Source: Magnetovibrio blakemorei
Lineage (GTDB): Bacteria; Pseudomonadota; Alphaproteobacteria; Rhodospirillales; Magnetovibrionaceae
Direction: 5' to 3'
Assembly (NCBI RefSeq): GCF_001746755.1
Contig: NZ_MCGG01000020.1
Span: forward strand, 35,335 to 89,370
Length of the DNA stretch: 54,036 nucleotides
Shown here piece by piece: positions 1 through 54,036 of the stretch. The position numbers and the translations under genes were made by a program. Within the stretch, counting starts at the first letter, position 1; each line of letters starts with the position of its first letter. Under the pieces are notes generated by a model. That model did not search any database. It was not told where the DNA came from and saw only the letters and a list, made by a program, of their open reading frames with translations.

Positions 1-1
1 G

Positions 2-1222
2 GGGGGGGAGCTGATTGTCGGCGGCGCCAAAGTCTTTGGCGATGGTCCGGTGCAGGTGATGTCCAAAGTTGAAACCTCCATTGCGTACTTTAAGCCGGGC
101 TACTTTTCACAAACCCAAACGGTGACGCTCCAGCCGGACGAAACCAAAATGGTGAGCATTGAATTGCAGCGCGAAGTGGGCTCCGTCGAAGTGACGTCGC
201 AGCCCATCGTTGACGTTAAGGTGAATGGTCAGGTAGCGGGCAAAACACCGCTCACATTAAAACTGCCTGCAGTGGCGCAAACCATCGAACTCAGCAAGCC
301 CGGTTACCGCACTATCTCAAAAACGGTGACACCTTCAGCTCAAAAAACGGTAAGCGTGAAAGTTCAATTACAGACCGAATTGACCGCCCGGTTGGCGGCG
401 GCTCCACCTCAATACACCAACAGTGCGGGCATCCGTTTAAAGCTGTTTCACCCAACGGACTTTAACATGGGCGCACCGCGTTCCGAATTGGGCCAGCGCG
501 CCAACGAATTTCAACGCACCATCAAACTCACCAAGCCGTTTTATGCCAGCTTGCATGAAATCACCAAGGAGCAATATGCCAGGTTTAAGGCCAATGGCTC
601 CAGCGCCGGCGCAGATAATTTTCCGGTGACGTCGGTGTCGTGGTCAGATGCGGCGGCCTATTGCAATTGGCTGAGCGCCAAAGAGCACCTGCAGCCCGTA
701 TATGTTTTGCACAGTGATATATTGGCGGGGGTGAATAAATCGGCGGATGGCTATCGGTTGTTGACGGAAGCCGAATGGGAATGGCTGGCGCGTCGTGCGG
801 GTCGCAAAACACAGACGATTTTCCCATGGGGAGACAAGTCGGTCGTGCCGCCCATGAGCGGAAATATCTCTGACGAAAGTGCGCGCGGGCATGCGGATTT
901 TTATGTGCCCAAGTACAACGACGGGCATGCTGAGATGGCCCCCGTCGGCAGCTTTCCGGCAGAACCATCGGGCCTGTTCGATTTGGCGGGCAATGCCGGT
1001 GAATGGGTGCATGACTATTATTCGCTGGAGCCGCCCAATGCGGGCGAGGTCGACGTCGATCCGTTGGGGCCGGACTATGGCGATGCCCATGTGGTGAAAG
1101 GGTCAAGCTGGCGGTCCGGCACGCGCACCGAATTGCGCGGCGCGTATCGGGACGGCTTGAACGGTACGCGCGACGACATCGGCTTTCGCATCGGCAGGTA
1201 TGTGTATGGAGGATCAAAATGA
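2..1222 (+). CDS. PEGA-repeat protein with C-terminal FGE/SUMF1-fold domain (5' partial)
   Basis: The reading frame is open to the window edge, so the true N-terminus lies outside; 406 residues are visible. Two PEGA-type beta repeats lie at about residues 15-105, recognised by the KPGY-type motifs. A formylglycine-generating-enzyme/SUMF1 fold follows at about 140-405 (TEAEWEW, FPWGD, DLAGNAGEWV, GFRIGRYV). In catalytic family members the GSW segment is followed by paired Cys; here it reads GSSWRSGTRTELRGAY, with no Cys. The domain is therefore probably structural or binding rather than an oxidase. The stop overlaps the next start (ATGA), so this is the first visible gene of a co-translated five-gene operon. 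A periplasmic or surface location is inferred from PEGA and from the exported neighbour. Confidence 0.85.
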   Translation, partial: GGELIVGGAKVFGDGPVQVMSKVETSIAYFKPGYFSQTQTVTLQPDETKMVSIELQREVGSVEVTSQPIVDVKVNGQVAGKTPLTLKLPAVAQTIELSKPGYRTISKTVTPSAQKTVSVKVQLQTELTARLAAAPPQYTNSAGIRLKLFHPTDFNMGAPRSELGQRANEFQRTIKLTKPFYASLHEITKEQYARFKANGSSAGADNFPVTSVSWSDAAAYCNWLSAKEHLQPVYVLHSDILAGVNKSADGYRLLTEAEWEWLARRAGRKTQTIFPWGDKSVVPPMSGNISDESARGHADFYVPKYNDGHAEMAPVGSFPAEPSGLFDLAGNAGEWVHDYYSLEPPNAGEVDVDPLGPDYGDAHVVKGSSWRSGTRTELRGAYRDGLNGTRDDIGFRIGRYVYGGSK

Positions 1223-1371
1223 AGCAGCGACCAGAAATCGTGAAAAAAACAATTGTTATTGTGTCCCTTTTTGTGCTCAGCGCCGGGCTGATGGGCATGG
1301 CCTATGCACAGTCCAAAGGGGGTAGTGATTTCAGCCTGAATTCTCCCGCCTCTTTTCCCGTGGATATTTGA
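1219..1371 (+). CDS. Small exported protein (50 aa) of the motor operon
   Basis: An ATG overlaps the upstream stop (ATGA), with GGAGG about six bases before it. The 50-residue product has a classic signal peptide: basic start (MKQRPEIVKK), hydrophobic core at about 11-27, and an AYA-Q cleavage site near residue 30. That leaves a mature peptide of only about 20 residues, rich in Ser and Gly. It is followed two bases later by the proton-channel gene. No family is recognised. Its conserved-looking placement suggests a small periplasmic accessory or peptide ligand of the neighbouring complex (inference). Confidence 0.7.
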   Translation: MKQRPEIVKKTIVIVSLFVLSAGLMGMAYAQSKGGSDFSLNSPASFPVDI

Positions 1372-1372
1372 T

Positions 1373-2140
1373 ATGACACCTATGATCAAAAGTCTCATTG
1401 CGTTGGTGCTGTCCATCATCGGCGTTCACTTGGTCTACATTGGCTACGTGCGTCCCGAAGCCCAATTGGCGCTGGAAGCCGCACGGCAAATGGGGCAATC
1501 CGCGCCCCGCGATCTGGTCGTGATTTTGAAAGATTACGAGCAAGAAATTTGCCTCATCTTGATGTTCTGGGGCGCGTTTCTGATTTTGGAAAAATGCGTC
1601 GCCATTTTAAAAGACCGCTACTTGTTCACCATCGATTTGCTGGACGGCGCGTCAGAACACGTTGAAGATTTAAAATCCGTGTTGAAGGCGCTGGGTGACT
1701 TGCCTGAGAAGGTCAGAGATACGCCGCTGGTGCGCACCTTGATGTCGAGCGTGCGCCGCTTCTTGATCACGTCGGACGTGCACAATACATCCGAAGCGAT
1801 TGAATCGAGCGTGGAAACGCTGGCCGTCAAACAAGAGGCGGAAAACTCCATGATCCGCTATCTGATCTGGGCCATTCCGTCGATCGGATTTATCGGCACC
1901 GTGCGCGGTATCGGCCAAGCCTTGTCCATGGCCGACAAAGCCTTGGCCGGCGACATTGCGGGCATGACCGACAGTTTGGGCGTGGCGTTCAACTCGACCT
2001 TGGTGGCGTTGCTGATCAGCATCGGCTTGATGTTTTTGCTCCACCAATTGCAACGCTTGCAGGACGGCTTGGTGGTAGACACCCAAGCCTATTGCGAAAC
2101 GTTTCTGCTCAATCGCATCAGCACCGTAGGTTCAAACTGA
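1373..2140 (+). CDS. MotA/TolQ/ExbB-family proton channel protein
   Basis: This 255-residue inner-membrane protein has four predicted helices at about 6-25, 57-77, 160-180 and 204-226. The helix 3 segment IPSIGFIGTVRGI and the helix 4 segment GVAFNSTLVALLISIG match the two proton-pathway helices of TolQ, ExbB and MotA, including small and Thr residues at the pore-lining positions. A cytoplasmic helical loop of about 80 residues lies between helices 2 and 3. In known systems such a protein forms a pentameric ring around a dimer of MotB/ExbD-type subunits. The two genes that follow supply such helices, so this is probably the stator or rotor of a proton-driven machine. It starts two bases after the small peptide gene. 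Confidence 0.88.
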   Translation: MTPMIKSLIALVLSIIGVHLVYIGYVRPEAQLALEAARQMGQSAPRDLVVILKDYEQEICLILMFWGAFLILEKCVAILKDRYLFTIDLLDGASEHVEDLKSVLKALGDLPEKVRDTPLVRTLMSSVRRFLITSDVHNTSEAIESSVETLAVKQEAENSMIRYLIWAIPSIGFIGTVRGIGQALSMADKALAGDIAGMTDSLGVAFNSTLVALLISIGLMFLLHQLQRLQDGLVVDTQAYCETFLLNRISTVGSN

Positions 2141-3201
2141 GACGGCGGCGTTCCATCGAAGGGTTAAATCTGGCCTTTTTGGACATCATGTCCTGCGGGC
2201 TGGGGGCCATTATTTTGGTCTTTATGTTGGTCAAGCACAACGTCGACAATTCATCCGTAGAAAGCGAGTTGCTCAGCGCCGATTTGAGCCGCTTGGAAAG
2301 CCAACAAAAGGCCTTGCGCGACAGCTTGGCGGAGGTGCAGGGGCAAACCGCTGCGGCCGAAGGCGGCGTCGCTGCCAGCTCTGCGGAAATTGCCCGCTTG
2401 AAGGCCGCCCTCGCCCAGCAAAAAGCGGCTAACGCCAAAGACATGGCGCAGCTGAAACGCTTAGAGCAAACCATCAAAACCACCGAAGTCGCCAAACCGG
2501 CAGACGTCATCGCCAAAGATTCTGTGGGGGAACAAAACTACGTTATGGGTTTGAAGGTCGAGGGCCAACGCATCGCCATCTTGCTTGATGCCAGTGCGTC
2601 CATGACGGACGAAAAACTGCTCGACGTGATCCGCCGTAAAACCGGATCGGACGCCGACAAACGTCAGGGACCAAAGTGGAAACGCAGTCAGGAAATTGTC
2701 AGATGGTTGTTGGCGCGCTTGCCAAAAGATGCCGACGTTTCCGTCATCGCCTTTAACGACAAGGCCAAAGTGATGGGCCCAAAAGCGTGGGTGCCAGCGC
2801 GCGATGCCAACGCCTTGGGGGCGATTTTTCAAAGTGTGCAAGCGGTGGTGCCCAGCGGCCCAACCAATCTGCAAAAAGGCTTGATGGAACTGACAGCCCA
2901 TAAACCCAGCAACGTCTACATCATCACCGACGGCCTGCCGACGGATGGTGAATCCAATTACCGCAGCCTCAATCCGTTCGCCAGTTGCGGTTCGTTGCTG
3001 CGCAAAGCGACCACCATTTCCGGCGAATGTCGGGTCAAGCTGTTTCGTCAAACCTTGGCCGAAAGCGCGCCGCGACCGGGCGTGGTGGTAAACGTGATCT
3101 TGTTGCCCATCGAAGGCGATCCCGAAGCCTCCCCGGAATTTTGGGTGTGGACGGCGGACACGGGTGGATTGCTCATCACGCCTGCGGAGAACTGGCCATG
3201 A
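2092..3201 (+). CDS. Membrane-anchored VWA-domain protein with MotB/ExbD-like helix (first copy)
   Basis: The order is a basic N-terminus, one transmembrane helix (LAFLDIMSCGLGAIILVFML, about residues 27-46), a coiled coil at about 55-125, then a VWA domain. The MIDAS motif is intact: DASAS at 166-170, a Thr in GPTN near 257 and ITDG near 279. The Asp in FLDIMSCG sits where ExbD/MotB carry the proton-binding Asp. The start is uncertain: the TTG at 2092 overlaps the channel gene by 49 bases, while homology with the next gene suggests initiation nearer 2137, at a weak CTG. The domain order implies a periplasmic VWA adhesion or binding module driven by the proton channel (inference). Confidence 0.82.
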   Translation: MRNVSAQSHQHRRFKLRRRRSIEGLNLAFLDIMSCGLGAIILVFMLVKHNVDNSSVESELLSADLSRLESQQKALRDSLAEVQGQTAAAEGGVAASSAEIARLKAALAQQKAANAKDMAQLKRLEQTIKTTEVAKPADVIAKDSVGEQNYVMGLKVEGQRIAILLDASASMTDEKLLDVIRRKTGSDADKRQGPKWKRSQEIVRWLLARLPKDADVSVIAFNDKAKVMGPKAWVPARDANALGAIFQSVQAVVPSGPTNLQKGLMELTAHKPSNVYIITDGLPTDGESNYRSLNPFASCGSLLRKATTISGECRVKLFRQTLAESAPRPGVVVNVILLPIEGDPEASPEFWVWTADTGGLLITPAENWP

Positions 3202-4145
3202 AAGCCAAACGCATTCCGCTGGAAATCTTCAGCTTATCGTTTTTGGACGTCATCTCGTGCGGTTTTGGCGCGGTGGTTTTGTTGGTGTTGGTGTCCAATC
3301 ACGCTGACAGCATCACTTCGTCGAGCACAGAGCAGGCCGAGGCCGCACTGAACCAAGTGTTGAGCGCCGAAGACCAGGTTGAAGCTTTAAAAAAGCAGTT
3401 AAGCGCCGAACAAGATGCGCTCAACGCCAAGCAAATTTTGATTGCTCAAATGCAGCAAAGTGCCCAGCAAGCCGAAAGCCAATTATCAGACGACAAAAAC
3501 CAAAATGAAAAACTACAGGCGAATTTAACGGGCCTTTCGCTGGTTGAAACCGCGCTTAAAAAAGCCGCCATTTCGCAAAGATCGACACTGGCGCGCGATG
3601 AAGAAGTCGGCGGCATTCCGGTCGACAGTGATTATGTGGTTTTCATCATCGATACGTCCGGCAGTATGAGGGAAATTTGGAACAGGGTGGCGGCGGAAAT
3701 TGAAAACGTCATCAACATCCACCCCAAAATCAAAGGCTTTCAAATCCTCAACGACAACGGTGTGCATCTGGTTTCGGCCTATCAAGGGCAATGGATACCC
3801 GACACGCCTGCACGTCGCGCCGGGGTTATCAAATTGTTTAAAGGCGGCTGGAACAGCGCGTCAAACAGTAGCCCCGTCGAAGGTTTGGAAACGGCGCTCA
3901 AGCTGTACGCCAAGCCCGACCAGTCGGTGTCGATTTATGTGTTTGGCGATGATTATACGGGCTCGTCGTATGATCCGGTGATCGACACCTTGGTCCGTCT
4001 CAACACCAATAAAGTGACGGGCAAGCCCTTGGCCAAGGTCCACGGGGTTGGCTTTATGTCCAACTACACGACCAACCGTTTCTCGATTTTGATGCGTGAA
4101 GTGGCGAAACGAAACGGCGGAACGTTCTTGGCGCTGCCGCGCTGA
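3198..4145 (+). CDS. Membrane-anchored VWA-domain protein with MotB/ExbD-like helix (second copy)
   Basis: The ATG overlaps the preceding stop (ATGA), which decides this start; 315 residues. It has the same architecture as its neighbour: basic start, helix with Asp17 in LSFLDVISCGFGA, coiled coil at about 40-120, then a VWA domain with DTSGS at 152-156. The later MIDAS positions are less canonical (VFGDDYTGSS in place of a TDG loop), so metal binding may differ from the first copy. Two non-identical helices with the shared FLDxxSCGxGA motif suggest a heterodimeric axle inside the channel ring (inference). It is the last gene of the operon; a convergent SulP gene follows. Confidence 0.84.
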   Translation: MKAKRIPLEIFSLSFLDVISCGFGAVVLLVLVSNHADSITSSSTEQAEAALNQVLSAEDQVEALKKQLSAEQDALNAKQILIAQMQQSAQQAESQLSDDKNQNEKLQANLTGLSLVETALKKAAISQRSTLARDEEVGGIPVDSDYVVFIIDTSGSMREIWNRVAAEIENVINIHPKIKGFQILNDNGVHLVSAYQGQWIPDTPARRAGVIKLFKGGWNSASNSSPVEGLETALKLYAKPDQSVSIYVFGDDYTGSSYDPVIDTLVRLNTNKVTGKPLAKVHGVGFMSNYTTNRFSILMREVAKRNGGTFLALPR

Positions 4146-4172
4146 ACGTCCCGCCATAGTCGTGTGAAGTCT

Positions 4173-5981
4173 TTAAAGCGCGGCCAGTTTTTCCGCTTCG
4201 GCGACCGCCGACTGACATTCTTCAAACACATGCGCTTTGCAGGTTTCGCACATGCCCATTTTGCAGATCTTGTTGTACAAGGTGCGAATGGCATCGGACT
4301 TTTCGTCAAAGAAATGGTCGCTGTGAATTTCGCGCATGAAATGCATGTTGCAGAGCTTTTCATAAACACGCGGTTTGATTTCGGCAAAATAAAGCCCACC
4401 GCCCATTTCTTCCAAACGCTCGGCCTCGTGGTGGAGCATTTCCGCACCTGACAGATCGATGAAGTTCACCCCGGAACACAGAAGCAAGATGTTGGAGATG
4501 CCTTCTTTGGCGGTGATGCGCTGCAATTCGCCTTGGAGGTGATTGAGCGAGCCGAAGTAAATCGACATGTCAAAGCGAATGATCTTCAAGTTCGGGCATT
4601 CGCTGACCGGACGGGTGGAGGTGTCGACCAGATGCTTCTTTTTGTAAACCGGGTCATAGCCGGGGGCCAGCGAGGTGATTTCCGGATACGACGTGCGACC
4701 CAAGAAAATCAACAGCGACAGCAACACGCCCATGTAAATGGCGAATTCAAGTTCCATGAACAAGGTGGCGCCCAAGGTGGTGAGCAAGATCGAGGTTTCC
4801 GACTTGCTGGAGCGCAACACGTGAGCGATTTGTTTGAAATCGATCAAGTTGTAAGCCACCAGCAAAATCACTCCGGCCATCGCGCCAATGGGCAGGTACA
4901 CAGCCAAAGGCGCAATCAAGACCACCACCGCCATCAAAATAAAGGCGGCAAAAATAGCGGACATGGGGGTTACGGCCCCGGCGGCGTAGTTGACGCCGGA
5001 ACGCGTGAACGAACCCGAACCTGCATAAGATGACAAAAAACTGCCGGCAATGTTGGACAGGCCTTGGCCGATGAATTCCTGGTTGCCGTCGATGCGTTGG
5101 TGCGACTTCGCCGCAATGGAGCGGCTGATGGAGACGGCTTCGATCAGACCCAACAGGGCCACGGCGAAGGCTTCAGGAGCCAACATTTTGATCGAGGCGA
5201 ACGAGATGTCGGGCATGGACAAGGGGGGCAGTTGTGCGGGGATCGCGCTGACCATCGCAATGCCGGCCGCTTCGCCGCCCAAAAGCTGTGCCACCACACC
5301 GCCAACCAAAAGTGAGATCAGCAAGTTGGGCAATTTGGGCTTTACTTTTTTGATGGCGACGGCCAGACCCAAGGTCACCAAAGCGGTGATGAGGATGTTG
5401 ATATGGATCTGGTTGACTTGCATAGCAAGCTCATACCAGGTTTCCATAAAGGACTCGCCTTTGCCCACATGTACGCCCATGACGTTTTTCATCTGGCTGG
5501 TGGCGATCAGAACCGCAGCGCCAGCGGTGAAACCCACCACCACGGTATGCGAGACAAAGTTCACCAAAATGCCCAAACGCGCCAGCCCGAAGACCAACTG
5601 GTAAACCCCGGCCAAGAACGTAATGGTCAAAGCAATCTGCACAAATTCGGGGGAACCGACTTCTGCGTGGCGACTAACGGCGGAAAAAATGACAATGGAA
5701 ATGGCGGTGGTCGGGCCTGAAATCAAATGTCGCGAGGAGCCAAACAGGGCGGCGATGATCGGCGTGATCATGGCCGTATAAAGACCGTATTGCGGCGGCA
5801 GCCCGGCGATGATGGCAAAGGCCACGCCCTGGGGCAGCACGATCACCGCACCGGTCAGGCCGGCCAGTAAATCAGCGCGGAGTGTGTTTTTATTGACCAG
5901 ATGAAGCCAGGCAAAAAACGGAAAGAGGGCTTCCTTTGACGGACGATGAGACCAAATTTGCGAAAGGGCGCGTGCGACCAT
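4173..5981 (-). CDS. SulP-family anion transporter with STAS domain
   Basis: The 602-residue protein has an N-terminal membrane domain of 10 to 14 helices (about 35-430) with typical SulP segments (ADLLAGLTGAVIVLPQGVAFA, SGPTTA, FTAGAAVL). A cytoplasmic STAS domain follows at about 460-565 (FDMSIYFG, FIDLSGAEML). SulP proteins move sulfate, bicarbonate or related anions by sodium or proton coupling; the substrate cannot be read from the sequence. After the STAS domain comes a tail of about 35 residues with four Cys (ICKMGMCETCKAHVFEEC), unusual for the family and suggestive of a metal or redox site. It is convergent with the VWA operon. Confidence 0.9.
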   Translation of the reverse strand: MVARALSQIWSHRPSKEALFPFFAWLHLVNKNTLRADLLAGLTGAVIVLPQGVAFAIIAGLPPQYGLYTAMITPIIAALFGSSRHLISGPTTAISIVIFSAVSRHAEVGSPEFVQIALTITFLAGVYQLVFGLARLGILVNFVSHTVVVGFTAGAAVLIATSQMKNVMGVHVGKGESFMETWYELAMQVNQIHINILITALVTLGLAVAIKKVKPKLPNLLISLLVGGVVAQLLGGEAAGIAMVSAIPAQLPPLSMPDISFASIKMLAPEAFAVALLGLIEAVSISRSIAAKSHQRIDGNQEFIGQGLSNIAGSFLSSYAGSGSFTRSGVNYAAGAVTPMSAIFAAFILMAVVVLIAPLAVYLPIGAMAGVILLVAYNLIDFKQIAHVLRSSKSETSILLTTLGATLFMELEFAIYMGVLLSLLIFLGRTSYPEITSLAPGYDPVYKKKHLVDTSTRPVSECPNLKIIRFDMSIYFGSLNHLQGELQRITAKEGISNILLLCSGVNFIDLSGAEMLHHEAERLEEMGGGLYFAEIKPRVYEKLCNMHFMREIHSDHFFDEKSDAIRTLYNKICKMGMCETCKAHVFEECQSAVAEAEKLAAL

Positions 5982-6389
5982 TGTGACAACCTCGATTAAG
6001 CCGGGCCATGCCTGTCCCGATTATTGTGGCCACTTCAGAGTTGTCATTTGGGGTGTCGCCGCCTGAGGGCACACGCCGCATGCGGCTCGCGGCCTTGCAT
6101 GTTGTGACGGTGGTGTATAGTAGTTTTTTCGAATATTCAAGAGCACTCTTGAATGATCACAAAATTGTGCAATTGACGGGCGCTCTTGGGGGGCTGGCAA
6201 AAAACCTCACTTATGAGAAAATTGTGGCTAGAGCGTTGCGGAGGTGAATTGTGTCAACCTGGTGAAAAACGCGGCGTGGATTCGCGTGGTCTCAGGGCCA
6301 GCTGAAGAAACCGTCTAGAGGCTTGCGGGTCGTCGTTTCGAGCTTATCTTTGGGTGATCAATCCCCGTCCCGCCTACATTTTGGTGATC
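5982..6389. other. Intergenic region between sulP and trx genes
   Basis: This 408-base stretch between divergent genes presumably holds both promoters. A short open frame at 6008-6247 lacks family signals and is not called. The one clear structure is the palindrome described separately. A weak promoter-like pair (TTGCAT at 6095, TATAGT at 6116, spacer 15) precedes the palindrome on the plus strand. Confidence 0.5.
6135..6154. promoter_or_regulatory. Candidate operator palindrome
   Basis: The sequence ATTCAAGAG-CA-CTCTTGAAT is a perfect 9-bp inverted repeat with a 2-base centre. It lies just after a promoter-like TATAGT and between the divergent sulP and thioredoxin genes. A dimeric repressor or activator site is inferred; no regulator gene is adjacent. 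Confidence 0.45.
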
Positions 6390-6827
6390 ATGATGCCCGA
6401 CACATTTCACGCCGTTTGCCCCCACTGCTCCACGACAAATCGCCTGCCCAAGTCCAGGCCCGCTTCGGCGGCGAAGTGCGGCAAGTGTGGTGCGCGCATG
6501 TTCGAAGGGGCTCCCTTAGCGCTGACAGGCAAAACCTTTCAACGCCACATCGCTTCGAACGACATCCCTTTGGTGGTGGATTTTTGGGCGGATTGGTGCG
6601 GTCCATGCAAAATGATGGCCCCGGAATTCGCCAAGGTCGCCGCTGCATTGGAGCCCCTGGCCCGGTTTGCCAAGGTTGATACGGAAGCCGAACAGGCCAT
6701 CGCCGCACAATTCGGTATCCGCAGCATTCCAACGTTGATTGTGTTCAAGGGCGGAAAAGAAATTGCCCGTCAGGCTGGTGCGATGCCCGCCGAACAGTTA
6801 AAAGCCTGGGTGGGGCAATTCACCTAA
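6390..6827 (+). CDS. trxC: Thioredoxin of the TrxC (thioredoxin 2) type, first copy
   Basis: The 145-residue cytoplasmic dithiol oxidoreductase has a zinc-finger-like N-terminus with two CxxC pairs (CPHC, CGKC) followed by a thioredoxin fold. The active site is WCGPC at residues 69-73, with the cis-Pro loop IPTLIVF downstream. The ATG at 6390 (or the adjacent ATG at 6393) is chosen because TrxC proteins begin a few residues before the first CxxC; a GTG at 6354 would add an unmatched extension. A second TrxC-like gene follows within about 55 bases, suggesting co-transcription and an old duplication. Confidence 0.9.
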   Translation: MMPDTFHAVCPHCSTTNRLPKSRPASAAKCGKCGARMFEGAPLALTGKTFQRHIASNDIPLVVDFWADWCGPCKMMAPEFAKVAAALEPLARFAKVDTEAEQAIAAQFGIRSIPTLIVFKGGKEIARQAGAMPAEQLKAWVGQFT

Positions 6828-6881
6828 CGCGTCTATCTGAGACACTTCGTACCTGAATCACTTAACACCTGAGACCCAGAA

Positions 6882-7316
6882 ATGCCTGAAACCCAACAAA
6901 CGGCCTGCGCAAAATGCTCAACAACAACCCGCTTTTTTCCATCCATGCCGGCAGAGGCTATCAAGTGTGGGCAATGTGGTGAAAAGCTTTTTGACGGCCA
7001 ACCCATCGATCTGACGGGGGAAACCTTTCACCATCATCTCTCCACCAACGAGATCCCGGTGGTGGTTGATTTCTGGGCCGAATGGTGCGCGCCGTGCAAA
7101 ATGATCGCCCCGGAAATTATCAAGGCTGCCCACGAACTGGAGCCGCATGTCCGTTTTGCCAAAGTCGATACGGACGAAGAGCAAAAACTTGCAGGCCATA
7201 ATGGTATCCGCGGCTTTCCGACCTTGGTTATTTATAAAGGGGGCCGAGAAGTGGCTCGCCATGCCGGAGCCATGTCCACCGGACAGATCAAAACCTGGGT
7301 GCGGGAATTTCTTTAA
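6882..7316 (+). CDS. Thioredoxin of the TrxC type, second copy
   Basis: The 144-residue paralogue of the preceding gene shares the N-terminal CxxC...CxxC finger (CAKC, CGQC) and thioredoxin fold. Its active site is WCAPC (residues 68-72), an Ala for Gly change that is known in thioredoxins and expected to shift redox potential modestly. The cis-Pro loop is FPTLVIY. The two proteins are clearly similar yet differ at many positions, so the duplication is not recent. Tandem TrxC genes suggest separate client sets or stress conditions (inference). Confidence 0.9.
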   Translation: MPETQQTACAKCSTTTRFFPSMPAEAIKCGQCGEKLFDGQPIDLTGETFHHHLSTNEIPVVVDFWAEWCAPCKMIAPEIIKAAHELEPHVRFAKVDTDEEQKLAGHNGIRGFPTLVIYKGGREVARHAGAMSTGQIKTWVREFL

Positions 7317-7374
7317 AAGCCCCAATTTCCATTTTGGATGCTGGTGACAAGTTGCTGCCCGTTGTGCGCTGACC

Positions 7375-8628
7375 TCAGTCGAGCACCAATGACAACAGGC
7401 CGTCCGCCAACTTGGGTTCGAACCAGGTTGATTTTGGCGGCATGATCTGGTCGGCATCGGCCACCGCCATCAAATCACTCAGACTCGTTGGAAACATCGA
7501 AAACGCGCAGGCCCATTCACCGCCATCAACGCGGCTGGCCAGCCCGTCCAAGCCGCGCGCGCCACCGACGAAATCGATGCGGTTATCGGTGCGTGGATCG
7601 CCGATGCCGAGAAGGGGCGCCAGCACATGGTCCGTGAGCAGGCTGACATCGAGGCGCGCCACCGGGTCGGCATCGTCACCCGGCGGGTTTTTCAACGCCA
7701 TGCCATACCAGCGCCCATCGAGATAAAGCCCAAACGACGCCGGGTGTGCGGGCCGCACGGGTTGGTCCGCAGGTGTGACGAGGAACGCGTCTTCAAGCCG
7801 CGCCAGGAAACCCGCGCTATCTAAGCCGTTGAGGTCTTTGACGACGCGGTTGTAGTCGAGGATCATCACTTCGTCATCGGGAAAGCTCACCGATAGAAAC
7901 GATTCGTGTGAGGCGTTTGGAGACCCGTTTTCGCCGCGGCGTTTTGCCGCAACCCGTAATGCTGCGGCGCTGCGATGATGGCCGTCCGCGACGTAAAGGG
8001 CGTCCATGGCGGTGAAGATGTCCTGGATGAGTTTGAGGGTTGCGGCGTCCCCAACGCCCCAAACCTGGTGGCGGACACCGTCGCCGTGATCGGCCTCGAG
8101 AAGCGGCGGTTTGACCGTGACGTCAGCGTAGATCGCCGCAAGTTCGGCGTTGGCGCGATAGGTCAGGAAAACCGGCCCGGTTTGTGCGTTCACGGCTTCA
8201 ATCTGACGCACGCGATCGTCTTCTTTGGTGGGGCGGGTCAGTTCGTGCTTTTTAATCTGACCATCTTCATAGGCGCAAACGCTGGCGGCGCCGACGATGC
8301 CCGTCTGCACATGCTGGCCCATGGTGGCGCGGTAGACGTAATATTGGGGTGCGGCTTCCCGCACCAGCACGCCGGCGTCGATCATTTTTTGCAAATTTTT
8401 TCCGGCCTGGGCATAGACGGCGGGAGAATAGGGATCGGTGTCGTCGCTCAAATCGATCTCGGCGCGGGACACATGCAGGAAACTCCAGGGTTTACCCGTT
8501 GCCATTTTGCGGGCCTCGGGCGTGCTCATCACGTCATAGGGCGGGGCCGCGACCTCGGCCTCCCGGCCAACGGCGGGGCGAAGGGCGGCGAAGGGGCGGA
8601 TGAGCGGGGCGCCGTGTCGATCGGCCAT
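7375..8628 (-). CDS. DUF1015 family protein
   Basis: The 417-residue protein matches DUF1015 by its opening RPFAALRP...APPYDV and the core motifs IKKHELTRPTKEDDR and ADGHHR. Family members are widespread soluble proteins often near serine or phosphoglycerate metabolism genes; their function is not securely established. No partner lies next to it here: the thioredoxin pair is convergent, and upstream is the displaced tRNA end of the genomic island. It is therefore probably the first backbone gene left of the island. Confidence 0.85.
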   Translation of the reverse strand: MADRHGAPLIRPFAALRPAVGREAEVAAPPYDVMSTPEARKMATGKPWSFLHVSRAEIDLSDDTDPYSPAVYAQAGKNLQKMIDAGVLVREAAPQYYVYRATMGQHVQTGIVGAASVCAYEDGQIKKHELTRPTKEDDRVRQIEAVNAQTGPVFLTYRANAELAAIYADVTVKPPLLEADHGDGVRHQVWGVGDAATLKLIQDIFTAMDALYVADGHHRSAAALRVAAKRRGENGSPNASHESFLSVSFPDDEVMILDYNRVVKDLNGLDSAGFLARLEDAFLVTPADQPVRPAHPASFGLYLDGRWYGMALKNPPGDDADPVARLDVSLLTDHVLAPLLGIGDPRTDNRIDFVGGARGLDGLASRVDGGEWACAFSMFPTSLSDLMAVADADQIMPPKSTWFEPKLADGLLSLVLD

Positions 8629-8886
8629 GGTGTTATCCTTGTCGGTTGGAATCGGGGTCGGTTAGAATCGGGACTTTGATCAATCATACACTGCGCCCGG
8701 AAGACAGATCAAAGTCTGTCTCTCATATAGCCGCCTCGACGAACCCCTTAAACCCCAAATCAAAAGGATCGCGTGAAATGGGGTCTTTTCAAAAATGGGC
8801 CAGGGGCTGCAGAAGGCGCTTTTAAGTCATGTACAAGGCACGTGCACCTTTTTCCTCACGCCTAAAAACACCCCTGCAAATACGCC

Positions 8887-8906
8887 AAAATCCCCGATAA
8901 ACGGGG
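8887..8906 (-). terminator. Original tRNA-Arg terminator, now separated from its gene
   Basis: Read on the minus strand, CCCCG-TTTAT-CGGGG is followed at once by ATTTT, a small intrinsic terminator. It lies just past the CCA end of the displaced tRNA fragment, where the terminator of the intact tRNA would have stood before the island inserted. Confidence 0.6.
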
Positions 8907-8914
8907 GGCTGGTA

Positions 8915-8957
8915 TGGTCCACCCGACGAAATTCGAACTCATGACCTCTGCCTTCGG
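8915..8957 (-). repeat. Displaced tRNA-Arg 3' end (left attachment site)
   Basis: These 43 bases match the 3' half of the intact tRNA (22833-22875) except at 8919 and 8930. The match runs from the encoded CCA to the anticodon loop and then stops abruptly. One change falls in the acceptor stem, as expected of a copy no longer under selection. Interpreted as the left att site of the island. Confidence 0.8.
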
Positions 8958-9059
8958 CGACGAGCTGATGACCAACTTGAACAAACGCATTTGTGAGCAT
9001 AAAAAAATGAGCTGTCGGTTCAGGGGTAACGTCAGGGAGACTGACGCCAGGGTGTAAAA

Positions 9060-9755
9060 TTAGGTATCACCCGCGTGCGGGAAGGTCGTGGTTACGGTAA
9101 GTCCGTTGTTTACGGAGTTGTTTCTTAGGGTTATCTCGGCGTCATGGATTTCGGCAATTCGGGAAACGATGGAAAGGCCAAGGCCGGAGCCTTGTTCTTT
9201 TGAGCCTTCTATTCTGTAGAATCTGTCGAAAACTCGGGACAGAAATTCTGGGGGAATGCCAGGGCCCGTATCTGTGATTTCGACCATTACGACATCACCC
9301 TGACGCTTGACTGAGGCTGTCACTTTATCCCCGTCCCGACTATGGCGGACGGCATTTGAGATGAGGTTGCCCATCATGATTTTTAACAATTCAGCGTTTC
9401 CCCAAATGGTCGCTTCAGTATTGGTTTCGTCTGAAATGCCGAGATCGATTTTTCTCTCCATTGCGCCGGGGGTTTCTTCGATAATTGTTTTGATGAGCAA
9501 GGTGTTCACATTCAAGGAAGTTCGGGTCAACGATATGTTTTCATAATCGAGCCGCGCCATGATCAGCAATTGGTGAACTATTCGAATAGCCTGTTCCGTT
9601 CCCTCAACGAGGTGCTTGAGCGCTTTATGCCTTTCCCGTTCATGGCCGGCCTGCAGCGCAACTTCGGCGTGGGTTTTGATGGCGGCAAGCGGAGTGCGCA
9701 ATTCATGGGCCGCATCGCCGGTAACCAGGAGCCGCCGGTGGAGAGACAGTCTCAT
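9060..9755 (-). CDS. Sensor histidine kinase lacking its sensor region (QseC/PmrB-like, internally deleted)
   Basis: The 231-residue protein contains HisKA with the phospho-acceptor His17 (DAAHELRTP) and a full HATPase domain (N, G1 and G2 boxes: NLISNAVRHS, DTGPGIP, GSGLGLSI). Kinases of this type normally have about 200 further residues: two transmembrane helices around a periplasmic sensor, plus HAMP. Here the typical N-terminal start (MRLSLHRRLL) joins directly to the H-box, as if an in-frame deletion removed the sensor. The ATG overlaps the upstream regulator stop, so no hidden N-terminus fits. The product should be soluble and uncoupled from any external signal (inference). Confidence 0.8.
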   Translation of the reverse strand: MRLSLHRRLLVTGDAAHELRTPLAAIKTHAEVALQAGHERERHKALKHLVEGTEQAIRIVHQLLIMARLDYENISLTRTSLNVNTLLIKTIIEETPGAMERKIDLGISDETNTEATIWGNAELLKIMMGNLISNAVRHSRDGDKVTASVKRQGDVVMVEITDTGPGIPPEFLSRVFDRFYRIEGSKEQGSGLGLSIVSRIAEIHDAEITLRNNSVNNGLTVTTTFPHAGDT

Positions 9756-10420
9756 ATGTCATCCCCCCTGAGGATGACATATCCGACTCCACGCACGGTC
9801 TGGATCAGTTCCGGGTAGAGTTTTTTGCGCAGGTAATGGATATAAACCTCGATCGTATTGCTCTCGATTTCCTCACCCCAACCATAAATTTTATCTTCCA
9901 GTTGGGTTTTAGAAAGCACCTTTCCGGCATTTAACATTAACTCTTGAAGGGTCATGAATTCCCGGTCCGAAAGACTGACCTGGATATCGCCGTTAAAAAC
10001 CTTGCGGGAGGATGGTGTGAGGGTGATCGGCCCATGTTGAAGGACTGTTTCGGTAATTCCTTTTGAACGGCGAACCAGGGCGCGAAGCCGCGCTTGGAGT
10101 TCGGCGAGTTCAAATGGTTTGACCATGTAATCGTCACTGCCTGCATCGAGGCCGTCAACCCTGTCATCTAGGGAGTCGCGTGCTGTCAGAATAAGAACTG
10201 GCGTTCCATTTCCTGTGGCTCTTAACTGGCGCAAGGCCGTCATGCCGTCAATTTTTGGGAGCCCAAGATCAAGGATGATGGCGTCGTATGGGACGGTTGT
10301 GACGGCGTGATGGATGTCCTCGCCGTTGTATACCCAGTCGATGGCAAAACCGGCCTGTGCGAGACCGGCCTCTATACCCTTACCGAGAAGGATATTGTCT
10401 TCGGCGAGCAAGATACGCAT
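9752..10420 (-). CDS. OmpR/PhoB-family response regulator (QseB/PmrA-like)
   Basis: The 222-residue transcription factor has a receiver domain at 1-115, with acidic pocket ED at 7-8, phospho-acceptor Asp51 in ILDLGLP and VKPF near 101. A winged-helix DNA-binding domain follows at 125-220 (SDREFMTLQELM, YIHYLRKKL, TVRGVGYVL). It is paired with the truncated kinase by a 4-base overlap. A tandem YTTAAK-N5-YTTAAK site lies upstream of the neighbouring periplasmic gene at 11043-11059, which fits PmrA/QseB-class regulators. A terminator separates it from the gene before it, so expression may depend on read-through or on an own promoter. Confidence 0.9.
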   Translation of the reverse strand: MRILLAEDNILLGKGIEAGLAQAGFAIDWVYNGEDIHHAVTTVPYDAIILDLGLPKIDGMTALRQLRATGNGTPVLILTARDSLDDRVDGLDAGSDDYMVKPFELAELQARLRALVRRSKGITETVLQHGPITLTPSSRKVFNGDIQVSLSDREFMTLQELMLNAGKVLSKTQLEDKIYGWGEEIESNTIEVYIHYLRKKLYPELIQTVRGVGYVILRGDDI

Positions 10421-10437
10421 ACCGTTTTCTGACTCCT

Positions 10438-10481
10438 AAAAAATACCTCCCGGGGGAGTTTGTAACTTGAGCCCCGAGAGG
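10438..10481 (-). terminator. Intrinsic terminator or attenuator before the response regulator gene
   Basis: On the minus strand, CCTCTCGGGG pairs with CCCCGGGAGG (9 of 10) across a 16-base loop and is followed by TATTTTTT. It lies between the periplasmic protein gene and the response regulator gene of the same strand. Confidence 0.65.
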
Positions 10482-10492
10482 ATACCAAAGTT

Positions 10493-10972
10493 CTACTTTT
10501 CAAGAGATTTCCATCCCGGGTGTTCGAAATGCTTCCCGTAAGCATTCAGTGCCTGCACGATCTTGACCGCACCGCTGCGAGGATGGGCTCCGGTCTGCAT
10601 GTCGTCAATTCCTTCAATGACCTGCTCAAGAACGACGTGCAGTTGTTCGTCCACTTCTGGAGAAAGTTTGCAGTTCTCAACCATATGGTCGATTTCCTTT
10701 TCAAGGGAACCAGCCAGGATGATGTAGTCAGCACCTTGGAGCTTGTTTTGGTGAATTTTCTCGAGTTGGGCAGCCATGGCGGTGCGGATACCGTCCATTC
10801 CCGTCAGCATGAAATCATCGCCCTGCCATTTTTTTCCGTCGTTTAATCTCAGTGAGACGGAGGCCGTGCCTTGACCATCGTGAGAATGGCTGTTTTCGGC
10901 GAAGGCCGCAGGCGTTACCCCTAAGAGAGCTGTTGCCAGAATACCGGGAAGGATAAGATTTTTCATAAACAT
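10493..10972 (-). CDS. Periplasmic protein of unknown function (DUF6488-like)
   Basis: The 159-residue protein has a signal peptide ending AAFA-E near residue 25, then a His-rich start (ENSHSHDG). A helical body carries the motif NAYGKHFEHPGW near the C-terminus, which resembles uncharacterised exported proteins found near metal-responsive or redox genes (DUF6488; tentative). The His and Cys residues suggest metal contact, not shown. A PmrA-type tandem box lies about 70 bases upstream of the start, so it is a likely target of the downstream regulator. A second ATG two codons in is equally possible. Confidence 0.7.
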   Translation of the reverse strand: MFMKNLILPGILATALLGVTPAAFAENSHSHDGQGTASVSLRLNDGKKWQGDDFMLTGMDGIRTAMAAQLEKIHQNKLQGADYIILAGSLEKEIDHMVENCKLSPEVDEQLHVVLEQVIEGIDDMQTGAHPRSGAVKIVQALNAYGKHFEHPGWKSLEK

Positions 10973-11042
10973 TTAGGTGTTTTCCTTGTATTGCCAATTG
11001 GACGCAGGTTCTGCGTTTCGGCAACTAAGGTGGGCTCCCTAC

Positions 11043-11059
11043 CTTAAGTGCACCTTAAA
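11043..11059 (-). promoter_or_regulatory. Tandem PmrA/QseB-type response-regulator box
   Basis: On the minus strand this reads TTTAAG-GTGCA-CTTAAG, both halves fitting YTTAAK with an 11-base repeat, the known spacing for PmrA-class OmpR regulators. It lies between the cytochrome b561 gene and the exported-protein gene, about 70 bases before the latter, with a matching regulator encoded downstream. Confidence 0.6.
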
Positions 11060-11122
11060 GACCATTTTGTCTCGCCCACCCAATCGCTCCTGGTGGTTTG
11101 GGCGAGTCTGCAGCGCAAAATT

Positions 11123-11704
11123 TTATGTTCTTCGCCAAATGCTCATCATCGCTGAAAGGCTACCATGCCCAGAAAGCTGGTGCGCAAAACCGGCTGCGGC
11201 ATGGACCCCGAGGTAGCCCCACATGAGCGGGCCGAGGATTTCGTGAATTTCCTTGATGTCGTGCAGCCATCCCGTCATGCGCTGACCCTCAACAGCATAA
11301 ACGAGGATCAGTGTGCCGCTGACCGCGAGCGCCGTGCCGACGATCAAGCCCAGCCCTTCGAAGGCTCCGGCCAATGCCGAAGATTCGTCGCTTTCGGGCA
11401 ATCGGCCATGCCCCAGCGCCTTGCGGTAACGCCCTATGTCTGTTTTCAGGTCGTTTATGCGGGTTATGGAGAACCAGGGAAACAGTCGTCCGATGCCGAC
11501 TTGACCGCTTCGCGTCATTGACCACAGCCAGTGCAAAACCAGCACGCCGAGAAGAGCGGCGCCCAAGAGTTCATGAACGTCATAGAGGATATCACCGGCG
11601 CGTCCCGGCTTGGGATGGGTCATGCCGAGGCTGACGGCCATCTGAACGGTGATGCCGAGCGCCAATAGGATGTGCAACAAGCGGGTAAAGCGGTCGTAGT
11701 GCAT
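11123..11704 (-). CDS. Cytochrome b561-type membrane protein
   Basis: The 193-residue integral membrane protein has four helices (about 8-28, 38-62, 108-132 and 150-172) and well-placed His ligands (RLLHILL, DVHELLG, VLHWLW, IHEILGP, GVHAAAG). This pattern fits the b-type di-heme cytochrome b561/hydrogenase cytochrome b family, which passes electrons between membrane quinol and periplasmic partners. Its neighbours are PepSY and exported proteins under a two-component system, a known grouping in Proteobacteria. A redox role in the envelope is likely; donor and acceptor are unknown. Confidence 0.82.
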   Translation of the reverse strand: MHYDRFTRLLHILLALGITVQMAVSLGMTHPKPGRAGDILYDVHELLGAALLGVLVLHWLWSMTRSGQVGIGRLFPWFSITRINDLKTDIGRYRKALGHGRLPESDESSALAGAFEGLGLIVGTALAVSGTLILVYAVEGQRMTGWLHDIKEIHEILGPLMWGYLGVHAAAGFAHQLSGHGSLSAMMSIWRRT

Positions 11705-11741
11705 GATGTCCTCGCGAACTTAGGTTTCTAAAAATGAGGGT

Positions 11742-11783
11742 GCGGGCCGGGAGATGGGAAGTTAGGGGAGCCTCCCGGCCCGC
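11742..11783 (-). terminator. Strong hairpin between PepSY and cytochrome genes
   Basis: A perfect 12-bp stem (GCGGGCCGGGAG with CTCCCGGCCCGC) encloses an 18-base loop. On the minus strand a TTTTT run follows about ten bases after the stem. It probably terminates or attenuates transcription after the PepSY gene. Confidence 0.6.
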
Positions 11784-11790
11784 CAACGGC

Positions 11791-12330
11791 TTAATGACCG
11801 TTGAAAGTATCGGTGGAAATTGGCTGTCCAGACACCGGATCGATACGCAGCTTGTCGTGCTGACCTGGCGCGGTGGCGACTTTAGCTTCGTAAACGCCGT
11901 CTTCGATCTCCAATTCCAGAAGGCGATGCTGTCCGTCCGTTTCGATCAGTTGCGCCACTTCCATGGCTGAGAGCGCCCCGTCCGCCAACGTATGGTCATC
12001 GTTCCAAGAGCGCGCCATTTTGTCGAACCATGCGCGCACGCCGTTGCGCGACTTTTCAGGGTCGGAAATTGTGCCAGACACCGGGTCAACGCGGATTTTC
12101 TTTTGTTCGCCCGTAGGCATGAAGATTTTGGCCTTATATATGCCATCCTTGAATTCAATATCGCGGATATCTCCATATCCGGCGGCGGTAAGGCGTTCAA
12201 TTGCTGCGCTGGTCGTTATGTTTTGAACAGGGGAACGCACTTCAGGGTCCTGCGCGAAGGCGGCAATGCCCATGGTCATGACGACGGCGGCGATACCTGT
12301 GAAAAGGGTATTTTTGGCGATGGTTGACAT
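11791..12330 (-). CDS. Exported protein with two PepSY-like domains
   Basis: The start is the ATG at 12330, nine bases after GGAG; an upstream in-frame ATG lacks a ribosome site. The 179-residue product has a signal peptide cut near AAFA-Q (residue 28), then two PepSY-type modules. Each has a helix followed by the strand pattern GIYKAKI...KKIRVDPVSG and GVYEAKV...DKLRIDPVSG. PepSY modules are periplasmic and linked to protease inhibition or redox membrane proteins. It is the first gene of the minus-strand cassette PepSY, cytochrome b561, exported protein, regulator, kinase. Confidence 0.85.
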   Translation of the reverse strand: MSTIAKNTLFTGIAAVVMTMGIAAFAQDPEVRSPVQNITTSAAIERLTAAGYGDIRDIEFKDGIYKAKIFMPTGEQKKIRVDPVSGTISDPEKSRNGVRAWFDKMARSWNDDHTLADGALSAMEVAQLIETDGQHRLLELEIEDGVYEAKVATAPGQHDKLRIDPVSGQPISTDTFNGH

Positions 12331-12417
12331 ATGCTTTTCTCCAACTTCAAAGGATGCTGTGAAAGAGAATGCCATGCCCAATTGGAACCGACGCTGAACC
12401 GGTTGTTCAGGTGGTAT

Positions 12418-13032
12418 TCATCTGAGGGTATCGTAACGGGAGGGCCGGGGTACGTTCAGACAAAGATGCGAGCTGTGTGAATGGCTGGAACGCAGCGCAG
12501 CCTGAATGAACGAATGGGTTCCTGTTTTTCTGTAGATCAGGGTTGCTTTGGTTCGCCTTATTGAATGAGTTCCGTATTGAGATGGGTCGAGGTCGATCAT
12601 TTTTGTCCATTTGGCGACCAGCCTGCCGTATTGTCTGGTGGTCAGGTTGCGGTGCTTGCCTCGGCGACCTGTGAACAGGTAGTCACCGGGAGCCTTGTCT
12701 TGTATTTTGAGATAATCATCAACGGCTTGGCGGGTTTGTTCTGAGATTTCGAACTTGACCGGGTTGCCAGTCTTTTGTTGTCGGACGGTGGCGCGATTGG
12801 CGGTGTGCCCGTTCGGTGCGATGTCCTCTACTTTGATTTTGACCACATCGCAGCCTCTGAGCTTGCTGTCGATGGCCAGATTAAACAGGGCGAGGTCGCG
12901 GATTTGTTTGCCCAATTGTAAAGTCGTTCGGATTGCCCAGACATGTTTGATCTTTAATGGCGGTTTCTGACCCGTAATTTTGCCTTTGTTCCAAGGGACG
13001 CGATTTGTGGAAGGGTTTTTAAAGAACAACAT
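12418..13032 (-). pseudogene. Tyrosine recombinase remnant with replaced C-terminus
   Basis: AAAGGAG precedes the ATG at 13032. The N-terminal about 160 residues are a short phage-type integrase: VPWNKGKITGQKPPLK, the Arg in SKLRGCDVV, and THSIRRTKATLIY for the HxxR box. After IYRKTG the family continues with a conserved helix, GH and the catalytic Tyr. Here about 38 unrelated residues rich in Ser, His and Arg follow to a stop. Without the Tyr it cannot cut DNA. It is probably a relic of an earlier element or a recombination junction inside the island. Confidence 0.7.
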
Positions 13033-13081
13033 AACATGGCTCCTTTCAATCGTTGAAATAGAGCCGTCCATTATATGCTGT

Positions 13082-15145
13082 TTATTTTGCAAAGCGCTTC
13101 GCTATCCAAGTTTGGAGTTCCTTTGCTGGTATCGTTTCTGTTTCACCTGTGCCGACTTTGTTAATTCTTACAATGAATTCTTTATCGGCTTTGGTGACGG
13201 AGCGTGCCTTCCAGGCGGTGGGGGTGGTCGCAAGCAGAGAGGAGAACCCGCGCGCCCATGCGGCGGTGCTTGATGGGGAACTTGTCCCGAGGCTGGTTGT
13301 TGTTTCTCCTGCGTCCAGGCTGCCGCCGATGTGATTATAAAGTGCGAAGATGGCGTTGATTAAATCCATAATAATCGCTTCATCAACCGGGGGAGGCAGT
13401 TGCTCTATCACGCCGCCAAGCCAGTCGTCTGGTTCGATAGGTTTAGGAGCAATGATGACCGCGTGCATATAACCATCCAGCCATGCGGGATCGCTCTCCG
13501 GCATACCAATCTCACTCAACATCTCGGCAAGCATGTCAGGGGTGAGCGTATCAAGTTCCATCATCTCCGACTCCTCATAAAGCTCACCGCTTGAATGATT
13601 GAATGCCTGAACAGAGTTGAAGGCGATATGTTGGGCGAGCGCGGTTTTCTCGACGGGGCGAGCGTTTAGCAGGGCGTGGGCGTTGATTGTCAGACTCTCC
13701 CAGTCCTCATCGACCTCTTTCAGCAAGAAGGCGACTTGAAGCATTTGTTTTGCCCAATATTCGCGGCGCTCATCAAGGTGAAGGGCGGCCAGTTTCATTT
13801 GTTGGTCAAAGTTTTTGGCGGTTTCAAAAGCTTTTCTCAACTTGGCGGTATCATCGAACCAGTTGTCAAAGAAATCATAATCATCAATCAGGTAAACACT
13901 TTGATTGATACGCCGCCCATACAATTGCGTTGTCATCTGACCGATCATACCCTCCGGGTCCAGAACGTGTAGCCAGTCGGTAGCCGTCATCAGGTTGGGG
14001 CGCAAGTCCTCCATACCGAACAGGGACGCGATGTCGATAAAACCGTGGGCGGGTGGCACATCATTGGTTTTACCATCGGCTAGGGCGGCGGCGAGTATGG
14101 TTCGCGCACTTTCTTTGGAAACCTCCTCGGCGGCTATGTCATCCAGTTGATTGGCGATTGCGGTGGCCTCGGGTGAGTTTTCCCGGCAAGGGATTATATA
14201 GGCATCCTTGATGCCATGGCCTGCCTTGGTTAGCACCATGGCAATTGATTTGGTGGCGAAAAAAGCCAGAGACTGTGCGCCCACCCCATCGGGCGGCGTG
14301 ACAAGTATTTGTAATGTTTTGACTGATTTCTTTGCTGGAGATGCGGGAAGGTTATGGCGGCGCACTTCCCGGATAGCCTGATCGAGCAGGCTCCGTGCCA
14401 TATCGGCGGGCATCCAGCTTCGCAGCATAGGCAGGCGGCGCGCCAGCACGCCATCCATAGCGGCTGTTTTTGCTTTTTCCAGCAGGGCATGAGCTACGGC
14501 TTCTCGTAACGACTGGTCAGGGGAGAGGAGCCAGTAGCCTGCCATTGTCCAAGATGCGCTGTGCTCAGCAGATGTAAGGTCATAGGCCAGTGCATGACGG
14601 GTATCCTTTGGCACTCCGGCCATCAATTCGCGTAAGCCTTCAAACAGGGCATAATTGTCGCCGTCAACTTCCTTCGACAGTGTTTTTAACAAGTCGCCGA
14701 TATCACCAGGTGTTGGGGGCACACCCTGTGTCGGCGTGCTGTTTTCCATTACCTTGTTCATTTCCCGTATACGAATGTCGAGCAGGGCGTCGGGTACCTC
14801 GACGTTTGCGCGCGCGTAGCAGGTGGCAATTATGCCAGCCGCTTTGGCGGAAAGATTTTCCAGTGAAGCAAAATACTCGCTTAAGTCCTTCAGGAATACC
14901 GGGCCATGCTGACCATCGTTTTCCACATCCATACGCGCTTCGTCAATCAACCCTTGCAGGGCAATTGCCTCAACGGGGTCATCATCGAGAGGTGAGGCCG
15001 TAAAGGCATTAAGCAAAGCCGCTGAAATTTTCGTATCTTGTAGCAATTTTGCCCGGTTCTCATAGACAAAATTGCTTAAAGGTCGTGTGTCGCCAGATTT
15101 TTTCACGTCTTCGATGATGGATAATAAATAACTATCTGAGCTCAC
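13082..15145 (-). CDS. Large protein with C-terminal UPF0149/YecA-like domain
   Basis: The 687-residue soluble protein has no signal peptide or membrane segment. The first about 450 residues are helical and unassigned; a segment at about 235-270 (LARRLPMLRSWMPADMARSLLDQAIREVRR) looks repeat-like. The region at about 560-650 resembles UPF0149/YecA: WLDGYMHAVIIAPKPIEPDDWLG, a helical bundle, then AWARGF. Those proteins are small and poorly characterised, some with a C-terminal zinc motif that is absent here. It stands alone in the island between the recombinase remnant and the two-component genes. Function unknown. Confidence 0.7.
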   Translation of the reverse strand: MSSDSYLLSIIEDVKKSGDTRPLSNFVYENRAKLLQDTKISAALLNAFTASPLDDDPVEAIALQGLIDEARMDVENDGQHGPVFLKDLSEYFASLENLSAKAAGIIATCYARANVEVPDALLDIRIREMNKVMENSTPTQGVPPTPGDIGDLLKTLSKEVDGDNYALFEGLRELMAGVPKDTRHALAYDLTSAEHSASWTMAGYWLLSPDQSLREAVAHALLEKAKTAAMDGVLARRLPMLRSWMPADMARSLLDQAIREVRRHNLPASPAKKSVKTLQILVTPPDGVGAQSLAFFATKSIAMVLTKAGHGIKDAYIIPCRENSPEATAIANQLDDIAAEEVSKESARTILAAALADGKTNDVPPAHGFIDIASLFGMEDLRPNLMTATDWLHVLDPEGMIGQMTTQLYGRRINQSVYLIDDYDFFDNWFDDTAKLRKAFETAKNFDQQMKLAALHLDERREYWAKQMLQVAFLLKEVDEDWESLTINAHALLNARPVEKTALAQHIAFNSVQAFNHSSGELYEESEMMELDTLTPDMLAEMLSEIGMPESDPAWLDGYMHAVIIAPKPIEPDDWLGGVIEQLPPPVDEAIIMDLINAIFALYNHIGGSLDAGETTTSLGTSSPSSTAAWARGFSSLLATTPTAWKARSVTKADKEFIVRINKVGTGETETIPAKELQTWIAKRFAK

Positions 15146-15261
15146 AAGCGGTTTCCTTCGGTATAGGTTGATGTTTTATTCCGGTCTACCCAGGACTCAG
15201 GACCAGTTTCAAACCAATTAGGGATCAGCGTGAATGACCCATAACGGAAGTTTGACGAAGT

Positions 15262-15627
15262 TTAAGACAGGTGCTTTGCCACCGTCTCAAGGAACGCAGG
15301 GATCAAAATCGGCTTAGAAATGTAATCATCACAACCAGCTTCTCGGATTTTGCTTTCATCACCTTTCATGGCAAAGGCAGTCGCAGCGATGACAGGGATT
15401 TGTTTAAGTGCTTTATCGGCCTTTAAATCTTTTGTAATTTCAAGACCAGAACGTCCCGGAAGCTGAATGTCCATGATTATCAGATCCGGCATTTGGTTTT
15501 TGGCTATCTCCAATACATCGCTACCATCTATCGATTGAATGGTATCATAGCCATTGGTCTGAAGAAGGTCGTTGAACAGCTTCATGTTCAATGCGTTATC
15601 TTCAACGATGAGGATCGTTTTTGTCAT
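15262..15627 (-). CDS. Single-domain response regulator (DivK/CheY-like)
   Basis: The 121-residue protein is a receiver domain only: acidic residues ED at 9-10, phospho-acceptor Asp53 in IMDIQLPG, Thr in AATAFA and Lys in ISKPI. Sequence and length resemble DivK, the alphaproteobacterial cell-cycle regulator, but similar stand-alone receivers serve many hybrid kinases. Its place 26 bases after a hemerythrin sensor kinase in a genomic island argues for a dedicated partner rather than the chromosomal DivK. It lacks an output domain and would act by protein contact. Confidence 0.88.
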
Positions 15628-15653
15628 GAGAATTTACCACCCGAATATTTGCA

Positions 15654-17806
15654 TTACTGTATTGTCTGTGAGGTTATATTTCTTGCCAATTTGAGTGTTT
15701 CCAAAGCCTGAGTGATGTCCTCGCCCTTTCCTTTGGTGTAAAGCGTAATTTTAGTATCCTCATGCTTGACATGACCTATCAACCAATCGCGCATGAACTT
15801 ACGTAGATTATGTAATGTTTCTTGATTTTGCTCTTTGCGCCAGCTTTCCGACAACTCATGAATTTGTGCAGCAAGGTCTCTGTGAAAGTCACGATGAATC
15901 TCAAGGCCAGGATAATCACAAACTCTCATAATCTCTTCTTCTCGTCTGAAATGGAAATGGGCGTAGTCAATTAAATTCCCAATTACATCACCCACCTCGT
16001 GCTCATCAATTGAAGAATAAGATAACTTGTTCGTAAACAAGATCAGTGTTTGATGATCTCGGTCAATGGCATCCACGCCGACACGCAAGCTGTCCGCCCA
16101 AATCAACACATCTTCATTTGTGGCCAGCGGCAACTCAAACCAAAACGTGCTGCCAGTACCCACTTCACTATCAAAACCTATCCGTCCCGACATCTGCTCC
16201 ACCAGCATCTTACTTACTGATAAGCCGATACCTGTGCCTTCTTTCGCCGTCATCGGGTCTGCGTGCAATCGGTTGAACGTCTGAAAGACGCCAGGATAGT
16301 CATCTTTGTCGATGCCGTGCCCCGTATCAGATACTGATATATGAAGAAATTTGTCATCTGTCTCGTGGCCATCGATAGTTACGGTGCCACCATCTTTATT
16401 GTATTTTACTGCGTTGGAAATAAGATTGATCAAGACTTGCTTAAATCGATTAGAATCGGTGCGCAAAAACGATAAGGGTTTTCCGTCAAGTTTACTGGCA
16501 ATCGTTACTCCATTGGTTTTTCCAAGCGGGCGAATCAAATTCAAACAAACGGTCACAACTGCATTTGCATTAAGCTCCTCCAAAGAGAGTGAAGTTTGAT
16601 CAGCCTCGATTCTGGCCAGATCAAGGATTTGATTGATGAGTTTGAGGAGGTGCCCACCCCCCTCAAGAATGTTTTCAACATACTCATTCTGTGTGGGTAA
16701 AAGAGGGTGCTGTGGATCGTATTGCAGCATCTGGGCAAAACCTAAGACGGCATTCATGGGCGTTCGCAACTCGTGGCTCATGGAAGCAAGAAATGCTGAC
16801 TTTGCATTGTTGCATGCTTCGGCTTCTTGCTTGGCGACTGCCAGCGCAGCTTCGACCAGTTTCTGCTCAGAAATATCACGAAATTCAATGACTCGAACAT
16901 CTTGACCCTTGTAGGCAAGATTCTTTCCTCTGATAGCAAGAGGATATTGCGAGCCATCCTTACGGACCCCCTTAACTTCATAGCTTGGTTGTAGCCCCGT
17001 TTGACGTTGGCGAGCACAATACCAAGGGTGTCTGAGGTAATGAGGTTAAAACCATCCATGCCGACGAGTTCCTGACCGCTGAAGCCGGTGATGTCTGATA
17101 AACCTTGATTGCACTCAAGGATAACCCCACGATCATGGATTACGATCCCACCATACGAGGCATCACTGAGTGCCCTAAAACGTTCTTCGCTGTCTTTAAG
17201 CGCTTTCACGTTGCGTCGTAACACCACGCCAGTCATAAAACCGAGGGACAGAATGATGACAATTAAAATTACAAACTGAACGTCAAATAGCCGTAAATTG
17301 TCATTCATGTCTCTCAGTAGCAATGTCGAGGTGTCGTTGGCAGAAGTTTGGAAATCTTCGAAGGCCTGATCAAAACGCTGTTCGTTAGGCGTTCCAATGC
17401 CGGATTGGGTTTGGTTTTCCCATCTTTGCTTGGCGATTTCCCGAAAGGCGATGATGCCCTTAAGTGTCTTTTCGGCCTGTCGCCGTACAATAATATTCCT
17501 AACAGTTAAAATCTGACCCTCGGGGCCAGCACCGCCATGAAGAAGGGCCTGTGCATACCATTCACCTTGATCAATATGCTTCCAGACAATACCAATATTA
17601 AGGGATTGATCACCGCTGATGATTTCTTCTAACCACAGGTGCGCGGCGGTGATTTCAAGTTTTGCTTCTTCAATGGCATTGATCTGAGGGGCATAACGAT
17701 GGGCCATATCGTGTCCCGTGAAGAACGAGAACACCACGGCAAACGCAACAAATAGTGTGGCAAACGTGATCCAAAATATCTTATGCCGCCAGAAAAAACA
17801 CCTCAT
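15654..17806 (-). pseudogene. Hemerythrin-containing sensor histidine kinase, split by a frameshift
   Basis: Two frames make one protein of about 715 residues. Frame A (17806 down to about 17000) holds a transmembrane helix, a four-helix periplasmic sensor, a second helix and the first part of a PAS domain. Frame B (about 17000 to 15654) continues the PAS domain (YEVKGVRKDGSQYPLA, VIEFRDISEQK), then HisKA (SMSHELRTPMN), HATPase (NLISNAVKYN, DTGHGID, GTGIGLS). It ends in a bacteriohemerythrin domain (DRDHQTL, HFHFRREE, HRDFH, HVKHED) that could bind a di-iron site and sense oxygen. A single missing base near 16997-17010 (minus strand GTCAAACGGGG) restores one frame. It may be a real mutation or a sequence error. 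Confidence 0.8.
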
Positions 17807-18308
17807 TGCGTGCCCCCCGTTGTACTCCCGCCGCGTTCTAGATTATTTTTTTATCATACTCTCCATTAATGCGTGCGCACATAGGCCATAATACTAGAGG
17901 GTTTTCGTGATTTAGTGAAGTTTTGTTCTTCTATTTTGCCATGGATGGCTCCCACCTACTGGAATTACGAATGTCTCTTCTGGCTAAAAGCTGCCGTAAA
18001 AGGGACGTGCGCGAAAACCCTATGTGTAGTGGCTGTCTGCATTAACCGGACACCTGATCAAAGATGATTTTGGTGTAACGATTGACAGGTCAGGCGTTGC
18101 CGCAAAAAACGCTAACCCATTTTGACTTCACCGATGAGCCGTTGTTAAATGGGATCAGCCATACGGCATAAGAATCGAGAATACTCTGTTAAAGAGAGCC
18201 AAAAGCAGAAACAAGCGGTAACAAGCCGCACACCGTAGGCAACACCCAAAAACAGCAGGCTGCTGGCGACCCCGCGTGGTCTTTGGCGGCGAATATTGGA
18301 GTTGCAAT
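17807..18308. other. Gene-free stretch within the island
   Basis: About 500 bases with no supported gene; the open frames are short and lack family signals or ribosome sites. The right part (about 18020-18260) is richer in GC than the left. It may hold the promoters of the kinase (minus) and the CoiA-like gene (plus). No repeat or insertion-sequence end could be confirmed. Confidence 0.45.
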
Positions 18309-19076
18309 ATGAAGCTTGCGATTATTGATGGACAACGCCGAGAAGCCCAACCGGGCCTATCCGGTGAATGCCCGGTGTGTAAGGCAACAACCATCGCCAA
18401 ATGTGGCGAAAAGAATATCTGGCACTGGGCGCACAAGGGCAAACGGAATTGTGATCGCTGGTGGGAAAACGAAACCGAATGGCACCGCGACTGGAAAAAC
18501 CACTTTCCAGTCGAATGGCAGGAAGTTGTGCGCCGGGCAAATGACGGTGAAAAACATATTGTTGATGTGAAGACAGATCAGGACTGGGTGATCGAGTTTC
18601 AGCACTCATATATCAATCCAGACGAGCGGCGGTCGCGGGAAAGCTTTTACGGAAATATGGTGTGGGTCGTTGACGGCCTTCGTCGAAAGAACGATCTCAA
18701 GCAATTCGCCGAGTCTGTGAGATATGGATCTTCGATATTCAAAAAACCATTGATAGTAACTGTTCATCTATTTGAATGCAGGCTCGTGAAAGAATGGGCC
18801 TCCAGTCATGTCCCCGTCTTTTTTGATTTTGGTGAAGAAAATCAGCCGCACGGACTTTGGTTGCTTATTCCGATGGGCTTGGACGATAAAGCGTACATCA
18901 CACTGGTCGGAAAAGAGAATTTTATTAACTGGCACCGCAAAGGCGATTTCAACCCTCAACCATTTATCGACCAGATGAAACTATACGAGCAAGAAAGAGT
19001 GCGTGCGGTGAAGATGCGCTACGCACCTCAGCTGATGCCTCACCGGATGATGCGGCGTTCCCGTAGGCGCTTTTGA
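18309..19076 (+). CDS. CoiA-like nuclease-domain protein
   Basis: GGAG stands eight bases before the ATG at 18309, which is preferred over an upstream in-frame start; 255 residues. An N-terminal zinc-finger-like part (ECPVC, IWHWAHKG) is followed by the restriction-endonuclease-like segment of the CoiA family: ETEWHRDWK, HIVDVKTDQDWVIEFQHSYI. Here D, E-x-Q and nearby residues form a PD-(D/E)xK-type site. CoiA homologues act in DNA uptake or are cargo of defence islands; the family is loosely characterised. The location beside hipBA in an integrated island favours a defence or element-maintenance role (inference). Confidence 0.78.
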   Translation: MKLAIIDGQRREAQPGLSGECPVCKATTIAKCGEKNIWHWAHKGKRNCDRWWENETEWHRDWKNHFPVEWQEVVRRANDGEKHIVDVKTDQDWVIEFQHSYINPDERRSRESFYGNMVWVVDGLRRKNDLKQFAESVRYGSSIFKKPLIVTVHLFECRLVKEWASSHVPVFFDFGEENQPHGLWLLIPMGLDDKAYITLVGKENFINWHRKGDFNPQPFIDQMKLYEQERVRAVKMRYAPQLMPHRMMRRSRRRF

Positions 19077-19104
19077 CGGTAATAAGGCGCATCAGAAACG
19101 GTTC

Positions 19105-19146
19105 TTTCTATAGCTCATAATTGATGCAGATCATGAGCTATAGAAA
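19105..19146. promoter_or_regulatory. Perfect 14-bp inverted repeat upstream of hipB
   Basis: TTTCTATAGCTCAT and ATGAGCTATAGAAA face each other across 14 bases. There is no T-run after it, so an operator is more likely than a terminator. A similar half (CTATCGCTCATG) recurs at about 19154-19165. Confidence 0.5.
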
Positions 19147-19214
19147 ACGGCACTATCGCTCATGACCCATCAAAGCGTCGAAGCCACCCTATACAAACTC
19201 AACAAACAGTGATA

Positions 19215-19265
19215 ATGATCTATAAATAGGTCATTAAAATATTATAGGGTCTGTTTATAGATCAT
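19215..19265. promoter_or_regulatory. Inverted repeat operator candidate just before hipB
   Basis: The arms ATGATCTATAAATAG and CTGTTTATAGATCAT match at 14 of 15 positions with 21 bases between. The right arm ends 12 bases before the hipB start. The spacing and AT-rich core fit autorepression by the XRE antitoxin dimer, as known for hipBA (inference for this site). Confidence 0.55.
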
Positions 19266-19277
19266 ATGTGAGCGCAG

Positions 19278-19616
19278 ATGGGAAAGCCAACGACACGCAG
19301 TTATTCTCGCTATGGACGGGAGGCCGCCGAATTGCTCGGCCACATGATCCGCAATGCCCGCATTGAGCGGGAATGGACGGTTGCGGAGGTGGCGGAGCGC
19401 GCGGGCGTATCGCGCGGGCTCGTCCAACGCATCGAAAACGGCGATATGGGCTGTTCGATCGGTGCGGTGTTCGAGGTGGCAGCGCTTGTCGGTGTGCATC
19501 TGTTCGATGCCGAGCCGACCACGTTGACACGCCATCTCGCCATGGCGCGCGATAAGATGACCTTGCTTCCCAAAGCGGTGCGGCCGAGCCTGAAGGCGGT
19601 GAAGGATGAATTCTAA
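19278..19616 (+). CDS. hipB: HipB-like XRE-family antitoxin/repressor
   Basis: The 112-residue protein has a helix-turn-helix domain at about 15-75 (LLGHMIRNARIEREWTVAEV, AGVSRGLVQRIENGD). In HipBA modules this protein binds upstream DNA as a dimer and neutralises the HipA kinase. Its frame ends 11 bases inside the hipA frame, so the pair is translationally coupled. Inverted repeats directly upstream are likely binding sites. The C-terminal about 30 residues are basic. Confidence 0.85.
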   Translation: MGKPTTRSYSRYGREAAELLGHMIRNARIEREWTVAEVAERAGVSRGLVQRIENGDMGCSIGAVFEVAALVGVHLFDAEPTTLTRHLAMARDKMTLLPKAVRPSLKAVKDEF

Positions 19617-20898
19617 ATCGCGTCCCGAAGAAGCTTATGTGTGGATTTGGCTGCCCAGCGCGACCGAGCCAGTGGTGGCGGGCCGCATTGCGCGCGATGG
19701 CGAGCGCCTGATCTTCAACTACGGCCAAAGTTACTTGGCCCGCGAAGACGCGATCGCGATCTATGAGCCGGAACTGCCGTTGGGGCGCGGTGCAATTATG
19801 CCGGAATCCGGTTTGAATATAGCAAGCTGTTTACGTGACGGCGCGCCTGATGCCTGGGGTCGACGGGTGATCCTCAACCGCACGCTCGGCCTCAGGGGTA
19901 GGGACGCGGATATCGGTGCGCTCGATGAACTGACTTATATGCTCGAATCCGGGTCCGACCGCATTGGCGCGCTGGATTTCCAACTTTCAGCGACGGATTA
20001 CGTGGCGCGCGCGGCAAAGGCAGCGACGCTTGAAGAGCTGTTGAGTGCGGCAGAAAAAGTAGAAGCCGGTATTCCTTTGACTCCTGAGTTGGATCAAGCG
20101 CTGTTCCATGGCAGTTCATTAGGGGGCGCGCGCCCGAAGGCGATGATTGAAGATGGTGATCGCAAACTGATCGCGAAGTTTTCTTCGTCAAATGACACCC
20201 ATAACGTGGTGAAGGGTGAATTTATCGCCATGCGCTTGGCGTCGAAAGTTGGACTGCATGTTGCTCCGGTTCACTTGACGCGAGCGGCGGGCAAGGACGT
20301 GCTGTTGGTCGAGCGTTTCGATCGGGCGCGTGTGGCAGAGGGATGGCAACGCAAAGCGATGGTTTCCGCCCTGACGCTGTTTGGTCTCGATGAAATGATG
20401 GCTCGCTATGCAAGCTATGAAGACTTGACGGAGATCATTCGCCACCGCTTCACCAAGCCGAAAGAGACCTTGCGCGAACTGTTCGGACGGTTGGTTTTCA
20501 ACATTCTCTGCGGCAATACCGACGATCATGCGCGCAATCATGCGGCCTTTTGGGACGGCAAGCACCTGACCCTGACACCCGCTTACGACATCTGCCCGCA
20601 AAACAGGACCGGCAATGAAGCCAGTCAGGCGATGTTGATCACTGGCGAGAATCGGATGAGTAGGCTTTCGACCTGTATTGAAGCCGCCCCGCACTTCCTC
20701 ATTAATCCTGAAAGCGCCGCGCAGATCATCGCCGGTCAGATTGAAGCTTTGCATGCGGCATGGCCAGTGGTTTGCGCTGAAGCAAACTTGAACCCGGTCG
20801 AGCGTAAACTGCTCGTGGACCACGTCTTTCTTAACCCTTTCATATTTGAAGGGGCACCAAAGAACTTGAGTACTTTGGCGAGTCACTTCTTGGCGTGA
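19606..20898 (+). CDS. hipA: HipA-like serine/threonine kinase toxin
   Basis: The 430-residue protein carries an N-terminal subdomain at 10-90 (RDGERLIFNYGQSYL, LPLGRGA), the nucleotide loop GSSLGGARPKAMIEDG near 165-180, and LIAKFSS. The catalytic segment is NILCGNTDDHARNH with Asp306, and YDICP with Asp328. All are hallmarks of HipA kinases. Known HipA toxins phosphorylate glutamyl- or other tRNA synthetases and cause growth arrest. It overlaps hipB by 11 bases. As island cargo it may stabilise the element or protect against phage. Confidence 0.87.
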   Translation: MNSKSRPEEAYVWIWLPSATEPVVAGRIARDGERLIFNYGQSYLAREDAIAIYEPELPLGRGAIMPESGLNIASCLRDGAPDAWGRRVILNRTLGLRGRDADIGALDELTYMLESGSDRIGALDFQLSATDYVARAAKAATLEELLSAAEKVEAGIPLTPELDQALFHGSSLGGARPKAMIEDGDRKLIAKFSSSNDTHNVVKGEFIAMRLASKVGLHVAPVHLTRAAGKDVLLVERFDRARVAEGWQRKAMVSALTLFGLDEMMARYASYEDLTEIIRHRFTKPKETLRELFGRLVFNILCGNTDDHARNHAAFWDGKHLTLTPAYDICPQNRTGNEASQAMLITGENRMSRLSTCIEAAPHFLINPESAAQIIAGQIEALHAAWPVVCAEANLNPVERKLLVDHVFLNPFIFEGAPKNLSTLASHFLA

Positions 20899-20949
20899 AG
20901 AGCGGATATCTGACGGAAGCTAAAAACCAGAAACTGCATGGGGTGAGAA

Positions 20950-21306
20950 ATGGAACCGCGTATCACGACATCAGAACTGGCATATTATGTCCAACGTCAA
21001 TTCGGCATAGATCCGTACGATTTTGCATTTGAGTTTTTTCAGAGATGGCTGCGTGCTGAGCCAGAGATTTTTTTGCATGAAAATCGAATTCAGGAAGAGG
21101 ATGTTAAAATCAGGGATACCTCAGCACGATCAAAAGTGAATTCTGATGGCATTGCCGAAAGGGCGTCTCGGCGGAATTCTCGACCCGACTTATTTTTAAC
21201 AATAGACACACCAAATGGAGACCCCATCGTTCACATGCCAGGAACTTTCACATCGACAGATATTTGGTGCGGCTTCAAAAACTTGCTGAAGCAAGTTTTT
21301 TTCTAA
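20950..21306 (+). CDS. Hypothetical protein, doubtful
   Basis: A 118-residue frame begins at an ATG with no strong ribosome site 51 bases after hipA, on the same strand. No family is recognised; it is rich in Arg, Asp and Phe, with no signal or membrane segment. Its last eight codons encode a terminator hairpin and the stop lies at the end of the T-run. A complete message would therefore barely include the stop, and the frame may be a truncated or chance reading. Confidence 0.4.
   Translation: MEPRITTSELAYYVQRQFGIDPYDFAFEFFQRWLRAEPEIFLHENRIQEEDVKIRDTSARSKVNSDGIAERASRRNSRPDLFLTIDTPNGDPIVHMPGTFTSTDIWCGFKNLLKQVFF
21278..21302 (+). terminator. Intrinsic terminator ending the hipBA unit
   Basis: AAAACTTGCT and AGCAAGTTTT form a 10-bp stem with a 2-base loop, followed by further T residues. 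It lies within the 3' end of the hypothetical frame after hipA. Confidence 0.7.
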
Positions 21307-21445
21307 AATCGAATAACCATTTGAAAAATATAATAACTTGAATATTTTTTTATGTTCTCAGCCACAAAAACTATCTTAAGAGAGTTTTCAAGTGAGCCCA
21401 TTCATTGTCAGCCAACGTAGTAAGCATGGCTGGTTAAGTAGGGCG

Positions 21446-22705
21446 CTACGAAAGTTTGTCGTGATGATCGACAGGCGTGTCGTGTGCGTAATGCTTCTCG
21501 AGCATCTTAACATCGCTGTGTCCCATGTTTTTAGCAATGATCCACGCGCCAAGCTCTTTGATGTTGTGCGTCGCGTAGCTATGTCGAAGGCTATACAGGC
21601 TATAGGGCTTCCCGTAAGCGTCATGCGTGACGCCAAGCTCATCCATGTAGCGCGAAAATGCTTTTTTCATGGAGTGGATTTTGTCGCCTTCATACGTGCA
21701 AAAAATGTAATCATCATCCATGCAAAACAAAGCTTGTTTGGCGCGGTAGTAGTCCAACACTGTCCATAATCCGCCCTTCGGAATAACCTTGCGAGCTGAT
21801 CCTTTGGTTTTTCCAGCACGCTCGGCGTTCACAACAATCATACGGACCTCGTTGTTGGCTTCGTCCAAGTCCGTCTGTAAGTGCTTCCACTTGATGGCGT
21901 TCGCTTCTTCGCCTGGGCGTATGCCTGTGTAATACAAAAATGCGATATAGAGCGCGAGCTGATCTCGATAATGAACAACAGTGCGAGCGAGTTTTTTGTC
22001 GGATTTACGCTGCCAGCTTTTACCAAGAATGAGCTGCATTTGCTTGCGCGTGAAAGCTGGGCGCTTTTCACTACGCCCGCCAATGTCCATCACTTTGGGC
22101 TTGTGTGCTAACGTTAGCCAGCCCTGGTCTTGGGCGTAATCAAATATCTGTTTCAGTGTTGCGTTTTCACGCTTGATAGTCGCCGCTGAAGGCTTGCCCT
22201 CTTTCACACGGCGTTTGATCGTGCGTCCACCGCGCTCATATTCAATAAAGTCGTCACCAGCACCAATGCGCTTTTCCCAAAACGTCATGCGAAATTTTAT
22301 ATAATCTTCGATCCCGGCTTTCCCAACACGATCAATGCCCATGTCGCCGAAAAACGGTAGAAAGTAGCGATGGATCAGCGCCTTCTTTTCAGCGTATGCG
22401 GTTGCGGAGTGTTTCGGTAGGCCAGCATCCATATTGGATTTGTAGTTATCGAGGAACGCTTCAGCGACATCTTTGAACTGCTTGGACTTGAGCTGGAAGC
22501 CAGCCTTCAAATCACCTTCACGTTCAAAATACCAAGCAATGGCGCGGTTCTTGGCTTCGTCGTGATTGGACGTTCCGGCTGCTTTGGACTTCCAGCCTTT
22601 TTGGCCACTGTTCTTGACGCGGATGTATAGTGCCTTCGTGTGCGCCATGTCGTAAACGACAGCGACGGGCTTACCATTTACAAAATGAACAGCCTCACTT
22701 CCCAT
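21446..22705 (-). CDS. Tyrosine recombinase/integrase of the island
   Basis: The 419-residue protein has an N-terminal arm and SAM-like core-binding region (about 60-200) and a catalytic domain. The catalytic domain includes the Arg in YYTGIRPGEE, Arg374 in YSLRHSYATH (Tyr in place of the usual His of HxxR, as in several phage integrases), His396 in MGHS and nucleophile Tyr406 in LEKHYAH. It starts about 130 bases from the 3' end of the tRNA-Arg gene and reads into the island, the normal arrangement for a tRNA-targeting integrase. It appears intact. Confidence 0.92.
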   Translation of the reverse strand: MGSEAVHFVNGKPVAVVYDMAHTKALYIRVKNSGQKGWKSKAAGTSNHDEAKNRAIAWYFEREGDLKAGFQLKSKQFKDVAEAFLDNYKSNMDAGLPKHSATAYAEKKALIHRYFLPFFGDMGIDRVGKAGIEDYIKFRMTFWEKRIGAGDDFIEYERGGRTIKRRVKEGKPSAATIKRENATLKQIFDYAQDQGWLTLAHKPKVMDIGGRSEKRPAFTRKQMQLILGKSWQRKSDKKLARTVVHYRDQLALYIAFLYYTGIRPGEEANAIKWKHLQTDLDEANNEVRMIVVNAERAGKTKGSARKVIPKGGLWTVLDYYRAKQALFCMDDDYIFCTYEGDKIHSMKKAFSRYMDELGVTHDAYGKPYSLYSLRHSYATHNIKELGAWIIAKNMGHSDVKMLEKHYAHDTPVDHHDKLS

Positions 22706-22769
22706 CCCACAAGCGCCTATCTACCTGATATCAAACACTTTATATACGATTATATATGCTCAGATAACT

Positions 22770-22806
22770 ATAAAGCCCCGCTGACTGATCGTCAACGAGG
22801 CTTTAT
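22770..22806 (-). terminator. Terminator downstream of tRNA-Arg
   Basis: ATAAAGCC and GGCTTTAT, with inner pairing CGCTGAC/GTCAacG, form a long hairpin. On the minus strand it stands 27 bases past the tRNA and ends in TTTAT. It replaces the original terminator displaced to 8887. Confidence 0.55.
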
Positions 22807-22832
22807 AAGTTATTGAAATCATAGATAAATAA

Positions 22833-22909
<77 letters not shown>

Positions 22910-22918
22910 GTGGGGCGC

Positions 22919-22947
22919 ACATTAGCGTTTAGGGCGCTGGACCGCAA
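22919..22947 (-). promoter_or_regulatory. Sigma-70-type promoter of tRNA-Arg
   Basis: On the minus strand, TTGCGG, exactly 17 bases, then TAATGT. The expected start point is about three bases before the mature tRNA 5' end at 22909. Confidence 0.6.
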
Positions 22948-23071
22948 GCGTCGCTTCGTGTTCAGTGTGCACTTGCTGTCTTGGGCTATTCGGTCAATTA
23001 TATGAGCATCTTGACCCGGTTGGGTCGAGTGCGCAGATTGGGGCGCTTTTGGGAAGGATGAATGGCTCGTA

Positions 23072-24322
23072 ATGTTTAAAGGTTTGCTGGATAAATTCCG
23101 CAAGGGCACGACCCTCGATTATGAAGAAGCCAAGGAACTGGCGAGTGATCAAGACGTAAAAGTGCGTCAAGAGGTGGCGGAGCACCCCCGTGCTCAACCG
23201 GAAATCTTGTATTTTCTGGCCACCGACAAAGTGGCTTCGGTGCGCGCCGCCATCGCCAACAACTCGGCCACACCGCGCCTCGCCGATGTGCTGCTGACCA
23301 AGGACGTCGATGAAGTTGTGCGCAGCCAGTTGGCGGCGAAAATTTCCAAGCTGGCACCGGGATTGAGCGCCAATGAAGTGGATAAATTGCGCCGCATGAC
23401 CTATGAGGCGCTGGAAACCTTGGCCCGTGACCAAGCCGTCAAAGTGCGTCAAATCGTCGCCGAAACCTTAAAAGACATGGCCGATGCGCCGCCCGATGTG
23501 ATCCGTCATCTGGCCGAAGACACTGAATTGGTGGTGTGCGCCCCAGTGCTGGAAAATTCTCCGGTGCTGACCGAACGCGACTTGATTCAAATCATCAACC
23601 TCAATCCTACGGATGGTGCGTTGAGCGCCATTTCCAAACGGGCCAGCCTGTCCGACGAAGTGATGGAAGAGCTGTTTGCGTCTAACGATTCCGCCGCCGT
23701 GGCGGGGTTGCTGGGTAATGGTTCGGTGTCCATTAAAGAAGATTTGCTGGAACGCATTTGTGACAAATCGCGAACCGTCAAAGCTTTGCAAGACCCCCTG
23801 GTACACCGTCCGACGTTGCCCAAGGGCGTGGCCTTGCGGCTGGCCGATTTTGTCGCCGATCACTTGATTAAAGCGTTGTTGAACCGCAAAGACTTAGACC
23901 CGGTAACGGCGGCGGCGGTGCGCGAAGAGGTTTCGTGGCGTCTTGACCAGGCGGCCGAAAAAGAAGCCGCCGCGACCACCGAAACACCCTATAGCAAGGC
24001 CCAGCGGCTCCATGAAAATGGCGAACTGGCGCCCAGCATGGTGGAAAGTGCCTTGAAAGCGGGGCAGAAGGAATATGCCATCGCGGCGCTTGCGGTGCTG
24101 GCGGGTAAATCGGTTGCGGCCGTGGAAAAAATTGCCACGGCGGAAAATGCCAAGGCGGTTGTGTCTTTGTGCTGGAAAGCGGGTCTGGAACCGGAAAGCA
24201 TTTTGATCATGCAAAAGCGCTTTGGCGCCATCAAACCACCCAGTGTGCTCAAACCCAAAAATGGCGGTTTTCCGCTTTCTGATGACGAAATGGACTGGTT
24301 GCTGGAATTTTTTGGCGATTAA
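23072..24322 (+). CDS. DUF2336 (HEAT-like repeat) protein
   Basis: The 416-residue soluble protein is built of short helical repeats (DQDVKVRQEVAEHP, DKVASVRAAIANN, DQAVKVRQIVAETL) typical of DUF2336. This family is common in Alphaproteobacteria and has no settled function. The repeats probably form a curved protein-binding surface. The C-terminal 100 residues include a Glu/Ala-rich helix pair. It is the first backbone gene to the right of the tRNA and island. Confidence 0.85.
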   Translation: MFKGLLDKFRKGTTLDYEEAKELASDQDVKVRQEVAEHPRAQPEILYFLATDKVASVRAAIANNSATPRLADVLLTKDVDEVVRSQLAAKISKLAPGLSANEVDKLRRMTYEALETLARDQAVKVRQIVAETLKDMADAPPDVIRHLAEDTELVVCAPVLENSPVLTERDLIQIINLNPTDGALSAISKRASLSDEVMEELFASNDSAAVAGLLGNGSVSIKEDLLERICDKSRTVKALQDPLVHRPTLPKGVALRLADFVADHLIKALLNRKDLDPVTAAAVREEVSWRLDQAAEKEAAATTETPYSKAQRLHENGELAPSMVESALKAGQKEYAIAALAVLAGKSVAAVEKIATAENAKAVVSLCWKAGLEPESILIMQKRFGAIKPPSVLKPKNGGFPLSDDEMDWLLEFFGD

Positions 24323-24497
24323 GTCCTGACCTTGCGCCAAGTTTTGACTGTGGGCATGAACGTGCATCTGGAAATCTTCTCGAGTGCACATTATATTAGT
24401 CCCATCTCATATAGAAGGGCGCGCTGAGATGTCGGCGCGCTTGTCGATGACGCAACATTCAAAACCGCTAAAAAATGACAAACAGTGAGGAATAAAG

Positions 24498-24827
24498 ATG
24501 GGTTACGCAGATTTAGAGAAAACCGAAAAAGGCTTCCTGGTCAACCTGGACGACTGGAATGAAGACGTTGCCAAGGAAATTGCTGCCGCAGAAGACCTGC
24601 ACGATCTGAGCGACAAACACTGGGACCTGATTAAATTTTTGCGCGATGAATATGTGAACAACAACGGCAATCAGCCCAATGAACGCAATATGGTCAAAGC
24701 CATGGCGGACATCTGGGGCGAAAAGCCGAGCACCAAAGATTTGTATACGCTGTTCCCCATGCAGCCGTCCAAGCAGGCGACCAAAATTGCCGGACTACCG
24801 GAAACCAAACGCAAAGGCGGCTATTAA
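24498..24827 (+). CDS. DsrC/TusE-family protein without the redox cysteines
   Basis: The 109-residue protein shares the family fold and order: GFLVNLDDWNEDVAKEIAAAE, HWDLIKFLRDEY, and the C-terminal KQATKIAGLP. DsrC carries Cys in KQACKIAGLP and again at the penultimate position, and TusE keeps only the latter. Here the first is Thr and the tail ends KRKGGY, so both are gone. Cys-less members have been described as regulatory DsrC homologues. Sulfur-relay chemistry is therefore unlikely; a regulatory role is inferred. It is a monocistronic gene with a terminator after it. Confidence 0.85.
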   Translation: MGYADLEKTEKGFLVNLDDWNEDVAKEIAAAEDLHDLSDKHWDLIKFLRDEYVNNNGNQPNERNMVKAMADIWGEKPSTKDLYTLFPMQPSKQATKIAGLPETKRKGGY

Positions 24828-24862
24828 TCCCCGTGTTTGTTAAACCATAGCTGAATATGCAT

Positions 24863-24894
24863 AACCCGCTTCCCGTCTTCGGGGGGCGGGTTTT
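24863..24894 (+). terminator. Intrinsic terminator after the DsrC-like gene
   Basis: AACCCGCttccc pairs with ggggGGCGGGTT (the inner part includes G-T pairs), followed by TTTTGT. It ends just before the convergent GNAT gene. Confidence 0.65.
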
Positions 24895-24903
24895 GTCTTG
24901 GCC

Positions 24904-25419
24904 CTACAACGGGCAATCCATCAGCACGCTGGGGAACAGACACGACTCGCTGATGGCAAGTTCAATGTGGCGGAGCGTCTGAAAGCCGGAAGCCGCATAA
25001 AAGTCTTGTGCCGACAAGCTGGAATAACATTCAAGACGGGTGATGGCTTGTGGGCGCGCGGTGTCTTTGCTGCGCGTCATCAAAGCGCGGCCCACGCCCC
25101 GCCTGATCCAGTCGGGGTGGGTGGCAAAATGGCGAATGTGGCCGATATGTTGCTGAACTTCACCTTGGCCGGGGCGCACTCCCGGGCATTCTGGCGTCCA
25201 ACCGCCACAGCCGATGATGCGGTTCTGGGCGTCTTCGGCAACGAAATAGGTCCCACACGTCAACAACGCCGGGTTGGCTGTACAGATCAGCGGAAGGGCG
25301 GTGGCCAAAATGTCCGGCGGATAATCGTCGGCCATCAAAACCGTGTACGAAGTCCGCAACAAAGCGCTGATGTTGTCCGCGTCACCCCGTTCGGCTATGC
25401 GGGTGGAGAAGGTACTCAT
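24904..25419 (-). CDS. GNAT-family N-acetyltransferase
   Basis: The 171-residue protein matches the GNAT fold, with the acetyl-CoA segment HFATHPDWIRRGVGRALM (R/Q-x-x-G-x-G/A) at about 90-105 and a C-terminal ASGF motif. The substrate is unknown. Its start overlaps the stop of the TAXI receptor gene by four bases, so it is the last gene of a minus-strand operon. Confidence 0.85.
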   Translation of the reverse strand: MSTFSTRIAERGDADNISALLRTSYTVLMADDYPPDILATALPLICTANPALLTCGTYFVAEDAQNRIIGCGGWTPECPGVRPGQGEVQQHIGHIRHFATHPDWIRRGVGRALMTRSKDTARPQAITRLECYSSLSAQDFYAASGFQTLRHIELAISESCLFPSVLMDCPL

Positions 25420-26699
25420 TGTAATGGGGGACGAAGACTGCGCATGACCAATTCGATGTGCAGACGCAGATTGTAAACTTCATCCGTATACGACAACGGC
25501 ACGTTTAAATCCCTGACTTCGTCGGCCATGGTTTGCAGTTCTGCCCGCAGCGCCGTTCGGGTCTTGGCGTCTTGGGTCTTTAGCGCACTTTGTTCGATGC
25601 GGATCAAGTCTTTGTACCAGCGAAAAATCCGCGAACGAATACGCCAACGGTAGGCCGGGGGGAGAATCTTGGCCAATGGAATCATCAATGTCAGCAGCGG
25701 AATCAGCATGACCTTCAAGCGGTCCACCAGCACCGCCGCCCAAAACGGCAGATAGCGTTCCAAAAACGACGGGCCGTTTTTCAAGAAACGCTCGGCGTCG
25801 TCGCTCATGGGGTAATCCACATAGCGACTGGACGGAAACTGGCCGGGTTCCTCAAACAAACCACCGTCTTTGTGGATTTCACTGGCGGCGCGCACCAATA
25901 AGGTCTGCAGGGCGGGGTGAAGGTCTTCGCGTGCCGCCAGGGTCGCCGCCGGGGCCAGCAGGGTGATGTCGTGGGCAGGGATGTTGCGCCCCAAACTGAT
26001 GACGCCCTGGTTTAAGGTCACAGCGGATAAGGCGCGCAATTGGCGGGTGTAGGCCGGGGCACGGATAAAATTCAAAAGCTTTACTTGAGATTGTGCGGGC
26101 TCCGCCAACAATTGACCGATCAGGGCCGAGGTTGGCGAGGTGACAAAAAAGGCTGCGTCTACATCGCCCTTGAGGAGGCTCTCTGCCGCTTCGTTCGAGC
26201 CCATGTGGAGGATCGTGGGGGCGTCTGTTGGCATTTGATTGATGTCGAGCAGTTGCTGCGCCACCGCCCAGGTGCCGCTGCCCATGGCCCCGGCCGCAAT
26301 CTTAAGGCCGTTTAAATCGTTGAGTTTTTCCACCTGTAGGCCGGCGCGCACAAAAACCCACAGGGGTTCGAAATAGAGCGAACCCAACGACACCAGTTCA
26401 GGATTTTTGTGGGCATCGCCGGTGCCGCCTTGAACAAATGCCACATCGACTTTGTGGCTCGCCAGCAGGTCGATGTTTTCGAGCGAACCTGCCGTTTCCA
26501 AGACCGTTAAGGTGATGCCTTGGCGGGCCAAAATTTCGGCGTAGCGGTTGGCGTAGGCAAAGTAGGCACCGCTGGGACCGCCGCTCGCGATGGTGATCGC
26601 GCGGGGCGGAGCGGGTTCGACAAATTGATAGGCAATGCCAAATCCGGCAACCAAAATGATCAGAGAAACGAACGCGATACGCAAACTGTCTTTGTTCAT
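25416..26699 (-). CDS. TAXI-family TRAP solute receptor, membrane-anchored
   Basis: The 427-residue protein has an N-terminal helix (8-26) followed by a periplasmic TAXI domain (about 35-300: ASGGPSGAYFAYANRYAEIL, VDVAFVQGG, GSGTWAVAQQLL). A C-terminal membrane segment near 320-345 is followed by a basic cytoplasmic helical tail. TAXI receptors usually feed fused TRAP permeases, but no permease gene is nearby. The extra C-terminal membrane anchor makes this a variant found as a solo sensor or receptor. It overlaps the YgjV-like and GNAT genes. Confidence 0.85.
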   Translation of the reverse strand: MNKDSLRIAFVSLIILVAGFGIAYQFVEPAPPRAITIASGGPSGAYFAYANRYAEILARQGITLTVLETAGSLENIDLLASHKVDVAFVQGGTGDAHKNPELVSLGSLYFEPLWVFVRAGLQVEKLNDLNGLKIAAGAMGSGTWAVAQQLLDINQMPTDAPTILHMGSNEAAESLLKGDVDAAFFVTSPTSALIGQLLAEPAQSQVKLLNFIRAPAYTRQLRALSAVTLNQGVISLGRNIPAHDITLLAPAATLAAREDLHPALQTLLVRAASEIHKDGGLFEEPGQFPSSRYVDYPMSDDAERFLKNGPSFLERYLPFWAAVLVDRLKVMLIPLLTLMIPLAKILPPAYRWRIRSRIFRWYKDLIRIEQSALKTQDAKTRTALRAELQTMADEVRDLNVPLSYTDEVYNLRLHIELVMRSLRPPLQ

Positions 26700-27226
26700 C
26701 GGACAACTTCCAAACGTTTTCTGTGCTCAACGAAGATCATCCACAGCGATGTGGTGAGGGACAGGGCATCGGCGGACAAGCCGGGTATGGACATGACCAA
26801 TACGTCATGGACGGTCCAACACACAATGCCAAGCATCATCAACAGCCGCAATGGCAAGATGGTGCTTTGATAACGCGCCAAGCTGAACAAGGCCAACGCG
26901 AGGGATGAAAACACCGATGGCCAGCCTTGCCACGTCAGATACGCACCAAGGGCAATCAGCGGCAAGCTCAACAGATAAATGATTTTAAAACCGGGACGGG
27001 TGCCCAGCGGAATTGCGCTGATCGCCTGCACGCCGCCAAGGGCATTCATGATGCTGCCAGTAAAGGCCTCCAGCAAATAAAAATGCAGGGAAAATGCACC
27101 ATGCACGGCAACCTGTGCCCACAGCAAACTGCTGCGCGTTTTATAAAGCGGCCACGTTGCACCTAGGGCGACGCAGACAATGCCGACCAAATTGGCGGCG
27201 GGATGAGCCAAGAGGATATCGAGCAT
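26696..27226 (-). CDS. YgjV-like inner membrane protein
   Basis: The 176-residue, very hydrophobic protein has five to six helices. Its pattern (NLVGIVCVALGATWPLYKTR, FYLLEAFTGSIMNALGGVQ, GWPSVFSSLALALFSLARY) resembles the Imp-YgjV family of unknown function. It overlaps the TAXI gene by four bases, so the two are translationally coupled. It lacks recognisable catalytic or metal motifs. Confidence 0.75.
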   Translation of the reverse strand: MLDILLAHPAANLVGIVCVALGATWPLYKTRSSLLWAQVAVHGAFSLHFYLLEAFTGSIMNALGGVQAISAIPLGTRPGFKIIYLLSLPLIALGAYLTWQGWPSVFSSLALALFSLARYQSTILPLRLLMMLGIVCWTVHDVLVMSIPGLSADALSLTTSLWMIFVEHRKRLEVVR

Positions 27227-27260
27227 TCAAAACCTTATAACACCGTTCAACCATGACCGT

Positions 27261-27575
27261 TCAGCCGGTGCTCCACGAACGGGGCTTCAGCATGCCGGAA
27301 ATCTTACAGGTTTGTTGCACATAGCCATAGGGAAATAGCTCGAACACGCGGTTTCGGGGCAGGTTGTTGGCTTTCACAAATGCGCTCATGTCACGACCAC
27401 TGGGGGCGACGCCGTGCTGGCTGTACCAATCGCGGACAAAGCGAATCACCTGCCAATGATCAGTGGTCAGGACCAGGCCTTCGGCTGCGGCGAATTGTTC
27501 GGCGATGGCCTCGGTCCAATCGTTGGGATCGAGCAGATACCCTTCGTCGCCAATTGGGGCATCAATTTTGGTCAT
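27261..27575 (-). CDS. DsrC/TusE-family protein with a single non-terminal cysteine
   Basis: The 104-residue protein has the order GYLLDPNDWTEAIAEQFAAAEG, HWQVIRFVRDWY, and VQQTCKISGMLKPRSWSTG. It keeps the Cys of the KQxCKIAG site (CysB of DsrC) but lacks the penultimate CysA, the reverse of TusE. That leaves no classical sulfur-carrier arm. It lies between an ABC ATPase and a YgjV-like gene in a minus-strand operon, not with dsr or tus genes. The role is unclear. Confidence 0.82.
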   Translation of the reverse strand: MTKIDAPIGDEGYLLDPNDWTEAIAEQFAAAEGLVLTTDHWQVIRFVRDWYSQHGVAPSGRDMSAFVKANNLPRNRVFELFPYGYVQQTCKISGMLKPRSWSTG

Positions 27576-27598
27576 GGTTAAATCCCGTATTTTCGCGT

Positions 27599-28576
27599 TT
27601 AGGGACGAACGACAGGGTCTTGGGTCTTGGTCGTCAGTTGCACAAAGATGTCTTCAAGTTCCGGTTCTTGGGTCGACAATTCGGCAAACTTCAGTCCGGC
27701 GCTTTGCACGGCGGTGATGATGTCTGACGATCTGACCAAACTCGGCTGATAGGTGAATTGCAATTCGCGGCTGTCTATGAGGGCGACGTTAAAGCCTTTG
27801 AGGCTGTCGGGCACATCGGCCAAATCCTCGGTCAGCATGACGGTGACGCGTTTGCTGTCCAACTTGCCCATCAGGTGTTTGGTGGTGTCGCACGCGATCA
27901 GCTGCCCGCCGTTGATGATGGCGATGCGGTCGCATAGCTGTTCGGCTTCTTCCAAATAGTGGGTGGTGAGCAGGACGGTGACGCCGTCTTCTTTGTTGAG
28001 TTTTCGCACATAGGCCCACAATTGGCGGCGCAATTCGACGTCAACGCCCGCCGTCGGTTCATCCAAAACCAACACCGGCGGGGTATGGACCAGGGCCTTG
28101 GCCACCAGCAAACGCCGCCGCATGCCGCCCGATAAGGTGCGTGCATAGGCGTGGGATTTATCCGATAGCCCTACGGCATGCAGAATTTCTTCGGTCCTGC
28201 GTTGATTTTTGGGCACGCCGTAAAGGCCGGCTTGAACTTCCAAGGCTTCGCTGGGGGTGAAATATGGGTCGATGTTCAGCTCTTGCGGGACAATCCCGAT
28301 GGCGCGCTTGGCGGCGCGGGTATCGGTGGAAATGTCGTGACCCCAAATGTTCACGGAACCCGACGTTTTCAATACCAAACCCGCCAAAATGTTGATTAAA
28401 GTCGACTTTCCAGCGCCATTTGGCCCCAAAAGACCAAAAAACGAGCCGCGCGGAATGTCCAAGGTGAGGTCGGACAGGGCCTTCATTTCAGGCCGTCGGC
28501 CTTGGGCTTTATAGGTCTTGGACAAATTGCGGATCTCGACCGCGTTTTCGGGCCCGCTTTGGGTCAGGGAGGTCAC
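27599..28576 (-). CDS. ABC transporter ATP-binding protein (ABC-2/drug-type)
   Basis: GAGGAG followed by a GTG at 28576 decides the start; 325 residues. It has Walker A GPNGAGKST, signature LSGGMRRRL, Walker B VLVLDEPTAG with the switch region THYLEEAEQLCDR, and a C-terminal about 80-residue regulatory extension. This pattern is typical of ATPases that pair with ABC-2 permeases for drugs, polysaccharides or lipids. No permease is encoded in the window, so the partner is elsewhere or absent. It heads a five-gene minus-strand operon. Confidence 0.9.
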   Translation of the reverse strand: MTSLTQSGPENAVEIRNLSKTYKAQGRRPEMKALSDLTLDIPRGSFFGLLGPNGAGKSTLINILAGLVLKTSGSVNIWGHDISTDTRAAKRAIGIVPQELNIDPYFTPSEALEVQAGLYGVPKNQRRTEEILHAVGLSDKSHAYARTLSGGMRRRLLVAKALVHTPPVLVLDEPTAGVDVELRRQLWAYVRKLNKEDGVTVLLTTHYLEEAEQLCDRIAIINGGQLIACDTTKHLMGKLDSKRVTVMLTEDLADVPDSLKGFNVALIDSRELQFTYQPSLVRSSDIITAVQSAGLKFAELSTQEPELEDIFVQLTTKTQDPVVRP

Positions 28577-28773
28577 GAATATTAACTCCTCAGTGCATTG
28601 CAACCGCCCGATCTTCAGGTATCATCACAAAAAATTGCCTGCTGACCGGGGATTTGATTTCGTGTGAAATGTAAGCCCTTTGCACGGCGGTGCAAGTCTA
28701 CTTATATAGAAGGGTGTATTCCGCCTCCCCGTTATCCATTTTCGACCATCCCGATACTGAAGGAACAGATGCC

Positions 28774-28953
28774 ATGACTGACACGGCCCCCACCACCGTG
28801 ACATCCACCACCGTCGCTTGCGATGGCGACCACACAGTGGGCGGTCACCCGCGCGTTTACGTGAAGCTTGACCCGCACACGCACAAGGCGGTGTGCCCGT
28901 ATTGCTCCCAAGTGTTCGTGCTGGATGCCAACGCCAAAGTCCAAGCGCACTAA
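28774..28953 (+). CDS. zf-CHCC zinc-finger protein (NDUFS6-like)
   Basis: The 59-residue protein starts at the ATG at 28774 after GAAGGAACAG. It carries the C...H...CxxC motif VACDG...GGHPRVYVKLD...AVCPYCSQVFVL of the zf-CHCC family. These small zinc proteins are the bacterial relatives of mitochondrial complex I subunit NDUFS6 and are common in Alphaproteobacteria. It ends five bases before polA, so the two may be co-transcribed. Confidence 0.88.
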   Translation: MTDTAPTTVTSTTVACDGDHTVGGHPRVYVKLDPHTHKAVCPYCSQVFVLDANAKVQAH

Positions 28954-28958
28954 GCGGT

Positions 28959-31769
28959 ATGAAACACGTCTTTCTCATCGATGGGTCGGGATTTATTTTT
29001 CGCGCATATCACGCCCTGCCCGATTCCATGAAGCGTCCGGACGGGACCGTGGTGAATGCGGTGTACGGCTTCACCGCCATGGTGCTGAAGTTGTTGGCCG
29101 ACACCGATGCGGACCACATCGCGGTGATTTTTGATCGGGCGCGCAAAACCTTTCGTTCCGACATTTATCCCGAATACAAAGCCCACCGGCCGCCCGCACC
29201 GGACGATTTGATTCCGCAGTTTGAGCTGGTGCGCGAAGCGACCCGGGCGATGGGCTTGAAGGCCGTCGATATGGAAGGCTATGAGGCCGACGATTTGATC
29301 GCCACCTACGCCCGCCAAGCGCGCGAAAAGGGCGCCCAGGTCACCATCGTGTCGTCGGACAAAGACTTGATGCAGTTGGTCGGCGACGGCGTGGTGATGA
29401 TGGACGCCATGAAAAACCGCATGATCGGCCCCGATGAAGTGTTTGAGAAATTCGGTGTCGGCCCGGATCGGGTCATCGACGTGCAGGCGTTGGCGGGCGA
29501 CAGTTCCGACAACGTGCCGGGCGTTGCGGGCATTGGCGTCAAAACGGCCGCGGAACTGATCAACACCTTTGGCGATTTGGAAGGTGTGCTGAGCAACGCC
29601 CACACCATCAAGCAGCCCAAGCGCCGTGAAAAATTGATGGAACAAGCCGACAATGCGCGCATCTCCAAACAATTGGTGACGCTGTGCCAAGATGTTCCGG
29701 TCGACGTGCCGTTGGATGATTTCGACGTGGTGCGTCCCGACGTCAATTTGCTGTTGGCGTTTTTGAAAGAACAAGATTTTAAATCCTTGTTTGCCAAGGT
29801 CGCAGCGTTGGGCTTGTCCATCGGCGACAACGGCAATGCCAAAGTCTCTGTTGCATCGGGGGGCTTGTCCGGCGTCCCACCCAGTGTAGCGCCTATATTA
29901 GAACCGCTCCCCGCGGTCCAATTCGAACTTGTGCAAAGCGAAGCCGCTTTGGCGGCGTGGATTGCTGAGGCCCAAGATGCCGGGCTTGTCGCGGTGGACA
30001 CGGAAACCACTTCGCTCAACGCCATGTCGGCTGCGTTGGTGGGGGTGTCGTTGTGCGTGACGCCGGGCCGCGCGTGTTACATTCCGCTGGCTCACAAAGG
30101 TCCGCAAGCTCAAGGCGGTTTTGATTTTGGCGACGGCGCAGACAGCCCCGCCCAAGGCGCACCGGAGCAAATTCCCTTGAAGCGCGCGCTGGAATTGTTG
30201 AAACCGTTGTTGGAAAATCCGGGCGTTCTCAAAGTCGGGCAAAACATCAAATACGATATGGTGGTGCTCAGCCGGTACGGCGTCAACATCGCCCCGGTGG
30301 ATGACACCATGGTGATTTCCTACGTCTTGGAATGCGGTCAGCACGGTCATGGCATGGACGAACTGGCGCGTCTGCATCTGGACTATGAGACCATCAAGTT
30401 CAAAGACGTTGCCGGCACCGGCAAAGCGCAAGTGACATTCGACTTGGTCGATTTGGACAAGGCCTTGGATTACGCCGCCGAAGATGCCGACGTCACCATG
30501 AAGCTTTATAAAAGGCTCAAGCCGCGATTGGCATCTGAGCACATGAACACGGTTTACGAAACTTTGGAACGCGCCCTGATTCCGGTTTTGGTGCAGATGG
30601 AACGTGAAGGCATCAAGGTCGATGCCACGGAACTGAAACGTCTGTCGGATGATTTTGCCAAGCGCCTCGGCGATCTGGAAATTGAAATCCACACCATCGC
30701 GGGCGAGCCCTTCAACATCGCCTCGCCCAAACAGTTGGGCGAAATTCTGTTCGACAAGATGGGCATTCAAGGCGGCAAAAAAGGCAAGACCGGGGCCTAT
30801 GCCACGGGTGCGGATATCTTGGAAGGTTTGGCCGCTGAAGGTCATGAGCTGCCCGCGCGGGTTTTGGACTGGCGTCAATTGGCAAAGCTGAAAAGCACCT
30901 ATACGGATGCCTTGATCAACCAAATCAATGCGGACACCAAACGGGTGCACACGTCTTATTCCATGGCTGGAACGTCGACCGGGCGGCTGGCGTCGTCTGA
31001 TCCCAACTTGCAAAATATTCCCATCCGTTCCGAAGAAGGCCGTAAGATCCGAAAGGCTTTTATCGCCGAGCCGGGACACACATTGCTGAGCGCGGATTAT
31101 TCACAAATTGAATTGCGCCTGCTCGCCCACGTGGCCGATATCGAACAGTTGAAAAAAGCCTTTCATGCGGATTTGGACATTCACGCCATGACCGCGTCGG
31201 AAGTGTTCGGCGTGCCTTTGGAAGGCATGGACCCGATGGTGCGCCGCCGGGCCAAGGCCATCAACTTCGGCATCATCTACGGCATTTCCGCCTTCGGCTT
31301 GGCGCGCCAGTTGGACATTTCACGCGGCGAAGCCAGCGATTACATCAAGGCCTATTTCGAACGTTTCCCCGGCATTCAAAAATACATGGACGACACCAAG
31401 GCGTTTGCCGCTGAACACGGCTATGTCACCACCTTGTTCGGACGCAAATGTCATGTCGGCGGTATCAATGACAAGAACCCCATGGTCCGCGGATTTTCCG
31501 AACGCGCCGCCATCAATGCGCCGATCCAGGGCGGAGCGGCCGACATCATCAAACGCGCCATGGTGCATTTGCCGGGCGCGTTGGCGGAGGCCGGACTATC
31601 GGCGCGCATGTTGTTGCAGGTCCACGATGAATTGATTTTTGAAGTTTCGGACAGCGAATTGGATGCCACCCGCACCTTGGTCAAAGCGGTGATGGAAAGC
31701 GCCGCGACCCTGGATGTGCCACTGGTGGTGGATGTCGGCATCGGCGCCAATTGGGATGATGCCCATTGA
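28959..31769 (+). CDS. polA: DNA polymerase I
   Basis: The 936-residue protein has three domains: a 5'-3' exonuclease (about 1-290: DGSGFIFRAYHALP, GYEADDLIATYA, GDSSDNVPGV), a 3'-5' exonuclease (about 330-530), and the polymerase (about 560-936). The polymerase motifs are A (DYSQIELRLLAH), B (RRRAKAINFGIIYG) and C (VHDELIFE). The exonuclease keeps DTETTS, NIKYDMV and YAAEDADVT, so proofreading is probably active. It does repair synthesis and removes RNA primers. The start at 28959 follows the zinc-finger gene by five bases. Confidence 0.97.
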   Translation: MKHVFLIDGSGFIFRAYHALPDSMKRPDGTVVNAVYGFTAMVLKLLADTDADHIAVIFDRARKTFRSDIYPEYKAHRPPAPDDLIPQFELVREATRAMGLKAVDMEGYEADDLIATYARQAREKGAQVTIVSSDKDLMQLVGDGVVMMDAMKNRMIGPDEVFEKFGVGPDRVIDVQALAGDSSDNVPGVAGIGVKTAAELINTFGDLEGVLSNAHTIKQPKRREKLMEQADNARISKQLVTLCQDVPVDVPLDDFDVVRPDVNLLLAFLKEQDFKSLFAKVAALGLSIGDNGNAKVSVASGGLSGVPPSVAPILEPLPAVQFELVQSEAALAAWIAEAQDAGLVAVDTETTSLNAMSAALVGVSLCVTPGRACYIPLAHKGPQAQGGFDFGDGADSPAQGAPEQIPLKRALELLKPLLENPGVLKVGQNIKYDMVVLSRYGVNIAPVDDTMVISYVLECGQHGHGMDELARLHLDYETIKFKDVAGTGKAQVTFDLVDLDKALDYAAEDADVTMKLYKRLKPRLASEHMNTVYETLERALIPVLVQMEREGIKVDATELKRLSDDFAKRLGDLEIEIHTIAGEPFNIASPKQLGEILFDKMGIQGGKKGKTGAYATGADILEGLAAEGHELPARVLDWRQLAKLKSTYTDALINQINADTKRVHTSYSMAGTSTGRLASSDPNLQNIPIRSEEGRKIRKAFIAEPGHTLLSADYSQIELRLLAHVADIEQLKKAFHADLDIHAMTASEVFGVPLEGMDPMVRRRAKAINFGIIYGISAFGLARQLDISRGEASDYIKAYFERFPGIQKYMDDTKAFAAEHGYVTTLFGRKCHVGGINDKNPMVRGFSERAAINAPIQGGAADIIKRAMVHLPGALAEAGLSARMLLQVHDELIFEVSDSELDATRTLVKAVMESAATLDVPLVVDVGIGANWDDAH

Positions 31770-31972
31770 GGGCACGCCTTCCGAGCCTGGACGCGGGATG
31801 TCTGACAAACCCCCAAAAGGGGTGAGGGCCGTTTTGTATTTTGTATCCACAGCGCCCGCAAAGCCGTAAACGCTTAAGCATTATTTGCATCACAAACTGA
31901 CCTCTGGACCGTCCTGATAATGGAAGGGCGTGCCGTTGCGCGCTCACATTTCAGAGTCTGAGGGTGCCTGAC

Positions 31973-32608
31973 ATGGCCGACAGATCCACGATCTATGCCA
32001 GTCTTTTTGATATTTATAGCAATCAGTTTACGCAGCAATGGCAAGCGGAAATGAATAAATCCGCTTATGCGTTTCGAACCTCTGAAACCCTTAAAAGTGT
32101 TTCAGACGCGTTGGTCAAGATGGCGGCTCTCGCCGATCAGGCGGATACGCTGGAGACGGACATTGCATCCGGCAAGATTAAAGATGGTGGTGCCACCGCC
32201 CAAATTTCGAATTTAATGACGCTGATGTCTGCGCAGAAATCATCCGTTGAAACGGCCTTGTCGGGGGTGGAGGGTATGGACCTCAAAAACCTCACCAAGG
32301 CGGCAACGCTTGACCAACCGGGATTGAAGACTTTAGCCGCAGCCTTGAAATCAGGCGCAGACGCGGCGTTGGTGGCCAACCTAAATGCCTTCGTAAACAA
32401 GATAACGGCGGGTCTGAATGCGGCCGTTCAATCTGCGTCAGGTTCGTCCCATAAAACAGAGCCTGACCTGAACAGTGCCACGCTTAAGGCACTTGATGTG
32501 GTTCGTCGACTTAAAGGCAGTGTTGACCCGAGCAAGCTGAAAAAGCTTCGCAGGGAGAGCGGTGCGGCCACGGCGTTTTGGCTGAAGAGCAGCACATCGT
32601 CCACTTGA
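31973..32608 (+). CDS. Hypothetical helical protein
   Basis: The 211-residue product from the ATG at 31973 (a GTG at 31964 is possible) is Ala, Ser and Lys rich and almost entirely helical. It has no signal peptide, membrane segment or known motif. Its heptad-like stretches (DALVKMAALADQADTLETDI) suggest a coiled coil. It lies 22 bases before the next gene on the same strand, forming a two-gene unit of unknown role. The about 200 bases upstream after polA hold a small CCCC-AAAA-GGGG hairpin near 31812 without a clear T-run. Confidence 0.65.
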   Translation: MADRSTIYASLFDIYSNQFTQQWQAEMNKSAYAFRTSETLKSVSDALVKMAALADQADTLETDIASGKIKDGGATAQISNLMTLMSAQKSSVETALSGVEGMDLKNLTKAATLDQPGLKTLAAALKSGADAALVANLNAFVNKITAGLNAAVQSASGSSHKTEPDLNSATLKALDVVRRLKGSVDPSKLKKLRRESGAATAFWLKSSTSST

Positions 32609-32630
32609 CATACTGATGGGAGTAAATGCC

Positions 32631-33651
32631 ATGCCGACGACGTCCGCACAATCCTTTGCTACGTTTAAAACTTTGGTGTGGAACCGCATGCAGGTTCTTG
32701 AGGGTCAAGGACTTGACCTGACCACCGATATCGATGATATCAAAATCGCCATGGATGATATTTATGACATCTACGCGCAGACACTTCCCTTAGGAATTGT
32801 CGCCAAGGTGGCATTGGTCGATCAGCCCTTGCGCACCGCAATGGCAACCACGTTTACGACGCTCGGCAATCGTATGGTGGTGTTGCAAGATGACGATTGG
32901 CCGCAATTGAACAACGCCAATCTGTTGCTGGAATATCAACAGCCGTTGAACGTGGATTTGTCTGAACAGGCCCAACTTGCGACCGATAACTATCTGCACG
33001 TCTATCCCGCCAACACGGTTTACGGTGCAGGTGGGCATGTCACGTTGCCGCTGGCGCGCAGTGGCGTGGTGGGCAAAGATTGGCGCATCGGCATCAACGT
33101 CACGCCGGCGACCATGCCCGCAGCCGTCGCGGCGGTGCTGGGGATCATGGATGCGTACAACTGTGTCCAGCATATCAAGTTCACCCCATCCGGTTACGCC
33201 GGAAAACCGGACTCGATTATTTTATTATATGAAAAAGGATGGCACCTATATGACCGTGCGCAATGCGGTTGAAGTCGCCATGGGCGGTGGCGGCATCGCT
33301 TTGCAGGGGTGCTTCAATTTGCTGTGGAATGAATTTGCCGATGGTATTGCAGAAGCGGCAGAGCCCCCGGACGGTGGCGGAAGCTTTGGTATGTACCGAA
33401 GCGTGCTGGCCTATTTTACGTATTATGATTTGTTGGTCAGTTATGGTCATGTCTCGCAAATGTTGTTCGATCTGTGGATTGACAACATCTTCATGGATTT
33501 CGGCATTCCGTTGGGCCAGCCCCACGATCAGCGCAGCATCATCAATGTGCCCTATATGACGCCGAAGCTGGAGCTTTATGCCGAATTGATGTCCATTTTT
33601 GAGGAAGGGGACATCGACCATACCGACGATTATCAATTGCCGACAATTTAA
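32631..33651 (+). pseudogene. Unassigned two-frame gene, split by a frameshift at an A-run
   Basis: GGGAG eight bases before the ATG at 32631 marks the start. The first frame runs 214 codons to 33272. The conserved-looking continuation (KDGTYMTVRNAVEVAMGGGG ... SFGMYRSVLAYF ... GDIDHTDDY) is in another frame, to 33651. Removing one A from the AAAAA at 33232-33236 joins them as a protein of about 340 residues (ILLYEKDGTYM). An ATG overlapping the A-run (33229) could also start the second part separately. The central region weakly recalls HopA1-type proteins, but this is not demonstrable by eye. Confidence 0.6.
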
Positions 33652-33659
33652 AAGTCTGT

Positions 33660-34292
33660 CTAGCGGGGCTGTGATCGGAAGATATGCCAAGCACGAACCG
33701 ACAACAACAGGGCCAAGATAACGCTGTGCACGGTGGGGGCCAGCAAGTCGGCTTTGACCATCCAGATGTAATGCAAACACCCCAACGCCGCCGCCACGTA
33801 CACCAGCCTGTGCAGGCGTTTCCATGACTTTGCGCCCAGGCGCCTGATGGCCCCGTTCCACGACGTCGCTGCCAAGGCCAAAAGGATGAGGAAGGCGATC
33901 ATGCCGACGGTGATGAAGTTGCGTTTAACGATGTCTTTCCAAATGTCGCCCCAGGCAAAAAAGTTGTCGATGACCACATAGTTGGTCAAGTGCAGCGCCA
34001 CATAGGCAAACGCCCACAGCCCCAGCATACGGCGCATACGCACCGGCCAAACCCAGCCGAACAAAATCTTCAACGGTGTTGCGGCCAAAGTCACCAACAG
34101 CGAACGCAAAGCCCAATCGCCCAAATAGCGATTGATGAATTCAATGGGGTTGGCCCCCAACCCGCCGGTTAAACCCAAGCCCACCAACCACGCCAACGGC
34201 AACGCCATGACGGTGAACATCAGCCACCACGTGACGCGGTAGGGCGCTTGGATGGAGAGGCTGTTTGGTAAGGTCAAGGTGCGCGTGCTCAT
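33660..34292 (-). CDS. msrQ: Heme-binding membrane subunit of the MsrPQ repair system
   Basis: The 210-residue integral membrane protein has six helices with conserved His (YVALHLTNY, LHRLVYVAAALGCLHYIW) that bind heme b, typical of MsrQ (YedZ). It passes electrons from the respiratory chain to MsrP for repair of methionine sulfoxide in periplasmic proteins. Its start shares one base with the msrP stop (TGATG), so the two are coupled. Confidence 0.93.
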   Translation of the reverse strand: MSTRTLTLPNSLSIQAPYRVTWWLMFTVMALPLAWLVGLGLTGGLGANPIEFINRYLGDWALRSLLVTLAATPLKILFGWVWPVRMRRMLGLWAFAYVALHLTNYVVIDNFFAWGDIWKDIVKRNFITVGMIAFLILLALAATSWNGAIRRLGAKSWKRLHRLVYVAAALGCLHYIWMVKADLLAPTVHSVILALLLSVRAWHIFRSQPR

Positions 34293-35266
34293 CAGAATTT
34301 TTTCGCCAAATCCATACCCGTGTACAGACTTGCGACCTCTTCACCATAGCCGTTGAAGATTACCGTTGGGCGTTTAAAAAATTCGCCGACTTTGCGTTCT
34401 TTGGCCTGCGACCAACGGGGATGGGAAACGTCGGGGTTAACGTTGGCGTAAAAGCCATATTCATGAGGGGCCGACAAATTCCAAGAGGTCGGCGGTTCTT
34501 TTTCGGTAAAGGTGATGCGGACGATGGATTTGATGCCTTTGAAGCCGTATTTCCAGGGCGTCACCAAGCGGATCGGTGCGCCGTTTTGCGGCGGCAGAAC
34601 TTCCCCGTAGACGCCCGTGGCCAGCAAGGTAAGCGGGTTCATGGCTTCATCCAGGCGCAGGCCCTCGACATAGGGCCATTGCAGCACGCGGCGGTGTTGT
34701 CCGGGCATGCGTTCGGGGTCGAGCAGGGTTTCAAAGGCCACGTATTTGGCCTTGGACGTGGGTTCCAAGCGCTTGATGATGGAGGCCAGCGACACCCCCA
34801 CCCACGGCACCACCATTGACCACGTTTCGACGCAGCGGTGTCGGTAAACGCGTTCTTCCAGCTGTTCGGAGCGGAGCAAATCTTCAATGTCATAGGTGCC
34901 GGGTTTGGCGACTTCGCCCGCGATTTCGATGGTCCAGGGGCGGGTGACAAAATCTTTGGCGTTGTCGAACGGGTCATCCTTGCCGGTGCCGAATTCGTAG
35001 AAGTTGTTGTATTCTGTGACCGATTCGTAAGGGGTGAGGTCTTCATCCACGGTGTATTGGCTTTTCACCACGTTGGCCAGTTTTTCGCCCCTGACCCAAG
35101 CGGCAAAGGCGTCCCGGCCGATCAAACTGCCCGCTATGCCGCCCGCCATGGCGACCCCCGTGCCCTTCAAAACACCGGCCATAAAGCGCCGCCGATCCTT
35201 GTAGATGTTTTGAGGGGTCGCGTCAGAGTCGCGCAATTGCCACGATTTAGGGATTTTGATCAGCAT
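34292..35266 (-). CDS. msrP: Periplasmic methionine sulfoxide reductase catalytic subunit
   Basis: The 324-residue protein has a twin-arginine signal (DRRRFMAG followed by a hydrophobic stretch) and the molybdopterin oxidoreductase fold. The Cys ligand of molybdenum lies in [11 protein letters not shown]. Other family segments include [34 protein letters not shown] and [11 protein letters not shown]. It reduces methionine sulfoxide on envelope proteins using electrons from MsrQ. It is probably folded with its cofactor and exported by Tat. Confidence 0.94.
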
Positions 35267-35454
35267 GGGTCACTCCGATAATCTTTTTTAACTGTTCTAC
35301 AGGTAAGGTTTCAATGCGGCGGTTTCATGGTGTTATTGATGGTATTCGCCCAAAGACGCCAAAGGTTACAGCGGTTGTGTCGCCGGGACGTTCTTTCTGT
35401 CTATTTTGGCTCAGAGACTATTTTGGGCCGCAAAATTTGTTGTATAAGGTTGCC

Positions 35455-36123
35455 ATGCGCACGCTGTATCACAATTGGCTGTCTCCCCATTCCCGCAAGG
35501 TGCGGATTGTTTTGGGGGAAAAAAAGTTGGCGTTCGATCTTGAGGTGGAAAAAACCTGGGAGCGACGTGAAGGCTTTTTGCGCCTGAACCCCGCTGGTGA
35601 AGTCCCGGTGTTGGTGGAAGCCAACGGCACGGCGATTTCCGGTAGCCAAGTGATTTCGGAATATTTGGACGAATCTCACCCCACCCCACCCTTGATGGGA
35701 GCGGGGCCGTTGGAACGCGCCGAAGTGCGGCGTCTGTGCCAATGGTTTGATGAAAAATTCGACCGCGAAGTGACCGTCAATTTGGTGGGCGAAAAAATCA
35801 TGAAGCGGTTCTTGGGTCTTGGTTCGCCAGATAGCACGGCCATCCGCGCGGGCAAGGCCAACATCAATCACCATTTGGCGTACATCGGCTATTTGGTTGA
35901 ACGGCGCACCTGGTTGGCGGGCGATCATCTGACCTTGGCCGATATTACGGCGGCCGCGCATGTGTCGTGCGTGGATTATTTGGGCGACGTGCCGTGGGCG
36001 AATTTTGCCTTGGCCAAAGACTGGTACGCCCGGATCAAATCGCGCCCCAGTTTTCGGTCCTTGCTGCAAGATCACATTCCCGGCGCACCCCCGCCAAGAC
36101 ACTACCAGGACCTTGATTTTTAA
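35455..36123 (+). CDS. Glutathione S-transferase family protein
   Basis: The ATG at 35455 begins the family N-terminus (MRTLYHNWLSPHSRKVRIVLGEK); 222 residues. The thioredoxin-like domain at 1-78 includes NPAGEVPVL and the glutathione motif SGSQVISEYLDE (usually S-x-x-I-x-E/D-Y-L). The all-helical C-terminal domain has LAGDHLTLADITAAAHVS. Ser10 is a possible catalytic residue. Such enzymes detoxify electrophiles or act in aromatic metabolism; the substrate is unknown. Confidence 0.9.
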   Translation: MRTLYHNWLSPHSRKVRIVLGEKKLAFDLEVEKTWERREGFLRLNPAGEVPVLVEANGTAISGSQVISEYLDESHPTPPLMGAGPLERAEVRRLCQWFDEKFDREVTVNLVGEKIMKRFLGLGSPDSTAIRAGKANINHHLAYIGYLVERRTWLAGDHLTLADITAAAHVSCVDYLGDVPWANFALAKDWYARIKSRPSFRSLLQDHIPGAPPPRHYQDLDF

Positions 36124-36517
36124 GCCTAATCGGCGTTGTTACAAACTCTTCACATGCTTTTCACAGGGACGGATTTGACATTGTTGCGCAAATCCTTACC
36201 ATTGAAGCTGATGTTAGATCAAAATACCCCGTTGGAACCTGAAGATAAAACGCTGACCTTTGCTCCGCGCGAAGTGGCTGGCGCAGGGACGTGTGCGTTA
36301 AGTGTTTCGAACACCGCGACGCGCAACAGTCGTCCTCTGGGGTGGGTGTTTGTGGGGGCCCATAGCATGCCCCATTCCGAGCATCTCATTCCCTTCTTAA
36401 ATTGAGCGCATGACCCGTCGATAGCAGTATCGACTGTTTACCCCTGCTCGTCCTTGCGTTTGTCGAGGCATTGGCGGGCCACATTGCGTCACCATCTAAC
36501 AGAAAAAGCAGGACAGT
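36124..36517. other. Leader and promoter region of ectABC
   Basis: This 394-base gene-free stretch separates the transferase gene from ectA. It holds a promoter-like pair at 36175. A possible short frame from 36211 to 36405 (64 codons) lacks a good ribosome site and any family match, so it is not called. The rest shows no clear structure by eye. Confidence 0.45.
36175..36202 (+). promoter_or_regulatory. Promoter candidate for the ectoine operon
   Basis: A perfect TTGACA, 16 bases, then TACCAT (4 of 6 to the -10 consensus). It is about 315 bases before ectA, implying a long leader if used. Osmotic control is expected for ect operons but not visible here. Confidence 0.4.
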
Positions 36518-37141
36518 ATGACTGATCTTTATGTGACACCCCAAGGTGTCGGCACAGGCTCATCGCAACATCAAACCCCCTCATTAAATGCCGACATGAA
36601 AATGTCCGCGGCGATGATCAAGGACAGCGAAGCTCTTCTTGATAAAGACGGCGTGGCCGTGCGCACGGCGCTGGAAAGCGATGGTGCCCTGTTGTGGGAA
36701 ATCGCCCGCGACGCCAAGGGCATCGATTTGAATTCACCCTATGCGTACATGATGATGTGTCAAAACTTCTGCGACACGTCGGCCGTGGTTGAAGTGTATG
36801 GCCAGCCCGCAGGTTTTGTGACCGCCTACCGCCTGCCCAAACGCCCCCAGGTGCTGTTTGTGTGGCAGATCGCGGTGTTGCCCGAATTTCGCGGTTTGGG
36901 CATAGGCCAGCGCTTGCTGGACGGCTTGGTCACGCTTCCAGGCTGCGCCACGGTGCGCACGATGGAAACCACCGTCACGCCATCCAACGGCGCATCAGAA
37001 GCGCTGTTTAGGGGGTTTGCAAAAACCCAAGGTGCGTGTTTGGACATTCGTGAAGGTTTTGCCAGCACAGACTTTCCCGACGATGCGCCGGGTGATGCGG
37101 AACGCCTGTTCGTTATTCATCCCCTTCATCCCATCGATTGA
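36518..37141 (+). CDS. ectA: L-2,4-diaminobutyrate acetyltransferase
   Basis: The 207-residue GNAT enzyme makes N-gamma-acetyl-diaminobutyrate, the second step of ectoine synthesis. Family features are YMMMCQNFCDTSAVVE and the acetyl-CoA loop QIAVLPEFRGLGIGQRLLDGL, then TVTPSNGASEALFRGFA. The start used gives about 25 residues more than many EctA proteins; an internal ATG at 36596 would give the typical length, but AGGACAG stands before 36518. It is the first of three consecutive ect genes. Confidence 0.95.
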   Translation: MTDLYVTPQGVGTGSSQHQTPSLNADMKMSAAMIKDSEALLDKDGVAVRTALESDGALLWEIARDAKGIDLNSPYAYMMMCQNFCDTSAVVEVYGQPAGFVTAYRLPKRPQVLFVWQIAVLPEFRGLGIGQRLLDGLVTLPGCATVRTMETTVTPSNGASEALFRGFAKTQGACLDIREGFASTDFPDDAPGDAERLFVIHPLHPID

Positions 37142-37171
37142 TTTGCTAAATCTGAAACAGAGGAACGAACG

Positions 37172-38455
37172 ATGAAAACATTTGATAAGCTTGAATCCAA
37201 CGTACGTGGCTATATCCGGGACTTCCCGGTGGTTTTCTCGACCGCCAAAGACGCCCACATGGTGGATGAAGACGGCAACGTCTACATCGATTTTTTCGCC
37301 GGCGCCGGGGTCATGAACTATGGCCACAACAACACCAAGATCAAAGAGGCGGTGGTTGAATACATGATGGGTGATGGCATCACCCATTCCCTGGACATGG
37401 GCACCGAAGCCAAGCGCACCTTCTTGGAAACCTTTAACGACGTCATCTTGAAGCCGCGCGGTCTGGAATACAAAATTCAGTTCCCCGGACCCACCGGCAC
37501 CAACGCGGTGGAAAGCGCGTTGAAGTTGGCGCGCAAGGTGACCGGGCGCACCGAAGTGGTATCGTTTTCCAACGGTTTTCACGGCATGACGCTGGGTTCA
37601 CTGGCGTTGACGGGTAATGCCACCAAGCGCGCCGGGGCCGGGGTGCCGCTGGGCAACGTCACGACGATGCCGTTTGATGGTTACTTGGGCGTCGATGCCG
37701 ATACCTTGGCGTATTTTGAGGCGTTCCTGAACGATGCCGGCTCAGGTCAGGATAAACCCGCCGCGGTTATCGTTGAAACCGTGCAGGGCGAAGGCGGCGT
37801 CAACGTCGCCAGTTGGAAGTGGCTGCGCAATTTGGAAAAATTGTGTCGTCGCCATGACATCTTGATGATTGTCGATGACATTCAAATGGGCTGTGGCCGC
37901 ACCGGTACGTTCTTCAGTTTTGAAATCGCGGGTATCCACCCCGATATGGTGTGCCTGTCCAAAGCGATCGGCGGCATGGGTCTGCCGATGGCGTTGGTGT
38001 TGATTCGCCCCGATTTGGATGTGTGGTCGCCCGGTGAACACAATGGCACCTTTCGCGGCAACAATTTAGCCTTTGTCGCCGCCACCAAAGCGCTGGACTA
38101 TTGGCGCGACGACAAGCTTGAAGAAGGCATTGTGTTCAAGGGCTTGCGGGTGCGTGAACGCTTAGACGCATTGGCCGGGCAATTTCCCAAAGCGCAACTG
38201 GTCGCGCGTGGACGCGGCATGATTCAGGCGTTGGAAAGCAAACTGGATGGTTTCGCCGAAGAAATTTGTGCCGAAGCGTTCGCCAACGGTCTGATTATGG
38301 AAACGGCTGGGGTGCGTTCGCAAGTCGCCAAGGTGATGCCGCCGCTGACCATAGATGAAGTGGTTTTGGAACAAGGCCTCGACATCTTAGAAAACGCGAT
38401 TGCCCAGGTGGCGGCGCGTCGTTTCCCCAATGCCTATGGCAAGTCCGTTGCTTAA
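37172..38455 (+). CDS. ectB: Diaminobutyrate-2-oxoglutarate transaminase
   Basis: The 427-residue PLP-dependent class III aminotransferase converts aspartate semialdehyde to 2,4-diaminobutyrate with glutamate as donor, the first ectoine step. It shows FSNGFHGMTLGSLALTGN, the cofactor-binding ETVQGEGGVN and DDIQMGCGRTG, and the PLP-linked Lys264 in LSKAIGGMGLPMA. It lies 30 bases after ectA with AGAGGAACGA as ribosome site. Confidence 0.96.
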   Translation: MKTFDKLESNVRGYIRDFPVVFSTAKDAHMVDEDGNVYIDFFAGAGVMNYGHNNTKIKEAVVEYMMGDGITHSLDMGTEAKRTFLETFNDVILKPRGLEYKIQFPGPTGTNAVESALKLARKVTGRTEVVSFSNGFHGMTLGSLALTGNATKRAGAGVPLGNVTTMPFDGYLGVDADTLAYFEAFLNDAGSGQDKPAAVIVETVQGEGGVNVASWKWLRNLEKLCRRHDILMIVDDIQMGCGRTGTFFSFEIAGIHPDMVCLSKAIGGMGLPMALVLIRPDLDVWSPGEHNGTFRGNNLAFVAATKALDYWRDDKLEEGIVFKGLRVRERLDALAGQFPKAQLVARGRGMIQALESKLDGFAEEICAEAFANGLIMETAGVRSQVAKVMPPLTIDEVVLEQGLDILENAIAQVAARRFPNAYGKSVA

Positions 38456-38470
38456 GACAGGACCTTATAC

Positions 38471-38860
38471 ATGATCGTTAAAACACTGGACGATGTGCTG
38501 GGCACCGAGCACGAGGTCAAAGGCGGCAACTGGACCAGTCGTCGCTTGCTGTTGAAAGATGCCGGCATGGGCTTTTCCATGCACGACACCTTGATCCATA
38601 CGGGCACGGAAACCTTGATTTGGTATCAAAACCATCTCGAGGCCGTGTACTGCATTGCCGGCAAAGGCGAAATCGAAGTTCTGCCCAACGGCCCAACCTA
38701 TGCCATCGAACCGGGCACGCTCTATGCGCTGGACGGCCATGAAAAACATTTGCTGCGCGCAGAACAGGAAATGCGCATGATATGCGTCTTCAATCCGCCG
38801 TTGTCAGGGTTGGAAGTGCACGATGAAAATGGCGTATATCCGGCTCCATCGGCAGAATGA
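38471..38860 (+). CDS. ectC: Ectoine synthase
   Basis: The 129-residue cupin enzyme closes the ring of N-gamma-acetyl-diaminobutyrate to ectoine. It shows [21 protein letters not shown], the cupin metal and substrate segment [18 protein letters not shown], and [12 protein letters not shown], all typical. It is the last gene of the operon, followed directly by a strong hairpin. No hydroxylase (ectD) or regulator (ectR) gene is adjacent, so only ectoine is expected from this locus. Confidence 0.96.
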
Positions 38861-38861
38861 A

Positions 38862-38903
38862 ATTTAGGCTCAATTATTTGTGTTTAAGTAATTGAGCCTA
38901 AAT
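38862..38903. terminator. Bidirectional terminator after ectC
   Basis: ATTTAGGCTCAATTA and TAATTGAGCCTAAAT form a perfect 15-bp stem with a 12-base loop. It lies between ectC and the convergent hypothetical gene and can serve both. Confidence 0.7.
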
Positions 38904-38940
38904 GAATGCGTCGAATCGATTTAAGCTTAAGGCGCTAATC

Positions 38941-39492
38941 TTAAAGCTGTGCGGCAAAACGTTGCAAAAGGTGTGTCAGTTCAACGATTTCGTCGTTGAG
39001 CTTGGCGCGCGCGGTCCAGTTGGGGTGGACGCTTTTGAGATTGCGTTCCTGGCGCAATTTTACCAGCCCACTGGCGGGCTCGATGAAGCCGAACATTTTC
39101 TGGCTTTTGGGATCGTCCAAAACCTTGATGAAATGGCCGTCCTTGTTTTCAAACGCATGGCCGGGTTCGGGAGCAATGTCGGCGCTGGCCCCTAAGTCCA
39201 ACTCCAAGGTCGCAAAGCAATCGAACAGCAGCTCCTCAGGGTCGACATAAATCAGCGCCAGCGCGTCTTTGGCCGTGGGGTCAAGGGTGACGACATAGTG
39301 ATGCAGGTATTCTTTGCCAATGCGGTTCAGTTTCAGGCAGACCGTATGGCGGTTTCCGTCGTTGTCGCTGGTGGTGCGGATGACAACGGCCCCACAACCG
39401 ATTTCGTGGGCTTGGCGGTGGGCTGGCCCGTCCACATCGCCACTGGAATGAAGCGGAAAGTCCGGGGTGTCTAAGTGGGTGTTGTTGCTCAT
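38941..39492 (-). CDS. Hypothetical protein
   Basis: The 183-residue soluble protein is mixed alpha/beta by appearance, without signal or membrane segment. Segments such as GCGAVVIRTTSDNDGNRHTVCLKLNR and ALALIYVDPEELLFDCFATLEL suggest a compact beta domain, and the last 40 residues are helical. No family is recognised. It is convergent with ectC and stands alone. Confidence 0.7.
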   Translation of the reverse strand: MSNNTHLDTPDFPLHSSGDVDGPAHRQAHEIGCGAVVIRTTSDNDGNRHTVCLKLNRIGKEYLHHYVVTLDPTAKDALALIYVDPEELLFDCFATLELDLGASADIAPEPGHAFENKDGHFIKVLDDPKSQKMFGFIEPASGLVKLRQERNLKSVHPNWTARAKLNDEIVELTHLLQRFAAQL

Positions 39493-39584
39493 GGTGCGTC
39501 CCTAATTAATTTTTTTGCAGCCGATATATGCCGGCCCTTAAATGAGTTTCGTCTAATATAGGGAGCCTGGGCCACGCTTACCAG

Positions 39585-40388
39585 TTATTCCCCACCTTCA
39601 AGACCACTATCCAGCATATGCACATTGGCGGCGGCGGCGCGGGCGGCATCCGTTTTGGGGGCCGTGTCCAGCAACTGTTTCCAGTCTGCGCGTGCCGCTT
39701 CGTTGTGTCCGGCCAGTCGATGCACGATGCCGCGCTCCAACAAGCCTTCGGGATGGTTCGGGTCAAGGCTTAAGGCCTGGTCCAAATCGGCAAGCGCTAA
39801 GTCCTTCTTGTCCAATTGGCGATAAGCGGCACCACGAAGCACCAAAGCGTCCACCCCCAAGGTGGCATCGACGAAGGTTTTATCAGTTCCGGGTGCGCCT
39901 TCTATAATGAGGCTGAGGTTTTCAACCGCTTGGTCGTATGCGCCTTGCAACGCGAAGGCTTGCGCGCGCACCAGCAAAATGTGTGGCTCACCAGGGGACA
40001 GGGTCAATGCGGCGTCTAGAACGGCGGCGGCGTGCTGGGGGTCGTCTGTGGCAATCCACGCGCGGGCACTTTGCATCAGCAATTTGGCCTTAAAGGCTTT
40101 GTTGGCGTGGACCAGATCGGCGAGTTTTTCCAGGCCCTGGGCCGCCTCGCCGTAATGGCCGATTTTGACCAAGGCGGCCAAGGCACAATGGCGTGCTGGA
40201 TAGCCGCCGCCCAGACCTTCCCAAGTGGTGGCGTCGTCAAACGCGGCCTCGGCATGGGTTTGCACCTTGTCCATGCAGGCCTTATAGCGCATGTGTGCAT
40301 CGAGGGTGGTTTCGCCCTGCGCCATTCCCCCCGTCAAAGAGAGGGCGCACAGAATAATCACGGTTGTCATTTGGATCGGGCGCGTCAT
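39585..40388 (-). CDS. Exported TPR-repeat protein
   Basis: The ATG at 40388 gives a proper signal peptide (MTRPIQMTTVIILCALSLTGGMAQG); an earlier in-frame start would bury it. The 267-residue protein carries tetratricopeptide repeats at about 130-250 (AAAVLDAALTLSPGEPHILL, VLRGAAYRQLDKKDLALADL, LLERGIVHRLAGHNEAARAD). The N-terminal part has conserved-looking Cys (KACMD, RHCAL) that may form a disulfide. A periplasmic scaffolding role is likely. It is divergent from the epimerase gene, with starts 45 bases apart. Confidence 0.82.
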   Translation of the reverse strand: MTRPIQMTTVIILCALSLTGGMAQGETTLDAHMRYKACMDKVQTHAEAAFDDATTWEGLGGGYPARHCALAALVKIGHYGEAAQGLEKLADLVHANKAFKAKLLMQSARAWIATDDPQHAAAVLDAALTLSPGEPHILLVRAQAFALQGAYDQAVENLSLIIEGAPGTDKTFVDATLGVDALVLRGAAYRQLDKKDLALADLDQALSLDPNHPEGLLERGIVHRLAGHNEAARADWKQLLDTAPKTDAARAAAANVHMLDSGLEGGE

Positions 40389-40432
40389 GATGGCTACAGT
40401 TGCCTTCTGATGGAAAAAAAGCAAGGGTGGTT

Positions 40433-41323
40433 ATGATCAATAAAACGCCGCATCTGTTTTGTTTTGGCCTGGGCTATTCGGCCCGGTGGCTGGCGCGTGA
40501 GTTGAAAAACGAAGGCTGGCGGGTCTCCGGCACGCATCGTTTTGGCGAGGAAACGCGCGAACAGGCCTCAGATGAGAATCGCTTGGTCTTTGACCGCGAT
40601 CACCCCTTAGCAGACTTCGATATCCTGTTCGCCGACGTCACCCACGTGCTGGTCTCCGTGCCGCCCGATGGTGCGGGTGATCCGGTGTTGGACGTGCACG
40701 GCCAAGATTTGGCCCGTCATGCGGCTCATATCCAGTGGCTGGGCTATTTATCCACCGTGGGGGTCTATGGCAACACTGGCGGCAAACCGGTGAACGAAAC
40801 GTCCCGGCTGCTGCCAACCCAAGAACGCTCACGCTTTCGCGGCCTCGCCGAAACCCGCTGGCAGAATTTGGCGGTGCGCAGCCGCTTGGCGTTGCAGGTG
40901 TTTCGCTTGGCAGGCATTTATGGGCCGGGCCGCAGCCCCTTTGACAAAGTCCGCGCCGGTCGCGCTCAGCGCATCCACAGCCCCGGACATTTGTTTTCCC
41001 GCATCCACGTGGCCGACATCGCCAACGTGCTGAAAGCCTCCATGGCCAAGCCCGATCCGGGCGGTATCTACAACGTCTGCGACGACGACCCGGCCCAACC
41101 CAGCGACGTCATCAAGTACGCCTGCGAACTGCTGGGCAAACCCGTGCCCAAAGAAATCCCCTATGAAGAAGCGGTGCAAACCATGTCCCCCATGGCGCAA
41201 ACCTTCTGGGCCGACAACCGTCTTATCATGAACGACAAAATCAAAGACGAACTGGGCGTCAAACTCCTCTACCCCGACTACAAGTCCGGCCTCAAAGCGG
41301 TGCTGGAAGCGGAGGGGGTGTAG
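40433..41323 (+). CDS. NAD-dependent epimerase/dehydratase-family (YeeZ-like) protein
   Basis: The 296-residue Rossmann-fold protein opens with FCFGLGYSARWLARELKNEGWRVSGTHR. It continues with WLGYLSTVGVYGNTGG (the SDR Tyr/Ser region), FRLAGIYGPGRSPFD and RIHVADIANVL. This extended short-chain dehydrogenase subgroup includes YeeZ, of unknown substrate. The dinucleotide motif GLGYSA is a variant of GxxGxxG. The start at 40433 is preferred to an upstream frame lacking conserved residues. Confidence 0.82.
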   Translation: MINKTPHLFCFGLGYSARWLARELKNEGWRVSGTHRFGEETREQASDENRLVFDRDHPLADFDILFADVTHVLVSVPPDGAGDPVLDVHGQDLARHAAHIQWLGYLSTVGVYGNTGGKPVNETSRLLPTQERSRFRGLAETRWQNLAVRSRLALQVFRLAGIYGPGRSPFDKVRAGRAQRIHSPGHLFSRIHVADIANVLKASMAKPDPGGIYNVCDDDPAQPSDVIKYACELLGKPVPKEIPYEEAVQTMSPMAQTFWADNRLIMNDKIKDELGVKLLYPDYKSGLKAVLEAEGV

Positions 41324-41345
41324 GGGCATTTTGCCTCCGCCTGTT

Positions 41346-41438
41346 GTCATTGCGAGCGCCTATCTGGCGCGTGGCAATCCAGGGGGAGCGGGCGTGCTGT
41401 GAGATGGATTGCTTCGTCGCTGCGCTTCTCGCAATGAC
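41346..41438. repeat. Dispersed palindromic repeat element
   Basis: GTCATTGCGAG at 41346 is mirrored by CTCGCAATGAC at 41428. Between them are GGCAATCCAG and TGGATTGCTTCGTCGC, another imperfect pair. This arrangement matches a palindromic intergenic repeat seen in many bacterial genomes. It lies in the 141-base gap between convergent genes. Confidence 0.6.
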
Positions 41439-41464
41439 GTTCCGTGGCCTGCAGAACTTAGGTT

Positions 41465-42118
41465 TTACACCAACGGTGAAAACTTATCTTGGGCGGGGTC
41501 GTAGCTGCTGAGTTCGCCTTCGGCGATGTCCAAATACCAGCCGTGAATTTGCAGGGTTTGGTTTTCCACGCGCTCGCGGATGAAGGGGAAAGTCATCAGG
41601 TTTTCCAGGGACACGATGACCGCTTGGCGTTCGCAGCAGCGGTCCAGGACTTCGCCTTCGGCTGACGGGTTTTTGCTTTTGGCCAGGGTGTAGGCTTTGT
41701 TGACGATAGAGGTCCACGACGGCACAAATCGTCCCGCCACCGGCGTGCCTTCTTGGCCCATGACCATGGCTTTGACACCTGAACAGTGGGCGTGGCCGAA
41801 GATGACGATGTGCTCAACGCCCAATTGCTCGACGGCGAATTCCAAAGCCGCCGAGGTGCCGTGATAAGAGGTTTCGCCCGCTTGGTCTTCCTCGAACGGC
41901 GGCACCAGATTGGCGACGTTGCGAATGGCGAAGATGTCGCCGGGATCAGATTGCAAAACGAGGGCCGGGTCAACGCGGGAATCGGAACACGCCACCATGG
42001 CGATGTTCGGGCGTTGCCCGTCGCGCACCAAACGGCGGTAGAGGTCCTTGCGTTCGGAAAAATATTTTTCGCGAAAAAACGTGAAGCCAAAAATCAGTTT
42101 GTTGAGAATGGGCGTCAT
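41465..42118 (-). CDS. Beta-class carbonic anhydrase
   Basis: The 217-residue zinc enzyme interconverts CO2 and bicarbonate. Zinc ligands are Cys44 in MVACSDSRVD, His109 and Cys112 in IFGHAHCSGV; the Asp46-Arg48 dyad is present. Segments IFAIRNVANLVPP and the C-terminal IHGWYLDIAEGEL are typical of bacterial beta enzymes. Its start overlaps the stop of the upstream hydrolase gene by four bases (ATGA). Confidence 0.95.
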   Translation of the reverse strand: MTPILNKLIFGFTFFREKYFSERKDLYRRLVRDGQRPNIAMVACSDSRVDPALVLQSDPGDIFAIRNVANLVPPFEEDQAGETSYHGTSAALEFAVEQLGVEHIVIFGHAHCSGVKAMVMGQEGTPVAGRFVPSWTSIVNKAYTLAKSKNPSAEGEVLDRCCERQAVIVSLENLMTFPFIRERVENQTLQIHGWYLDIAEGELSSYDPAQDKFSPLV

Positions 42119-42951
42119 ACAGGTTCACTTTCCAAATCAGACAACAAATTGTTCAGCGTGCGGGTGAGACGTTTGAGGTCGGCCTCTTCGGACAATCGAT
42201 GGTCGCCGTTTTTGACAAACTGAATTTCGACGTCATCACTGACCAAAGCGTCCTGGATTTGCAGCGCCGTTTGCCACGGTACGTCCAAATCCTTCATGCC
42301 CTGGATCAGGCGCACGGGCATTTTCAGGTTGAGCGGCTCGCGCAGCACCAGATGGGTCTTGCCGTCTTCAATCAAAGCCTTGGTGATGATGTAAGGGTCT
42401 TGCGGATTGTAGTCGCTGGGCAGTGCCACTTGGCCGGTCTGTTCCAGTTCCAGGCGCTGCGCATCGGTGAAGGCGTTGGCCATCAAATCTTCGGTGAAGT
42501 CGGGTGCGGCGGCCAGCCCGATGAGGCCGCGCAGACGCTCAGCGCGTTCGCGCGCCACCAACAGCATCAACCACCCACCCATGGAACTGCCGACGAGAAC
42601 TTGCGGCCCTTGGGTCAAGTGATCCAGGGCATAGATCGCATCATTGGCCCATTGGCCGATGGTGCCGTCGATGAAAGCGCCCGACGATTGCCCGTGTCCG
42701 GTGTAATCAAAGCGCAAAAAGCTCCGTCCGTGGGCTTGGCACCACGCTTCCAGGGCGAGCGCTTTGGAGCCTTGCATATCGGATTTATAACCGCTCAAAA
42801 ACACCACCCCGATTCGGTTATGCGTCGATTCGGGGGTGTTTTGGGGTAAATCTTGGCCCGGCGTGAAGTGGTAGGCGATGGTCGCGCCGTCTTCACGGGT
42901 GAGGATTTGGGGGGGCGTTTCGTTAGAAGAAGCTTGCATTTCTCTGGACAC
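42115..42951 (-). CDS. Alpha/beta hydrolase
   Basis: The 278-residue protein has the alpha/beta hydrolase fold: the oxyanion segment FLSGYKSDMQG, RFDYTGHGQSSG, nucleophile Ser in LVGSSMGGWLM, Asp in IQGMKDLDVPW, and His in NGDHRLSEE. It resembles human ABHD10/BphD-like thioesterases. The substrate is unknown. It is coupled to the carbonic anhydrase gene by a 4-base overlap. Confidence 0.88.
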   Translation of the reverse strand: MSREMQASSNETPPQILTREDGATIAYHFTPGQDLPQNTPESTHNRIGVVFLSGYKSDMQGSKALALEAWCQAHGRSFLRFDYTGHGQSSGAFIDGTIGQWANDAIYALDHLTQGPQVLVGSSMGGWLMLLVARERAERLRGLIGLAAAPDFTEDLMANAFTDAQRLELEQTGQVALPSDYNPQDPYIITKALIEDGKTHLVLREPLNLKMPVRLIQGMKDLDVPWQTALQIQDALVSDDVEIQFVKNGDHRLSEEADLKRLTRTLNNLLSDLESEPV

Positions 42952-43086
42952 CTCACCTATGAACTGTAACGATTATTTGGCCGTGCCAGAAGTTACATGA
43001 TAAAAATACATTCAGTGACCGCACGGTCAAGACAATAAGGGGCCCAGACCATTAAGCAGAACCTGACCATTTTTCCTCCGGCACGT

Positions 43087-44301
43087 TTGTGCGCGCCGGA
43101 TACACAAGGCGTTGGCGGAGGCGAAGGCCTTGTCAAACCCGCCCCTGTGACCGTGTTGCAGGTTCTGCCCGCCTTGGGCGGCAGTGGTGGCGTGGAACGC
43201 GGCACCGTGGAAATTGCCGGCTGTATTTCAGCCCAAGGCTGGCGTTCCTTGGTGGCGTCCAGCGGCGGCGCGCGGGTGTATCAGTTGCAGCGCGCGGGTG
43301 CTGAGCACATCGAATTGCCGCTGCATTCCAAAAATCCGCTGACCATTTACGCCAACATCGCCAAGCTGGAAAAGCTGATCAAGACCCAAGGCATCGATCT
43401 GGTGCACGTGCGGTCGCGCGCCCCGGCGTGGAGTGCCTATTATGCCTGCAAACGCACCAATACGGCGTTTATCACCACTTTTCACGGCACCTATTCGGTC
43501 GGCTCGGCGTTCAAACGCATTTACAATTCGGTGATGACCCGCGGCGACCGGGTGATTGCGATTTCTAAATTTATCGCCGGGCACTTAAAACAAATGTACG
43601 GCGCGCCGGGGGAAAAAATTCGCGTCATTCATCGCGGCGTCGATCTGGATAGTTTCAATCCGGCTTTGGTCAACGCCGAACGGGTGATCACGCTGGCGCA
43701 AACGTGGCGCTTGGACGATGGCTTTCCGGTGTTGATGTTGCCCGGTCGCTTGACCCGGTGGAAAGGCCAATCGGTGTTTATCGAAGCCATTGCGGCGTTG
43801 GGGCGCAAAGACATTCGCTGCGTTTTGGTCGGTTCCGATCAAGGCCGCAGCGGCTACCGCAAAGAACTGGAACGCCTGATCGAAGCGAACGGTTTGAATT
43901 CGGTGGTGCGCATTGTCGATCACTGCGACGATATGCCCGCCGCTTACATGATGGCTGACGTGGTGGTGTCGGCCTCAACCGATCCCGAAGCCTTTGGCCG
44001 GGTCGTGGTCGAAGCCCAAGCCCTGGGCCGTCCGGTGGTGGCGCCCGATCACGGTGGCGCGTGCGAAACCATCATCGATGGCGAAACCGGCTGGCTGTTC
44101 CCGCCCGGCGACAAAATGGCGCTGGCGGCGGTGATGCAAAAAGCCTTGGATCTGGACGAGGACGGACGCCGTGCGTTTGCCGCCAAGGCGGCAAAAAGTG
44201 TTAGCGAGCATTTTTCCAAAGACTTGATGTGCGCCAAAACCTTGAGCGTTTACAGAGAAGTTCTGCAGGAGCGCGATCCAGAGCGCTATAAGGACATCTA
44301 G
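43087..44301 (+). CDS. Glycosyltransferase family 4
   Basis: The 404-residue GT-B fold protein opens with VLQVLPALGGSGGVERGTVEIA and has the acceptor-side DLVHVRSRAPAWSAYYA. The C-terminal donor domain has MLPGRLTRWKGQSVFIEA, DVVVSASTDPEAFGRVVVEAQALGRPVVAP and GETGWLFPPGD. It transfers a sugar from a nucleotide donor, probably in surface polysaccharide or LPS assembly. The start is uncertain: TTG at 43087, or a GTG at 43147 closer to the conserved region. A GT9 gene follows within five bases. Confidence 0.92.
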   Translation: MCAPDTQGVGGGEGLVKPAPVTVLQVLPALGGSGGVERGTVEIAGCISAQGWRSLVASSGGARVYQLQRAGAEHIELPLHSKNPLTIYANIAKLEKLIKTQGIDLVHVRSRAPAWSAYYACKRTNTAFITTFHGTYSVGSAFKRIYNSVMTRGDRVIAISKFIAGHLKQMYGAPGEKIRVIHRGVDLDSFNPALVNAERVITLAQTWRLDDGFPVLMLPGRLTRWKGQSVFIEAIAALGRKDIRCVLVGSDQGRSGYRKELERLIEANGLNSVVRIVDHCDDMPAAYMMADVVVSASTDPEAFGRVVVEAQALGRPVVAPDHGGACETIIDGETGWLFPPGDKMALAAVMQKALDLDEDGRRAFAAKAAKSVSEHFSKDLMCAKTLSVYREVLQERDPERYKDI

Positions 44302-44305
44302 TCTG

Positions 44306-45268
44306 GTGGGCGGCGCGGTCGAACGGGTTCTCATCATCAAACTGGGGGCATTGGGCGATTTTGTCCAAGCTTTGGGGCCAATGGCGGCCATTCGCCGTCA
44401 TCATCAAAGCCCGTTGGGCGCCGCTTCGGTTATTTTACTGACCACCAAGCCGTATGTTGATTTGGCGCGGGCGACGGGTTTGTTCGACGACGTTTGGGTT
44501 GATGAAGAGCGGCCCAAGCCGTGGCAAATCGGGCGGGTTCGGCGTTTAAGGGAAAAGCTGAAATCGGGCCATTTTACCCACGTTTACGATTTGCAGACGT
44601 CGGATCGCTCAAGCTTTTATTTTCATATTCTCGGCCCCTTTAAACGTCCCCTGTGGTCGGGCATTGCCCGGGGCTGTTCGCACCGTCATACCCATCCGGA
44701 ACGCGACCGGATGCACACCATTGAACGCCAAATCGATCAATTGGCGGTGGCGGGCATTACGGATGTCGGCATGGCGGATTTAAGTTTCGCGCAAAAAGAC
44801 ATTTATCGTTTTGGTATTGAAAAGCCTTATGCGCTTTTGGTTCCCGGCGGCGCGCCGCACCGTCCGGCCAAACGCTGGCCTGCAAAAGACTTCGCAGAAC
44901 TGGCCAACCGCCTGTTTGTCAAGGGCATTACCCCGGTCTTGTTGGGCGCGCGCGCGGAACAGGGGATTTTGACCCTGATTGAACGGGATGCTCCCGGCAC
45001 GGTGAACCTGTGCGCCAAAACCGATTTTATCGACATCGCCGTGCTGGCGCGTGGCGCGGCGCTGGCGGTGGGCAACGATACCGGTCCGATGCATATGATT
45101 TCCTTGGCGGGCTGCCCCAGCATTGTGCTGTATTCATCCGACAGTGACCCGGCCTTGTGCGCGCAACGGGGCCCCAGCGTTGAGATTGTGCGCAAAACGC
45201 GGTTGGAAGACGTTTCGGTGGCGGAAGTTTGGGACGTGGTAGAGCGTACAGCCGCTTTGGTGCCTTGA
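44306..45268 (+). CDS. Glycosyltransferase family 9 (heptosyltransferase-like)
   Basis: The 320-residue protein matches GT9: RVLIIKLGALGDFVQALGPMAAIRRHH at the N-terminus. The C-terminal half has VPGGAPHRPAKRWPAKDFAELANRL, the donor-binding GNDTGPMHMISLAGCPSIVLYSSDSDP. Such enzymes add heptose or related sugars to LPS core. It starts with GTG five bases after the GT4 gene, so the two form a small envelope-glycan unit. Confidence 0.92.
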   Translation: MGGAVERVLIIKLGALGDFVQALGPMAAIRRHHQSPLGAASVILLTTKPYVDLARATGLFDDVWVDEERPKPWQIGRVRRLREKLKSGHFTHVYDLQTSDRSSFYFHILGPFKRPLWSGIARGCSHRHTHPERDRMHTIERQIDQLAVAGITDVGMADLSFAQKDIYRFGIEKPYALLVPGGAPHRPAKRWPAKDFAELANRLFVKGITPVLLGARAEQGILTLIERDAPGTVNLCAKTDFIDIAVLARGAALAVGNDTGPMHMISLAGCPSIVLYSSDSDPALCAQRGPSVEIVRKTRLEDVSVAEVWDVVERTAALVP

Positions 45269-45328
45269 CAGAGGCCTGAATCCCCTTACATTCGCGCTTT
45301 TCAAGCACGCTTCATCGAACGAAGGCAT

Positions 45329-47254
45329 ATGTTAATGGTTAACTTGACACTTCCCGACGGTTCCATCCGTAAGTATGACGCCCCCATAACGGGCGCAGAC
45401 GTTGCTGCGGATATCGGTCCGGGTTTGGCGAAGGCCGCCTTGGCGGTCAAAATCAACGGGGAACTGGCAGATTTGTCGCGTTCCATAACCGAAGATGTCG
45501 CGTTTTCCATTGTCACCGCGAAGGATGAAGACGCGCTGGAAGTGCTGCGTCACGACGCCGCGCACATCATGGCCGAAGCGGTGCAGGAGCTGTATCCCGA
45601 CACCCAGGTGACCATCGGACCGGCCATCGAAAACGGCTTTTATTACGATTTTGCCCGCGAAAAACCGTTTGTGCCTGAAGATCTTGAAAAGATCGAAAAG
45701 CGCATGGCGGAAATTGTCGACCGCGACGAAGTCATCACCCGCGAAGTGTGGGCGCGCGACGACGCCATCAATTTCTTCAAACAAAAGGGCGAACATTATA
45801 AAGCCCAGATCATCGAAGCCATCCCCGAAGACCAAGACGTCAGCTTGTACCGCCAAGGCGATTTCATCGACCTGTGCCGCGGCCCACATTTGCCGTCGAC
45901 GGGTAAACTGGGCAAAGCGTTCAAGCTGATGAAGCTGGCGGGGGCTTATTGGCGCGGCGATTCCAACAACGAAATGCTGCAACGCATTTACGGCACCGCA
46001 TGGACTGATAAAAAGCAATTGGCCGCGTACTTGACCATGTTGGAAGAGGCCGAAAAACGCGATCACAGGCGTTTGGGCCGGGAAATGGAGCTGTTCCATT
46101 TGCAAGACGTCGCCCAGGGCAGCGTCTTCTGGCACCCCAAGGGCTGGACGCTCTATCGCGCCGTTCAAGATTACATGCGCACCAATTTGGAAGCGGCGGG
46201 CTATGTTGAGGTCAACACCCCGCAACTGGTGGATCGCAAGCTGTGGGAAGATTCCGGGCACTGGGAAAAATTCCGTGAAGCCATGTTTGTGGCCGAATCC
46301 GAAGACCGCCTGTTGGCCATCAAACCGATGAACTGCCCGTGTCATGTGCAGATTTTTAAACAAGGCACCACCAGCTATCGCGATTTGCCGATCCGCATGG
46401 CGGAATTTGGCAGCTGTCACAGAAACGAACCTTCGGGCGCGCTGCATGGCTTGATGCGGGTGCGTGCGTTCACCCAAGACGATGCGCATATTTTCTGCAC
46501 CGAAGACCAGATCACGTCGGAAACCAAAGATTTTTGCGACTTGCTTTTGCGAATCTACAAAGATTTCGGATTTGAAGAGGTGAAGGTTAAATTCTCCGAC
46601 CGCCCCGAAGTCCGCGCCGGCAGCAATGAAACCTGGGACAAGGCCGAAAGTGCGCTGAAGGAAGCCACCGAGGCCGCAGGGCTGGAGTGGACCCTCAATC
46701 CGGGCGAAGGGGCGTTCTACGGACCGAAGCTGGAATTCGTGCTGCGTGACGCCATCGGTCGCGATTGGCAGTGCGGCACCTTGCAGGTCGACTTCGTTTT
46801 GCCTGAACGTTTGGACGCCACTTATATCGGTGTGGACGGTGAAAAGCATCGCCCGGTCATGCTTCATCGCGCCATTTTGGGGTCCTTTGAGCGTTTCTTG
46901 GGAATTTTGATGGAAAACTATGCGGGCAAATTCCCCCTGTGGTTGGCCCCCGTTCAAGCGGTCGTGACGACCATCACGTCGGACGCCGACGACTATGCGC
47001 TGGATGTTTATGAAGCCTTGAAAACGGCGGGAATTCGCGCCGAAATCGATGTGCGCAACGAAAAGATCAACTACAAAATTCGCGAGCACAGCCACAAAAA
47101 AGTCCCCGCGATTTTTGTCGTGGGCAAACGTGAAGCCGAAGAAAACAAGGTGGCGGTGCGCCGTCTTGACGGTAAAGATCAAGAAATCCTTGCGCTTGCA
47201 GAGGCAATTGATATCCTCTCGGCCGAGGCAAAGGGCCCGCTGTCCGGAAGTTGA
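45329..47254 (+). CDS. thrS: Threonyl-tRNA synthetase
   Basis: The 641-residue class II synthetase has a TGS domain at 1-62, an editing domain at about 70-225 ([34 protein letters not shown]), and a catalytic core at about 245-535. The core shows zinc ligands in [10 protein letters not shown], motif 2 [26 protein letters not shown] and motif 3 [15 protein letters not shown]. An anticodon-binding domain ends the protein. It is full length and heads the thrS-infC unit. Confidence 0.98.
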
Positions 47255-47333
47255 GGTCATTTTCGTCCCATATAATAACAGCACTGTACGTTTTTAAGCG
47301 CCGCCGGAAGCGCATAACAGAAGGAGAAGGGCC

Positions 47334-47870
47334 ATCGCCCGACCACCATTTAACAAAAAGCCGACCTTTGATGGACCAAACATCAATGAACGTATCACCG
47401 CCCAGGAAGTCCGCCTTGTCGGACCCGAAGGTGAAATGATCGGCGTTAAAACCACCCAGGAAGCTATTCAAATCGCAGTCGGACACGGCCTGGACCTGGT
47501 TGAGGTTTCCCCCAACGCAGAACCGCCGGTGTGCAAAATCCTCGACTATGGCAAGTACAAGTACGAGGAACAGAAAAAGCGCAACGAGGCGAAGAAAAAG
47601 CAAAAGGTCATCGCGATCAAAGAGATCAAGATGCGCCCCGGCATCGACATTCATGACTATGAAGTCAAGATGAAGGCCGCGCGCAAGTTCTTGGACAATG
47701 GCGATAAGGTGAAAGTCACCATCCGCTTCCGTGGCCGCGAAATGGCTCACCAGGACTTAGGCCTTAAAGTTTTGGTTAAAATGCGCGACGAACTTGAGGA
47801 ATTGACCAAGGTCGAACAAATGCCCAAGTCCGAAGGCCGCATGATGACGATGGTGCTCGCGCCTAAATAG
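47334..47870 (+). CDS. infC: Translation initiation factor IF-3, non-canonical ATC start
   Basis: No ATG, GTG or TTG stands at the expected N-terminus. AAGGAG at 47321 is followed after seven bases by ATC GCC CGA CCA, then PFNKKPTFDGPNINERITAQEV, the usual IF-3 beginning. Starting at ATC gives 178 residues, the normal length; the first ATG (47436) would remove about 34 conserved residues. The two domains are joined by a Lys-rich linker (YGKYKYEEQKKRNEAKKKQK). Rare start codons on infC are known to allow autoregulation, because IF-3 rejects them. A terminator follows. Confidence 0.93.
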   Translation: MARPPFNKKPTFDGPNINERITAQEVRLVGPEGEMIGVKTTQEAIQIAVGHGLDLVEVSPNAEPPVCKILDYGKYKYEEQKKRNEAKKKQKVIAIKEIKMRPGIDIHDYEVKMKAARKFLDNGDKVKVTIRFRGREMAHQDLGLKVLVKMRDELEELTKVEQMPKSEGRMMTMVLAPK

Positions 47871-47903
47871 GTCCGCTGCAGACGTCAAAGACCACAAGAA
47901 TTC

Positions 47904-47935
47904 AAAACCCCCGCCCAATTTCGGCGGGGGTTTTT
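47904..47935 (+). terminator. Intrinsic terminator after infC
   Basis: AAAACCCCCGCC pairs with GGCGGGGGTTTTT across a short loop and runs into a T tract. It ends the thrS-infC transcript before the unrelated dioxygenase gene. Confidence 0.85.
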
Positions 47936-48067
47936 GGTTTATGGGGGGACTACAAGGCCGCCTGACGACGGTCAAGGATGCGCTATACGTACTTTGTATT
48001 ATGTGCGTCGAAAATCTTCCGATGTGGGCTGAGGGAGAACGTTGTTTTGACCCATAAGGATTTTAAC

Positions 48068-49009
48068 ATGCGCGCTCATCAAGCCCATCAAGACTTAATA
48101 AACAGCCCCTTCGATCTGTCCAACACGGCATTGTTTGATGCGTGGTGTGAGCAAAAATTAAAGGATTACCCAAGTTCTTTGGGCGATTTGGTGGTCGAAG
48201 TGAAAGACCCCCGCGCTTTGACGGCGGCTGAACATGGCGCCTTGTTGGTGCGTCTGCAAAAGGCCAACATGGCGGTTTACGTTGGTGGTACGGGCGACGA
48301 TCCTGATCGCGCCATTCCCTTGAAATTGGCGGCCCAATTGGGCGCGGCGGGTTTGAACCACAACTGGCTGGCTGACGACGATGGTTTGACGTCTTTGACC
48401 GTGGTCGATGACGGCACCCGCCACCATTACATTCCCTACACCAATCGTTTGATCAAATGGCACACCGACGGCTACTACAACACCGCCGACAAGCAAATCC
48501 AGACGCTCAATCTCCATTGTGTCTGTCCCGCGGCCGAAGGCGGCGAAAATCGCCTGATGGATCATGAAATCGCCTATATGGAACTGCGGCGGGAAAATCC
48601 GGATTACATCCGGGCTTTGTGTGCTCCCGATGCCATGACCATTCCGGCACGCATCGATGAAGGCGGCACCGTGGCACGCAAAGACCAACCCGGTCCGGTG
48701 TTTTCGGTCACGGCCCAAGGCAACCTGCACATGCGCTATACCATCCGCGAGCAAAATGTATTGTGGAAAAATGATGCCGTCACCTTGGAAGCGATTGCGT
48801 TCTTGGAAAAACTTTTGGAAAGCGACAGCCCCTATATTTATCAAGGTCGTTTGGAATCGGGCATGGGCCTGGTCAGCACCAACGTTTTGCATGACCGTTC
48901 AGGCTTCAGCGACGATGAAACGCACAAACGGTTGATCTATCGGGCGCGCTATTTTGATCGTCTCGACAATACAAATGTATTGGATGTGTATCCCGGTTTG
49001 CTTGATTAA
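48068..49009 (+). CDS. TauD/TfdA-family Fe(II)/2-oxoglutarate dioxygenase
   Basis: AAGGA eight bases before the ATG at 48068 marks the start; 313 residues. The iron-binding HxD lies in KWHTDGYYN, a distal His in NVLHDRSGF, and a 2-oxoglutarate Arg in the RLIYRARYFDR segment. This pattern fits the TauD/TfdA family. Members oxidise taurine, herbicides, betaines or other small molecules; the substrate is not evident. It is flanked by terminators and hairpins, so probably a single-gene unit inserted in the translation cluster. Confidence 0.85.
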   Translation: MRAHQAHQDLINSPFDLSNTALFDAWCEQKLKDYPSSLGDLVVEVKDPRALTAAEHGALLVRLQKANMAVYVGGTGDDPDRAIPLKLAAQLGAAGLNHNWLADDDGLTSLTVVDDGTRHHYIPYTNRLIKWHTDGYYNTADKQIQTLNLHCVCPAAEGGENRLMDHEIAYMELRRENPDYIRALCAPDAMTIPARIDEGGTVARKDQPGPVFSVTAQGNLHMRYTIREQNVLWKNDAVTLEAIAFLEKLLESDSPYIYQGRLESGMGLVSTNVLHDRSGFSDDETHKRLIYRARYFDRLDNTNVLDVYPGLLD

Positions 49010-49034
49010 ATTCAGGCGTCCACGCCAATATAAC

Positions 49035-49087
49035 TTGGGGCTGCTCCATGAAAACCTGTAAATTTTGGTTAGCTGGGGCAGCCCCAA
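49035..49087. repeat. Hairpin between dioxygenase and cheZ genes
   Basis: TTGGGGCTGCTCCA and TGGGGCAGCCCCAA match at 13 of 14 paired positions with a 25-base loop. The downstream run is A rather than T on the plus strand, so termination is possible but not typical. Confidence 0.45.
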
Positions 49088-49142
49088 AAAGTTTCCTGTA
49101 AACATGCGTGCATGACGGCCTGGGGAGTGATAAATTCAGGGA

Positions 49143-49688
49143 ATGACCGACCACATCCACAATGCCCAGTATGACGAATTGTCGCGCCAAATTGTGCAGC
49201 TCTATGGCTATATGGAGCGCATTAAGAGCGAAATTGCGGCCGTAAAGCACCCCAATTCCAAGGTGGATCACTTTAACAAGGCCGCCGATCAACTGGCCGC
49301 CATCGTCACCGCCACCGAAGAAGCAACCAACACCATCATGGCCGCGACGGAAGCCACGTCGACCATTGCCGAAAAGTTGAAAGATCACATCCGCATTGGG
49401 GAAGTGACGGATGATCTGGATCTGATCATCGATAATGCCAACAAAGTGTTTGAAGCGTGCACCTTTCAAGACATCACCGGACAGCGCATTGGCAAAATCG
49501 TGCAAACCATGAACCTTTTGGAAGGCACGCTGAGCTCGCTGGTGGTAATCATCGGCAAAGATTCCATCGCCGCCTTGCCGGTGCAGCCCACGGATAAAGA
49601 CGAACACAATGGCGAGGCCATGCATGGTCCGGCGCTGGCCAGTGAAGAAAGCGTCAGCCAAGCCGACATCGATGCGATGTTCGACTGA
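49143..49688 (+). CDS. cheZ: Chemotaxis protein CheZ (CheY-P phosphatase)
   Basis: The 181-residue helical protein forms a long hairpin. The active-site segment FEACTFQDITGQRIGKIVQTM contains the catalytic Asp and Gln in the DxTGQ motif of CheZ. The C-terminal SQADIDAMFD resembles the CheY-tethering helix. It speeds dephosphorylation of CheY and so resets the flagellar motor signal. No other chemotaxis genes are adjacent. Confidence 0.9.
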   Translation: MTDHIHNAQYDELSRQIVQLYGYMERIKSEIAAVKHPNSKVDHFNKAADQLAAIVTATEEATNTIMAATEATSTIAEKLKDHIRIGEVTDDLDLIIDNANKVFEACTFQDITGQRIGKIVQTMNLLEGTLSSLVVIIGKDSIAALPVQPTDKDEHNGEAMHGPALASEESVSQADIDAMFD

Positions 49689-49712
49689 TCACCCTGTAAA
49701 AATAGTGACGAT

Positions 49713-50633
49713 CTAAATTTTGCGTTTTACCCGCAGCCCCGCCATGCGCCCGCGCAAGTAAGCGCCGAGTGCCGCGATGTCCAAATCGCGGCGGAATGAG
49801 GCGCGCCACACCAACGCAATTTGACGCGGCGCACCGTTGGTTTTCAGCGGCCGCAGCTCCAACGCCTGGGTGTTGATCATGCCCGAGTTCAGGGCAATTT
49901 CCGGCAAAAACGTGATGCCCAAGCCATTGGCAACCATTTCCGCCAGGGTGTAGAGGCTGGTGGAAGCGAACTCGCCCGAGTGCTTGAAGCCTGCCAGAGA
50001 ACACGCGGCCAAGGCGTGATCGCGCAGGCAGTGACCGTCTGCCAACATCAAAAGCTCGTCGGTTGGCAAGTCTGCGGGCGAAAGGCTGCGCTTTTTGGCC
50101 AGAGCATGACCCTTGGGCAAGGCCACCCAAAAAGCATCGCCACCCAAATCGAAGGTTTTGAGGTTTCCTGTGTCGTACGGCAGGGCGATGATGGCCGCCT
50201 CCAAATCGCCCCTGTGCAGTTGGTCCAAAACATCAGCGCTTTGGCCTTCCGTTAAGTAGAGCTTTAAGTCCGGGTAGGCTTGGCGCAAACCGCCCAATAC
50301 GCGGGGCAGCACAAATGGCCCGATGGTGGGAATGATGCCCATGCGCATGCGCCCGCTGAGCGGCAGACCTGCGGCGGTGGCGACTTCCGCAATGTCGCGT
50401 GCCCCTTCCAACACGGTGCGCGCTTTCTCCGCGATCTCAAGACCCAAGGGCGTCGGCTGCACTTTGCGTCGGGTGCGTTCGACCAATTCGGCCTGCAGCA
50501 GGTTTTCCAATTCGCTCAATCCGGCACTGAGCGTCGATTGGGTCACGTGGCAGCGCTCCGCCGCTTGGCCGAAATGGCACAAATCTACGACCGCGATCAA
50601 GTATTCCAATTGGCGCAAAGTGGGCAGATACAT
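49713..50633 (-). CDS. oxyR: Hydrogen peroxide-responsive LysR regulator OxyR
   Basis: The ATG at 50633 begins the family start (MYLPTLRQLEYLIAVVD); 306 residues. The helix-turn-helix lies at about 18-40 (CHFGQAAERCHVTQSTLSAGL). The redox pair is Cys202 and Cys211 in DGHCLRDHALAAC, with the same spacing as Cys199/Cys208 of E. coli OxyR. It is divergent from a rubrerythrin operon, 109 bases apart, which is a likely target. Confidence 0.93.
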   Translation of the reverse strand: MYLPTLRQLEYLIAVVDLCHFGQAAERCHVTQSTLSAGLSELENLLQAELVERTRRKVQPTPLGLEIAEKARTVLEGARDIAEVATAAGLPLSGRMRMGIIPTIGPFVLPRVLGGLRQAYPDLKLYLTEGQSADVLDQLHRGDLEAAIIALPYDTGNLKTFDLGGDAFWVALPKGHALAKKRSLSPADLPTDELLMLADGHCLRDHALAACSLAGFKHSGEFASTSLYTLAEMVANGLGITFLPEIALNSGMINTQALELRPLKTNGAPRQIALVWRASFRRDLDIAALGAYLRGRMAGLRVKRKI

Positions 50634-50742
50634 AATCGATTCCTTCACTAACTGAATACAGTTTAATCAATTGGATCGATTTATTCAAGGGCCGTATGGT
50701 GCTTTCAACGAACAGCACCACACTCAACCAGGAGAAACCAAC
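50634..50742. promoter_or_regulatory. Divergent promoter region between oxyR and the rubrerythrin gene
   Basis: It contains the inverted repeat AACTG-AATA-CAGTT (50650-50663), a possible LysR-type site, and a plus-strand promoter candidate TTGGAT (50671) with TATGGT (50695), spacer 18. Control by OxyR is inferred from position. Confidence 0.45.
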
Positions 50743-51240
50743 ATGAGCAAAACAGCAGAAAATTCCGTCACCATTCAAAACCTGGAAGCGGCCTTTGCCG
50801 GGGAATCCATGGCCAACCGCAAATACCTCTATTTCGCACGCCGCTGCCGGGCTTTGGGCATGGATGACGTGGCCGAAGTTTTCGAAGCCACTGCGGAACA
50901 AGAAACCGCCCACGCCTTCGGTCATTTGGAACTTTTGTATCCGTCCAGCGAATTAACTGTCGAACGCATGCTGGAACTGGCCGTTGAAGGGGAAACCTAC
51001 GAGTACACCGAAATGTATCCCAAGTTCCGCCACTTGGCCGTTGAAGAAGGCCGCATGGACGCGGTGAAGGAAATGGACGAACAAATCGAAGAAAGCCGTG
51101 AACATGCTGAAATGTTCGCCGCCGTATTGGAAAAAGCCGCCAAACGTTTTGCCGCACTGGCCAAAGTTGAAGAACGCCATGCCGGACATTACCAAGCCGC
51201 ACTCGACCAAGTTCGCACCAAATCGGTTGCCGCCGAATAA
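50743..51240 (+). CDS. Rubrerythrin (single-domain, erythrin-like)
   Basis: CAGGAGA stands before the ATG at 50743; 165 residues. The four-helix di-iron domain shows FAGESMANRKYLYFARR, EATAEQETAHAFGHLE and VEERHAGHYQA, with the paired Glu and ExxH ligands. It lacks the C-terminal rubredoxin domain of classical rubrerythrin; a separate rubredoxin gene follows 38 bases later. It reduces hydrogen peroxide with electrons from rubredoxin. Confidence 0.94.
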   Translation: MSKTAENSVTIQNLEAAFAGESMANRKYLYFARRCRALGMDDVAEVFEATAEQETAHAFGHLELLYPSSELTVERMLELAVEGETYEYTEMYPKFRHLAVEEGRMDAVKEMDEQIEESREHAEMFAAVLEKAAKRFAALAKVEERHAGHYQAALDQVRTKSVAAE

Positions 51241-51278
51241 CCGCTGAAGAGCATCAAAACCCATAAGGATATCAAGCT

Positions 51279-51455
51279 ATGAAAAACCAAAAATACATCT
51301 GCGTTGTTTGCAACTACGTCTATGACCCCGCCGTCGGCATGCCCGAAGACGGTATCCCCGCCGGCACCGCCTTTGCCGATATCCCCGACGATTGGGAATG
51401 CCCCGATTGTGGTGTGGCGAAAGCCGACTTCGAAGCGATGGAGGAGGCGGCTTAA
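51279..51455 (+). CDS. Rubredoxin
   Basis: The 58-residue iron protein has the two CxxC pairs [12 protein letters not shown] and [13 protein letters not shown] that bind one iron, and the conserved [15 protein letters not shown] between. The start follows AAGGATATCAAGCT. It sits between rubrerythrin and its reductase, so it is the electron carrier of a peroxide-reducing chain. Confidence 0.96.
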
Positions 51456-51495
51456 GCCGCCCCTCCTGGCCATTCAAAACGAAAAGGACAAAGCC

Positions 51496-52674
51496 ATGAC
51501 CGCCGATCAAACCCACGCTGACACGCTTATCATTGGTTCCGGCATGGCCGGGTACACCTTGGCACGCGAGCTGCGCACCTTGGACCCGGAAACCCGCATC
51601 ACCGTGCTTTCTGCCGACGACGGGGCGGTCTATTCCAAGCCAATGATTTCAAACGCTTTTAAGCAAGGCAAAACACCCGACACACTGGTGCAAAAAAGCG
51701 CAGAACAGATGGCGGCAGAGCTGAACATCGAAGTCCGTCCCTTCAACCGCGTGCACACCATTGACCGCGTCGCCAAGGCGGTCAGCGTAGAAGGAGCGGA
51801 AGGCCAAGGCCTCATCACCTACACCCATTTGGTGCTGGCGGTGGGGGCCAATCCGCGCCCCTACACGGTCGACGGCAGTGATGAAGTGGCTCTGCCCGCC
51901 GTCAACAGCTTGGCTGACTATGGACGTTGGCGGGCCAATCTGAAAGACGGGGCGCGAGTGCTGATTGTCGGCGCGGGATTGATCGGTGTGGAATTTGCCA
52001 ATGATCTGGCCGTTGCGGGCTATAGCGTCACCTTGGTGGACCCCGCCCCCAAACCTTTGTCGCGGCTGTTGCCCGATGAATTGGGTCAAGTGATGCAAGA
52101 CGCGCTAACGGACCAAGGCATCACCTTTTATATGGGCCGCACCATTGCCCGGGTCGCCCAAGGTTCTCACGGCAACACGGCAACATTGGATGACGGTACC
52201 AGCATTGCCTTTGACACGGCGTTGACCGCCATCGGTTTGGTGGCCAACACCCAACTGGCCCAAAGTGCCGGGTTGGAGGTCGGACGCGGCATTCGTGTGG
52301 ATGCGCTGTTGCGTACCTCTGATCCAAACGTCTTTGCTTTGGGCGACTGCGCCGAAACCGATGCGGGTGTGTTGCCCTTCATCTTGCCGCTGATGGGCGC
52401 CGCTCGCGCCCTGGCAAAGACATTGATGGGCACGCCCACGCCGCTCAGCCTGCCCGCCTTGGCTGTGACGGTGAAGACGCCGGCTCTGCCCACCGTGGTG
52501 TGCCCACCTTCGCCGGGCGTTGAGGGTAGATGGGTTTTAGAAGGCCAGGGGCAAAACCGCCGCGCGGTCTTCATCGGTCAGGCGGGTGAACAATTGGGTT
52601 TTGCCTTAACCGGCTCTGAAACCAAAGCCCGCCAGAGCCTCAGTCGCGAAATGCCGGACCTTTTGGCGGCTTAA
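51496..52674 (+). CDS. Rubredoxin-NAD(+) reductase (FAD-dependent)
   Basis: The ATG at 51496 follows GAAAAGGACA; 392 residues. The FAD motif is IIGSGMAGYTLARELR, with the NAD site VLIVGAGLIGVEFANDLA and the second FAD segment VFALGDCAE. These match rubredoxin/ferredoxin reductases of the NADH-dependent group. It passes electrons from NAD(P)H to rubredoxin and on to rubrerythrin. It ends the three-gene operon; a strong terminator follows. Confidence 0.93.
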   Translation: MTADQTHADTLIIGSGMAGYTLARELRTLDPETRITVLSADDGAVYSKPMISNAFKQGKTPDTLVQKSAEQMAAELNIEVRPFNRVHTIDRVAKAVSVEGAEGQGLITYTHLVLAVGANPRPYTVDGSDEVALPAVNSLADYGRWRANLKDGARVLIVGAGLIGVEFANDLAVAGYSVTLVDPAPKPLSRLLPDELGQVMQDALTDQGITFYMGRTIARVAQGSHGNTATLDDGTSIAFDTALTAIGLVANTQLAQSAGLEVGRGIRVDALLRTSDPNVFALGDCAETDAGVLPFILPLMGAARALAKTLMGTPTPLSLPALAVTVKTPALPTVVCPPSPGVEGRWVLEGQGQNRRAVFIGQAGEQLGFALTGSETKARQSLSREMPDLLAA

Positions 52675-52686
52675 AACGGCTGAAAA

Positions 52687-52727
52687 ACGCCCCCCGCGCA
52701 CTCGATTTTGGCGCGGGGGGCGTCTTT
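52687..52727 (+). terminator. Intrinsic terminator after the rubredoxin reductase gene
   Basis: ACGCCCCCCGCGC pairs with GCGCGGGGGGCGT (13 bp) across 11 bases, followed by CTTTT. Confidence 0.85.
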
Positions 52728-52899
52728 TGCCGTAAATTGGTTGCAAGAGCCCAAGTTTCCAAGCGATTCACCGCTTGCATTGGTCCCGGGCATTGGCTAT
52801 AACCCGGCGTTCCTGCCCCGTCTGCTCAATGAGCCTGCGGGAAGGGATTATACGGGCGACATGGCAGGGCATGCCTGGATCGCCTAGAACTGCAAAATC

Positions 52900-52926
52900 G
52901 GATGCACCTCCTTCGGCCGTGCATCC
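52900..52926 (+). promoter_or_regulatory. Hairpin in the rpmI leader
   Basis: GGATGCAC and GTGCATCC form an 8-bp stem whose loop contains CTTCGG. It ends 20 bases before the rpmI start codon. It may take part in control by L20 or L35, as known for other leader RNAs of this operon, but no described motif is recognised. Confidence 0.4.
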
Positions 52927-52946
52927 CCAGACTAAGGATAAGCAAA

Positions 52947-53147
52947 ATGCCCAAGCTGAAGACGAAATCCAGCGCCAAAAAGCGCTTCCGTCTCACGGGT
53001 ACCGGCAAAGTTCGCTCCGGTGCCGCTTGTACCCAGCACATGTTGCGTCGGCGTTCTCAGAAAATGAAACGCCAAGCTCGTGGCACAATGATTCTGTGTG
53101 CCCAAGATGCAAAGATTGTTCTGAGCTACATGCCCTATGCCAAATAA
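52947..53147 (+). CDS. rpmI: Ribosomal protein bL35
   Basis: The 66-residue basic protein starts at ATG 52947 after [32 protein letters not shown] and KMKRQARGT are diagnostic. It belongs to the large ribosomal subunit. It is the first gene of the rpmI-rplT unit, separated from infC by about 5 kb of unrelated genes. Confidence 0.97.
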
Positions 53148-53196
53148 CGGCGTGCTGAAATAGCATCGCAGCCGATATAAGAGACGGAGAAAAGAT

Positions 53197-53556
53197 ATGT
53201 CCCGTGTGAAACGTGGTGTAACAACACACGCCCGCCACAGAAAAGTCATCAAAGCCGCAAAAGGTTACCGCGGTCGTAGTAAAAACGTTTACAGCGTTGC
53301 CATTGAACGCGTCGAAAAAGGTCTGCAATACGCTTACCGTGATCGCCGCAACAAAAAGCGCGATTTCCGCAAATTGTGGATTCAGCGCATCAATGCTGGC
53401 GCACGCCTCAGCGGCATGACCTATTCCACGTTCATGAACGGCCTCAATGTGGCCGGCATTGAACTGGATCGTAAAGTGCTTGCCGACCTCGCCGTGCGCG
53501 AACCGGCAACCTTTAAAAGCTTGGTGGAACAGGCCCAGGCCGCTCTCGCCAAGTAA
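53197..53556 (+). CDS. rplT: Ribosomal protein bL20
   Basis: The 119-residue protein has [33 protein letters not shown] and [24 protein letters not shown], diagnostic of L20. It binds 23S rRNA and is needed for large-subunit assembly; in several bacteria it represses its own operon. It lies 49 bases after rpmI with GAGACGGAGAAA as ribosome site. Confidence 0.98.
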
Positions 53557-53595
53557 AACACCGGGTCACAGCGTGATCTGAGAGTTGTTTCGAGA

Positions 53596-53624
53596 GGGGC
53601 CGGCGCCTGACGCTGGCCCCTTTT
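53596..53624 (+). terminator. Intrinsic terminator or attenuator between rplT and pheS
   Basis: GGGGCCGGCG and CGCTGGCCCC form a 10-bp stem (one mismatch) followed by TTTT. It lies 35 bases before the pheS start and may attenuate read-through into pheST. Confidence 0.75.
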
Positions 53625-53658
53625 GTTTGCCTATTTAAGCCCAGTTGGGGGAATACAC

Positions 53659-54036
53659 GTGCCGAATTTGCAATCATCCACGGATACACTCAAGGCCGCT
53701 TTGCTGGCTCAAGTCGATGCCGCTGACAGCTTAGCCGCATTGGAAGATGTGCGCGTTTCCGCCCTGGGTAAAAAAGGCGAGATCACGGCGCAGATGAAAA
53801 ATCTGGGCGCGCTGGATCCCGAACAACGCAAAATCGCAGGTCAAGCGCTCAACGCTTTGAAGGACGAAATCGCCGCCGCCCTGGACGCCAAAAAAACGCG
53901 CATGGCCGATGACGCGTTGAACGCCCAACTGCTGGCGCAAAAAATCGATGTGACCTTGCCCACGCGTCCTGAATCGAGTGGTTATGTGCACCCCATCAGC
54001 CAGACCATCGAAGAAGCCGTGGCGATTTTGGGGGAG
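53659..54036 (+). CDS. pheS: Phenylalanyl-tRNA synthetase alpha subunit (3' partial)
   Basis: A GTG start at 53659 follows GTTGGGGGAATACAC; 126 residues are visible before the window ends. The N-terminal coiled-coil domain has SLAALEDVRVSALGKKGEIT and MKNLGALDPEQRK, followed by IDVTLPTRPESSGYVHPISQT, which leads into the catalytic core of PheS. It charges tRNA-Phe together with PheT, expected beyond the edge. Confidence 0.95.
   Translation, partial: MPNLQSSTDTLKAALLAQVDAADSLAALEDVRVSALGKKGEITAQMKNLGALDPEQRKIAGQALNALKDEIAAALDAKKTRMADDALNAQLLAQKIDVTLPTRPESSGYVHPISQTIEEAVAILGE

Follow-up and report, generated by a model that had tools for sequence, protein, structure and literature searches.

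The left edge of a stretch of the Magnetovibrio blakemorei genome (the window, meaning the whole 54,036 nucleotides analysed) raises the question of what kind of machine is encoded by a group of closely packed genes. A first-pass annotation had proposed a new proton-driven apparatus, composed of a SUMF1-fold/PEGA protein, a small exported peptide, a TolQ/MotA-like channel and two vWA "axle" proteins. Here we address what the complete operon contains, how widely it is conserved and which function its parts favour.

Layout and conservation of the operon

Five open reading frames were found on the + strand within window positions 2-4145. These represent only the tail of a conserved unit of eight co-oriented genes, q1 to q8, which encode in order a secreted protein, a lipoprotein, a TM-TPR protein, a TM-PEGA-FGE protein, an exported peptide, a TolQ-like channel and two vWA axle proteins. 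The genes that had been noted as missing at the left edge were recovered in locus record L003 (L003 position = window position + 13335) as q1, q2, q3 and the start of q4 at L003:12553. No q4 start codon lies inside the window, and a single N at L003:13335, directly left of window base 1, breaks this FGE gene in the assembly. The features are as follows.

L003:9047-9835, left of the window, co-oriented with q4: q1, secreted protein
L003:9856-11094, left of the window, co-oriented with q4: q2, lipoprotein
L003:11109-12566, left of the window, co-oriented with q4: q3, TM-TPR protein
2..1222, + strand: q4, C-terminal part with PEGA and FGE (SUMF1-fold) regions; gene start left of the window
1219..1371, + strand: q5, 50-aa exported peptide with a hydrophobic N-terminus and the free C-terminus SFPVDI
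1354..1368, + strand: C-terminal FPVDI of q5, conserved across the q5 set
1373..2140, + strand: q6, TolQ/ExbB/MotA-type channel, 255 aa
1898..1900, + strand: q6 Thr176 (GFIGTVRG)
1997..1999, + strand: q6 Thr209 (AFNST)
2137..3201, + strand: q7, first vWA axle protein, ~354 aa from a probable CTG start
2182..2184, + strand: axle Asp of q7 (FLD)
3198..4145, + strand: q8, second vWA axle protein, an ORF of 315 aa with a DTSGS motif
3246..3248, + strand: axle Asp17 of q8 (FLD)

An ATGA overlap of 4 bases joins q4 to q5 at 1219, a 1-base gap separates q5 from q6, and q7 and q8 overlap by ATGA at 3198. The 4-base overlap of q6 and q7 at 2137, however, reads CTGA and not ATGA. Thus, the five packed genes originally described are real and tightly joined, but one junction differs from that reported and the unit is longer, with q1-q3 and the first part of q4 lying left of the window.

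Conservation was assessed in the best 80 loci from a scan of named genomes, with genes called by HMM. All eight genes were detected in 60/80 loci; 18 loci were cut by contig ends, and in the remaining 2 q5 was recognised by eye. The order of the genes present was maintained in 79 of the 80, the exception (L107) being a rearranged locus in which all eight are still found. Record titles of the loci name Alpha-, Zeta-, Gamma-, Beta- and Deltaproteobacteria, with Mariprofundus, Methylophaga and Rhodospirillales among the carriers; environmental species amenable to culture that carry it are Methylophaga sulfidovorans, M. aminisulfidivorans, Aestuariispira insulae and Denitrobaculum tricleocarpae. 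Because gene order is conserved across loci from five proteobacterial classes (according to these titles), we conclude that the operon is real beyond chance; the concern that the set might be confined to close relatives was not borne out. The system is nonetheless rare, occurring in 2/6 genomes of the genus and 10/385 of the class. The 10 class genomes matched by the q2 profile are the same 10 that gave strong q6 matches, 3 of which had contributed to that profile.

A second, gammaproteobacterial clade of the operon was also detected. This form carries an extra gene with FHA (Pfam, 3/12 members) and weak Hsp70 (1/12 members) matches. Incomplete relatives include the gammaproteobacterial L140, which has a q6 relative and none of the other operon genes, L144, which is devoid of q1 and a recognisable q5, and L145, which lacks q2.

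Comparison of the ORFs of 110 aa or more that flank the 80 loci revealed no neighbour gene frequent enough to tell the output of the operon. The two largest recurrent clusters occur at 14/80 loci each and by eye resemble ABC-transporter ATPases and membrane sensor proteins; their distances and strands are scattered, and the next cluster contains 5 loci. A plasmid-borne origin was considered and rejected, with no plasmid match for the DNA or q8 and one weak Rhizobium match for q6 (29.4% identity).

The channel and the paired vWA proteins

The q6 protein belongs to the MotA/TolQ/ExbB family by its MotA_ExbB domain (PF01618; 44.6 bits against a Pfam cut-off of 22.9), in agreement with the channel type first assigned to it. 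Channels of this family possess two pore-lining threonines. Thr176 and Thr209 of q6, invariant in 81/81 sequences, are taken by eye to be equivalent to the first and second pore threonines of ExbB/TolQ. A search of the PDB with the q6 profile returned no solved relative at E 0.01.

A hydrophobic helix, a coiled-coil-like stretch and a vWA domain (VWA_2, 32.2 bits against a cut-off of 27 in Pfam) make up q7. The VWA score of q8, 19.8 bits, falls below the Pfam cut-off and the DTSGS motif is maintained in 74/76 sequences; q7 has DxSxS in 78/78 and a spaced Cys pair in 72/78. Both proteins contain FLDxxSCGxGA, in which the Asp of the first helix is invariant (81/81 for q7, 76/76 for q8). The proposed pair of vWA proteins is therefore upheld, each with the conserved-Asp axle helix expected of a 5:2 ion-driven motor. 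Furthermore, the q7 profile also matches q8 with 62.6 bits; the two are therefore paralogues. At E 0.1, Pfam detected no ExbD domain (PF02472) in either axle protein, and no ExbD gene was found on the operon contig; the two ExbD genes of the genome reside on C11 and C47, each beside another channel. The q8 profile revealed no convincing relative in the PDB.

Zorya anti-phage systems also combine a channel of the MotA/TolQ/ExbB superfamily with an axle subunit. A defence function of this kind would account for the shared channel class and for a weak ZorA match, seen for q6 only (E 0.017). In a PADLOC scan of the five operon proteins that reach into the window (q4-q8), however, every match was weaker than E 0.01; the operon is essentially absent from plasmids, and it includes a lipoprotein and periplasmic parts. 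We consider a Zorya-like role highly improbable.

The idea of the motor core is not new. TPH-vWA/TolQ motors have been predicted, with AF3 models, in PMC12204202 (Mol Biol Evol 2025), the relevant text of which describes a family built on an Idiomarina protein: a tolQ-like gene accompanied by a predominantly heterologous vWA pair, no tolR, a TolR/ExbD-like pore helix with a conserved Asp, and Proteobacteria among the carriers. Matched by that description, the present operon has the tolQ-like gene with its heterologous vWA pair, the pore-helix Asp and no tolR. The initial suggestion that nothing of such composition had been characterised consequently does not hold in that form, although the precedent is itself only predicted. 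In contrast, the main text of PMC12204202 nowhere uses the terms PEGA, formylglycine or sulfatase (0 occurrences), and the full eight-gene set, the FPVDI peptide and the FHA/Hsp70-like gammaproteobacterial form were not found in the available text of that article or in the literature searched. Passages of PMC7159879 deal with other conflict systems in which FGE and PEGA domains occur, there without MotA or TolQ.

Tower candidates and the exported peptide

Pfam analysis of q4 revealed PEGA repeats and an FGE-sulfatase domain following an N-terminal hydrophobic stretch. Towards their C-terminus, formylglycine-generating enzymes carry a pair of active-site cysteines. The final aligned stretch of the q4 domain (window q4 residues 360-406) contains no Cys, and hence no such pair, in 78/80 sequences; L064 and L106 have one Cys each. 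Against the PDB, the domain scored slightly higher with PorK (53.7 bits) than with human FGE (51.7), a small margin. These results agree with the non-catalytic FGE-fold partner anticipated from the window.

GldKLMN/PorKLMN, the apparatus of type 9 secretion and gliding, likewise unites a PMF motor with an FGE-fold protein, raising the possibility that q4 represents GldK/PorK and q6-q8 GldLM. Among NCBIfam models the FGE domain indeed scores highest with GldK (TIGR03525), and PorK is among the best PDB chains; the GldK score, however, is 76 bits against a cut-off of 350, no GldL or GldM match was found in q6, q7 or q8 (NCBIfam, E 0.1), and q4 carries the additional hydrophobic stretch and PEGA repeats. 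We regard a type 9-kind apparatus as improbable.

A strict lipobox pattern was identified in 62/70 q2 sequences, and q3 consists of a TM segment, a TPR solenoid and a C-terminal beta domain. Predicted structures were generated as monomers of q2 and q3. No Pfam family exceeded its cut-off for q2, the best candidate being TraT (4/44 members, E 0.0052). The best Foldseek match of the q2 model was a chain of 8z5n, the LPHT ring, presumably FlgT, and TolB was among the matches of its N-part; each match is weak, with TM-scores (by query length) of 0.14-0.23 and a best E of 8.8e-5. The flagellar stator/LPHT ring also shares the motor class, but no flagellar gene was seen in the operon. Like the operon, the PMF motor Tol-Pal (TolQRA-TolB-Pal-CpoB) includes a lipoprotein and a TPR protein. 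The operon differs from Tol-Pal in that q7 and q8 have no ExbD/TolR match, the axle ends in vWA, and FGE/PEGA and the FPVDI peptide are extra.

The sequence FP[VILAT]DI terminates 93 of 12,015 ORFs, every one in the q5 slot, and FP[VIL]DI was found in 78/78 HMM-found q5 peptides; q5 of L115, L116 and L028 was read by eye. Peptide length, by ORF, ranges from ~40 to 146 residues and the sequence outside this end is variable. The constancy of the FPVDI terminus while the rest of q5 varies therefore points to one precise contact. A second P-x-D-I ligand in q1 was also considered and dropped, its motif being present in 65/78 sequences overall but in only 5/14 of the gammaproteobacterial clade.

A candidate force-transmitting machine

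Taken together, we favour, with a probability of roughly 0.6, the reading that q1-q8 form a self-contained trans-envelope machine that is powered by the PMF and delivers force to the outer membrane. Five q6 subunits would assemble into a proton channel encircling the N-terminal helices of q7 and q8, paired as a heterodimer, and protons passing via the two axle aspartates, close to rings of threonines, would turn the pair. The axle would be extended by a coiled coil, so that its two vWA (MIDAS) heads reach the periplasm, where they may act on a tower of q3, q4 with its non-enzymatic FGE/GldK-like domain, and lipoprotein q2. The q5 peptide would be exported as a ligand, with its free C-terminal FPVDI held by a partner within the machine, most plausibly a vWA MIDAS, a contact that is a guess. 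The predicted outcome is force on the outer membrane, used for surface export or envelope remodelling.

Alternatively, q6-q7-q8 might constitute a PMF-gated sensor or valve, conducting protons when the vWA heads bind an envelope ligand and so reporting the state of the envelope. PEGA, FGE and vWA all belong to the binding folds, the FHA/weak Hsp70 gene of the gammaproteobacterial form could relay a signal, and no conserved neighbour was detected. The first-clade operon, however, has no FHA/Hsp70-like gene within it, and a conserved periplasmic tower with a lipoprotein would fit force transmission better; we consider a sensor or valve unlikely. Within the force-transmitting machine, a more specific and rather doubtful proposal is that two different vWA/MIDAS heads grip exported q5 by FPVDI, its Asp serving as metal ligand, in a force-dependent clutch between the rotary motor and the PEGA/FGE/TPR/lipoprotein tower. 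Such a device, spread over several proteobacterial classes, would differ from Tol, Ton, Mot, Gld and Zorya in all but its motor core.

The analysis thus provides a parts list for a candidate envelope motor; its core had already appeared in print as a tolQ-vWA pair. If the favoured reading is true, the operon would encode another machine that, like Tol-Pal and Ton, exerts force in the periplasm, and would bear on how Gram-negative bacteria energise the outer membrane.

Gene layout and the start of q7

The five open reading frames recognised by the first-pass annotation proved to be real and tightly packed genes within the window. In this assembly, the first of them corresponds to the C-terminal portion of the longer gene q4, whose frame is broken by a single N beside a G run, directly before the first base of the window (L003:13335 in the extended source-genome locus); q4 is a single unbroken gene in relatives. 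Upstream of q4 lie three additional co-oriented genes: q1, secreted-looking and glycine-rich in its middle by eye; q2, encoding a lipoprotein; and q3, encoding a transmembrane segment and TPRs. From q1 to q8, intergenic gaps range from -14 to +20 bases, given the probable q7 start:

2137-2139, + strand: CTG, the probable initiation codon of q7; the stop codon of q6 overlaps it as CTGA

Across 76 loci, the aligned q7 start codons were CTG (28), ATG (21), TTG (17) and GTG (10). The CTG loci belong chiefly to Alpha- and Zetaproteobacteria by their titles, and many share the CTGA overlap. No ATG, GTG or TTG was found 16 to 19 codons upstream of the MSCG motif in any of these 28. Canonical codons do occur farther from the motif in some (for example, TTG at 2092 in the window), so that CTG is the probable start of q7 in these loci.

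Predicted motor core, partner proteins and the q5 terminus

The channel protein q6 is a MotA_ExbB protein in which Thr176 and Thr209, taken as pore residues, were retained in 81/81 sequences. The aspartate of the FLD motif in the first helix was likewise retained in both putative axle proteins (q7, 81/81; q8, 76/76), and q8 was matched by the q7 profile as a paralogue. Motifs conserved in q7 (n = 78) were DxSxS (78), [ST]D[GS]LPT (76), TNL (74) and a spaced cysteine pair (72); those of q8 (n = 76) were DTSGS (74), GD[DE] (74) and SNSS (71). The source genome contains eight MotA_ExbB matches versus two ExbD genes, each adjoining another channel.

The q4 protein comprises PEGA repeats and an FGE domain. 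PorK (53.7 bits) and two chains annotated 'Lipoprotein, putative' (54.1 and 54.0) lead its PDB matches, with human FGE (51.7) a small margin behind. The last aligned stretch of q4, the region of the active-site cysteines in FGE, was cysteine-free in 78/80 sequences; q4 is therefore very likely not an FGE enzyme. The predicted structure of q2 (mean pLDDT 77) combines an alpha/beta N-domain with a long helical hairpin, its best Foldseek matches being a chain of the flagellar LPHT ring (E 8.8e-5), HpaA (E 7.7e-4), LptE and TolB, all with low TM-scores. That of q3 (mean pLDDT 89) runs from a transmembrane helix through a linker and TPR-like solenoid to a C-terminal beta domain; TPR proteins were its top structural matches, again with low TM-scores.

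In the clade represented by the window, q5 is short with a hydrophobic N-terminus, and 55/78 sequences contain A-x-A, a loose pattern whose position is not always plausible for cleavage. A screen of 12,015 ORFs from relatives' loci (L038-L117, L133-L149 and L031-L036) returned 93 with the terminus FP[VILAT]DI, every one in the q5 slot (79 HMM-labelled, 14 by position). Because the remainder of q5 varies while its last residues are constant, we take these residues as its putative working end. The MIDAS of vWA domains binds an acidic ligand, and q5 would feed the MIDAS of q7 or q8. PMC8837202 describes catch bonds under load for the Mdn1 MIDAS domain.

Distribution and two clades

Within the class, 16/385 genomes matched the q6 query at 1e-12, ten strongly (including the source genome) and six weakly; at genus level, 2/6 genomes matched. 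At phylum level the q6 profile matched 16/398 genomes at 1e-20, 13 of the 16 in one family. All nine other strong class genomes carried the eight genes in identical order (q5 of L028 by eye). The q2 profile matched 10/385 class genomes, exactly the ten strong q6 genomes; three of these had fed that profile (L046, L052 and L092, identical to L023, L030 and L025).

A contig scan gave 388 q6 relatives, of which the best 80 loci (L038-L117) were analysed. HMM presence among these was q6 80, q4 79, q5 78, q7 77, q8 75, q3 73, q2 69 and q1 64, with all eight genes in 60; 18 of the other 20 lacked only genes expected past a contig end, and in the last two, L115 and L116, q5 was seen by eye. In 79/80 loci, whichever genes are present keep both their order and their strand. 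These loci were selected on q6 similarity and are not independent (L055/L056 look identical, L061/L062 nearly so); many are MAGs, and a few of the 80 bear vague or odd titles (Proteobacteria; Candidatus Binatota). No neighbouring family recurred at a fixed position in their flanks, and q1-q8 were thus taken as the unit. The one exception to the conserved order is L107:7888-16608, where the operon is divided between two convergent blocks but none of the eight genes is lost. Separately, six distant tolQ loci from other Alphaproteobacteria (L031-L036) lack q1-q5, and some contain vWA genes; neighbours in L032 and L035 resemble PP2C phosphatase, Ser/Thr kinase and FHA genes by eye.

In Gammaproteobacteria, 37/369 genomes matched at 1e-15: five above 350 bits, 26 at 197-268 and six below 85. 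From the mid-score range we sampled 16 loci, 14 belonging to those 26 and two coming from the phylum scan, and added one low-score locus, L147, which held q6 alone plus two very weak matches. Of the mid-score loci, 13/16 contained q1-q4 and q6-q8; q1 is missing from L144, and q2 from L145, where a long insertion also separates q3 from q4; at L140, q6 stands without the rest of the operon. In L143 and L145, q8 precedes q6. The q5 slot of 14/16 holds a secreted-looking ORF of 70-146 aa ending in F/Y-P-x-D-I (YPVDI in L149); no q5-like ORF was seen in the other two, L140 and L144. An extra gene occurs in 12/16, in the q6-q7 interval in ten:

L133, L135, L136, L138, L139, L141, L142, L143, L145, L146, L148, L149: extra gene, about 430-460 aa

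It has a weakly Hsp70-like part and an FHA-like C-terminal part, all matches being weak (FHA 3/12 members, Hsp70 1/12, DnaK by profile search at E 0.0022).

A tree built on five concatenated proteins (79 loci, midpoint rooting) appears to separate the two clades. Nitrosomonadaceae MAGs fall amid Desulfobacterota loci and a Pseudodesulfovibrio MAG amid Alphaproteobacteria:

L070, L071, L076, L106: MAGs titled Nitrosomonadaceae or Pseudodesulfovibrio, grouped with other classes in the operon tree

Either cassette transfer or misbinning would explain these placements.

Relation to described systems

In PMC12204202, linkage of vWA genes to tolQ homologues is described in the absence of tolR, predominantly as heterologous pairs; the vWA proteins have a TolR-like pore helix with an aspartate and were modelled with AF3, and the paper leaves their function open. 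The q6-q7-q8 core is thus anticipated by these pairs and is of an already predicted kind. PEGA, formylglycine and sulfatase are absent from the main text of that paper, and neither PMC12505986 nor PMC9389320 mentions vWA. No description of the eight-gene set was found among the papers listed (15 of 962 in one search), a search that covered main texts of journal articles, few of them from subscription journals; within that coverage, the whole apparatus with its q5 peptide is new in composition. The mechanistic steps from proton flow onward are putative. We conclude that q1-q8 form a real, self-contained envelope operon, thinly but widely distributed, with a predicted motor role.
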